DNA of 64,000 nt from Siphlonurus alternatus. Taxonomy: Eukaryota; Arthropoda; Insecta; Ephemeroptera; Siphlonuridae. Position numbers and translations under genes: made by a program. Location: positions 26,810,773 to 26,874,772 of the forward strand of contig OX463782.1 in assembly GCA_949825025.1 (NCBI GenBank), given 5' to 3'. Under the pieces are notes generated by a model. It was not told where the DNA came from, ran no database searches, and was given only the letters and a program-made list of their open reading frames with translations. Positions 1 through 64,000 of the stretch are shown here, in pieces. The stretch's first letter is position 1; every line of letters starts with the position of its first letter.

Positions 1-124
1 CGCAATTAACGCGATTTCGCTGCCGCAACTTGGCTAATTCGCTCGCCGCGTAGAATATCACAGCTTGTGTGACAAAATCGCGTCGCATCGCCGTTGTCAC
101 CATCTGAATCCGCCTTAACACGCT
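1..124 (+). mobile_element. MITE-like repeat, truncated by window edge (copy 1)
   Basis: This stretch matches the right half of the repeat at 19526-19795 in the same orientation and that at 44332-44566 in reverse. Shared landmarks are the ATTAACGCGAT block, CACAGCTT followed by GTCA/GACA and AAATCGCGTCGCAT, and an end reading CCGCCTTAA. Only the right part lies in the window. The two complete copies have inverted ends resembling TTAAGGCGGATTCACATG, so I call it a short non-autonomous DNA transposon. No coding capacity is visible. Confidence 0.6.
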
Positions 125-3100
125 CAAAATCGAGGGGAAGGATGCTGTAACGTCATAGTCATGCCACGCATTTTTCCATGCTTAATTGTGTGTTAAATAA
201 TTGCATGACTATACGACATCACAGCGTTTTGCAGCTTGCAGCATGATTTTAAGAGTGCTAGAGGGTCTTAAAAAAATATTGACAAATATGCAATTAAAAA
301 ATTTCATGAAGGTTGTCCATTGTATGATTGTACAATCTGATAATTTTTTTAAAATAGTTTTACTGTTGAAATTAAGAATACAGTTTTACCAAGGCCAGAA
401 GCCTTATGGGTAGGTGCTACATAGTGTTCAATTTCACTGTTGAAATGCAAAGTTCTAATGTATTATCAAACAGGTTTAATTTTATTTAAAAGTTTTATTG
501 TTAAAATAAAGAAAATAATAGGTTTGATTTCAAATTTCAATTGTATTATGCATGCATATATAGCAATAAAATGATAACAAAAATGGTTTTATCATAAAAA
601 ACGTAATTCTGTTTAATTGAAAACATAAGTATTCAATATTTCAATCAATGTCACACAAGTTTAGTGAAGTGTTTTTGAAAATAGATTGATCAACAGATGA
701 TATGTTGATAAATTTTGTTTATTGGTGCGCACCGATAGAAGTTGGATATAATTTCTCCTCCATCCATATATAGCTCCAAAGTACGGTATGTATATTTTTT
801 AAGTACTTGCCAGCACGCATACGGTCGAAATACGACGTGCTTCAAAAATTATATACTATACAAGTCCATTTGAAGTTATTATAAAACACATAAAAAAGCA
901 TGAAGTATCCTCTTGAAAAAATGTTTCGTGAACGTATTTAAATTAGTTTTATAAAATACAAAAAAAAAAAAATGTAGAAATGAACTCATATATATACCTT
1001 AATATACAAATATAGTTCTTTCACTCTATCTCTTTCTCTATATAAGTTATGTTTTTTACGTATTTTTTTTTATTTGAGGTCATAAAAAAAGAGAAGTGTG
1101 TATCTCAAGCTGTAAAAGTAAATGCATATTGTACTCTTTACAATACAAACTCTAAAAAAAAGGGAGTGGAAAGAGATTTTCTCATCAAAAAAAGAGAAAA
1201 ATAGAAGCTATTTTTTATTGTTACTAGTGCTCTTGTGTTGCGTGCAATGATGTAGAATCATTGTTGTGATAATCCAAACAAAATTATACTCTCAGCCTTG
1301 TATCTCTTTTTGAAAGTAAAAGAGAGAAATAACACTAAAGAGTGAGTTACAAAATCTTTTGTCAACGTTGTATAAATATACACATACAGTATATGATACA
1401 GAATTGTGTAGGTCTACATGCTATTAACTTGATGAACGACAATGATTATTTAAAGTACAAAACAAACAATGAACACTATAAGGTTAATATTGTTGTTTGC
1501 TGATTATTTAAAAACTCCCTATATGATGAAAAAAAAAAGAGTATGTAAAATTCTTATAAATACATTGGAATATAAAATAAATAATAAAATATATATGTTA
1601 ACTTGCAAACAAAATTTCAACCATGATACGAAAGAAAGAAAACCATAAAAAATATATGCTATATTACAAAGAAGATAATCACACAGATAAACAGCTTTTT
1701 CATTAATTAACCGTGGTTAGTGTGAATGAGTTATGCTTACTCAAACCTGGTTAATATAGTGAGAAAACTAGTTATCTTGATTCTTTCTCGTATCTTCGTG
1801 AATCGTGCTTGCAATTTTTACAGGAACTCAGTAGTAGAACTTTGTTTAATATCGAGGAGCTGTATAAATTTTAAAATATTATTATTATTTTTTTTTACCT
1901 TCCAGCGTACTTCTTTTAATTTTAGTAATAAAAAAACTGAATAAAAAAATAATTGGATGTGATATTCTAGACAGGTTGTTAAACTATAATGTTTAACACT
2001 ATATACCCAATGGGTTACCAATTTAAAATACGTTGTCTATTCTTCTTCAATCTTTCATTTCCAAAGAGAAAAAAAAATCACCAATCAACAGAATCCTATA
2101 ATGATGACCAAGGGACTCAAACCCAAAGCTAAATTATCCTCAGAGAAAAAAAAAAAGAAGAAGGCTTCATTGAAGTCTGCAAGGATCACTAGTAATCAAG
2201 CATGATTGTAGTAAGCGCTAACTTCAAATGCCTCCAAGGCTTGATTGCAAAACCTTTCCTTCAGAAACGTTGGTACATTATATAAAAAAAAGTCTCATCT
2301 TTTTTTTTTTATTTTTTTTTTTTTAAATTAAACTTAAAAAGATTGATTAAGCTAGGTCATCTTTAAATTTTTATTTTTAATTAATTCTTTCGTCTGGTTT
2401 TTAGATAACGATCCAGCCAAATACTTCAAATGCTACCATTTGATTTCAATATGATCGTTTGAAGTGTATGCAAAGCTCTCGAAATTTTGATCGAGTGAGA
2501 TTTGTAAATCAAGAGAAGAAGGGGGAGGGGAGAAGGGGAGAGGAGATGCGTTCATCATCAGTTTTACTGAAAATGAGAGAATGAGTGGGAACATGTTTAA
2601 ATAGCCATTAGCCAAAAAGCTAGATGGGGAGGGAAATCAATCTACTTTTAATGAAATTGATTATTGATACTGTATAATATAATGGCGTTCCAAAATTTAA
2701 AAAAAAAAATTAACTTTTAAATTTAATATTGAAATAGCAAAAGAAGTTCATAATTAAAAAAAAAAAAACGTATTTTTTAATGATGTACAACATAAAATTG
2801 AATTAAATTAAATTATTATAAGAAAATTAATTTATGCACCTGTGTTGAGGGCATGCAGCCAGCGTTAATGACCACAGGTACTAGGTGCTCAATGTTTACT
2901 TTCACTATCTATTGCCCCGATTAAACACAGCTGTCACAGAGATCAGATCTATTTTTGATAGATTGAATGCATGATTTACATATAATATTTCCTTATTTTC
3001 AATTAACCCAATAAGCTCGCTCTTATTGTTTCAAACGGTTTAGTGAGGGACAATTCCTCACAGTGGAGATGGTAGCATTTTTTTTTTCCAAGGACACGTT

Positions 3101-3125
3101 CTGAGCTTGGAGCTCGAGGCGGGGT
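125..3125. other. AT-rich non-coding stretch, no gene seen
   Basis: This lies downstream of the beat-like gene's stop codon (that gene is on the minus strand). It consists of AT-rich sequence with many A and T homopolymers. Open frames here are short, of low complexity and resemble no protein I know. A fragment with TAACCGTGGTTAGTG near 1708-1725 resembles the inner part of the foldback repeats at 22.3 and 23.3 kb. Confidence 0.5.
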
Positions 3126-3129
3126 AATG

Positions 3130-3470
3130 GGTAGGGATAAAGGAGAGAGGAAAAGGATGGCGACCACGGTCTGTTACACGTCCCATTGCAGCATTCGCTG
3201 AGGTGTGACTGAGGGAACCGTGGAAAACTTCAGTCAGGACTGACACCTCTACTTTTTATCAATGGACCAAATTGATGTCCAAAGTCTGGGGAACTACACA
3301 CAAGTGCCTCACTGCACTGGATGGAAAGCGAGATGAATTAATTTACCCCAGGGAGGGAGCAACGTAATTTTTACTTGAAACGTTCACCCATCCAAGTACC
3401 AGCCACGCTCGATGTAGCTTGACTTCGGTGATGTAGCGATAACTTATCACTGCACTGCGCCACGTTTGAC
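3130..3470 (-). mobile_element. 5S rRNA-derived SINE (copy 1)
   Basis: Read on the minus strand, about 3465-3382 matches the internal promoter half of 5S rRNA: ATCACCGAAGTCAAGC, then GAGCGTGG, then GTACTTGGATGGGTGA. The body then runs through CTGGGGTAAATT to a 3' module with TTCCACGGTTCCCTCAGTCA near 3225-3195. The layout is the same in copies at 26.55-26.8 and 49.8-50.06 kb. 5S-derived SINEs (SINE3 type) are Pol III-transcribed and mobilised by a LINE. Boundaries are approximate; no clear target-site duplication was found. Confidence 0.8.
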
Positions 3471-5482
3471 TTACGTTTAAGCAATGAAATTTGTCTAAAA
3501 TCAATGTTTATGTGTTACTAAAATAAACAAATTTAACGATGAATACAATATAAAATTCTTCATATGACACATGATGTATCACGTAAAGTAAAAAAAAGAA
3601 TACAAAGAAAAAAATATGCACTTTTTTACGTAATAGATCTCTACAAGATAGTGAAACTTTTATCAAAACATCTTAAACCAACAACAGTGTGTTTTATTAT
3701 ATCGTTTACTTGAAAGTTTTTGCAAGACAACAAACTGCCTGTCCAGTCTTGTTTATAGCAAGGCAATTCAATTTAGTAAAAACTGACTCGACAGGAACCA
3801 AGTTAAAAAATATTTCTCCTATATCTTGACACTTACTTGTAACGATGACAAAAAGCTTGTCGACTTTTAGTGACAAAAGGAAAAGAACAAAAAAAAATTA
3901 ACTCAATGTCGAAAGCCATCAACAACAACAAAAGGTAATTTTTTTTTATACGTATGATCTTTAAAATTTGATAGACTATCTGCACCTAATATCTCTTATT
4001 ATTATATACATTGACATTTTCTATTCTCAATAAATATATGTAAGTAGGGCAAGTATAGCTATAAGTCGAAAGATTCATTGAAAGTTTTCTATCAATGCCA
4101 AGGCAATAAATAAAAGCTTTTGCTTAAAGTGTCCAAGAAAATGTGTCTCGAGTCTCCATTGTGGTTTTTTCTTTTTTATATCGTTGTTCGCTGGCTTGCT
4201 TGGTTGGATGTGGGGCAGTCTCAGCATCTTCTTCTTCTGCTACTTGCAGCCGCCGGCAGGCGAGCAATCTTGGAGCAGCTTGCATCTTCAGCTAGCTCTC
4301 CAACACTCCAGGCCTCCTTCTTCACTGCTGCCTCATCTCTCTCTTTCTTTCTCTCTCGCTCACTCCTCAAGAAATAAAAACTCCGCGACGAAATTCAATT
4401 AGCCTGAGCGGGTGTCTCGCTCGATGGCGTTCTTCTCTTGAAAACAATACTCGAAATAAATGTTCTCTCTGAAGTATGCTATGAGCCAACCGCAGATGAA
4501 CAAGAATAAAATCAGAAGAAGAATACTTGGCTGCTTATTTGAAGGAGGGTAAAACATACAAAATTGAAGCTAATAATGTCAGGAAAAATAAAAATATATA
4601 TATATATATAAAGTTTAGAAAATCAATATACTTTAATGGTGTTTAAATTGCTCACTTTATTTTTTAAGTCACCCTCTCTTTTTAATACGATACTGTGGTT
4701 AGAGTATGGGGTCAAAGCGGTCTCAATGGACTTTTATTTTTTCAATATGTTTTAAAGTAGACTATACAGTGTACAATGTTCAATATTGTATAGAAAAAAA
4801 AGTCATTGAATTTTTTTTACACAATTTTATTATCTAATTTTTTTTAGACATAACATAGGGTATATTCAAACATTTTTTTTCCACGGTTTAACAAAAACTT
4901 TTTTTATGCCCTTTTATTTTTCATTTCATTCCTCAAAATGATTTTTCTATTACAACTTTCTTTGATCTCAATCCATTTTTTTTCTAATATATCATTGATA
5001 CATCTTCACATAAATACTATAGGCCATAACATTGTTAATTTACAATGATTGAGTATTTTTTTGACAATTTTTTTTTTAGTTATATTAATATTTATATACA
5101 AAATTTACAACATCTAATACGTTAAGCTTTTTTTTTTTTTTTAGTCACATTAAAAATTATAGGGACTGAAGACTAAGTAAAGTATTTTTTTTTCCATTTA
5201 ATATATATTTTTTATTATAATTATTTGATTTGCCTTGTCGCAAAAGATTTTTTTTTTTCAATGCATTCTTGCAGTCTTTTTATGATTTGGGAGACACGAT
5301 TTTGTCACACGAGAAAACACAAAGTTAGGATAGGACACTGATCTCCTTTCTTCTTTTTTTTTGTTATTTAAAATCAAAATTCAGAGTGAGCTTGAAGGAC
5401 TTACAATGCCGCAAATCGTTCTCAAACTTATCTCGATCGCAACCTTTAAAATGTAAATTACTTGGGATTTTCACATTCGACG

Positions 5483-5521
<39 letters not shown>

Positions 5522-6374
5522 ATTCACTTTTTTACTGCATTTCAAAAATTGCAGTAGTTCAGATTTTATGTTTAAAAATTATATATATAATTTTCTTTTT
5601 TAAATCACTGAATTGTCTTGTTTGAAATAAAATGCTCACAAAAGGTGACATCCGTCACAGTTCACGTATACGTTGACCTTTCATGAAAATAACAACTTTT
5701 TGTTTCATGAATATTTTTTACACTTTAATTTTTACATAAAAACTTGTTGCCTTATGTTAATTACGTAGAATAATAGCAGTGAAAAAACAAAATAAAGTTT
5801 TTGTTTACTATTTTTGCCAGAAGAGGTACACCATTTACACTTTCACATCCATATATTATTTTTCACATTTATAATTCTTCAATCCACACAATTATAACTG
5901 CCAAAAGAAAATAATAATATAATAAATAACATGTATTTTTTTTAACATTTTTTAAATATTTTTTTAACATATAATTTTAAAATTTAATGAAAACAATTAC
6001 TAAATTTATATTTCAAACAAATTAGATACATCAAATAAAACATTAGGGCAGTCTAAAGTTCAGTTTTGGTTAGATATTTTTAAAAATCCTCTGATGTACA
6101 TATATTTTTTTTTATATAGCAAGTAAAAACTTGGGAAGAGTCTTCAGAGGAATTTATAAGTAGCACGCCCTCATTTTTAAACTAGATCGGTGCTCACATA
6201 GGGGTTGGTGGTTGAAATTTTGGGAAAGGTTTAAAGAGCTCATTGACGTTGACAGGGTGATGAGATACAGATAGACAGACACCCCTGGGGGTTTCTCACA
6301 GGGGTCGACGACGACGAGGGTTTAAAGGGATGAGGAAGGGTGATCACCATTTACTGAAGTGTCACAGCGGCCCG
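3471..6374. other. Downstream flank and probable 3' UTR region of the beat-like gene
   Basis: No coding exon is recognised. The part nearest 6374 should be 3' UTR of the minus-strand gene; where it ends is not clear. Sequence from about 6180 to 6374 is distinctly GC-richer than its surroundings. A second GC-richer patch lies at 4140-4440, with (CT)-rich sequence. A 30+ base poly(A) run lies at 5483-5518 and many T runs occur. The open frames at 4120-4402 are low-complexity Leu/Ser-rich readings of CT-rich DNA. Confidence 0.45.
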
Positions 6375-6457
6375 CTATCTGTTAAGAACCGCAAGCAGGC
6401 CTAGCAGGGCCAGAAGCTGGGTGCAGAACCAAGGACCGTCAGACACGTGCGAGCCAG
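6375..6457 (-). CDS. beat: beat-like gene, terminal coding exon (GPI-signal-like tail)
   Basis: Read on the minus strand, an acceptor TTCCTTGTTCCAG ends at 6458 and is followed by 83 coding bases to a TAG stop at 6377-6375. The exon starts in phase 1, which matches the phase-1 donor at 22732 exactly. The joined codon gives Ala, then GSHVSDGPW, then the hydrophobic FCTQLLALLGLLAVLNR and stop. A short polar stretch with small residues followed by about 15 hydrophobic residues at the extreme C-terminus is the layout of a GPI-attachment signal; some Beat proteins are membrane-anchored. No alternative good donor/acceptor pairing was needed. The exon is too short for ORF finding and is supported by frame, acceptor and composition together. 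The intron to the previous exon is about 16.3 kb and contains the LINE. A 3' UTR should follow below 6375. Confidence 0.72.
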
Positions 6458-7729
6458 CTGGAACAAGGAACAGGTACACTTACGTTAGTCAAACCATATT
6501 ATATAAATTGAGTTGGTAGTTAATTGTATTGAGAAATCACATTTATAAAACTAAGGCATAATAAACTACTAAGACACATATTTCTTTTGTTTGGGTGATT
6601 TAAATTTTATATATATTTCAAATATATACACTATATATTATATAGAATAATATAGAGCATCTTAAGGAGCTACGAGATTCTATAATAGATAAGATTAAGA
6701 ATTAGAATTCTTAGCCACTATTTATTGCAATAATGCCACCAAACACTATAAATAAAATTACTCTAGATCTGTATTTTTTTATTAGTATAATTGTTAAAGA
6801 GAGAACTCTTGCAGTAATTTTGGAACGCTGGTTGAATAAATTTTCCAGTCCGACAAACATCAAGGATACTTAAAAAAGGGTTGTGCAATCTACTCAGCTC
6901 TTAAACCGCTTTATGGAAAGAATAAAAAAGTGTTTGCCACAAATTTATTGATTACTTTTCGTGGTTTCGCAGGTGCTAGGCAGCTAATTTTTCCCACGGA
7001 CCAATATTGTTTACACCAGCGAAGTGAGAGGAGAAAAAAAAAATGTTCACAGCTAAAATTAGACTACATTATAATTATATGAAAAAGTTTTTTTTTTTCA
7101 GAAAAATGTCGTAAAGAAAAGTAAGTAAGAAATAATTATATTAGTTCGGTGCAGAGAAAATACCACCAATCTGAACCACAGATATAATTGTATTATGAAG
7201 TTGATCAAGGCATGAAAAAACTTATAAAAATGGCAATATGTAAATAACAATTAATTGATTCTCTCGTATATTTTCAAAACTGTTTTTTTTTTTAAGTATC
7301 ACATCTTTTATTTTAAACATATTAGGCGTTATCTGTAATGCGATATAATAATAATAATATTTTTATTCAATCATTGGTTGTACAATACAACATAAATCAC
7401 GTCATTATATATATATATATAACTTATAGTCTAAAACATGAAAATAAATAGAACCCTCTTATCATTTAATATATTGTACATATTTCGTCAGTAAAAACAA
7501 AAAAAAAAAAAGTGGAGAAAAAATATCACAATTACACTATTTTATAAGGCAACCAGATTTGTAACCGCGGTTAGTGTAAGTTAGACTGACATAATTAACC
7601 ATGGTTAGTGAGACCTGGTTGTTGATCATCCTTTAATAGCCATTATACCTAAGTGTGAGTTATTATACTTTTATTATGATCATGAGGTAGGTGGTACCTC
7701 TTTTATTATGAGGTAGGTGGCAGCACCTG
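6458..7729. other. Intronic sequence upstream of the LINE insertion
   Basis: AT-rich intron of the beat-like gene with short (TA)n and poly(A) tracts. At 7563-7620 there are fragments TAACCGCGGTTAGTG and TTAACCATGGTTAGTG, followed by GACCTGGTT. These resemble the inner motifs of the foldback elements at 22.3 and 23.3 kb. At 7664-7730 an imperfect tandem of TTTTATTATG and AGGTAGGTGG lies just before the retrotransposon ORF1 and may already belong to its 5' end. Confidence 0.4.
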
Positions 7730-7925
7730 AGAGCTTAACTACAATATTTTCACTGCTCCGTAATTTTTAAAGATTAACCTTTTTATCTATCATTTAATTA
7801 AAAAGAAAGTCTGTTCATCGGAAAGTTGAAGTTTTTTTCTATTAAGTGATACATTACTACTAAGTGTCCTGTGCATTGAACTTTAAATATAAAGGTGTGA
7901 TAAATATTCTCTTGAGAACAACATC

Positions 7926-10262
7926 ATGACGGACCTACGCTCCATGCGTGCTACACCTCAGTTCTGCTCTCCGCTCGTACCACACTGGCCGCCACCTGCT
8001 AGAACTACACCGGAGGTTTTTAACTCACAATTTATTAATTATGATAAAAATAATTCTGATATACATATGTCCAATGAAAGCCTATCAAATGATCTGACTG
8101 TACATCCAATGTACAAATTAATTCAACATAATATTAAGGACTTATTTACTGACTTTAGAGAAGAAATTAAATGCACTATTAAATTAATGTTAAATGAAAG
8201 AAATGGAATTTCTTCTGCAAATAACTTTAATAATGAGGGAAATTCAAATCATCAATGTCATATACAAACAGCTGATTATGACAGGTCACCAGTTCAATTC
8301 TCGCGACCTTGGAGGACGGCTGGTTACACAAAACAACGCCCACCTCAGCCGACGTCGTTCACTAGAGTGCCACAGCAGCAGCAGCAATCACGCCAGCAGC
8401 AGCAGCAACAATCTGAGCAATCACGCCAGCAGCAGACACGCCGGCAGCACGTTGTAAGTCAGTATCAACCTCGTCGCCCGCTCCAACACCAACTGAGCGC
8501 TCAGCGACCGCACCCTACCCAGCTGCCGCGCCAAAGCCAGGGTGCCCAATTGCGGCCCCCAAGACCTCCTTATAATCCGTGGGGTGCGACAGTACCAACA
8601 TCAAACTCATTTTCAGTACTACAACATATTAATAATGAGTCTTTTCCGACTTTACATCAGAAAAATACCAATAACCATAATATAAAAAGAAAACATCAAA
8701 ATTTCCGTTTCATTGAAAAGAAAGGAAATTTGTTTGACGCACCACCAGGCACATCCTACGCCCACTGCGTTGATAAAACATTTAAACAAGGACGTGGAGT
8801 TGCAACTCAATTTAAAAAAAAACATGGACAAACCCCTTTTTTAAAGAGTCAACTCAAAAATACTGGTGAAGTAGCTGTTTTATCTTCAGATGACAGTTTT
8901 ATTTTCTACTTAGTTACTAAATCTGTCCATAACAGCTATCCTGACCACTCAAATATACTACTTGCATTAAAAAATTTAAGAAATATCTGTGAGATTTTAA
9001 GTATAAAAAAACTCGCAATTCCTCGTTTAGCATGTGGCAGAGACGGTTTCAACTGGTCTACTATAAAACAAGACATTATTTCAGTGTTCAAAGATCTTGA
9101 CATTGAAATTGTTGCTTATTATGGATGGAAGACATTAGCAAAGAAAGTTGCAAGTAATGATGATGAAACAGCTGTTAAAGAACTCTTTGAGGAATCAGCC
9201 CAATCTACTCTAGCAAACGTCATTACCGCTAGGGCCCCTCCTTCTAATAACCTGGCGGTCCTTGTAAGTTCCGGGCAATGCCAGACCTCTACCTTGCGAG
9301 AGAGTACCCGCCCCTCAATTGTCACGCCTGACATAGTGAGGGTGGAGGGACTGCCAGTGCCAGCCACGAAGGAGCAGATGTCTAATACCCGGGGCGAGAA
9401 GTCAGGCCTCGCTCAGGTGAACGACGGTACCACCCCGGGCGAGGAGTCAGGCCTCGCTTCGGTGAACGACGGTACCACCCCGGGCGAGGAGTCAGGCCTC
9501 GCTTCGGTGAACGACGGTACCACCCCGGGCGAGGAGTCAGGCCTCGTTTCGGTGAACGACGGTACCACCCCGGGCGAGGAGTCAGGCCTCGCTTCGGTGA
9601 ACGACGGTACCACCCCGGGCGAGGAGTCAGGCCTTGCTCCGGTGAACGACGGTACCACCCCGGGCGAGGAGTCAGGCCTCGCTTCGGTGAACGACGGTAC
9701 CACCCCGGGCGAGGAGTCAGGCCTCGTTTCGGTGAACGACGGTACCACCCCGGGCGAGGAGTCAGGCCTCGCTCCGGCGAACGACGGTATTGCCCCGAGT
9801 GAGGAGTCAAGTCTTGTTTTGGTAAACAATAGTTTGCCTGAATCAGGACCACCCTTACCAGATCCTGTATGTTCTCTTGAATTGAATCAAGATATTATAG
9901 ATCTGAACTCATTACATCCAAGACTCAAAGCTTTTTTACTAACGATTTTAGATAATAAATTCCAATTTACAAATGATCTATTAAAAAATGATGAAACCGC
10001 TGCTAAGAAAAGTGCAATTAATTCAGAAAAATCAATTAATGAAATTTCATCTGTTGTCTCACCATCCATTATTAGTAAAAATGATACTATTAATGATAAT
10101 GTTTTGAGTTCAAATGTTGATAATTTTAATCTGGCATCTCAATTGAAATCCCCCATTAAAAATTCTCAGGAAGATACACAATCTTCCCCTGTGAGATCAC
10201 GGCTCCGTGCCAGTACACTAAACAGTATCTCCACCAAATTGCCCAACAAAAAAAAAACTTAA
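7926..10262 (+). CDS. LINE ORF1 protein with TARG1/OARD1-like macrodomain and 15-residue tandem repeat
   Basis: A 778-residue protein. Residues about 60-93 may be helical. Residues 148-175 are Gln/Ser/Arg-rich, and 176-220 are Pro/Arg/Gln-rich and basic, plausibly RNA-binding. Residues about 258-401 form a macrodomain: KGNLF (266-270), AHC (279-281), GRGVATQFKKK (289-299), GEVAVL (314-319), FYLVTK (327-332) and IPRLACGRD (365-373). These align in order with human TARG1/OARD1, which hydrolyses ADP-ribose from glutamate. Lys332 and Asp373 fall at the TARG1 catalytic positions Lys84 and Asp125, and Asn268 replaces the ligand-binding Asp. Residues 501-620 are eight near-identical 15-mers of the type GTTPGEESGLASVND, with degenerate copies on each side. 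The C-terminus is Ser/Asn-rich. No CCHC knuckle is visible, unlike typical jockey-like ORF1. I infer an RNA-binding chaperone or packaging role; ADP-ribose hydrolase activity is a prediction. Confidence 0.88.
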   Translation: MTDLRSMRATPQFCSPLVPHWPPPARTTPEVFNSQFINYDKNNSDIHMSNESLSNDLTVHPMYKLIQHNIKDLFTDFREEIKCTIKLMLNERNGISSANNFNNEGNSNHQCHIQTADYDRSPVQFSRPWRTAGYTKQRPPQPTSFTRVPQQQQQSRQQQQQQSEQSRQQQTRRQHVVSQYQPRRPLQHQLSAQRPHPTQLPRQSQGAQLRPPRPPYNPWGATVPTSNSFSVLQHINNESFPTLHQKNTNNHNIKRKHQNFRFIEKKGNLFDAPPGTSYAHCVDKTFKQGRGVATQFKKKHGQTPFLKSQLKNTGEVAVLSSDDSFIFYLVTKSVHNSYPDHSNILLALKNLRNICEILSIKKLAIPRLACGRDGFNWSTIKQDIISVFKDLDIEIVAYYGWKTLAKKVASNDDETAVKELFEESAQSTLANVITARAPPSNNLAVLVSSGQCQTSTLRESTRPSIVTPDIVRVEGLPVPATKEQMSNTRGEKSGLAQVNDGTTPGEESGLASVNDGTTPGEESGLASVNDGTTPGEESGLVSVNDGTTPGEESGLASVNDGTTPGEESGLAPVNDGTTPGEESGLASVNDGTTPGEESGLVSVNDGTTPGEESGLAPANDGIAPSEESSLVLVNNSLPESGPPLPDPVCSLELNQDIIDLNSLHPRLKAFLLTILDNKFQFTNDLLKNDETAAKKSAINSEKSINEISSVVSPSIISKNDTINDNVLSSNVDNFNLASQLKSPIKNSQEDTQSSPVRSRLRASTLNSISTKLPNKKKT
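8697..9128 (+). other. Macrodomain-coding segment of ORF1
   Basis: Codons for residues about 258-401 of ORF1. Key sites: predicted catalytic Lys332 at 8919-8921 and Asp373 at 9042-9044. The glycine-rich phosphate-binding loop corresponds to GRGVATQFKKK. The segment is uninterrupted and keeps the AT-rich codon use of the rest of the element, so it does not look like a fresh, GC-different host insertion. Marked separately because it is the distinctive part of the element. Confidence 0.85.
9384..9830 (+). repeat. 45-bp coding minisatellite within ORF1
   Basis: Eight near-identical 45-bp units occupy 9426-9785, with a degenerate copy before and after. Each encodes one 15-residue unit of the GTTPGEESGLASVND type. 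Units differ mainly at the two codons after Gly-Leu (Ala-Ser, Val-Ser or Ala-Pro). The order is AS, AS, VS, AS, AP, AS, VS, AP, which hints at duplication of multi-unit blocks. The array is far more GC-rich than the surrounding ORF. Because the unit is a multiple of three, two antisense frames stay open; these are shadows. Confidence 0.95.
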
Positions 10263-13200
10263 TGTTCAGGTTCACTCAGCCCCATGTAATATTAAAATTC
10301 TTCAGCTTAACTTACCAGGCCTAAAAAATAAATTACCAAAATTTGAGTATTTTCTTGAAATGGTTGATTGTGATATAATTATATTATGTGAACATGGGCT
10401 GAATGAATCTGAAATTATAACAATAAATTTTAAAAATTTTATGATAGTTTCATATTACTGTAGAGATATTCAAAAATGTGGGGGAGTAGTAATTCTATCT
10501 CGTAAAGGTTCAAATATAAATGATATTAAAATAAAATCCATTGAATCAGTTTTTGAATGCTGCATAGCGAAATTAGTAATTAACAATACAACAAACATTT
10601 ATTTTGCTTCTATATATCGCCCACCTAATATATCTAGAGTGATGAAAAAAATTCAGAATTTTGACAACACAGAAAATAATATAAAACCATTCTTAAAAGA
10701 ATTTGAAATGTTATGCAAAAAATTAATTAAATACTGTAAAAATAATGATGATTTTTTTATTATTGCGGGTGACGTAAATCTTAATTTATTTATTGATGAT
10801 GCAAATGTAATTTTATATAAAGATATACTGGACTCATACAAGTTGGAAATTGTTAATAGTTCCGCTACTAGAGAAACAATGAAAACGGCTACTTTAATTG
10901 ATCATATTATTAAAAGTACATCTGCTATTAATACTAATTATAAAACTGAAAAAACAACTCTGTCGGACCATAACTATACTATAGTCACAATAACATTAAA
11001 TAACTCGAAGAACATTGATAAAATACAAGAAAAACAATTTTATTATAAACGAATATTTGACAAATGCAATTTAGATAATTTTCTGCTCCTATTAATTCGT
11101 GAAGAATGGAATGATTTATTAAATCCTGATCTCAATTCAAATGAGAGATGGTCAAAATTTCTTGAAATTTTTATTTATCATTTCAACGAGGCTTTTCCTG
11201 TTGTTAAAAGAAAAATTTCAAGTAACAAAAATAAACCTTCCTGGATACTCAATAACCCCCATCTTTACGAACAAGGGATTTCTTTAAAACGCTTACACTA
11301 TGATGTAAAATTTACTGACCCAAATTTAGAGTCTACTTATAAAAAAGAAATGAAATCTTATAAACAAAATATGGCCACCGCTAAATTTAAAGAGAATGAC
11401 CATGAAATAAAAGGAGCTAATAATAAAATTAAAGCTACGTGGAATATAATTAATAAAGAATGCAAAACAAAGAAAACAAATGTTAATAATAAGAATAATT
11501 ATGAATTATGTATAAATAGTGTAACGATTACAGACCCCAAACTAATTTGCAATTTATTTAATAATTTTTTTGTCAAGACAATTGAAAATATAATAACAGA
11601 AAAATTTCCTTTTAATTATTCTAATACTTTAATTATTGTCGATTCTGATAAAAGTAAAACGAAATTAAATTTTAGTTCGATAGACCCGATTTATATTTTA
11701 AATCGAATGAAATCCCTTCCTAATAAGTATGCAGCTGGCCCAGACGAAATACCATATACTGTTGTAAAATATTGTGCTTCTGTTTTGTCTGTCCCTTTAT
11801 CTAATTTAATTAACCATTCAATATCAGATGGTATATTTCCTGATTGTTTAAAGGATTCTAAGATTTATGCAACTCATAAAAAAGGCCCAACTTTCATTAT
11901 TGATAATTACAGACCAATATCAAATACATCTGTTTTTGGCAAATTATTTGAGAATACATTAGACGATCAAATTACGGATTATCAAACAGAAAATCATTTA
12001 ATTGCTCCCTGTCAACATGGATTCTTGAAAGACCGTTCTACTGATACAGCACTATTTGATCTTTTAAGCCACGTTTATATGGCAATAGATAATAAACTAT
12101 TTTGCGTTGCAATATTTTTTGATTTATCTAAAGCGTTTGATAGTCTAAATAAAGATGTATTATTGAATAAATTTGATAACATGGGAATAGGAGTTTCGAG
12201 TCGTAATCTATTAGATTCATATCTAACTAACAGACAACAATATGTTGAATTAAATTCAAATTCTAACGGCCAAAATATTACATATAAATCAGACAAATTA
12301 CCGATTACACTTGGAATTCCTCAAGGAGGAAAAATGTCAGCCACATTGTTTAATACAGGAACAAATGACTTATCAGATCATGTCAAGAATGCGGTATTAG
12401 TAAAGTATGCTGATGATATTACAGCTATAATCACAGCAGAAGCCGAAGATGAATTAATTCGTAAGATTAAACTTACTATTGAAGAGGTACATACATGGTG
12501 TACAAATAATAAGCTAATATTAAATTCAACTAAAACCGAATACATCCAATTTCATTCCCCTAGACAAATCCCTTTGAATAGTTATTTGTTGCAATTAGCC
12601 GGGAAAACAATTAAAAGAGCAGAGTCTGTTAAGTTTCTTGGTCTACACATTAATGAAAGTTTGGATTGGTCTTTACATGTAAATGCGATTTGTAAGAAGA
12701 TAAATTCGGCCAATTTTATGTTATATACAATCAGGAATCATGTATCTCATGAAACCTTGCTAACCATATATTATGCGTATGTTTATCCACATTTGGCATA
12801 TGGCATAATAAATTGGGGATGTAAATCGGAACTATTGAATCGATGTTTTGTTTTGCAAAAGAGAGCACTTAGAACGATTTTAAGAATACCAAAAGGACAG
12901 TCGTGTGTTTCACATTTTAAGGCTAATAAAATGTTAACTGTCCCTTGCATTTATATTTTAAATTGTGCCTCATTCAAAAAAAATCATCCAAATTTTTATG
13001 TTCAGAATGATGGCTATCATGACTATAATACTAGGAATAAATCGAATGTAGTTACTGAAAGACATAACACACAATTTTTCAAAAACTGTGCAATGTATCA
13101 AACAGCAAAATTTTATGAATTTTTACCAGCATGTTTGAAAGAAATAAAAACCAGTAAACTTTTTCGTACAAAATTAAAGAATGTATTGATCAATAAAGAG

Positions 13201-13263
13201 TTTTACTCTATTAAAGCTTTTGAGAGTAATAAAATGTCTGAAAAAGTATTATCAGGATTATAA
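10222..13263 (+). CDS. LINE ORF2: APE-type endonuclease and reverse transcriptase
   Basis: The first ATG in frame is at 10360 and gives 967 residues, but the open frame continues upstream to 10222. It encodes [10 protein letters not shown] just before that ATG, which is the first strand of an APE endonuclease with its conserved Asn. So the true protein probably begins upstream. Counting from the 10360 Met: endonuclease at about 1-215, with SIYRPP (84-89), GDVNLN (137-142), IDH (180-182) and SDH (202-204); RT at about 450-730, with FFDLSKAFD (586-594), GIPQGG (652-657) and the catalytic YADD (683-686). A C-terminal region follows with FLGLHI and the HDYNTRNKS motif common in jockey/CR1-like ORF2s. 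It nicks target DNA and primes cDNA synthesis from the 3' end. It overlaps the end of ORF1 by 41 bases in another frame. No internal stop is seen. The motif after GIPQGG (KMSATLF) departs from the usual SVLGPLLF. Confidence 0.92.
10248..10264 (+). promoter_or_regulatory. ORF1/ORF2 junction: A10 run and TAATG
   Basis: ORF1 ends at TAA 10260-10262. A run of ten A lies at 10248-10257 within the stretch where both ORF frames are open (10222-10262). Moving from the ORF1 frame to the ORF2 frame needs a +1 (or -2) shift. The stop also overlaps an ATG (TAATG, 10260-10264), but that ATG's frame closes at 10322-10324. How ORF2 is translated is therefore unresolved: slippage on the A run, a non-AUG start, or an indel in this copy. 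Confidence 0.5.
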
Positions 13264-13302
13264 AATAAACAAAATTATAAATTTACATATACATTGTATT
13301 GA

Positions 13303-13446
13303 CTGATATATATATATGTATGTATGTGTATATATACATATGTGTATGTGTGTGTATATGTGTATGTGTATGTATATATATATATATATATATGTATATA
13401 TGTGTGTGTGTATGTGTATGTATGTATGTATATATATATATGTATG

Positions 13447-13479
<33 letters not shown>

Positions 13480-13481
13480 GT
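13303..13481. repeat. (TA/TG)n microsatellite in the LINE 3' UTR
   Basis: Alternating TA and TG/TATG repeats occupy most of 13303-13481, starting about 40 bases after the ORF2 stop. Open frames across it are low-complexity Tyr/Ile/His or Val/Cys readings with no meaning as proteins. Confidence 0.9.
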
Positions 13482-13708
13482 TCCACATAAACTAAAATTT
13501 ATCAGTATTAATGGTGACTTTGGCTTGTATTTTGTTTTTATTATTATTGTCAGTGATTGTGTTTGATAGTGTTAAATGACTTATGTAAATGTGTTTAAGT
13601 TTGATGTTTTTATGTTGTATTTTGTCCAATTTTGACTTGAACATATGTTTGTCTTGTACAACCAAAAAGAAGTTCCAAAATAAAAATAAATAAATAAATA
13701 AATAAATT
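13482..13708 (+). other. LINE 3' UTR and (AAAT)n tail
   Basis: Unique sequence follows the microsatellite and ends in AAAATAAAAATAAATAAATA and further AAAT units (about 13675-13708). A short tandem A-rich tail is typical of non-LTR elements of the jockey/CR1/RTE kind. Sequence beyond about 13710 returns to ordinary intron. Confidence 0.75.
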
Positions 13709-14105
13709 AGTTTTAAAAATAGAAAATAAAAATCCTCATGATATATATTTTATTAAAAAGTAAAATTCATAGCTTCAATGTATTCTCTGTTATATCCAGC
13801 TTATATAATACCTTAAATTTTAAATTTAAAGTAGTCACAGTCTCCAGGGAATTGACGCTACAAAAAAAATCTTTACTCTCCGCCGCCGTGTCTGCATCTA
13901 CATTCTACACAGGTGTGCGTGTGGGACGTGCGAAGGAACAAAAGAAGCGACACCAGAATTCGTAACCACGTAGATTCGCCACCAGAAATCAATGGAAATA
14001 TAGTAAAAGATATGCTCTTCACCTGGTGTGCCTCTAGAAAATAATATTATTTCCTATTGCAAAAACTATTTCTATACTATGAGATATGATTTTATGGTTA
14101 TTCGA
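13709..14105. other. Intron sequence, no gene seen
   Basis: AT-rich intron of the beat-like gene with one modestly GC-richer patch at 13875-13965. No exon with splice sites was recognised. Confidence 0.4.
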
Positions 14106-14109
14106 TATA

Positions 14110-14422
14110 AATTTCAATGATGTGACATAGCCTCAGGTTTAAGACTCCCCACCCTCCTCTTTTCTCCCGAATTGATCTTTCTATATATGATCTGATGTAG
14201 ACGAGTCCACCTTTCAACAACTGAAAGTGAATTTCTTGTCATTTGGCATATTATACACAGGAAATCATGGAAACCTGTAGCAGGAAGACCCGCATCTCCT
14301 GAATGCAGGGCACTTAATCCAAACCCTGCATGGAAAAGTGGTGAAAAGTTTTTCAATCTAGGCCGGATTCGAACCCACAACCTTCCTTATGTAATGTTAG
14401 CGCGTATAACCAATGTACCCTA
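14110..14422 (-). mobile_element. tRNA-derived SINE (minus strand)
   Basis: On the minus strand a B box GGTTCGAATCC (14375-14365) follows a tRNA-like 5' part near 14422-14395. Downstream come a unique body and a segment with CAGGTTTCCATGATTTCCTG (about 14265-14245), which resembles part of the 3' module of the other SINEs here. The open frame across it is a by-product. The A box is weak; ends are approximate. Confidence 0.65.
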
Positions 14423-17400
14423 CATTTCTTTTAAAAAAAATCACTCACCCATTTCACTATCACAATTTTTTTTAGTAATTTTGTAATTTATAGCAAAAAA
14501 AAACGACACGTCATGCTAGTATAAAAATATACATCAGTAAAATCAATAGGACGGTATTTTATGACCTTATAACAATTGTAAATTTATATCATGTTCATTG
14601 GTCCAGCGTATACTTCAAGATCAATGAGCCATGATGGTATTTATGCATACATTTATGTTTTGTTTTATATGAAGCACCCAATTGTAAATGCAAGTGTGAA
14701 GAGAGAGTTATACTCTAGCTAACCCTAACCATTTCACCCCACATTATGTCAAGTTAGATAAACGTATTATCACACCATAAATTCACATCAATCAACTGCG
14801 TTATCACATTCATGATATAATGGAGAAAATCAATGTTCGAGTCAGAGATTGCACTGGAAATTCTCTGCTGCACCTCTCCTAATGTTAAGTAATGCAGACA
14901 ATATATTATTTCAAATGTGGTTTCCAGAGATAGAAAATTTACCTTTTCTCTCAATAATAATTCTCTCTCAAAGCAATAAGTACATGTTTTTACGAAATTA
15001 GAACGAGATAATAGTGAGTAATGTCTTTTTTTCCCCATTGAAAATCTGAGTAAGTATTGAGTGGTTATAAAAGTGCTATTTACAGTATTTAATGGTGTTT
15101 AAAAGCCTGAAATAAAATAAATATCTAAATGCGTTTGTATTATTGTTTCCTGGATTAGTAAAAATCATACGCGTTCTACTTTCTAGTTACTCTAGTTGAA
15201 AATTTTTTAATTTCAACTCATCCTCAACACGTCTTATTAAGTATTTTTACCTGAAAAAAAAACATCTTATTTTTAATCGGATGAAATGGAAACAACTAAC
15301 ATTTTATGTCCACTTTTAATGAGAGAAAAGAAGAAGTAATTTAGTATTTTTGTTTTCGGAAATTTTGCAAAACATGAGGAAAAAAAGACAAGAAGAGAGG
15401 TTAAAATTGAATATGAGATTTATTTCAACTCGGAAATAAGGTTAAGCAATTAATTAATTTGCATTAATTTTGTTTCCTTTTTCACCCTATATAGCTGTAA
15501 GCCTTCAGCATTGTCAAACTAAAATTAGAAGATGGCACTTTTTTAACACAAATATTTGTGCATGGTGTAAAATGTTATATTATAATAATGCTGTTTTATT
15601 TTTATAAATAAAAAACTGTATTTACTATTTACATTAATAAAAAGTATAACGTATTGAACGCAATATTTACATTTTCACTAAAAACAATGAATTCAATCCT
15701 CAATATTATATCCATTTAATATATTAATCAGATGTATACATAGATTGCTGTCATATTATATCACAATTTTTCAATACGCCAGATTAATAAATTACCATTA
15801 TAATGGTATTTTTGTTTTAAAATAATACTAATAATGCTTTATTTGAATCCCATTTATTAAAAAAAGGATTTGTTTTAAAATTGGTATAAAATTTCTTTTG
15901 TTTTTTCTCTCAGTTAGAGTTTTAACACATTTATACATAGTGACATTTTATTAGACTATATTATAAATATATATGAATTCATTATTTTCTGTAATAATAA
16001 TGGAATAATGATAATTAGTGTGTATAAATGTTCTACCTCAGAGATTTTTTTAAAATAAATATTTGATAATAATAATTGGACTATCATTCTATATAGTTAA
16101 ATCAAATATTGATTCAATTTGTATCACTCAAAATATATACGCAACCCCGTTTGAGGTATTCAATCTTATTATAGGAAGAGGAAAGAAAAAAAAAAAAAAA
16201 GGCCATGTAGCTTTTATATTGAACATCCTGTCGACATATTAGATGTGTACGACAGCGTTGCTTTACGTTTTGCGTCTATGAAAAGAAGCCAAAAGAGAGA
16301 GGGGGAGGGAGGAACGATCGGTATTCGAAGTGATACAAAAGTACGTGATAGTCTGTACGTATACACAAAATTCATTTTTACACAAGTTCATGCCAGGAAT
16401 ATCCAAAACCTTATATTATATAGCTCCATTTCACTTTACAGACCACTATAGACTAAAAATATATCTTGTATTGGATCGTATTTGAAAGTACTCTATTGGT
16501 AATATTATGGTAGCACTTTAAATAGCTTATACGTCATTTTTAAATGTCTATGTGTAGATTTTATATTGTTGCAATAAAAAGTGGTATAAATTTTGTTCAT
16601 ATCATTGATTTTGGTATTATAAATTAATGTGGGGAATATATTGCATAAATGATTAAAGTTTTTTATTGTGCTTATAAAAGAGTGCAGTATAAATGGCCTA
16701 TAATTTTAAGTCAGTATAATACTTTGAATTAAGTTAAATTTTGAATGTCATATTATACGTAGATTTGGTATTTTATTCTCTATAAGTAAATTTAAATATT
16801 TGCATAATTTTAACTAAACTACACGCTCCATGTAAAATTTACGGTAAAATTTCTTTTGTTGAATACATTATAATATTAAATTCAAAGGTGAAGCTTTACG
16901 TTCATATATATATATATAAGCAAGCAGAAATCAGAAAGTAAAAAAAGGAGAAAATTCTTTGTTGTCAGAAGTCAGATAAAAATAAAATAAATTAAGCAAA
17001 AATGGGGGAAAAAAATTAAGTGAAATATAAATTTTATTAAAAAAAATGTGTATTTTTTTTTTATACATGCCAACACAAATTTAATATATTGAAAATTTCC
17101 ATTGCTAAGTTTAGTGTAAAATATTACGACGTTAAATCAGCGTTTCTAGTGGTATATATGGCATATAAGATGATGTATGGAGCTGATATGAAAATTAAGC
17201 GAAATGGGTATACGAAATATTAGCTTAAAGTGTTAAAAGAGCTCAAAGTTTATTCAATATTTTTTTTTCTCTCTATGGTGCTAAGTTTTTTGGTCTTGCT
17301 CCAACAAACGAGAGATCGGGCTGAACGCCAAATGAGCGCCATAATGTTGTTAACAAGTGTAGGCACGCGAAGCTTGGGCAAAAAAAAAAAAAAAAACGCG

Positions 17401-19525
17401 TCACCACATTCATTGTCGCCCGGACCTCTCCGGAGAGCGCATCGTTCGGTGTCCCCCGGAACATAGTGACGTAACAAAAATCAATAATCGAAACAGCATG
17501 AGCTGCGTACACCACTCTTTAGCTGGCCATCAGACAAAAGACCAGAGTATGGTCATTTACGAGAGTAAACACTCATGATTTTTAGAACAACCTTTTATAT
17601 ACCACAATATAGAAAATATAATGGAAGTATATACATAACAAAAAATTGTAAAAAGAAAATATCAGAATAAAAAAAAAAAAAAAAAAATCAACAAAAAACT
17701 TTATACTTCCATATATATTATTATAAAGTAGTATTATTTATTTTAATAATAACTAAAAGTGGAAATAATAACTGAAATTACAAACAAAAAAGTAGAATAA
17801 TAAAAGCTATATTTTCAATGTTTGAACAGCTGCCCACCATATTGGTGATGCCAACTGAGGATCGTCGTTTATATTATTGAGAAGTAGAAAATTATGTAAA
17901 TGTATGAAGCTTTTTGTTACTTGTAACAAATATCATGAGCTGAATGTGATACCTTATATTAAATTTATTTCTTTTCTCTCTTAATGTTGTATTTTCTCGG
18001 CATGCTATACTTATGATGATCAACCATCTTACGTCACTATATATAACACTATATATTATCTACAGTTTAACGAGAGTAAAACTACTTCCGGATGTAGCCA
18101 AAAGTTGAAATTTAGGATACCGTTTGAAACTTCTAAAATGTATATCTACAAAGTTTAGATTTAAAATGTGACCGAGAAAGTTAAGAAAACTTCAAAGTAA
18201 TTTTATATTTATTTAACTGTAAAAAATATTATATATTTTTTTACGTACTTTAAAGAAAAAGCCACAGCAGTCTACTATTTTTGTTACATAATTTATCACA
18301 CTTTTTTAGATCTCGTATGACGTTGAATAGTGAATACTTTTTACATAAAATAGTCTGAAACTTATGGTTTATTAATTCTATATAGTAATGTTGCTCAACA
18401 GTACAGTATAATTATTTAGAATATACATTAGAATTTATAATTAGGGAGGCGATTACCATGCTGCAGTAAAACCTTTAGATGTAAAAAAAAAAAAACTGTG
18501 AAGATCTGAATATGCAAATATTAAAACTGTAGGTGTAATTAAATCACCCTTCCCTTTTGTTTTGTTCTACTATAAGACCAAAAAGTCTAAAATTTTGCTA
18601 CATATTTAGAGTTTGATTTTTTTACAATTAAATTATGAATATTTAATTTTTGTTAATGAAATAGATACAGATATAAATAATAACATATGTAAACAAACAT
18701 TTATAGTCTTAAGATTCCATGGTTTTACAAATTTCATCAACACTTTTTGGTCTGATCGTTATTTCGTATTGGTTTTGTTATTGTATCATATATCGTAAAT
18801 AAAATGTAGTTTTTAATTAGATTTAATTTAGAAATAAAAATGAATGATTCAGCACAGATCAATTGTAATTTAAAAATTTCAAATGAAATTTAACATAAAA
18901 TAAATATTTTATTTCGTATTCGTTTTTAGTTTGTAAAAATATACACGAGGTTAAACCTTTAAACAAAAATAGAGACAAAAAAGAGAATTAATTGAGCATT
19001 TAAAACATTTAAAGTTTATTTTTATGTGCCTCTTTTTTTTCATTATCATGTTTGACAATGATAAAGTATATTAAATTGTGTGATATTTTCTTCAAACACA
19101 AAAATATGTTACGCAGTATTTAATTATTTAATTATTTAATTATACGGTGTAACAAGACTGTTTATAATACAAATAAAAACGTTGGCGTTTGTTTGATGTA
19201 ATTATAATTCAACTTGGTAAATGGTGGTGCTATTTATAGTTTAACAATGTATGACATGCCCATTGTCTCTTGAGGGTCTATGTAGGAAGAACACCGCTTG
19301 TTTTCTCTGTCATAACTACAAGAGAATCTGGTACACAATTTGTAGAGACCTTCTCATGATACTTCTCATTGTCAAGTTTGTATTATTTATTACAATAAGA
19401 TATTATGTTTATAGTAAATAGTTCGCTACATATAGAATATTGTATCAAACATACACAATTTTTTACAATTTTTTTAAACAAAAAATTATTAAGTTCTATG
19501 TTTCTCACTGTTCACTGTTTAAGTG
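14423..19525. other. Long intronic stretch, no gene seen
   Basis: AT-rich intron with many homopolymers. A GC-richer patch lies at 17280-17530; it shows no exon-like frame with splice sites. A poly(A) of more than 15 bases lies near 17669-17688. Nothing else was recognised. Confidence 0.4.
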
Positions 19526-19795
19526 TAAAGGCAGATTCAGATGGCGATTTTTATAATGAGACGCGAAACGAATAATCTGGTACTGATTACTACTGATTAC
19601 AGCAAGTGGAATAATGCGCACTTGCTGTAACATCCGTTGGTGGCCACATTTATTATGTTGATTAAAAAAAGAGCATCGTAATTAACGCGATATTCACTGC
19701 GGAAGCTGGTGAATTCACTCACCGCATAGAATTTCACAGCTTTTATGTCAAAATCGCGTCGCATAGCCGTTGTCGCTTATGTGAACCCGCCTTTA
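19526..19795 (+). mobile_element. MITE-like element with TIRs (copy 2, complete)
   Basis: The ends are inverted copies: the left begins TAAAGGCAGATTCAGATGGC and the right ends with GTGAACCCGCCTTTA. The interior matches the repeat at 1-124 in the same orientation and that at 44332-44566 in reverse. About 270 bp with no coding capacity, the size expected of a non-autonomous DNA transposon. Confidence 0.7.
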
Positions 19796-22280
19796 AGTTT
19801 CCTCAATCAACGACTGTTGACTCTCACTGTTTGTTAGAAACTGTTTATCTTCATGTTTGTCTCCGGCATGAATCGCATCCCTTTAGTTTAATGGGTAAAA
19901 TATATGTTTACAAGTTGATTTACTGAATGGTAAATTCAAATCTATAGGAAATGCATTCCGACAAAAATCTGTAAGTGATCGCAAGTGTAGCAAGGTCTTT
20001 ACATGCTAGTAAAAGTCAACTTGATTAGGACTAATTAATTGTAGGAAAAATCTTTCATTTGATAGCTCTGTTGTCACATGAGGTTTAATGTTAATGGTAA
20101 GAAAATTAGGCTAATTAATAATTAGTATGCCACTCTGAAAGTTGTAGCATATTTTCATGACACCATAAAATTATTTTTCATAAAAAAGAGACTAAAAGTG
20201 GTGAAATTTTTTAGATATTCAGCATTTAAGATCAGCATTGTTTTTAATGGGAACTGTTTTGGTTTTTATTCCAATCAATAAATCAATATATTTTTCACGC
20301 GAAAACTTAATTACTCAAAATCTATACACCCCCTTTTTTAAAAACAACAGGAAACTGACAATTATTTTGTTCTTCAATTTATGGATTAAAATTTTTTCAC
20401 TTTCCCATTAAAAATTATTGAACAATGGCTTCCTTCCTTTACGGTGACGTTAATCCTTAAATTTAAAATCAACGTAGAAAATTTATGTTGGCATTTGTTT
20501 TTTTACTGAACGAACAATGCTCGCTTTCGAAGTACTATTCCTAAAATTATTAGCTATAAATGTTCCAACGATGCCAACTTTGGTAATGTATTCATTTGAA
20601 GTGATCTTATATAAAAGCTATCTTCACGCCCCAGTGAAATCAGCTGTAGTTTAGAGTATTAAACAAAAAGAGAAATCACAAGTAATGTTCTTGTCATTTT
20701 CATGAGAATGTCTTTTTATCCTGTAACATGACAATATAGACTTTTTATTTAAACTAAATACTTTTTTTTTTCGTATCTATTCATGCAGTATTTAATTTAT
20801 TTCTGATTAACGTAAGTTTCCTTGTTTGCTCGATCAATATAGTTTAATTAATCGTGAAATTACAAAAGAAAGAAAATTGATTTTCTTTAATTTGGACATC
20901 ATTGTTCATTTTAACTTAGAATATTGTTTAAAGAAAAGAGAGACGACAAGCTAAATAAAAGATTGTTACGTGGTATTAACACAAGTCAAGGCATTTATTT
21001 AGATTGCCATTGGGACATGAGCATTTTAAGTCACATTACTTGCTAATTTTGTTTCCATTAGTATGAGTAGTGTGTGTACAATTAGCCTAGCTTCTACCGT
21101 GGATTAATTACCAAGAGAATGAGATATATTTTAGCAAAGCAAGAACATTTACATACTCTTCATAAAATTTAATTAAAACTTCTCCATTAATTATTACAGT
21201 GTTCTTTTAAAAAAAATGTTAGTATACAGATTGTAGTATGAAATTAAAATATTACATAATAAGATATATAACATAATTTTCTAACATGTTAATTAAATCA
21301 AGTTAATAATGAATAAATTGTTCATCATTCTGGTATGATTTAGATTATATATAAACCAAAGTAACATACATTTATCTGCCTTATGTATAGTTAATTACAT
21401 TTTATAGAAAGTATGCATGTTTAAAGAACCTTATTTGGAGACAAGTAATGAATCAGTTCATTATTAACACATACATACAAATTCAGTATTTTATATAATT
21501 TATGCATCAGTGGCTAAAAACAGATTTTTTTTTTTTTTAAAAGACGACAAAAGAAAAACACTTTATAAAACAAAGGGAATGACAAGAATTCATTACAAAT
21601 TGATCGTTCTTAATAGTGAACATTTAATTATAGAATATGTTGATATGGTGGGTCGCAAGAACACAATGCTTTAATATATAAACTATTGTGTTCTTAATTA
21701 AATGATAATTTATGAATGTTAAGCTACGAGTCAAAACGCTTAAAATTACGGTCGAGTAAATCTAACATTGCCTTAGGACTCAGCAACCGGAAGGAAATGC
21801 ATAGGCTTCCTGTCTGCATAATTGCAAGAGGGGGAGGGCAAAACAAGAACAACTACTATAAATCTGATTATTAATGCCAGAAGTCATCTACTTTGAATTC
21901 ATGTATATAATGAGCTACTGTTTTACTTATAACCACTTTAAACAAGATAAACAATCATGGAAATTACTTAATCAGAATATGATATAAACACAACAAGCAA
22001 AGAATTAAGTATATAATATAAGCCTAGAAAATTAGAGTACTACAATTTGGCTAATAATTTCTAGATCAAAATTTATGCTAAGTACTTTGTAAATAGCCCC
22101 TAACATAATTATTATAACTACAAAGTTAATAATAATTGAAGTTGAATTTATATAGAAACAGAAAATATAAAAATAAGATTATAATGTTTCATCAATGTTT
22201 TCTTTTCTTCATTTTTATTTTCAGAATGTTTAAAGGTGCACTGGTTTTTAAATAAACTCATGCAATTTATTATAAGCTAG
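19796..22280. other. Intronic stretch, no gene seen
   Basis: AT-rich intron of the beat-like gene. No exon, RNA gene or further clear repeat was recognised. Confidence 0.4.
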
Positions 22281-22447
22281 TATGGGTATGCGATTCACGA
22301 AGCAGTTAGCCAGGTTTCTAACCAAGTTTATCTTAACCACGTTTAACTATACGTGTTTTACGTGTTAAACAAACCACCTAGTTTAACGTGATTAAGCTAA
22401 ACGTGGTTAAAAACCTGGCTAACTGCTTCGTGAATCGCGCCCTATAT
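22281..22447. mobile_element. Foldback MITE-like element
   Basis: A 28-base perfect inverted repeat (22290-22317 against 22411-22438), containing GCGATTCACGAAGCAGTTAG on the left arm, is extended outward imperfectly to TATGGG and CCCTATA. The interior contains further partly palindromic AACCACG/CGTGGTT motifs, so the whole of about 167 bp can fold back. A related right end lies at about 23330-23381. Confidence 0.8.
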
Positions 22448-22731
22448 TACTAAATTCCACTGTTACAAGAGCACTAAGTCTCTTCCCAGGTATACATCTG
22501 GACAGTACGAACTTCACTCCTGCCTCACTTGCTAGAGCTGCAGCTTCAAAAGACAAAGAGATGCAGATTTGCAATTTCCGGTAAGGTAAAAAGAAAAGTC
22601 TACCAATATCAAAAGAGTTTTGGTTCAATAAGCTTTCATAGACTGCATGGTAACGTCTACAAAGCAGAAGTTCGTGCTCTCCAGAGGTGTACAATAAAGA
22701 CCCCAGGTAAGAGCGGTCACACATTACGTAC

Positions 22732-22891
22732 CGGTGTAGGACGAAGACTCGCGCGTGCCCAGCACCGAGGCGAGCCGGGGCCGTTCCTCCTCCACCACCA
22801 CCTCGCTTGACTGGTTGTACACGGAGAACATGGTTGCCTGGCAGCGGAGGGCCAGCTTGCCCCCGCGGAACGAGCCGCTGTTCGTCTCCAC
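22732..22891 (-). CDS. beat: beat-like gene, exon 5 (second Ig-like domain, C-terminal half)
   Basis: Acceptor CGTTCTAAG ends at 22892. The exon reads VETNSGSFRGGKLALRCQA, then TMFSVYNQSSEVVVEEERPR and LASVLGTRESSSYT, and ends one base into a codon before donor GTACGTAA at 22731. The Cys in LRCQA is the second cysteine of Ig domain 2; the VY-QSxE pattern followed by an acidic run and RP-LASVLGTRES is typical of Beat C-terminal parts. The exon is far more GC-rich than its surroundings. If the donor were not used, the frame would close at TAA 22726-22724, giving a tail-less protein. The phase-1 match to the exon at 6457 favours splicing. Confidence 0.9.
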
Positions 22892-25543
22892 CTTAGAACG
22901 ACACAGGAGGAGGATTATTAACTATATTTTAGGATGTTTGTCTTGTTGAGTGTTTAAAGTTCTTTGATATTGATTAAAATAAAATCAATGATAATTTTAA
23001 AAAGAAATCTAAAGCGGTTAAAAGGTCTCAAGCAGACTTTATATTTGTATGGAAGATACAAGTTTTTTTTTACATAGTTATTCTGAAATAGTACCCTTTT
23101 AAATCTAGATTTTATTTTTAAATGTGTCAAATTGATCAACTTGAAAAACTAATGGAAGTAACTGACTTTTAAAAAAAAATATGATATTTGATTCAGTGGA
23201 ACTTTCACAAATAAAATATATTGAGAAAGCAGAACAATTAAATTTAAGATGGAAATAGTTAACACGATTAGTGAATAAATATAACCAGGTTTATTACTAT
23301 AACGTCTGCTTAAAATCAATGAACTAACCACGGTTAGCCTGGTTATCTCCTGGATAACCCCTTCGTGAATTACGCCCTATAAAAACTTGACCCCGACGAA
23401 GAGAGAATGTAAAGAAACAGTACAACAGATTCATTGAAACAAAGTGCATTTTGTGACGTAATGCTGCAGTTCGAAGTGCAACACACGTATGTATGGTCAT
23501 AAAATATTACATGAAGGCACTACAAAAAATGACAGCCGGAACTTTTATCAGGAAAATTGCGCAATCGTGAGGGAAAAAAGGACACTCAAATTTATTAAAA
23601 ATATTACTTTAAAAAAATCGTAGTTTGTTGTACGCATAAAATATATTATTTATTTGATCTATATACAAACAGAAATTTATTACACGTGTTCCTCTTTCGT
23701 GAAGTAGTTATAAATTGAGGAAAAATATTTTTACAGAAAGTTTTATTAAAATTTAAATGTAAAAGAAAATACTTAAACATTGAGATATATATAATTTAAT
23801 CAATATTTATCATTACTGTTTTAATTGCATAAGAACTTTTTAAAAAATGTTCTACAGTATCAATAATTTTTTTATAATCTTATATATTTCAGATTCTTAC
23901 TATTAATCATATTATTATTGAAGAACTCTATTCAATTAAAAAAAGTTTATTTCTAAGAACTCATCCTGCCTGATGAAATGTGAATGCTGCAATAAACTTT
24001 ATAGATAAAAAGTTGAACATTAACTTTTTGTTTGTTGGTATAAGTAGTACATTACAAAAACCAGATATTCTATACTCAATTATGTGAGAGTGGATCTCCA
24101 TTATCAATATTTGAATTTGATTTCCATGACTACTTTTACGTAGAAAAGAAATATGGTAAATAATAAATAATTAAATTTGCTTTGAAATCTAAAGAAAAAT
24201 ATATAACTACATTTTAAAATTTAAGCTATATCTTCTTTTGTACGCCTATATTACTTGTCCAAACATAACTCTAAAATGGAGCCACAAAAATCATTTATAA
24301 GTGACACTTTTATTACTATTTTAAATATACGTTATAAATTAAAAAATATTAAAATTAAATTGCATAAATTTCAAAAGTGTTTTATAGTAAAGTTCTTTTC
24401 TTATAATGTTATGTAAAATAAGCAAAACTTGTAATAAAATTACTAAAATTTAACATTTACACAAATCAAATATTTTTTTAGCACTCGAATCACTCGAATC
24501 TGATGTATACTGATAAAAACAGAGGAGTTAAGTTTTACAGTTGATGTTTTACAATGTCATTACAATTTTTTTCTTTTCGTAAATTTAACAATTTTCTCTC
24601 TGCATATTGTTCACCAGACTGAAAGTTTTTTTCTTTGGTATTGTGAGTTTGTAAATTGTCACATGATTCCACGTTCATGCAGCCATTCAAGTTTCTCGAT
24701 CAAAATAACGAGGAAACAGTTTCTTTGATGACATGTTACAGGTGTAAACGTTTTAATTTTAATAAAATGGTTTTCGGATTATAGTATTTCTAAATAAATA
24801 ACAATATGAATGAAAAAAGAATATTTGTAGGTTACGAGCAAAGATTGTAATATGAATGATCGATTAATCAAATTAATTTCGTTTATTGTTTTTGTTCAAA
24901 TAAAAAACAGATTGTATTTATAGAGGCTATGAGTTAAAAAAGAGTGAGACACGGATGAGCTATAATAGTTGCAGCACATACAAACACCAAGACAATTATA
25001 TCACAAAAATTAAAAAAAAAAAAAAAACAACTGACAAAATATTGTATCTCCTTGAAGTTAGGCAAATTGTGTGTCAATGAAGAAAGGCGGGTTACATAAA
25101 CACCAGGGGACGTCATTAAAATCAAATAGAATTTTTATATTATTTAGCTTATATATTCTTTTACTACATACGAATTTTCATGTATAAAATATTATTTAAG
25201 AAAATAATGTTATTTTTAATATTTTTTGTGATAAAAATTTATGAATTTAAATTTTTGCAATATGTGTTTTCTGATTTTTTCATACTATATATGATATGCA
25301 GCCTAACAACTTTTGATGTTGAATTTAAATTATATTACCTCACGGCAAGATGATCTAAAGATATTTTATTTTATAATTTTCAAATTTCCTCGCTTCAATA
25401 CAATTTTAATTATTATTATTTTTTTTTTAGTCAACTAATTTATCCTCAGAATCTACACATTTGTTTTTAATTCAACTGTAGCTTAATTTACTGGATTGTA
25501 TTTTCATTAGACAAACGCTAATTAGGTTAATTAATATAATTAC
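22892..25543. other. Intron 5 of the beat-like gene
   Basis: About 2.65 kb, between donor GTAATTATAT at 25543 and acceptor CTAAG at 22892 (minus strand). Besides the partial foldback copy at 23282-23381 it is plain AT-rich sequence. Confidence 0.7.
23282..23381. mobile_element. Partial foldback-element copy
   Basis: Contains AACCACGGTTAGCCTGGTTA and ends with CCTTCGTGAATTACGCCCTA, closely resembling the right end of the element at 22281-22447. The left arm is not clearly preserved. Confidence 0.55.
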
Positions 25544-25621
25544 CTGTAATCCCAATATGCTACTGGTCACGTTATCATCCTCCATCTGCAGGGGGTAGCG
25601 CCGCACGTGTCTTCCTCGCAC
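25544..25621 (-). CDS. beat: beat-like gene, exon 4
   Basis: A 78-base phase 0-0 exon: acceptor GTGTTTCAG ends at 25622 and donor CAG|GTAATTA starts at 25543. It encodes VRGRHVRRYPLQMEDDNVTS followed by SILGLQ. This is the inter-sheet part of Ig domain 2, the RHVRRYP motif leading to a TS-LGL strand that is characteristic of Beat proteins. It bridges exactly in frame between WTVNGRQ (previous exon) and VETNSG (next exon). Confidence 0.9.
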
Positions 25622-26550
25622 CTGAAACACGTGCACACACGTGCTCTCATTAAAAAACATCAATCACATGGGGATAATCTGCATGCGCATTAGTTCCATA
25701 TCAACGCTTATCATCAATAAATCTTACTTATAGGCACATACTATTTTATTCATTATTACACTTAAGTTTACATGCCATAAAATATAAAATATTTTTTAAA
25801 TTCATTATAGTTACCATCAATAGCACTATGTTTATGTCTTGTTAAACTTTCATATATACATTATAAACAAGCAGAAAGTTAGTAAATCAAAAGAGAAAAT
25901 AGCCTTTTACATGTTCACTTTAAGTATTTTAACTAGGCACTTAGATTTATTATGCAAAATTTTATTTAATAAAGTATGTACTTAAAAAATTAAGTAATAT
26001 GAATAAATAGAGATCAAAGTGTCATTTTTAATATATATGTTTTTAAAGTATTATGAATATTGAAACAACAATTTAAAATATATTTTTTAATTGATGCTCA
26101 TTTTCAAGTTTAAAAATATTTTATAGTAACTGTAATGAATTGAAACGTAGAATAGATATCTTATGTGAAAAGAGCGAAAGAATTAAAAAATATGAAGCTC
26201 TGGAAATTGAAATAAAAAAGTTCTTTACAAGTTGTACTTTTTACAATTACCGAATGTTTTTTTTTTACTTTTTATTAAGCGAGGAGTAAAAATTACATTC
26301 ATTGAGGACGGTAGAATATTTTGTAAGTACTATAATATTATGTACCGTCAGACTCAATAAAATTTACAGTGTTTTTGTGCAGAACTCGTTCTCCCTCCAA
26401 CAATGAATTTGGTAGTTACAAAATATTTATATCAGACGTTTACATGCATGATGAAAAATTAATTAAAAGTAACAAAGAATTCACACATTTTAGTGATTTA
26501 TTTGATTTTTTTTAAGATATTATACTCCCATAAGCTTGAAGTTCGACTAG
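25622..26550. other. Intron 4 of the beat-like gene, 3' part
   Basis: AT-rich sequence with no recognisable gene. Confidence 0.5.
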
Positions 26551-26554
26551 GCTT

Positions 26555-26815
26555 CATTTAGGTGTAACTGAGGGAACTGTAGTAAACCAAAATTTGGACG
26601 GCCGCACACCTCTATATTTTATTAAAGGATCAAATAATAAAATGTAATGGGGAGCATACACAGCACTGAGTAAAAAGCTAGATGAATTTATCCCTCCTGG
26701 CAAATTGTAATTATTTACATAAAAAACGGTCACCCATCCAAGTATTTTAACCACGCTTCAATTGCCTGAATTCGATAACCTTAATGATAACTGGTCTGCG
26801 CAATTCTCCACGCTT
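26555..26815 (-). mobile_element. 5S rRNA-derived SINE (copy 2, diverged)
   Basis: On the minus strand, ACTTGGATGGGTGACCG (5S promoter end) is preceded by a diverged GAAGCGTGGTTA. The body carries GGATAAATTCATCTAGC and ends in the shared module with CAGTTCCCTCAGTTACACC. The 5S head is more decayed than in the copies at 3.4 and 50.0 kb, indicating an older insertion. Confidence 0.75.
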
Positions 26816-28044
26816 TCATAAATCAGTTTGAAAATTTCATTTTGAACATATTTGACTATAACATCAATACATTTAAAGGTAAAAATGTTGTAAAAACCGT
26901 GCACACAAAATTCAATACAAAACATTTATTACATTTTTATGTTTAGTAATATTTTTTGTTTTGATTTGAAATATGTACAGATATATACGGAAGAGACGAT
27001 TTAAAAAAAAAAAAAAAAAAAAACTCAATTCGTAACTTATACCATATAAAATATATATATACAACATGTCATATTTTTTGTTATTGCGTTATTGCATAAG
27101 TTTTATGAGCGGAAGGGTTAAAGGCATAAATCTTTTGAATATGCCACCATCATAAAGTTTAGATTCATGTAACCAGAAATTAAATTTGAAATGAAAGCAA
27201 GCCTTCCGGTTAGTAGCCAAATAATAAATGTACTCAACATGGTGGTACAGGAGATTATTTTAGCTACATTGTGAGACTATAAAACATTTACAAGTTTTAT
27301 CAGCATGGCAGCTAGGCCACTGTAATGCATGCAGTGTTTGCTCTCGTAGAGTCGTATGTTTTTCATCTGGAAGTTCACAAGTGTAGTTTATTTAACCTAG
27401 GACTAGCCAATTTAATAATTAAAGAAATTAAAATGTTTTACTGAATTTTGGACATGTATTTCAATTACTTGAACATAATCATTTTTAAAATTTAAGAGCA
27501 TTTGTTGAAAAAATGTATTAGAAAAAATTAGAGATCAAGAGTTATTAGCGTAGAATTGGAATTAGAAATGATGATTTATTACAATATAGGATACACTGAA
27601 GGGAAGAATTATCTAAAGAATTCAGCACAAATTTAGTATGGAGATTTATTCCGAGTTAAATCAAGAACTAATCGTTGAATTAAAATAACAACAATTTTAA
27701 ATCTGTGCTACAGCAAAGAGCTTACACTGTATTGTATTACATTGTACACTATAAAATATCTGGCTATACTTATTATAGGTAAGTTAGTACAGATATAACC
27801 AATTTTTTAACAAAATTTTCAATTACATGTTTGGGGTCATTTCATTATATTATGAAATAGAACGCATTTCTACGCTAATTTTGTGCTAATTCTTCTTTGC
27901 AAATGCCTGCAATTGTGTTACTTTGTACAATGATGGGGACATTGGAGTCTTGTTTATATTATTATTACTTAAATTCACAATGATTTTTAAAGATTTGTTC
28001 ATATTTTTTGGGAAAAAATTCTTTTGCGTTAATTTAAATATAAT
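26816..28044. other. Intronic stretch with one member of a direct-repeat pair
   Basis: AT-rich intron. A 38-40-bp segment at 27566-27604 (GATGATTTATTACAATATAG and following bases) is repeated almost exactly at 28292-28330, just after the tRNA-derived SINE. A poly(A) of about 20 bases lies at 27003-27022. Confidence 0.6.
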
Positions 28045-28330
28045 TATATATTAAAATTATGCCGGGTACTGGACAAGGTCGTAATCGGATGGTCGTGAGT
28101 TCAATCCCAGATACCACCAAACTTTTCCACTTGGTGGTTGCTAAAAATATCCCTCTTGTGCATCCGGGAGGTATAATTGAAGATATCCTCCATCAATTAT
28201 CGACCATCTTGATTGAGGTTTCCATGAATTCCTCAGTCACAACTAAGCAAATGCTGGAATAGATTGCTTAGGCCATAGCTGCCCTAGTTTGAAATGATGA
28301 TTTATTACAATATAGGATACATTGAAGGGG
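28045..28330 (+). mobile_element. tRNA-derived SINE (plus strand)
   Basis: A tRNA-like head with a weak A-box-like TACTGGACAAGG (about 28067-28078) and a B-box-like AGTTCAATCCC (about 28098-28108). The unique body is followed by the shared 3' module: GAGGTTTCCATGAATTCCTC, AGTCACAACTAAGCAAATGC, then TTAGGCCATAGCTGCC. It ends in the 38-bp repeat also present at 27566-27604. The open frame here is incidental. Confidence 0.65.
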
Positions 28331-31008
28331 ATCACTAAACCCTAAAAATGTCTATGGACAGTCGACAAGTTAACTAAATTCAGTCAATTATGACCAGTAA
28401 CCTACATCAGGGTTCAGTTAGGGGGAAAAATAATAATGATAAAATAATATACCATTATTTTTCTAATAATATATAATCAATTTTTTTTCCCCATTTAAAA
28501 TTAGTTTTCTAGGTTCCATTATTTTCATTTCTATTGAATTAAATTCGTAAATGTAGTTATATATTGTAGAAAAAAAAAGAAAGAAAATTGAATTAAACTA
28601 GTTTTTTCTAGATAAAAAGCATAACTTTACTTTGGTTGTGAAAAAACTTGCATGTACGTTTCATGTTATCGTTGTAGAAATGCGCCGAGAGGGCTGAACG
28701 TTCTTCTTTTGTTAACGGTGATCATTTTACCTTTTTTTTTTATATAGAATGAATCAAATGAGTGAAAGGTTTATTTAATATAGCCTAAGGAATAGGATAA
28801 AGCTTAAAATTAAATCTGTGTGAATCTCTATATATATAATACATTATTGTAACGTTACACATAAAAGTAACAGATTCACAGAGGAAAATGTTGGAATCCT
28901 CAGTTTGTCATTTGTAAATCCTAGCCTCAGGATATATAATTGTGTAAATTAATTAGCAGTATACCGTTGTATATTAAATTTTAATACAAAGTTTATTTAA
29001 TCACCATATTAAATTTTCATATTAATATTTAAATATAACCTAAATGAATTTAATTATATTAATATTCCTCTTCATCATTTAAAATAACAATATAATATAA
29101 ATCTCCAAGCATGTAATTATAAGTATTTATAATTTTCTTTAAGATGTAAGAATTTCAAAAGAACGTTTTTTTTTTCTCCTTTTCCTTGTTTATTTCTTTT
29201 TCTTTATTTTTTTTCCTCTATTATAAAACTTTATTTGATCTTAGTTGTATAGAAGAGCAGTAATTATAGTCTTAGCTAACGAAGGATCTGAAAACAGTAT
29301 AAGACAGACTCCTGATGCAGTATATACCGCCATACACATGTCGAGCAGGGAAAGCTAGAGGGATGTTGAAGTGGTATTTGGAGCCTACGCCACGTAGGCT
29401 ATTGTGCAAGGAGTTAGATGAACAGAGACTCAGATGAGAGAGAGAGAGAAGGTGGTGGGTGGGTGGTCCAGCTAGCTATACCGGCCCTTCTTCTATTCCC
29501 TTTCGGTCCCGTCTTTGGTGTGTAGGTCTGAATACCCAAAGCTGACGTCAGGCTTGAAGCATCGCCCAAAGCAGTAACACACAAGCAGCAAGCAAGCTGA
29601 CTGGCTCACAAGCAGGCTTTACTGGCCTTCCCAATTAGAGAGCAACTCAAACAAGCCTTACCAATCAAAGGTCGACTCTATACGTTCTTTGAATGAGAAA
29701 TAAATTATATATAAAAATATATAGCTTACATATAAACTAACAAAAAATAGTACATTTAATTTTATTTCTAAATAAAATGTTCAGTTTTTTTACTTTTGTA
29801 ATGGCAAAACAAATAAAATTAAGACTATAAAAGTTTTTTTTTTGTATTGAAATTCTCTCGAAGTATTCCATGGAATGTTTTACTTATAATTTTTTTACAG
29901 GTATCTCTACTGAAGTATAATAAAAAGTTATGTTATTTTGTGTAAAAAGAGAAGAAAATCAAAACCATGTCCCTCCTTATTATCTCTACGCGTTACATGA
30001 TGCGAACATTTGTTTTTGAAAAAAACACTTTTTTACTGTAAAAAATTATGTGCAAATTTAGAACTGAGATTGTAGCGTTCATGGTTGTAAGAAGGATTAT
30101 GAGAAAGAAGCTTAAACTTAAAGTATGTTTAAGTTGTGTTAATTTTAAGACTGTTGCACAAGAAATTGCATTAACTGATTGAATGAAGATAAGGAAGAAG
30201 TTACAAGAGTTCCATTCCACAAGATAAGGAAAAGTAAAACAATTACAGAATCTTCTCGAAGAACTGAAGGGCGTGCTTGTGGACTTCTCTTTAAGTTTAT
30301 AGTTCAAATAATTTATTTTCAACTTGATTTCAAATCTAAAATCTTATAAAACATATTATAAGTGAAAAAAATGTTGTTGTTTTTTTTCGGACGGCGAAAC
30401 TCCGAGAAAATGCTCCCAGCTGTGACTTGGAAGTAAATTATAAAATAAAAATTATTTAAATATTTATGAAAAGAGACATCAAAATATTTAAAAAATGGCC
30501 TTTGATTTGTCAATATTTGGGTTTTATATTGTTCTGCTTTTTTTAAGCTTTGGTACGATATATAATATCTGCCGTTTATATTTTTAATATTTCTATTAAA
30601 ATATTGAATTTCAGATTTTATCATCGGTATAATTATCATTCTTTGTAAGAACGAAGGGAGTATTTTCACCTTTCACCTTTGAGAGGTAGCTACAAAATGT
30701 GCTGGCTAGCTCAATACTCGTACAACAACGTCCATATTCATCAATTTCATGATCGATAAGTAACAACGTTGTGGCCAAAATAAAGGTTTTCTATTTTCAT
30801 GTAACATACTCTGAGTATATTCTCATAAAAATGCAAAGTATGGAGTTATCTTTATAAATTAAATAAATATAATATTTTGAGATTATCAACATAAAATTGT
30901 AACAATTATTTCACAGGGAAGCAGGTACAGGCTATCTATTTTTTAAAGTTTCACGATCGTGTTACTTTTCGTTTTATCATCTAAAATGACAACTGAATGA
31001 ATTCTTAC
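28331..31008. other. Intron 4 of the beat-like gene, 5' part
   Basis: AT-rich sequence except a GC-richer island at about 29330-29690 containing a short GA tract and repeated CAAGCAGCAAGCAAGC-like words. No exon with splice sites and a conserved frame is seen. Intron 4 as a whole spans 31008-25622. The island could be regulatory; that is a guess from composition only. Confidence 0.4.
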
Positions 31009-31142
31009 CTGTCGTCCGTTGACAGTCCAAGTAAGATTGACTGGTGGATGTGTCCTTAGGGAGGTACAATTGGCCCTGACAACCTCTCCAACAGCATAAG
31101 TAGGACGTTCCAGAGTAATTATCGGGTCTGAATCCGGGAAAT
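31009..31142 (-). CDS. beat: beat-like gene, exon 3 (second Ig-like domain, N-terminal half)
   Basis: Acceptor TTTGTTTTAG ends at 31143 and donor CAG|GTAAGAATT starts at 31008. The exon is 134 bases; it begins in phase 1 and ends in phase 0. It encodes (D)FPDSDPIITLERPTYAVGE, then VVRANCTSLRTHPPVNLTWT and VNGRQ. Cys of RANCTS is the first cysteine and LTW the core tryptophan of Ig domain 2. The P-Y-GE-V-ANCTS-PPxNLTW pattern is diagnostic of the Beat family. Confidence 0.95.
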
Positions 31143-33022
31143 CTAAAACAAACAAAAAAACATATATAATTTAATTTCTCATTATTTTTAAATTACATTT
31201 CTTATCCATTACAAAGAGTTTCATATTTTACAATTTTTTTTTTATCTTCCATTATGGTTACAATATAGCTTTCCATTTTGTCTTGATGAGCTCTCGTATA
31301 GGCTGAGTAGCATCACGGATGAGAAGAGATACGATCCTCCTATATATACTATCCCAGGCAATTCCCCTCCTGACCCAAGCCAGCAGCTTGATGCAGGGTA
31401 ATTAGAATGCAGATGGCGCCACTCGGGAGGCGTTCAACTAATGGTTGTTTCGTTCAAAACTCGCGGCACGTTCAAGACCAAAAGAGAGTGAGAGAGAAGC
31501 TTGCATCATCTAGACATCTCTATCAACTCGTGGTATAGAAATGTCAGCCAAGTTTTGTAAGCCGCGTCAAATTGCTGTCACTCCTCCCACCCTGGTCCTT
31601 CTACATCATATATATACCTTCATTCCCTTTTCTTTCTACCTTTATATGTACCACAACACACGAATCATTTACTATTATATTATAGACATGCTATAGACAG
31701 CACCGGATATAAATAATACTTGATTTCCTATATATATAATACTATAATACAGTATAACATTTCTCTTGTTTTATAAAATATAACATTCTTATATAATACA
31801 ATTTTTATCCTACATATAAAGAGGGAAAACGAGAAGAAAGGTAACCTCATCATAAGATGAAAAGAGACGTTGAGAAAGAGAGAAGGAGTTTGGGGCGGGA
31901 AGCTGTAAGGTATTAGATCGTCACCAAACGCCCAGGTGGTTTTCATTTTATACCCCCGAGGTAGAAGCAGCGATAAACACACCTCAGCGCGTGCTATCTC
32001 AAATATCATGGTTGTAGTGATATACAAGAAAGTCAAGAAGTCAACGACGTATATTGTGAAAAATTCCAGCTTGTCATTCGATTTTTCCTTTTTTAAGAAA
32101 ATCGCTTTTTACATAGAGGTAAAAAAATAAGGTATAAAAAAAATATGAGATTATAATATGTATATACGAGACAAATTTATTTACAGCACATATTTTTGAT
32201 GTCTTCATTTCTTTACACTGAGAAAAAAATATTTCAAATACCTTTATAGTGTGACTTGAATGATAATTGTTAGTAATTTTGTCATCAGTGTATTTGATCT
32301 TTTTATCTCCATCAAAAAAGCAATGCAATCAATCATTGATCAAGTTACCAAGTAATGTCTTCATTATACCTCTCGTTACATAAAAAAACAGAAGAATTTA
32401 ACAACATAATTTAGCTATTTGTTTTTAAATCTTATATAATTAATAGGATTGTATTAAATTAATTAATTACTCAATTATATTTATGTATACTGTAAAGTGG
32501 AAATCAGTTTAAAAAAAAATACATAGCTTAAAGAGCCAACGTATCTTAATTTATCGATCTCATTAAGGATCACACAAAACAACACATGAGAGTTACAGGA
32601 TGTATATATAGAGGGATAATCTCCCTTGATACGTCTACTGATAAATTGCTTGTGATTTCCCCACTTTTTTATTTCCTGATTCAGGAAGTTTGTTCAGACT
32701 ATACAGAAAATAAATCGATAGCTTTAATCGTACTTTCCTTTTTTTTATAGCAACAAATACAGGTAGGTAGTCAGGAAGGTATTGTATTAAGAGTTAAGGT
32801 ATATATACAATTGAGAGCTAATGAAATCTGTCCACGTTAGAGACAAGAATACTGTTGGGAATAAAAACTTTTAAAAGTTGACAGTAACGGGAGAGATTGG
32901 TGGGGGTTGGTTGAAGAGAAACATGACACTTTGTTTGATAACTTTTCGAATTTACTTTTCATTGGCACGAGTGCTACGTGATAGCTATAGCTGTTGCTTT
33001 ATACTTTAACAGATACACAATG

Positions 33023-33023
<1 letters not shown>

Positions 33024-33069
<46 letters not shown>
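33024..33069. repeat. (TA)n microsatellite
   Basis: About 46 bp of TA dinucleotides, followed after about 10 bases by a poly(A) run. Confidence 0.95.
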
Positions 33070-33072
<3 letters not shown>

Positions 33073-33557
33073 TTTTAACAAAAAAAAAAAAAAAAAATGA
33101 AAGCAAATTGTTACCCCAACCACCCTCTTTTTCCACCTATCTTCTCTTGGGTGTAGTTTTTAGTAAACTTTAATGAAAACCGTCAATTTACATTTTTTTT
33201 ATAATGGACGTTAAAATAACAAACAATTAAATTTATATTAATTTATTTTTATTTAAGTTAATTAGGAGAAATTTTTCACCATATATAATTAAAAAAATGT
33301 TGATATTTTCTTTTGAAAAACAAAAACCATCAATACTACTTTAACATTTTAGCTAATTGAAAATTTATTAAACTTCATCCATTTATTGTTTTTCAAAATA
33401 AAAATCTGTTTTTCATATATTTGAAAAATGTACAAAGCGATGATTTTAGTTCGGAAATCAAATATTAATTTTCTCCTTTTTTTCATGAGTGTCAATAAAG
33501 ATAAAGCAAGTAATCACTTTTTATCTTTTTTATTTTCATTTGTGTAGTATGCACAAT

Positions 33558-33561
<4 letters not shown>

Positions 33562-33615
<54 letters not shown>
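33562..33615. repeat. (GA)n microsatellite
   Basis: Uninterrupted GA dinucleotides of about 54 bp, followed by a GC-richer patch. Confidence 0.98.
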
Positions 33616-33617
<2 letters not shown>

Positions 33618-36600
33618 TAAATTCCTCCATGTTTGTACATTATATGGAGAGTTCCATTCTATTGGCTCGTGGAGCGGCCTCGAGCGCAGAAAAGTTAGGA
33701 ATCACGAGTCTGCGAGGATTTATTAACAAGCTATCACGGTAAAAAGTTCCATGAATCAGCCTATTATTTTTCCCCCCCTTTTTTTTTTTTACAAGTACTT
33801 CAATAATTTCACTAGCTGATTTTATTTGCAGTGAGAAAAATGGGTTGGTAATAACGTTGTTTGCTGCTAGCCTGATGTGTTACTGTGTTTTTGTGAGCAT
33901 TTTTGTCACTCTAATTGCCTATAATTCTTTATAACTAGCAAAATAAACTACTGAATGTATCACTATAAACTTTTATATATAAATATTTGATATTTTTAAG
34001 TAAATATTAACAAAATATATATTTTTAAATATGGAAGGAACACAAAATAGAGGATTATATTTTTGCAATATTTGAAATATTGGTTTTACTAACTCTGCAA
34101 TGTTAAACTCAAAATTTCAATTATTTTATAACAATCTTTGATTCATTGTTAAGTCTATTTTTTTTATAGATTTGTATTTTATATAACTAATAATTAATAA
34201 AATACTTAAAAGTATTTAACTAAAATTTCAATATAGTATTTTGTTTGTTTAAAATATAACGCAGAGTAATGAAAAAATATGGATTTTTAGAATCATCAAT
34301 TAATATACAATGTTTACTTTTTTGATTAGTTAAAAATATAACTTTTTAATAAAGATGAATAATCAATTTATTTCCTTATTGTGCCTGAAAGGTATATTAA
34401 TACAAAAATTCTTTGTTGTAAATATTTTTTTTTTATTTGTAATCTTTTTTAACGTCACAGTGAATTGAAATAAAAATATACTTTTAACCTTTTAAAATAT
34501 AGTAGCTTATCATAAAACCATAAAGGTATAGTTCAATTCTTTTTTTACCGTATTAAATTACGATATTTTTTTTATATGAATTTCTATGTTACCATTTCAT
34601 ATAATAAAAAAAAAAATGTTGACATGCATTACATTCAATATCTCTTTACAAGCAGCTTTATAAAATATTCAATTTATCAACCTTTCAATGAAATTACATT
34701 GTGGAGTCAACGAGAAAAAGAGAGTCTTCGAATATTTTCTCTCTTGGTTTAAAGCTGTGGGGAGGAAGGAATAATATTCTTAACTAAATGCCTTCTAGTT
34801 GTAAGTAAAGCTATATAGAGAGGAGCACATTGTAACTATATAGCTTCGAGGAATATAAGAAAAAGATGTCTCAAACGGAACACATTGTTGTCAACAACAA
34901 AGAAAATGACAATAATACGACTTGGTTGAATAAGAAGAAATGATATAAAAACAAAACAGCAAACTCTGCCATGGCAGTATGTATAATATATAAATACAAA
35001 ACGTAATCAAAAAGCTTGAAAATGAGCTCACTAAAGAAAATAATAATAATAATTATAACTTAAACAATATGTTTTTAATAACAATGCTAGAGTAATTATT
35101 TTTTTATATGGTACATGGGATATAATAAAATTAAAGTTGAAAAATGTATTGTGAATCTTTTATAATATACGTATATATTATTTATACATGACATGGTTTT
35201 ATAAATATAAATTATGTAAAAAAGAGTATACCTATACTTTGCCTGCTTATAAATTATTTATGGTCTAATTAGCAAGAGTATTGATAATATGTAAATAGCA
35301 TTTTTTTTTTAATTTATAAAATAATAATGTGATGAACGTGTAATCAGAAAATGAATTTTTTATTACATGTCATTGTTGAGTCATATAATAATAATTTATA
35401 TACATTGCTATACACAGCATTATACAAAAATGAGTGAGGAGAGAAATGGAGAGAGTGATTGAAAGAGAGAAATGGAGAGAAAGAGAGACGGTGGTTGAAT
35501 ATGAAGCGGAGACAAATAAAAAAAATTGAAATAGGAAAGAGAAAACGTGATATTACGATAGAAGATTAAAAATGACAGAGATATTTTCATACTAAACATT
35601 GAGTGAGATATAGACAGAGCATCTAGGCAGAGATAGTTATATAAACGAGAAGTTAGACAGAGTAGATTGGCGTGGTACAAAGTAAGCAGGCTAAAGTGGT
35701 TGCTCTTCCTCGGGCGCGACCACCGTCTTCTTCTTAGAGTTAGAGCTCCTCTGCTCAATTATGTGCCACGCCAGGGGCGGAGGCGATGGTACGCCGCTCC
35801 CAGTGCGCCCCTAACTCATCTCCAGTCCCGACCCTCCCTAGGGGCCGGACACCAAGCCCTGCACTGTCCTCCCACTCTCCAGACTAGAGTAAACTTTGCG
35901 TCCGTATGACGTAATATTAGCACTCAGATTTTTCATTTTTATATTACTGTTTTTTTTTGTGGTATACAAAACACAAAAGTTTAAGTGCACTAAAATAAAT
36001 GAGTTTTTTTTTGTTGTTGTTGACATTAAATTATGTAAAAAATATTATTATATATATAATTTTTATTTAATATATTAAAAAGAATAAAAAAAAAAGACAT
36101 AGTGTAAACATGACTTATGTATATAACTTTTATTTTATTTTCATAAACATTTTGATGCAAATTTTAACCCACTTTGTAATGCCAAGATACCCATGTAAAT
36201 ACATGAATATTATTATGTAAAATAATACAAATTCTCACTTTTCCGAAACATCTCCTTCTTAAGATTAAGCAATGTGTAAAGGAATTTGCTTATAAGACTG
36301 TCATATTTTAATAAAACATTAATATTGAATATGAGTTTGCATACAGCTTCAAAGGGGGAGAATATTCTGATATTAATTAAGAATACGTAGGCATATTCTT
36401 CTTTTATCTTAAATTTATTCGTATATTGTTACTACTGCAATGCTTTGTAGCTGTATTTTGAGACGAAGTTGCATGTTTTTTAAACAAACATTTGTACAAA
36501 AATATTAGAAAGTATGCAAAAAGGTAGAGAAAATACATGTAGAGATAGAGAAGAATGAAGGGAGTCAGTGGAATTCAATTAAAAGAGAGGAAAACAGGGA

Positions 36601-37342
36601 GGAGAGAACGAGCGACGTGAGACTGGATGTCAACTCGACGTATTTGTCTCTGCTAATTAGCAAGGAGCGACTGCTGCAACTCGATACGATACAATGTTCG
36701 CTTGTGCCTACCACCTCCCACTAGGAAGCCTGAGAGGAAAACTGCCAGCCAATTAAGAGGTTTTGTTTAGACCCTTTATATATCTACTATAGCTAAAAAC
36801 TGAAAACTATACGTAACATGTTGTTGTCACTTTTAATTGAATCTTCTTTCTTGACTAAAACTTTTTTCTTTTTTAAAAAAAAAAAAGTTTTGTAAAATTA
36901 ATTTAATTTGAATCATATTTTTGAGATAAAGACACAAATTTGAAGCTGAAGATATGTTATTTTAAATGTATTTTAATTAGCTTTTTTATTTGTTTCAAAA
37001 CAAATAAATATAATGATAATGATAATAATATTTTGTAGTTTAATTGGAAGACTTTGCTTACTGTTGCTATTTGTTTTAACAATATTTGCAGTTTAATTTA
37101 GAATATATTATAGTATTATTTGAATTAAGAATTTAGAATTTACGTAAAATAAATTATATATACCTCGTATTTATGGGAGTTATATTTCATGCAGCTGTAT
37201 GCATAGTGAATTGTTCTAATTAAGCTTCAAAATGTTAAATGTTTTTTTTATTATTATTTTAAAAGCAACAAAAATTTCTTCTTTACTTTTTATAATTCAA
37301 ACTTAATTTTAAAATGAACAATAACATGTATTATGTAAGAAT

Positions 37343-37373
<31 letters not shown>

Positions 37374-37722
37374 CAATACTGCATAATTTGCATAATACAA
37401 TACATTCATGTAATTGAAATTCACTTTATATTTTGGAAACACTTCAAACATTTTTATTAAATAGTACGAAAGTTATAATTATACTGTAAATTTTAAGATA
37501 TTGTTTAACATTTATAATTAATATATATTGTAAAAAACAACCCGTTTCTTAATTTGTTTTAATTAAAATTATGTAAACAGTATTAATGAGAAAAAAATGT
37601 TTATTTAATAATATTATTATTATGATATATAATAAACCTTTATAATTTATCACTTCAATTAATTATCTGTAAGGTGACTCTTCATTAGTGCTTCATAAAA
37701 TTAACTAGCAGAAGACAATGAG

Positions 37723-40956
<3,234 letters not shown>

Positions 40957-41097
40957 GCCTCATAATGCAAATCGCGTAACTACAAAAAAAAATTGATGTA
41001 TTTGATGCAACTCTAAACCTTATCTCACTAGATTTCTAGATTGTAAGTGTCAAAGTTCAATATTTTTTTTTGTAGTTACGTGTTTTGCATTCTGAGG
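40957..41097. repeat. Foldback (inverted repeat), about 38-bp arms
   Basis: Left arm CCTCATAATGCAAATCGCGT and following bases (about 40957-40994) is the imperfect inverse of 41058-41097, with TTACGTGTTTTGCATTCTGA near its end. The spacer is about 63 bp. It has the form of a small MITE or foldback; no copies elsewhere in the window were noticed. Confidence 0.65.
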
Positions 41098-41768
41098 TGA
41101 CGATTTATAAAACTGTATTTAATAATATTACATCTATTGATTCATGCTCTAAAAGATTTATATTATGTTTACTGTCATTGTCACTTCCAGCTCCATTTCC
41201 GATTTCCGTCCATAAAGCCAATGTTAAATTTCTACCTCAGTTTTCACAAAACTGCTATGACAGATTTACTTCAAAATTTGTATGCCATCTATTGATGGAG
41301 AGTTCAAAGTCCCCTGCAAGTCCTGTTGAATTCAGACGCAACGATTGCGAGTTCCCAAAATCTACTGAAATTCATTTTTTTAAATAAAAACAATTTTAAT
41401 ACAATGAAATGCGTTTATTATTATTTAAAAGTTTTATTTTTTATTATTCGTGTGTTTTTACTATACATTTTTTATTATATTATTTGGCAACACAACTCTG
41501 ACTAATTCATTATAATTTTTTTATGTAAGTTTTGTATTATTGTTGATACTATGCCAATATATGGCTAACCAATAATATACACTATTATTACAAATCAAAT
41601 AAATTCTCAAACAAAATTTACTTGAATAAATTTATTATACCCATAAAATAAAATTGTGATCTAGTATCAATTTGAAAAATAATAAACATTATTTTTTTAT
41701 GCTATTTTTTTATTTTAATTTACTGCTTTATATATTATAACAATGTAAAATTATGATATTATATCTTC

Positions 41769-41827
<59 letters not shown>

Positions 41828-43780
41828 AGAAAGCTTGGAGACTATAAGTTAGTGGTTATGATATAGTAGAGTCGTATTTGTTGGCTGGTACTGCACATCA
41901 TTAGCATGCCAAGGCAGTTAGGATGGCGCTGGGAGTGAAGCGGAGATGATATAGCGAGTCATCCGAGATCTATGGAACCTAGTTAGAACAGGCTAGCAGC
42001 AAAAAGCAACCCCCTCCCATCCACAACCCCCGTGCACACCACCCTCCGACTTCGATGTAACTTTACTGCCTCTAAGCTAACATATAGTTGTCGTCAACTT
42101 TTAACTTAAAGACACTTTTTTTTTTGTATTCTAAGGCAAAGTAGTAAACTTATAACATAAAAAAATAACAACTAAGAAGCTATAGTAAAATTATTTAACT
42201 TTTAAATTAATCAGTTTAATCATTTTTATGATATTAAAGTTATTAAAAGAATTATTATTAATACTAATGAGTTTAATAAATAAAGTTAATAACTGCTTTT
42301 CTTATTATTAAAAGTATAATTGTCATAAAAAAATAAATAAAATTAATTATGTTAATGGTTAAGTTGAAAACAAAAGGAAATAATTCTTCTTTATATGTAG
42401 TTAAGTGGGCGTGGTTTTGTATTTTATGTAACTTCAAATATTGCAAAGTTTCCTGCTTACTTTTTTACAAAGAGATTAACTTTACAGAATTGTTCTAAAG
42501 ATTTCATTGTAGAAAAAATTTGGAAACTAAAATTTCATAACATTTAGTACATTATATTAATTATTTAAGTTCATTCACACCAGAATAGTAATTCATGTTT
42601 AACTTCTTACACCATTTAAATTTATCCAACAAAACTTTTAAAGGTGTGAACAAAACTTTCAATCTTAACATAAAACTAGATTTTCTTGAAGCACACGGTA
42701 TTATCTAAATATTAACATTTTATGAATAATAAATGCGATGAATTTATGTCATAGTTCTGTTGAATGTGAACGGTGAATACCTAAAAAAAAAAAATGCCTT
42801 AAAAATATGATTCTTTTAAGACAACATTTTGAACCCTAGCTGTTTGGGAAATCTTTAAATTAGTAAACAAATTTTTGAGTTTATTTGCAAATAGAAAATG
42901 AAATGTTTTAATTTTGAGATTTCTTGGTTTTGGAACTATGTATAATATTAATTTTATAAAAAATATTACTTTGTAAGAGTGGGGAGTTGTAGGAGTCATT
43001 TTTTTTTAAATATCGTACTGAAATAAAGTTTTAATAACGATGTATTTTTATTGTAATGTACGTTCCTTAATTTCTCAAGTTCTTTAAGTTGTTTGGATAT
43101 GAGTTTTGAATTGAAGAGTCCCGTTATATATTGCCATAATTTACATATTTTGAATCGTACTAGAAGAGTGTAAAAAATAATAAGCATTAGTTAAATTAAA
43201 AAATGATTTAACTCTTGAAGTGTTTTATGTAAAAATAATGTATTATTGATAAGTATAATTAAAGTATAACGTACTTTCCTAATAGATATGACAGAATCAC
43301 TTAATTATAATTGAGATTTGTGTCAATTTATGAGAGCCTCAAAAACTTCCTCTAACAATTAATTTAATTAAAAGTGTAATTGATCTTGAGTTTGATTTAA
43401 TTAACATTTTAATTTTGACACTTCTTATTCTAACTACGTCTTGGATAATTATGTTAGTTTCAAGGACTCTTTCGGCTTATACGTTACATTCTTACATTAT
43501 ATATCATAACTTATACATATATTATAATATCTTTAATGGAGATTTGATCTTGGTATATATCGGTATGTAAGAAATAGCATGGAGGAATAAAATTATTTTT
43601 ATTATACAGATTGATTAATAAATGCTAATTTTTGTCATAATTTATGAGTCCAGAATAATGATTCTTGTGTTAGAATGCTGCATGGCCACCTCCCCAGATA
43701 TCTATGTTATTTTTTTTTATTTTATTACAGTGTTAGCTTACTACAGCATATTCTGCTATTAGTGTAAGCATTCAAACTTA
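41098..43780. other. Intron 2 of the beat-like gene, 5' part
   Basis: AT-rich, with (TA)n at 41772-41817 and a GC-richer island at about 41860-42070. The plus-strand frame at 41085-41387 is open for 100 codons but shows no family I recognise and no splice context, so it is not called. Confidence 0.4.
41772..41817. repeat. (TA)n microsatellite
   Basis: About 45 bp of TA dinucleotides in intron 2 of the beat-like gene. Confidence 0.95.
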
Positions 43781-43794
43781 ACAACAGTATTAAC

Positions 43795-44112
43795 AACAGT
43801 TGGAAGGATTGATAAGAAAGGAGGCGGCTGTGGCCTTGTGTTAGGAACTGCCCCGGCATTTGCCTGGGAATGACAATGGGAAACCAGAAAACCATCATCG
43901 AGGCAGATGATACCAAAGGGAACGACCTTCGGCATCTCCCGAATACAGGCAGTATAGTGGAAGAACATACATGCCATCTCTCGGGAACTTACCAGAACAC
44001 GCTGCCATACCTCAGCTCGAAGTGATGAAAAGTCACCTGAGTCAAGGCAGGAAGCGATCCTGGGTCTCCCGAGCGATAGGCAGAGATCAAACCACTACGC
44101 TACGCTGCTTAT
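43795..44112 (-). mobile_element. tRNA-derived SINE (minus strand)
   Basis: On the minus strand a clear A box TAGCGTAGTGG (44102-44092) and a degenerate B box GGATCGCTTCC (44060-44050) are spaced as in a tRNA. A unique body follows, then the 3' module: GGTTTTCTGGTTTCCCATTG, CCCAGGCAAATGCCGGGGCA, and AAGGCCACAGCCGCCTCC. The same module in altered form ends the 5S-derived SINEs, so the two families share a tail. Confidence 0.8.
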
Positions 44113-44331
44113 TAAAGCACACCAGCACTTTTTTAATCAATATATGCATGTGAAGTCATAAACGCAACTTGCAATATAGTTAAGTAAAATACTTTCCATG
44201 TTCTCAGAAAAATCTGAACAATTAGCAAATTTTTAATTTTATGAATTATTCATTTTAATTAACAATAAATTTTTTGAATATTAAGTAATTTTTCTGATTC
44301 TCAAGGTAAGAGCTTTAAACTTAGACTCGAG

Positions 44332-44566
44332 AAAAGGTGACTCAAGATGGCGACAACGGCGATGCGACGCAATTTTGTCACACAAGCTGTGAAATCCTAT
44401 GCGGCAAGCGTATTCACTATTGCGAGTCATTGCAATGGCGAATATCGCGTTAAATTACGATGTTCTTTTTTTAATCGTCAAATATGGCCGCCAATGGATG
44501 TTACAGCAAGTGCGAACTATTCGCTTCGCGTCGTATGATAAAAATTTTCATGTGAATCCGCCTTAA
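44332..44566 (-). mobile_element. MITE-like element (copy 3, reverse orientation)
   Basis: Left end AAAGGTGACTCAAGATGGCG and right end CATGTGAATCCGCCTTAAG are inverted relative to each other. The interior, with GCGATGCGACGCAATTTTGT, is the reverse complement of the repeats at 1-124 and 19526-19795. It lies about 120 bp from the donor of beat-like exon 2. Confidence 0.75.
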
Positions 44567-44682
44567 GAGGATTATCTTTTAACCTTCGAAGAAAGATATC
44601 CTAGAAAGTGAGACTACTGTTCAGCCAATCAGATGACAGAACGCGCACAAAGAAATAGCTCATGGTTCGGCCTCAGACTCAC

Positions 44683-44818
44683 CCACTATGTCGACCGAGG
44701 CCATGACGAGCGCCGTGTCGAAAGATGGAGCGTCTGCAGACACCTCGCAACGGTAGCGGCCGGTGAGACCAAAGTGCGCATCGCTGATGGTGACGCGGTG
44801 AAGGTCCGACTGTGACAA
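44683..44818 (-). CDS. beat: beat-like gene, exon 2 (end of first Ig-like domain)
   Basis: Acceptor TTGTGTTTCAG ends at 44819 and donor GTGG|GTGAGT starts at 44682. The exon is 136 bases, phase 0 in and phase 1 out. It encodes LSQSDLHRVTISDAHFGLTG, then RYRCEVSADAPSFDTALVMA and SVDIV. YRCEVSADAPSF is the Ig domain 1 F-strand with its second cysteine, one of the most conserved Beat motifs. Its final G joins the AT of the next exon to form Asp. The following intron is the largest before the last one, 13.5 kb. Confidence 0.95.
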
Positions 44819-47659
44819 CTGAAACACAACAGTTCCCTCAGTACACATACAACAAAATATTCATAGAATAATTTCGTGAAAATTTTGCAAATATTAAAGC
44901 TTTTAAGTTTCTTCAGTTTTAATTTTTTTGAATAGCGGTGTATACAAAATAGCCAGAAAAAGTTTTTAAGTCCTCTTGTACCTGGCGTAAGCTTACTTAC
45001 TGCTATCATGACTGAATTATTATTTTGGTCTGGTCTGCAGGGTTAAAAGTTCAAATTTACAATTTAAATCTATCAACTTTACAGAAAAAAAGTATTTGTA
45101 AAAATATTTATAATTTTAGGAATAACATCTTTAAACCAAAATATTTGCATTTATTTATAGATATAAAAGTAATACATGCAGAAAGACTAAAAACTGTATT
45201 GTATCTAAAATTGTACTATGTATTCTATAATGATGAATAAAAAAATTAAAAACTGATTTTATGTAAAACTTAAAGAAGAAATATAAACTATAATATTTTA
45301 CTCACTTTAAGTAAAAGGATAATTATGATACAATATTATTTAGATATTTTTCCTATAACAATACTACTAAAGTTAAATTACTTAAATTTAATTAATTATT
45401 CATAGTTCCACTTCAAAATCTTTTGCTCCAATTTGTAAAGGAACAAAGTTAAGAAAACGTAATGTAATAAAGGCTAATGACCTTATAATCTGAATAATCT
45501 GAAAACATAAACAGTATAAGAATTTTTACTAAAAATTAAGTTAAATTTTAACTTAGCAACTAATTAAGTAATTACCTGTCTGAGAAAACTTTTGTAAACA
45601 CACACAGAAATAAAATGAAACGCAGTATAAAACATACATTACCAGAATAAAATGCAAAAACTTGGTTCCGAGAGTAGAATTAATTTCACTTACTTATATA
45701 TTTTACATGAACTATGACATTTATTTTATCTTGAAAAAATAATAAATTATATTATTATTATTAAAAATAAACATTTTTACATTATTAGTTTTACATTACG
45801 TCTTTTTCATAAGACCATGATAATAGAAAACAGTAAAGTATATTAAAAAAGTTCAAAGTTTTCTTCTTTTAAACGAACAAACAGAAGAGTCGTCTGATAA
45901 AATAAAAATATATTATATATTTTATTATAAAGAAAACTTTCAATTTATAATAATACTTGAATAAAAAAAATTATCATTGTAAGAAGAGACAAGAAAAAAA
46001 AATCTTCTTGAAAATAGAGAATGAATTATTGAAAGATTCTTGAAGTATATTGATCATCACAAACTCCTTTCTCAACTCTTATATACTTTTAATAATAATA
46101 AAAAAAGTGCGAGCTTTTTATTTTCAAGAATGTTTTATATACTTTAAAGATGGTAAGTACATATAGAAAAAAAATATATCGTTCGCTTCATAAGCTATGT
46201 CGTATACTATGGAGTAGAGAGGTTGTCATGTTCACTGAGCTATGCAAAACGCCTGAGGGTATAGGCAACTTGTCGTGCAGGGCTGAGGAGAAATTAGCCT
46301 ATGTATTCGGGCTGGCATTTTCAAAAATGTACGCGTCAAACCCACGTTATGTATTTTTTCAATAGATTCATTTTATAATTCAATTAAATTTCTTTGAAAA
46401 TATAAAAAGATTTTTTTTATATTTTACATTAACTTTTATCGTTTTTTTTTAATAATTAATTTTATAAACAACTATATAAAGTAATTTAAAATTCATAAAG
46501 TGAGAGCAAAAATAATATTACATCATAAATATCATAATATTCATACATATTTTTTCTGTAATCTAACATATTTTTTATTAATACATTAAAGTTTTATATA
46601 AAGTGATGTAAAAATTAAAGTGCTTGAAATATACAAAATTAAATATTCACAACTTTTTCAATTACTATCGAGCATTTCTATCAATGAAAGAAATAATAAA
46701 AATAATATTATTTTGTAATTTTCGTGTTCAAGTTAAAATTTGAATATTTAATTTTACCATGCATTTATAAGAGGGGACAAAAAACAGGGCGTGATTCAAA
46801 ATAGGTAATCAAAAAGATAAGCAGGCTGCATACTAGTCAAGTGTCATTAAATAATAATAATAATAATATTTGTTTATTTGGGATAAATTACATTGTAGGG
46901 AATAGGGAAAAAGATATTAAAAATAGGCGCAGATATTGACCGTAGTTAGTAAGAATAAAATAAAATTCTCTTCGTTAATCGCACCCATTAAGAATTAATA
47001 TCACCATCATTGATCAATATTTTGAAATTTTCCATGATAAACTGAAAATAATTTTAGTCCATAAAATAAAGGACAAAATAACTGCTGGTTTGCTGGTGTA
47101 AAAAAATAACAAATTCGGTGTAGATTTTGAGTAATTAATTTTTTCGTGTAAAAAAGATACTGATTTGACTAAAAGTCACAGCAGTCCTCTTTTAAAACAA
47201 TGTTAATCTCAATGCTGAATATCTCGAAAATTTCACCGAATTGGGTCTAATCTTTTTTTTTTTTTTTTTTCGTGGAAAATTATTTCATGATGTCAGGAAG
47301 GTTAACTTTGTTGAAATTTTCAGAGTTGTTCATTAATTATACTATAAACCCACTAACATTAATCCTTTTGTATTTCTGATATAGAGTAATAATTGTATAT
47401 TGATATTGACTAATAAAGAATAAATATTTAAATTTTTTAACCTAAAGCCTAAACAATTTGCATTTTAAATAAACATTTTTATATATTTTTTTTTAAACAA
47501 TGGCAATTTTAAATAAAATAAAATACTCATCACAAACATCCCTAACAAAAAAGTAGTCCCTTGATATTTTAACGAGTTAAAAAAAATACTCTGAGAGAAT
47601 TATAAATTAATAATTTACATACATTTAATTTAAAATAGATAATAAAAAAGTCAACTTAC
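44819..47659. other. Intron 1 (as numbered here) of the beat-like gene
   Basis: A 2.84-kb AT-rich intron between donor GTAAGTTGAC at 47659 and acceptor TTTCAG at 44819. The open frame at 46150-46365 has a GC-richer middle but no recognised domain or splice context. No other feature seen. Confidence 0.6.
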
Positions 47660-47865
47660 ATCTACATTGACTCCTGGTAAAGGAAAAACTTTAGAAGGTG
47701 GATTTTCCTTTGGCAGGAAGCGGTAGAATTCTTTCTTTCCTTTGTACCACTTGACTGCGTAGAGTTGGTCTCCCTCAAGGTCAAACTGGCACTCCAATTT
47801 GATTGGTTCTCCAAGTGGCACCGCACCAGGTGACGTCACTCGAACATTTCGCAAACCTCCCACTC
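47660..47865 (-). CDS. beat: beat-like gene, first exon found (first Ig-like domain, N-terminal part)
   Basis: Acceptor TTTGTTGTTCACAG ends at 47866 and donor GTAGAT|GTAAGTTGAC starts at 47659. The 206-base exon enters in phase 1 and leaves in phase 0. It encodes VGGLRNVRVTSPGAVPLGEP, then IKLECQFDLEGDQLYAVKWY, KGKKEFYRFLPKENPPSKVF and PLPGVNVD. The LRxVRV start, Cys in LECQF, core YAVKWYKG, EFYRF-P-ENPPxKVFP run is the hallmark of Beaten path proteins, which are Ig-superfamily cell-surface or secreted molecules acting with Side receptors in motor axon guidance and synaptic matching. No signal peptide is encoded here, so at least one further 5' exon exists. I cannot assign which paralogue (Beat I-VII) it is. 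Confidence 0.95.
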
Positions 47866-48367
47866 CTGTGAACAACAAATGTTATAACATTATTATAAAA
47901 AATAAATAAAAACAAAAGAGTTAAAACGTGACTTTTTATAATGGAAAAACATAATAAAGTAAATATTTTATTTAAATTCCATGAATTTTCATAATCAAAT
48001 AGTATTTATTATTTATATAAAATTTATTTTCAATTTGTTTTTTCGTAAATAATTTATATACTTGTAAAATTTTATAATGTAACATGTAATATTTTTCTAG
48101 TAATGTAAATAAACAGTGACACTTTGAATGCTATGTAAATAAAAACTTAAGCTGATAAATATACATTTTGAAGGCACTCAAAATGCTATTTTATTATATT
48201 TATAATGTTGGTTGCTATTATGAAAGCAAAAATATATACCCATATGTTTTTATTATCCTATACGGTATAATATAACATGGACAAACTATTTCTACAGTCC
48301 AAATTCGATTTTTTTTTCAAATTCTACCATACGGGCATTTTGACTTTTGATTGTAAAAATAAGTTCA
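47866..48367. other. Upstream intron of the beat-like gene
   Basis: Because the exon ending at 47865 has a 3' splice site and enters in phase 1, the sequence beyond is intron leading to an unseen 5' exon. AT-rich, nothing recognised. Confidence 0.6.
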
Positions 48368-48689
48368 AATGGAGTACCGACCTCAATTTTTTTTATTGTA
48401 GAAATGGATAGAGGGTGCAAAGTTATGCTACTCTGATTTTTTTTCAGATTTTTTAGAGCCCGCCAACTATTTTTTAAAAATTATTGAAAGTGCAGAAAAA
48501 GTGCCGCCTCTTGCCGCCTCTCTTAATAAAAGATAGGACCCAAAAGGGACGTGGATTCGAACCCGACCTCGCCAAAACTTTTTAGCAATACTTCCTGGTC
48601 CCTAAAAAATCTGAAAAAAATCAGAGTAACACAATTTTTCATCCTCTATCCATTTCTGCTATAACAAATTTTGAGGTCGATACTCCATT
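48368..48689. mobile_element. Foldback element with about 90-bp arms
   Basis: The left arm from AATGGAGTACCGACCTCAAT through GGATAGAGGGTG to the CTGATT..TCAGATTTTTTAG segment is mirrored by the right arm, ending TTGAGGTCGATACTCCATT. Arms are about 90 bp with small indels, and the centre is about 120 bp. The centre holds GGATTCGAACCC (about 48553-48564), a Pol III B-box sequence on the minus strand. It could be a MITE that captured a tRNA-like piece. Confidence 0.7.
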
Positions 48690-49774
48690 AGCATAACTAA
48701 AGAGATGATTTAAGAAGTTAAAAGAAAACTGTTTTCAATGAACAAATAAATTGTACTTTAAGAAATGACACTTCATAGATCTACTCGTTTCCATTTCTTA
48801 CATAGATTTTTATTATATTTACACTTACGTATATACTGTATATTATGATATTCAAGATATTGCATACTTATATTTTTAAAATTTTCTTTTATACGATCCT
48901 ATTATGCTAACGTACTTTTAACAAATTTCATAGAATCCAATTCTAAACATTAATTGGGGCACTGTGGAAGGATTTAATTATGTTATATTTAATTTTTTCC
49001 TTCTAAAAATTACGTTATTAATTATTTCAAACAAAACTGATACATTTAAATGTTTGCAATATCGTTATAATAATGACGTGATTAAATTTTCCTACTTAAC
49101 ACAAAGCGGTTGCTTTGAAAGAGAAATTTAATTCAGAAGAGTACATTTTAAATACATAGCAGGTTTATGAAAATGTAATTTTATATGTAATTAGGTTGTT
49201 AAATAAAATGTAATTATCTTTTAATTTACGGCTGAAATGAACAGTTTGGGTACTGATTTTCGGTTTAAATACAGAAAAAAAAACTTGCAAAATCAACGTA
49301 CAGAACTTAAAGAATAAATTCTAATTAATTCATCTCCTCGGCTCAGAATTCAAATCAATTAAAGATGAATCTCAGTTGATTGGTATAATATATATGTTTA
49401 ATTAATTTTGTAAAATAAAAAAAAAATGTAGAAATTTAACATAATATATGGAACCTTATTTACAGAAACTAGAAATAGAGCTGTTGTGAGAAAACCGCTC
49501 CAGTTGAATTTCCACACACCATCAGCGATTAATTTTTAGAACATTCTCGAGAATTTAATATTTATTTCATTTGATAATTCTGGTAGTAACTGAGATCAAT
49601 CGTTCAAAAAAAGTTTTTATTGACCTTTGAATTCCATTGATACGAGATTTAGATTTGTGTCAAAATTTATTTTATTTCTTTGTTTTTTAATCACAATTTG
49701 GTACTTCTAATTGCTAATTACTTACTAAGTTTGAAACCCAAACCTTCCGAAACCCTAACTTGAGCGTTTCGGGG
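48690..49774. other. AT-rich non-coding stretch
   Basis: No gene, RNA or clear repeat recognised. Confidence 0.4.
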
Positions 49775-50060
49775 GCTCTTCCAGAACGGGGGCGGCCACG
49801 GCCTTGCAATCCATCCCGATATTTGCCTGCGACTGAGGGAAACGTGGAAACCTCAGCCAGGATGGATGCTACAGCTTTTGTCAATGAACCGGAAGTGCAT
49901 TGGTCCAAAGCCAGGGGAATCACACATGGTGGAAAAGCGCAACGATTTACCCCTAGGTGGGAAACGTGGTTTTTGTTGAAAATGGTCACCCATCCAACTA
50001 CTAACCACGCTCGGCGTTGCTTGACTTCGGTGATCTGACGAGACCCGCCACACCTCCCAT
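49775..50060 (-). mobile_element. 5S rRNA-derived SINE (copy 3, best preserved)
   Basis: The minus strand opens with GTGGCGGGTCTCGTCAGATC, then ACCGAAGTCAAGCAACGCCG, AGCGTGGTTAGTAGTTGGAT and GGGTGACC. This is the 5S rRNA internal control region in order. The body includes CCTAGGGGTAAATCG, and the 3' module includes CACGTTTCCCTCAGTCGCAG, GCAAATATCGGGATGG and CAAGGCCGTGGCCGCC. This last part matches the tail of the tRNA-derived SINE at 43.8-44.1 kb. Open frames on both strands here are incidental. Confidence 0.88.
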
Positions 50061-52893
50061 CAAAATTTATTGTAGTTATAATATATTTAAATTTTAATTT
50101 GGTGTTATTTTAATGTGATTTTTTTACTTTAATAACTTTATTTAAACTTTGATAAAGTACAAACATAAAAAAAATCATTATCATTGTTACAATATCATTC
50201 ATATAAAATATAACTTCTTTAAATTGAAGTCTTTAATAAATTACCTTTTCACTTTCAATTTTTAAACCTGTTGAAGTTCATGATTGCAACAATAGTTAAA
50301 ATTTATATCCTTGAGAGATATTATGACGGTAAATAAACCTCAACAAAATATAATGCTGCAGTGACACTTTCATGTGCAATAACAGGTTAACTTGATGTCA
50401 GGTAAAATTAACTGCAACACACAGATTATTTGAAACTACAATTTGATTGCCTGAAGCTCTTCGTTTCAGTAAAAGCATTTCACTTTATATGTACCATAAT
50501 ATACCGTGAATGTACAGTAATAGTGCTTATATTAATTATTATAATGTTTATCATAGACCGTATATAATATATTATATAACATGTATATATGACAACAACA
50601 ATTAAACATCATATATATCATCTATTTGTGCTATATGTTGTTAGTAAATATAATACTATAATTATAAAACAGCATTGTCAAGCGTAATTCAAAAACTTCA
50701 TTATATTCACGGTCAAAGATTTTTTTTTTTAAAAATAATAAATAATAAAAGTTTGAATAAAAATCGTGCGCACTATATTCTCTCTCTCTCTCTTTTTATA
50801 ACGTTTCACAGTAAAAATTCCTTAACTTATTCTTATAATATTTAATAATATATATGGAAAATATTTTATCACAATTTTCTTCAGTTAATTCACAGATTTT
50901 AAATAATTGATTAAATTGTCAAAAAATATACCGCGTAAAACACCGGTATGTTAAAATATTGAGTATGATTTTATAAACAGAATATTGAAATAATAGAACG
51001 CTGTATCAAACCACAAATTCAACCGAAATGGGGGCGTAAGAAAGTTTAAAACAGAGTTTAATAAAGTAAACTCTGTAAATTAATTGAAATAATAATTCTA
51101 CATAAACGTATATGTTCTACTATATATAACTTCACAATTCGGTCAGTTCTTCATAAAATAAAACGTAAAATTAATTTACTGAAGTTTTAATATTCAATTA
51201 TTATACGAAAGTAATTATAAATTCAATTGTAATATTAAAATAAAAATGTAATAATAAAATTGGTTTCCATTATCTCAATTTCATAAACCAAGATTTGTAT
51301 GCAAATTTGAAGAGTTTTGAGCTGCCGTCATACTCGTCGTTGTGTTCGTGATTGGATCATTTGAGCGCGAGATTTGAATAAGGATCAGTAGAATGCAAAT
51401 TCATCAACAACAAAGGCTCACGGGCGATATCTCGAGAACAGATGTTTTCTGCTTCAAAAGATCGCATTAAAGGTTTTAAAACAAGCAAGAACTCATTTGC
51501 ACTTATATTATTTAAAAGTTTTTTTTTTAATAAAATGAAAAATTTTCTGATGTGGAAATTTTTATAAATTGCTTTCAATAAATGTCATAAAATATTTTTT
51601 GTAATTAATGAGAATATTTTTTCTTATATTTAAATTATTGATAGAAATCATTTTTTTGTAAATTCATATTTTATAATAATGAATTTAAGATTTATTTATT
51701 TCTCATATATAGAACATAAAATAATATTGTGCTATTTAATTTAATAATGAGAAAAAGTGAAAAATTATTAAAAGAACTATTTTTCCCCTTAGATTTTGGT
51801 ATATATTAATTTGTTATAAAAACTACCTTCAAAATTAATTATGAAATATAAATATTTGAATCCACTGTATGATCATTATTATTTGGTAAAATTAATTAAT
51901 TTGATGACAACCATATGTTTTTGTACATACATTCAATCAAGTGTGTAAACACATAAAAGTAATTAATTGAAAATTTACCTTTGCTTTTGATTATTCAGTA
52001 ATAATATACAATTAGTATATTATCCTACTCATACATTAAATATAATTTATGTATTGTTATAATTTGTTGAAAAATATTACTAGTATAGCAAAAACATATT
52101 TTAATATCATAAAGACATCAGTAAAAAAATACGTATAAAATTCGAAAGCTTTGAAGTATTATGTTAAACTATATTTAAATGATATTATTTTATCAATTAT
52201 AAATTTCAAATATTATTTTGATTGATAGACATCGTGTATGGTATACAAAATATTTATTTGGGTATTATTATAAAAACAATAATAAATTCGATAACTTTGA
52301 AGTATAATGTGTGAAAGTATATTTAGATAATGTTATTTTATAAAATTCAAATAAAATTTTTATTTATTATTTAATTATATTTTTATATACATTGTAAATT
52401 ATTATTTTTTTACAAAAAGAGTTGACTCGTATAGTAAGTGTGAAACTAAAGGAAAGAGTAAACATTTATGTATGATCATGTACACATCGTTATTTCGTAA
52501 CGCCGAGGTAAATTTTCACTTCATTAGCTTTATGTGTTTACACGTACGTCGCATACAGCACAAAATTGTACATTGTTAGCACAACAATAGCGTCAGGTTG
52601 GTTGAGGGGAGAGAAAGCAGCGGGCGTGAGCCGGAAATTTATCAACCAAATTATGCCGTGGATTAAAATGAACAAGGCAATTTTAACCATGAATTAAAAT
52701 GAACAAGGCAATTTTAATACCACCTTTACTTTCTGACAAAATAGAGAAATTCAATTTACTGTTGTTGATTTTTATGTATTATTTACCTACTCTGTATTTA
52801 GTTACTTATTTCAATGAACAACTGGATTTTATGAAAAGGTTGGTTTTCGTGATTTTGACCGCGTTTTGTTATTGTAAGCAGCTCAAATGAGTC
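50061..52893. other. AT-rich non-coding stretch
   Basis: No supported exon. A short CT tract lies at 50777-50793 and a GC-richer patch with GGGAGAGAAAGCAGCGGGCG near 52600-52640. A 20-odd-base segment, ATTAAAATGAACAAGGCAAT, is repeated in tandem at about 52663-52712. Confidence 0.4.
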
Positions 52894-54421
<1,528 letters not shown>

Positions 54422-54930
54422 TGCGCTGGTGCTTGTGCTTTATAACGAGATATTGGACGTGACCGGAATCTAGCTGCTTTTTGATATTACACTTTCCTGA
54501 CTCGATGGTTGGTGCCTAGTTATATAACAGCTCGCGCCCCCACTACCACCGCCTGCTGCATGCATGCACTAGACCTTATACTAAAGATTACTACCTCTTT
54601 GTATAAGAAGCAAACTAATTTAAATTTGCTTAGCACAGCTAAAAATAATACTTAATACAAGTTGTATGCTGCCCTCAATTTTATAACTACGTAATATTAT
54701 ATATACATGTATTTTAATCATGCTTATATGCAAGGTTGTAGAATATTTTACTGATATTTTGTAGTAAATTTGTTATACAATATAAACATTAATTTATTTA
54801 TAAAATATTCAAATTAATGGTCCTATGTCATGAAAATAGTTTTTGTTGTCAAATACATAAATGTTCAAACAAAGTATACATGAAATATCATTAAAAATAT
54901 CATATAAAAAAAATCATTAATAATAATGTG

Positions 54931-55289
54931 TTAAGAGTAAGATAACGCCACCAATGTTAAAAAAAAATATCTCACACAAAAATTCTAAAAAAATTTTAAA
55001 ATGTTCTCCTCTACACCCCCTATCAGTATAGCTAAAATATCTGGTATACAAATACGATCTAGTTTTTGAGTTATGAATTTTTAAAGTTGACTACTTTAAC
55101 ATGGAGAAATGAAACTCCCATGTTAAATTAGTCAACTTTAAAAATAAATAACTCAAAAACTAGATCGTATTTGTATACCAGATATTTGAGCTATACTAAT
55201 AGGGGGTGTAGAGGAGAACATTTTAATTTTTTTTCAGAATTTTTGTGTGAGGGATTTTTTTAACATTGTTGGCGTTATCTTACCCTTAA
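54931..55289. mobile_element. Foldback element, about 170-bp arms
   Basis: A long inverted repeat: TTAAGAGTAAGATAACGCCA at the left end and TGGCGTTATCTTACCCTTAA-type sequence at the right end, with arms that meet at a short loop around 55105-55115 (TAACATGGAG / CTCCCATGTTA). The arms match closely with a few substitutions and small indels in the T runs. No coding capacity. It fits a large MITE or foldback with virtually no interior. Confidence 0.85.
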
Positions 55290-55370
55290 GAAAGGGTTGA
55301 AAGATTTTTGATTGAACAATAGAGGGAAAATTAATTTTGGAAAGGTTTGAGTCAAAGCTGTTTTTCTTTT

Positions 55371-55373
<3 letters not shown>

Positions 55374-55408
<35 letters not shown>
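55374..55408. repeat. Poly(A) tract
   Basis: An A run of about 35 bases lies close to the foldback element. It is not attached to any recognised SINE or LINE body. Confidence 0.9.
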
Positions 55409-55412
<4 letters not shown>

Positions 55413-58400
55413 TCATTCCATTATTCTTAAAAAGGTTTAACTCCACTTATAAATAAAATATGGATAATATTTATGTACAAAATTCACATATATACAAGAA
55501 TAATTAGTTAAAACTTTAGAATATATAACCCAATTATAAATAACCAGGAAGTTTTAGCGGAAAATATAAACAATAACATATATAATATTATATGGATACA
55601 AAGAGTCGAAGGTTTATGTGGTATTTATTTTAAATTAATATTAGTTTTAAATGTTATTGTTAATGTTGTCTCTTGTTAACAAAAAGTGAAACGTTCTGTT
55701 TTTGTTTTTCACTCCCTACCCCTACATAATACATTCATCAGCATACTGAATATATCTAAAGATGGATTTTTTTTGTATATATTCATCAAAAGGAGAAAAA
55801 TATTGTAGGTATTGAAAAAATATAAAGTTATTCATTTTGCACGATACACAGGAAAATAAACGAATGAAGCGAAATTCGGAAGTTTCATGATCAAATTTTT
55901 GCAATCTTTTCTCTATTTTATCATCCCTATCTACATCACATTTTATGATAATTGATACAAGTCATTGCATGTTTACAGTTTTTCATTACATTTCTCAAAA
56001 ACGATTTACAAGAAGCTTCCATGCACTAAAACCATTTTTTTAAAAATTTATTCCCACAATTTACACAATTGTAATATATATATCATAAAGCTTCTTGTTT
56101 TATTTTACATGTAAATAATTTATTTCTTTTAAGTTCCATCAACAATTTAATGCACTTTTAATTAAAATCCAAGTGCATGCTTTACGATGTTCACTTCTTA
56201 TTTCTCAGTATAGACGCACTTGTGGTGCACATCACTTTTACATACCAACGGATCCTTGATGGTGCTCACAAAGGTTTGCTTGCTTGTTTAGCAGGTATAT
56301 AGCATCCCCTTGAGCAGCACCATCTACACATACCAGGTACTGCAAAGTGTATGAAGCTTCACAAACAATGCTTGCTTGTTTCTACCCGTAAGCCTTTACA
56401 TCTAGCCTTAGTTAAAGCTATATACGTATAATATGTAAATATAATTATTTATATAAGCAAAGTAGAATAAACGAATGAGTGGTTTTAAATAACATATATT
56501 TTCATCACTTCACAATTATATCCAAATGGATTAAAAGTACAAAAGTAGACTAGACAATTTTTTTAATTAAATTTAAAAAATATCATTATTTTTTAAGTAA
56601 AATAATGCTTATAGGTGTGGAATAAATTTAATAATGATACAAGTAAGAGAAGACTGTTGCTGTATTATAATTATTTAATAAAAATAATTAAATGTTTTAG
56701 AACTAATAACATAAAATTATTGCTATATGCAGGAAAAAACAATTCAATATATAATAATTTTATTTATGCACTTACATGTGAAAAAGTTTTTAATAAGATT
56801 ATTGTTATTTATGAAAACAGAATTAACAACTAAAAAAAAACTTCTTTTTCTAAACAAATAGATTTGAAAAACTTTCATGGATACGATCAATTTTTCTATT
56901 TAACAAGCAAGTTAAGGCTTCTTAGCCTCAAATTAAGTGTTGTACACTATTTGAATAAAAATGTTCGATTCGGCCATTTTGAAGTATAGCCAAATTGAAC
57001 ATTTTTATTTGAGTGTCTACGGTACGTATGCATCAGCTGTTTTTAAATTTAGTAACGCACATTCTTTCATTTTACGCCTGTAATTTGTTGTACAATATTA
57101 TATGCTTGTGTGTGGAACTGGTTGCATATATGAGATAAAAACCAGTAATAACCTGAATTGTTGCTAATTTATGTTATTTAAAATTTAATTTTTGAAGGTT
57201 ATTCATACAAGTTTTATTTAATTTTTAATGGAGTAAATAGTGAAAACTCTATAAAGTAAGAGTGTATTAATAATTTTATATTTAAAATAGTTAGGAAATA
57301 GATAATCAAAGCAATTGTATATTTTATTCTTCCACTCCATTTTTTTTAACATTTACCTTATGGAGATAGCCTACCCCCCCCTGAAATTTGGATCTGGATC
57401 CGCGCCTGCATGACCACAATATTTCAGTTGCAAGTAAACGAGTTGATACGTTTATTCTGCATTTTGAATGTCTCAGTGAAGTAAAATTTAATTATTTAAT
57501 TTAAAAATAACTTTAATTTGCCTTTGTGTTTATTTTTACAAACCACAGAACAATAAAATTGAAATTAATCATATAGTTTTAGTAAAATTGTTTAAGTTTC
57601 ACTTGAAATATAAATATAGTAACATCATAAAGTTTGCTTTTAAAATTTTTATTATAGTACATATTATACATAAGCTTAAATGACTTTTTATTATTTTATA
57701 CATTGCAACATTACTTCCATTTTTATACTTCAACTATTATTATAGTAATAATAATACATTGCTATATGAATTAAATATATATATTTTATGATATAAAATT
57801 AGATATGTAATAATTCATAAAGAGAATAGTTTAATATAAATATAAAATATTCATTATTCTCTTTGATAGTAAAAAGAGAATTGTTATATAATATAATGAT
57901 GACTTTGTAAAAAAAAAATATGTATAAAACAGACCATCATTTCAAGAGTACATTCATGTATGTAGGAGGTAGAAAGCTCGCTCACTTTCTTTCTTTCTCT
58001 TCGTTTACAAATCAATTACTACCAGTTTCTGTGTTCGGTACAGACTGATAGCCTGAGGTGAACACAGATTTACCGCAATAACAGAATATAATATTTTAAA
58101 CTTTATTATTGTATAGCAACTTATTCATGAATTAAAACAAATGTGTTGTAAAATTATTTAGATTTTAAATTAAAATGTTTTTGTGTTTTTATTTTTAACA
58201 TAAGAAAATTACAAATTATATTTTTTACATTATTTAACACAAAAGCATTATTATTATTATTTTTAATTTCGTATTAAAAAAAAAATGCTATGATTCTCTG
58301 TGATTTTTATATTTAGATTTGCTTTGAAAATTGTTTTAAAAGTAAATTTACTAGAAAATAGCTATGTCTATTTTTTCATAACAGGAAATTTAAACTAATA

Positions 58401-58463
58401 ATTCAATGATCTTTATTAACTGAACTGTTTTTTATTTAGTAATTCTATAAGATACATACCGGC
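55409..58463. other. AT-rich non-coding stretch
   Basis: Apart from the hairpin at 56944-57016, nothing is recognised. A slightly GC-richer segment at 56205-56400 repeats CTTGCTTGTTT-like words but has no exon-like frame. Confidence 0.4.
56944..57016. repeat. Short hairpin, about 28-bp arms
   Basis: ACACTATTTGAATAAAAATG with following bases on the left is the inverse of GAACATTTTTATTTGAGTGT on the right, with a spacer of about 15 bases. It could be a small foldback transposon remnant. Confidence 0.65.
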
Positions 58464-58700
58464 CGATGGTGTTCCGTCAAAAACGACTAACTCATTTTAT
58501 CGCGTCCTCTCAAAAACGACTAACTCGTTTTATCGCGAGCCGAGATGGTCGCTTTTGCACTATGGGTTTCCAGGTATACATTTTTTATACCTGGAAACCC
58601 ATAGTGCAAAAGCGACCATCTCGGCTTGCGATAAAACGAGTTGGTCGTTTTTGAGAGGACGCGATAAAATGAGTTAGTCGTTTTTGACGGAACACCATCG
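58464..58700. repeat. Near-perfect hairpin, 115-bp arms and 7-base loop
   Basis: Left arm 58464-58578 and right arm 58586-58700 are reverse complements of equal length with no indels. I count about two mismatches, and both would be G-U pairs in a plus-strand RNA. Each arm itself carries two tandem copies of a roughly 33-bp unit (TCAAAAACGACTAACTC, then TTTTATCGCG). It is GC-richer than its flanks. Open frames on both strands are by-products of the symmetry. It could be a young foldback transposon or a template for a long hairpin RNA. Confidence 0.9.
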
Positions 58701-59639
58701 TAATTACACATAATATGAAAATTTATAGTACTGTAGGTAAGAGCTTAGTATATAATATGCAACGAGCCTCAATATAAGATATTTTCTAGATGAAAGACAG
58801 AATATAATGTCATCGATTGAACTTTGAAATAATCGGTTTATACTGCCTCATTAAAGTTGCAGCAGGTATAATCGGATGATGTTATTTAATTAGATTTTAC
58901 TTTTAAAAGAAAATTTAATATTTTTAAAATTATTAAACTAATGTGATTATAAGTAAAGTATTAAAATTAATTTTCAATTTAAGTATCTGAAAAAAAAATA
59001 TATTCGAATTCTGAAAAAAAAATATATTCGAATCATAGTAATTTGCATTTCTAATGATAATTATGTGTGATAAAATTTTTAATAAAAAATATTATCATTT
59101 TATTAACACCAACAATTCAACAGAAAGTAAGAGATGCGATAAAATAAAAATTATTATAGATATTGGTATTGTTAGAATTTTTTTTTATCCATTTAAACAA
59201 TTTTCAAAACATTTATATTCTTTCATAGTTTCTATACCATAATGTTTAGCCTAGATTTTTTTTTCTTATTATTACTCATATAAGTTAATGTAAGTGCAGC
59301 AATTACTTAAGTATATTATAAAGCTTGTATAAGTATAGTGAGTTTCAATAGTGATGTCTATATAATATTGACCTGTATGAAAGTTTTGACCATTATATTC
59401 GATTTAAGCAACTAAGAACTCGTAAGGAGAAGTAGTAAGTAAGAGGGTGGGAGTTTACCACTACCGTTGGTTCGACTATTATTTGAGCTCTGACTAAGGA
59501 AGCTTTGGTGGGTGGAGGTGGAGCAACGACCATTTTATCGATGAAAAAAAAAAAAAAAAAAAAAGAAGGCAGAAGTAGAAGCAGAGCGCACTTTGTTAAG
59601 CTCTCTCTCAATTTCTAAAGCTGCAACGAACCCGCTTTT

Positions 59640-59641
<2 letters not shown>

Positions 59642-59690
<49 letters not shown>
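59642..59690. repeat. (CT)n microsatellite
   Basis: About 49 bp of CT dinucleotides within a GC-richer island. Confidence 0.97.
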
Positions 59691-59693
<3 letters not shown>

Positions 59694-62600
59694 AATCCCC
59701 GACCTTTCCTTTTGCACAGTCCTAGCCAAAACGATTGACGTCTTCTTCTTCTAGACGAGCTTCTAACGTTGGATAAAATGACGCAATCAGCTTACTTAGT
59801 ACTAATGTGGAGAAGTTTCTACTTTTTTATTCTTTTCATTATTTTGCCATATTGTCTCTGTTAAAATAGGTAAATAATTTAACTTGTGTACCTACATTAA
59901 GGTTTAAATGTGTTGTTCTACCAAGAACGTTAATCTACAATGTTTTTTTATTTCTATTTTTTTTTTATCAAGTTATTTTTCTTTTTATATGTCTAATTTT
60001 ATACAGCACTCATTTATTAACCACTTTTACCTCGTAAATATACCACTGTAGTCAGCATGTAGTTCAAGTACTTTTTTTAAAATCTAGAAATTCTTTTTTA
60101 AATTTTATGTGAAAACCTTTAACTTGTGTTTTTATAATATATTTTACTTTTTAATTCAATATTGTAATACAGATTTATAAAATTAATTAAAGAAAAATCA
60201 AAGCAAATTAATCATGATAATAATATTCTCAATATACAATAATACATTTAATAAAATATTAGCTGTATGTTTCTTTTAAAATTAAATTTTCAAACTTATA
60301 ACTCAAATACATTCACGTTTTTAAAATAAATGTTACCCCCCCCAAAAAAAAAAGAAAGAAAAAAGAAAGAAAAGAATCATTATTCTTCTTTTTTAGAACA
60401 ACTAGTTTGAAATTTGTAAAATATAAAACGTAAAGAAAAAAACTCTGGAAAAGATAAAAAAAAAAAAAAAAAAAAAAAAGCAAACGAAAATACTTCCCAG
60501 TTTGTTTGGTAACGTAGAAAAAATATTGCCATCTATTCTTCACTGGAAGGAAAGGTTAATTACTTGGCGTTGTCGGTCTATCACTCGTGTTGGTGCTCTT
60601 CTCTCACCAGTAGCGGGTGCTCCGCTCTCTTGTGTCTACGCGTGAACCATCCTGAACTCTCTCTGCTGGGTTTTCATCCTGACAGAGAGAGAGAAGCACT
60701 AAACCTGCACACATCACCGCCCTATACTTACACGTAAAAACTAATAAACGTTAGTGAAACATTGCCCCCTTATCGTCATTCCTCAAAGGCATATTATGCT
60801 CACATTTTTTTTATCCCTGTTAGTGAGCTTGTTAAGCTTCAAAGTAATGTAACATAGATAGCATAGATTTTTTTTATCACCTTTTTAATACTCATCTTCT
60901 CTTTGAGAGGACATCATATAGAGAGTTTTAAAAATCTAAAGAATCTGTTGGCCTATATTTTCTTTTCATATAAAGTTATAGAATTTTTTTGTCTCCTTTA
61001 TTATTTTTTTTATTTGAATGAATTATTAATTCATTTCAAACAAATCGCTGAGTATTATATAAAAAGGAATAGTTAAGTAAAATGGACTTATAAAAATCTA
61101 TACAAAAGCTTCTTTTCTCTTCATGATATATATAAGAATAGTATCAGAGACGACCATGCTATAAGTATCTTATAGAGATAGATAAAAGAAGTAAGAAAAA
61201 AAATCAATCGTTTTGAAAAAGGAAGAAAAAAAATCATCTGCAGAAAAAAATGGATGTTTCAGTTGGCAATATGACTTTTTCGTGAGGAAAATCAGCTGGT
61301 CACAAACATAGCGTCAGAAAATATGAAGATAGTTCTTAATTTATTTTATGCCTTAACGGTAATTCAGTCATCCATATAAAACTTTGAAGATAAAATAAAT
61401 AAGTGTCAACATTTTTTGTAATTTGAGATAGAAAATAAAATCACAAGCTTAAATTATTTTTCCACTCAATTTATTATTATTTTATTTTAAAAAATTATTT
61501 CTTTTGAAGATTTTAATTTCTTTCGTGTTTATTCTATTGTAAAATATTCTTTTTGACAAATACGTATTTTATTTGAAATTAATTCACTAAAAAGCGAAGA
61601 CAAAGTATAATATTAAGATCAAGTTTTTAATAATAGTTACCCCATTTTTTTTAAAGAGAATAAAAAAATATAATTTAGTACACTTTAACTTGAGTTAAAT
61701 TGCACAAAGCTTTTTTTAACTTTGAGAAAAATATACTATCTTTTTTATTGCTATATTAGTATATATACATATTATATAAAAAGAATAGGATCGCTTATTA
61801 TTTTCCATCTCCATTTTTTCGTCTGTCGATACATCAAAGGAACCTTTCCACATTTTTATATATTTTTTATTTTTCTCTCCACCTTTGAGTTTGGCAAGGC
61901 GTGTCTATAGATGAGGAACAAGAGATTCCACTCGCTCGCGTACATCATTTTCCTTTTACCAGAGGCATTCTCTGTGTCTTCATACTTACCATTTCGTCGT
62001 GCAAAGATGCAGATTGATACTATAATCGTACGTTCTCTGTACTTCTGTCATAAAGCTTTCCTACTCACATTTTCAAATATATTCTAAGTTAAGGAGAATT
62101 TTCTTCAAGCTGCTTCTTTGATTTCGATAGGGTTCAAGATAAAATAGATGTCATACATTAAAAAAAAATCTGTTTGAGGTCAAAATGGTATCAAATTCAT
62201 CTTAGGTTATTGAACTCAGTAATCTGACATCAATCTTTAACTCACAAGTTTCTTATTATTTTTTATTCGCCTAAGTATACATATATGACATAAAATTGAG
62301 GTGAAAATGATGTATAATACAGAATATGTGGTATTACATCAATTTAGCTGCATTTAAGTTTATCTCTATTCAATTTATTCTGATAATTTTACAATTGAAC
62401 TATAAGTTTCTGTTATTGTTTTATATAAAAAAAAAACATGTCTGAACTATAGCCATTAAGTCATTACATGTAGTATAATAAAGTTGTTTCTTTTTAATCC
62501 TTTGAACCGTGCAAAATTAATACATTAATTAATAAAGTCATTTGCTACATGTTTATTTTAATGTTCATAATATAGCAAGACTCGGGAAAAAATAAAAATG

Positions 62601-63009
62601 TACTTTATAATTTTTTTTCTAAATACTCGATTAAGAAAACGAATTATATTGTCACAGCAGGATATCCATTTTATGTTCTATTTACAAAGATAAAAAAAGG
62701 TAAAAATAAAAATCGTGATTTACTAAAGTATTTTCTTCTTAATTTTTTTTTCTGTGTTCTTACATTGTATAAGGAAACATTAAAAAAGAAAAATAGCATA
62801 GAATTTGTCGTTTCCACACATTTATTACATAGAACTGTAAAAAGCAGCAGGCATGAGGTTAGTACTGGTATAGCAGTGGCTAGTTACACGCCTCGTGGAC
62901 ACCAAATGACGTCACTGGTGAACACGATGGTATGTCACAGACCGCTGGCTTCTCATAGTAGGAAGAGGCTAGTAGGCTAACATAGGCCAAGAAATCCCCT
63001 TGATCCCTA

Positions 63010-63014
<5 letters not shown>

Positions 63015-63069
<55 letters not shown>
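63015..63069. repeat. (CT)n microsatellite
   Basis: About 55 bp of CT dinucleotides within a GC-richer island. Confidence 0.97.
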
Positions 63070-63070
<1 letters not shown>

Positions 63071-64000
63071 GAGAATCCTTGTCGACGACCGTCGAGAGGA
63101 GTCTCCACTATGATCCTAACCTGTGTCATTAGCACCATTTTCTACTACCCCTATATCCATGAACGGACATCCCTATATCCCTAACCGACCCTAAGGCTTG
63201 CTTGCTAGCTATATAACTATATATACCTACTCTCTCTTACAGATTTACTATACACTACCTCACGGTCTGTCCCTTTTCTTCACATCACTGAATTTGCTTT
63301 AAACTAAAACCCCATGTGTACAACCATAACCAGTTATATACCAAATGTTGTATATATATGAGATACTTTTATATATTATATACTTTGATATCAATCTATA
63401 TATATACAAAACTTTTAAGTTTTCAAAGGATAGTTAGGTATATAATATATAACAGCCTACCGCAATCACTTTACTATAAGTTTAAACTAGAACACTAATA
63501 CAAAGGAGGTGGTGTCTGATGATTCTCTAAATGTGAATATATAGCTTCGTATAGTAGCAAAATGATATTACTTATATAAAGTTACTGATGGCATATTAGG
63601 TAAGTGCTAAGTTGACTTTACAGAGACAGATCATGGTACAGAGGTGTAATGAAGCTGCTATAAAATATATATAACTTTGTAATGTATCACACTGAGATGG
63701 TTCACTCTCACACAGTATTAATTTGATGACCTACTCGCACTATTCATGTCATTTGATGCTGGCTTCAAGAGTTCTTTGATATAACTAACTTTTTAGTTTA
63801 TATTTTATTAAGTAAATTAATGACTTTATAATATAATAATGTATAAATAATTATAATGAGCCATAGTTTAATTTTTATTCTTTCAATGTCGTTACTTCTG
63901 ATTGTAAATTGTGTTTAGTCAACTTTTTTACAATAATATTTGCTTTCTGTTATAATGAAAATTTTAATCATGAATCATGTTTAATTAATTTAAATTAAAA

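Follow-up and report, generated by a model that had tools for sequence, protein, structure and literature searches.

PARP-type ADP-ribosylation has roles at nicks and in defence against viruses, and TARG1, a protein of 152 aa, belongs to the enzymes that erase it. The human representative (TARG1/OARD1, C6orf130; PDB 4J5Q, 4J5R and 4J5S) is a free-standing host enzyme, and TARG1 has been described to remove ADP-ribose from glutamate and aspartate, from thymidine in single-stranded DNA and from the phosphate termini of DNA or RNA (PMC9411070 among other sources). The macrodomain of DarG from the bacterial DarTG system keeps the catalytic lysine but, in the available text of PMC9411070, not the aspartate, and is 23-25% identical to the LINE domain described below. 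TARG1-like macrodomains are also found in selfish elements, namely in VP8 of Kadipiro virus, in iridoviruses and in thrips-associated virga-like RNA viruses. For LINEs of the Jockey superfamily, Metcalfe and Casane (2014) distinguished five ORF1 types among 448 elements, and the ORF1 domains tabulated there are RRM, CCHC, transposase 22, PHD, esterase, coiled coil and zf/lz (PMC4120745); the term 'macro' occurs 0 times in the main text of that article. For LINE-1 integration, PARPs are reported as host factors, with PARP1 and PARP2 active at the integration sites (PMC8535693); a retrotransposon controlling ADP-ribosylation itself is described by none of the open-licence PMC papers found by the searches. 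Likewise, no title or opening of an abstract among these papers describes a LINE with a macrodomain; what PMC5434184 calls a 'macro domain' in its available text refers to the gene MACROD2. Within the reach of these searches, the element presented here is thus a LINE whose ORF1 has captured an enzyme of a class that is new for LINE ORF1 proteins.

The window analysed is a stretch of 64,000 nucleotides from Siphlonurus alternatus (contig OX463782.1, positions 26,810,773 to 26,874,772). A sequence-only reading of it had placed an ORF1 at 7926-10262, recognized the order of the TARG1 motifs in it and assigned Lys332 and Asp373 to TARG1 Lys84 and Asp125; ORF, motif order and both residues proved to be correctly placed. 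The features of the element, all on the forward strand, are as follows.

7714..13708, + strand: full-length LINE copy, starting at about 7711-7714 and ending in the AAAT-type tail
7714..7925, + strand: 5' UTR, from the common 5' end to the ORF1 ATG
7926..10262, + strand: ORF1, 778 aa, stop codon included in the coordinates (from the ORF listing)
8106..8201, + strand: predicted long helix, possible multimerisation segment (ORF1 residues 61-92; AlphaFold2 with two rows, low confidence)
8211..8696, + strand: basic Q/R/P-rich linker, candidate nucleic-acid-binding part (ORF1 residues 96-257; pI 11.7, charge about +15)
8697..9128, + strand: TARG1/OARD1-type macrodomain (ORF1 residues 258-401; phmmer, Pfam and Foldseek)
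8919..8921, + strand: codon of Lys332, equivalent of TARG1 Lys84 by alignment
9042..9044, + strand: codon of Asp373, equivalent of TARG1 Asp125 by alignment
9387..9809, + strand: 45-bp tandem repeat in 9.4 copies, an acidic 15-aa protein repeat in ORF1
9846..10025, + strand: C-terminal segment of ORF1, two helices predicted at low confidence (residues about 641-700; 55% identical to the database protein P0001)
10222..10262, + strand: overlap of ORF1 and ORF2, which use different frames; ten consecutive A lie just 5' of the ORF1 stop
10222..13263, + strand: ORF2 open frame (967 aa from the first ATG at 10360)
10288..10990, + strand: apurinic-type endonuclease region of ORF2 (from homologues; limits approximate, set by eye)
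11875..12651, + strand: RVT_1 reverse transcriptase domain of ORF2 (Pfam, E 1.8e-30 to 4.9e-30)
13264..13708, + strand: 3' UTR with a TA/TG microsatellite at 13306-13479 and the terminal (AAAT)n tail

The element is a non-LTR retrotransposon, as given by the RVT_1 domain, the dispersed 5'-truncated copies, the common tailed 3' end and the differing flanks. The LINE context proposed earlier therefore stood with regard to the reverse transcriptase, the AAAT-type tail and the 5'-truncated sister copies, while the start of ORF2 had to be revised, the frame being open from 10222. The conserved 12-aa start of the endonuclease N-terminus is encoded within this open frame, 5' of the ATG at 10360. Pfam returned no endonuclease match for the ORF2 of the window itself; its best homologues carry PF14529/PF03372 and align over 98% of the query, and among sister subfamilies L035 was matched (PF14529, 2.4e-7) and L034 was not, so that an apurinic-type endonuclease is assigned to ORF2 by homology. 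Overlapping ORF1 and ORF2 frames were also observed in all seven sister subfamilies L031-L037, with a run of at least six A just 5' of the ORF1 stop in five of them; in L034 the A run is short and in L037 it lies about 14 bases further upstream.

The identity of the macrodomain was assessed at the levels of sequence and fold. The domain of the window matched TARG1 with 95.2 bits (phmmer, E 3.9e-26), and Pfam Macro recognized the isolated domain (E 1.6e-5, 25.2 bits), the score for the whole ORF1 being 21 bits and thus below the cut-off of 22. All of the first eight Foldseek ranks were TARG1 chains (best E 6.2e-17) and the six TARG1 entries took ranks 1-6 in VIA-align; the phmmer E-value and these fold ranks rule out a chance match of motifs. 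Pfam Macro missed the ORF1 of L033, though its domain is 57% identical to that of the window; the range submitted in this case started a codon too far downstream and ran onto the stop codon. In contrast to free-standing TARG1, the LINE domain is located inside ORF1, with the basic linker before it and the acidic repeat behind it. The viral relatives belong to viruses and not to retrotransposons, share at most 36% identity with the LINE domain among the 50 matches listed and were compared by fold alone; the best BFVD match was VP8 of Kadipiro virus with 34% identity and a TM score of 0.93, proteins of thrips-associated RNA viruses and of iridoviruses ranking lower.

The lysine and the aspartate are both present in 25 of 25 LINE macrodomains, comprising those of the window, P0001, L031-L037, L039-L050, L069, L070, L071 and L074. 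A loss of the dyad, named earlier as a refuting condition, does not occur in the LINE macrodomains read, and the domain is very probably an active ADP-ribosyl hydrolase, as judged from this conservation. Macrodomains in general bind ADP-ribose, and G43, A45 and G66 (human numbering) show no variation in the 21 rows compared. Both points would suit a domain acting mainly as a reader, which would bind ADP-ribose in order to tether the RNP to chromatin or to nicks that have activated PARP, and use catalysis only for release. However, a domain that does nothing but read could dispense with Lys84 and Asp125, and neither of them varies in any of the 25 domains; moreover, according to the available text of PMC9411070, DarG keeps only the Lys and ALC1 homologues have Gln at this position. 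A reader role is for these reasons considered improbable in comparison with a catalytic eraser.

For the analysis of copy number and age, the genome (455,680,777 bases in 102 contigs) was searched, and all match counts given here are lower bounds. The macrodomain of the window yielded at least 150 scored matches (of 315 candidates), of which 66, the window included, were at least 99% identical over the whole domain and 146 were free of in-frame stops. A query with the macrodomain of L037, the most divergent of the subfamilies first read, yielded at least 150 scored matches (of 314 candidates) and added many subfamilies absent from the first list. At least 106 matches were scored with the reverse transcriptase of the window ORF2 (of 5528 candidates), and 106 of 106 were at 100%. 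The first 29 other copies in the match list of the window macrodomain were compared with the window at the DNA level up to 10646. They were 99.80-100% identical, and the LINE family is therefore very young; the ORF1 open frame of 789 codons from stop to stop is the same in many near-identical copies. Similarity was lost at 7700-7714 in 23 of the 29 copies, in six of these exactly at 7714, and the remaining six copies begin further in, at 7729-8677. For 18 copies both ends were inspected; their flanking sequences differ, and the same A-rich tail, mostly (AAAT)n, forms the 3' end. No convincing target-site duplications were detected in these 18 copies or in the window; the longest shared word measured 12 bases and was located in one copy, away from the ends of the element. 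Outside the tandem repeat, the ORF1s of the 29 copies differ from that of the window by 28 synonymous and six nonsynonymous codon changes, with one synonymous and no nonsynonymous change in the macrodomain. These data show a very recent amplification of the family, and a confinement of the macrodomain to a single copy does not apply, since many copies and subfamilies carry it.

Beyond these near-identical copies, the same ORF1 layout was found in an independent full-length protein of 710 aa from the protein database, P0001, with the same Lys and Asp; it is 73-77% identical to the window in the domain and 55% overall, its other parts reaching 34-60%. In the genome itself, seven sister subfamilies were read with ORF1 and ORF2 (L031-L037) and twelve more with ORF1 (L039-L050), and L069, L070, L071 and L074 add three further subfamilies in which both ORFs were read, plus one disrupted fragment. 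The subfamilies read span about 38-77% domain identity to the window, and the ten that were read through ORF2 have the layout of the window, with ORF2 interrupted in L036 and L069. The ORF2s of 11 macrodomain-carrying subfamilies formed one clade against 40 external LINE ORF2s (SH-aLRT 100), as did those of eight such subfamilies in a second tree with 60 external ORF2s; these external rows come from the 120 relatives listed and are matches without LINE names. Neither a viral-contig scan nor a genome-contig scan, one of each being performed, revealed relatives.

Due to the fact that the subfamilies in the trees had been found through their macrodomains, so that their possession of it is no test, a search starting from ORF2 was carried out. 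The reverse transcriptase of L037 gave at least 111 scored matches (of 4671 candidates), 47 of them in open frames of at least 990 codons. For 32 of these 47 a macrodomain was listed 2-4.5 kb upstream and for 15 it was not. The upstream DNA of 14 of the 15 was read, the remaining copy (C62) lying at a contig edge, and contained no whole macrodomain. Twelve of the 14 keep the 3' part of the ORF1 of a macrodomain-carrying subfamily, mostly sharing 95-100% identity with whichever subfamily read is closest; in L087 the truncation falls inside the macrodomain and the ORF1 remnant is 58% identical overall to its closest counterpart. The two others, L081 and L086, consist of ORF2 alone; L086 is 98.5% identical to L031, and the ORF2 of L081 has only 63% identity to that of L070, the nearest read. 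All 14 look like 5'-truncated copies, and members of the clade without a macrodomain were not found among those scored long-frame matches that were read, L081 with its 63% allowing less certainty than the others. A weak macrodomain match at L090 (28% identity, E 1e-4, opposite strand) was taken for chance. The search for the domain across a LINE family, proposed from the single copy and run here in the window's own genome, returned many subfamilies carrying it, and its fixation in the LINE clade is regarded as virtually certain. A source for a chance transduction, or for a recent capture of a functionless exon in one copy or family, would be at hand in the non-LINE TARG1-type macrodomains of the genome (L038, L072, L073, L075 and L076). 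Such an event is refuted by the conservation of the domain across copies, across subfamilies with 38-77% domain identity and in the independent P0001, and further by the 32 of 47 long-frame ORF2 copies and the strongest constraint within ORF1 (see below); the chance left to it is negligible. A domain retained by the whole clade resembles the situation in CR1/L2-lineage LINEs, in which ORF1s with esterase or PHD likewise keep a foreign domain in a whole subgroup, and it enlarges the set of captured LINE ORF1 domains by one enzyme class.

Selection on the domain was estimated by dN/dS (NG86) for 16 pairs of subfamily copies. In the 12 pairs for which it could be computed, domain dN/dS amounted to 0.050-0.120 in ten, the two most closely related pairs giving 0.151 and 0.251, versus 0.34-0.78 for the rest of ORF1 over all pairs, and it was below both flanks in 11 of the 11 pairs with both measurable. 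The figures are rough because the pairs overlap and the synonymous sites of the domain are near saturation (pS 0.57-0.71 in ten of the 16 pairs and higher in four; domain dS not obtained in four). The dS of the flanks was often lower than that of the domain, which is not fully explained. The macrodomain is thus under strong purifying selection and represents the strongest constraint in ORF1; this selection, together with the conservation of the domain relative to P0001, rules out a decaying passenger domain. Taken with fold, dyad and clade-wide presence, it strongly supports the view that an ADP-ribosyl hydrolase of TARG1 type is encoded by the LINE itself.

The full-length AlphaFold2 model of ORF1 from a two-row alignment has a mean pLDDT of 33. 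Residues 487-630 carry a charge of about -26. The region upstream of the macrodomain is not basic in L037, L049 and L050. In an alignment of 19 ORF1s, which was scanned without L049 and L050 (ORF1 frames cut short), 15-column stretches with at least 30% of the columns kept in three of four rows occurred only in the macrodomain, which is the sole part of ORF1 conserved across the aligned subfamilies. No Pfam match to RRM, CCHC, PHD, esterase or transposase 22 was obtained for the ORF1s of the window, P0001, L033, L034, L035 and L036, and no CCHC pattern was present in 20 LINE ORF1s scanned; by Pfam these six ORF1s show no domain of ORF1 types I-IV (RRM/CCHC, transposase 22, PHD, esterase). With no RNA-binding domain detected by the Pfam and CCHC scans and a basic macrodomain in the window copy (pI 9.4), the macrodomain might serve purely as an RNA-binding module in place of the usual RRM. 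Such a replacement would leave the invariance of the catalytic dyad unexplained and is very unlikely.

The reading that we consider probable as a whole is a young LINE of a clade whose ORF1 is built on an active TARG1-type eraser that clears ADP-ribose for retrotransposition. In this scheme ORF1p would coat the element RNA via its basic linker and deliver the hydrolase both to the RNP and to the target DNA at its nick. There Lys332 as the nucleophile and Asp373 would open the ADP-ribose bond as in TARG1. Stripping of PARP-added ADP-ribose from Glu and Asp of RNP proteins or from nucleic-acid ends would keep priming and cDNA synthesis from being blocked and allow the RNP to be used again. The groups that TARG1 acts on are presumably present where the endonuclease nicks and the reverse transcriptase primes. 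That the benefit acts in cis for the element is judged highly likely. The nicked target and the cDNA and RNA ends can be named as the main site of action only tentatively, at somewhat below even chances, and the cytoplasmic RNP, with the hydrolase directed against PARP defence, appears less likely still. It is a comparably tentative suggestion that the whole clade depends on the self-encoded eraser during target-primed reverse transcription, which would tie retrotransposition to host ADP-ribosylation signalling. Removal of ADP-ribose could also hurt the element, because human cells deprived of PARP1 or PARP2 show reduced LINE-1 retrotransposition (PMC8535693).

The main rival is a counter-defence that would act mainly in the cytoplasm and reverse the marks of host mono-ADP-ribosyl transferases on ORF1p, ORF2p or element RNA, in the manner of viral macrodomains. 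The viral TARG1-like domains named at the outset and the strong purifying selection would agree with it, as would the numerous viral genomes with TARG1-like homologues, few of which have all essential residues according to the available text of PMC4245714. The domain evolves slowest within ORF1 and shows no arms-race turnover, which speaks against this explanation, and we hold it to be rather unlikely, if the most serious competitor. The LINE domain forms a non-viral parallel to the viral macrodomains and suggests that the parasite uses it to survive or exploit DNA-damage or defence signals of the cell. With its intact, strongly constrained and very recently active hydrolase domain, the LINE clade moreover provides a naturally occurring setting in which a single point mutation could show whether a retrotransposon controls ADP-ribosylation.

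With respect to the origin of the domain, its best named relatives outside the genome are insect TARG1-type proteins (Hermetia, Macrosteles) and human TARG1. Six macrodomains of the same genome reside in frames without LINE features (L038, L072a, L072b, L073, L075 and L076) and are termed host-type from these frame features alone; L038 was among the 150 scored macrodomain matches, so that at least one of these lies outside LINEs. For phylogenetic analysis 29 of 32 macrodomain relatives were aligned (without P0144, P0151 and P0152), and hand-picked sets of 15 and 10 of the 32 were taken into the two trees, L040 being left out of the second one as a near-copy of L039. A single clade of LINE macrodomains gave AU p-values of 0.349 in the first and 0.144 in the second tree, and a joint clade of the LINE and host-type macrodomains of the genome gave 0.064. 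The AU tests would therefore be compatible with a single capture or several captures of the macrodomain, and one ancient capture with vertical descent thereafter is favoured because the ORF2 tree gives one clade. Capture from the host TARG1 family is the simplest reading. Host-type and LINE macrodomains group only loosely, with L075 and the database proteins P0124 and P0125 falling across groups, and five of the six host-type macrodomains keep both Lys and Asp, L072a having lost both.

The ORF1 of the LINE copy and its junction with ORF2 contain the following features in the window:

9387-9809, tandem repeat with a 45-bp unit, lying within ORF1 and encoding an acidic 15-aa repeat
10222-10262, overlap of ORF1 with ORF2, in differing frames

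An ORF1/ORF2 overlap in different frames was also found in the sister LINE subfamilies L031-L037 of the same genome, and an A-run ahead of the ORF1 stop is usual in these subfamilies and in the window copy. The window copy and L031-L033 have ORF2 in the +1 frame, and L034-L037 have it in the -1 frame. One further genomic copy (locus G000:C3:50095660) carries one continuous open frame, 1783 codons long. Frameshifting or reinitiation at the overlap is possible.

The ORF1 of L031 contains a repeat resembling that of the window, and other, differing repeats are located at the same part of ORF1 in the sister subfamilies L033, L044 and L049. Since similar or different repeats occupy the same part, the ORF1 spacer undergoes repeated expansion.

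At the 5′ end of the element, the motif GAGGTAGGTGG is present twice (7685-7720, spacing of 25 bases), once immediately outside the element and once at its start. At the genomic locus L080, a short repeat translated as FNSIQ forms a long array (positions 1-2100) adjoining a LINE copy with 5′ truncation.

In the structure search, the closest viral fold match to the macrodomain among the matches listed was VP8 of Kadipiro virus (34% identity), followed by thrips-associated RNA viruses and, lower still, iridoviruses. Five loci of the same genome (L038, L072, L073, L075 and L076) hold TARG1-type macrodomains whose frames show no LINE features; L072 carries two in tandem in one frame, the first of which (L072a) lacks both catalytic residues. 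Among other insects, TARG1-like macrodomain proteins were observed in the beetle Callosobruchus maculatus (P0142, named a C3H1-type protein by its source, P0144, P0145, P0151 and P0152) and the leafhopper Macrosteles (P0128 and P0129), and these proteins possibly represent a further mobile family that has captured a macrodomain.
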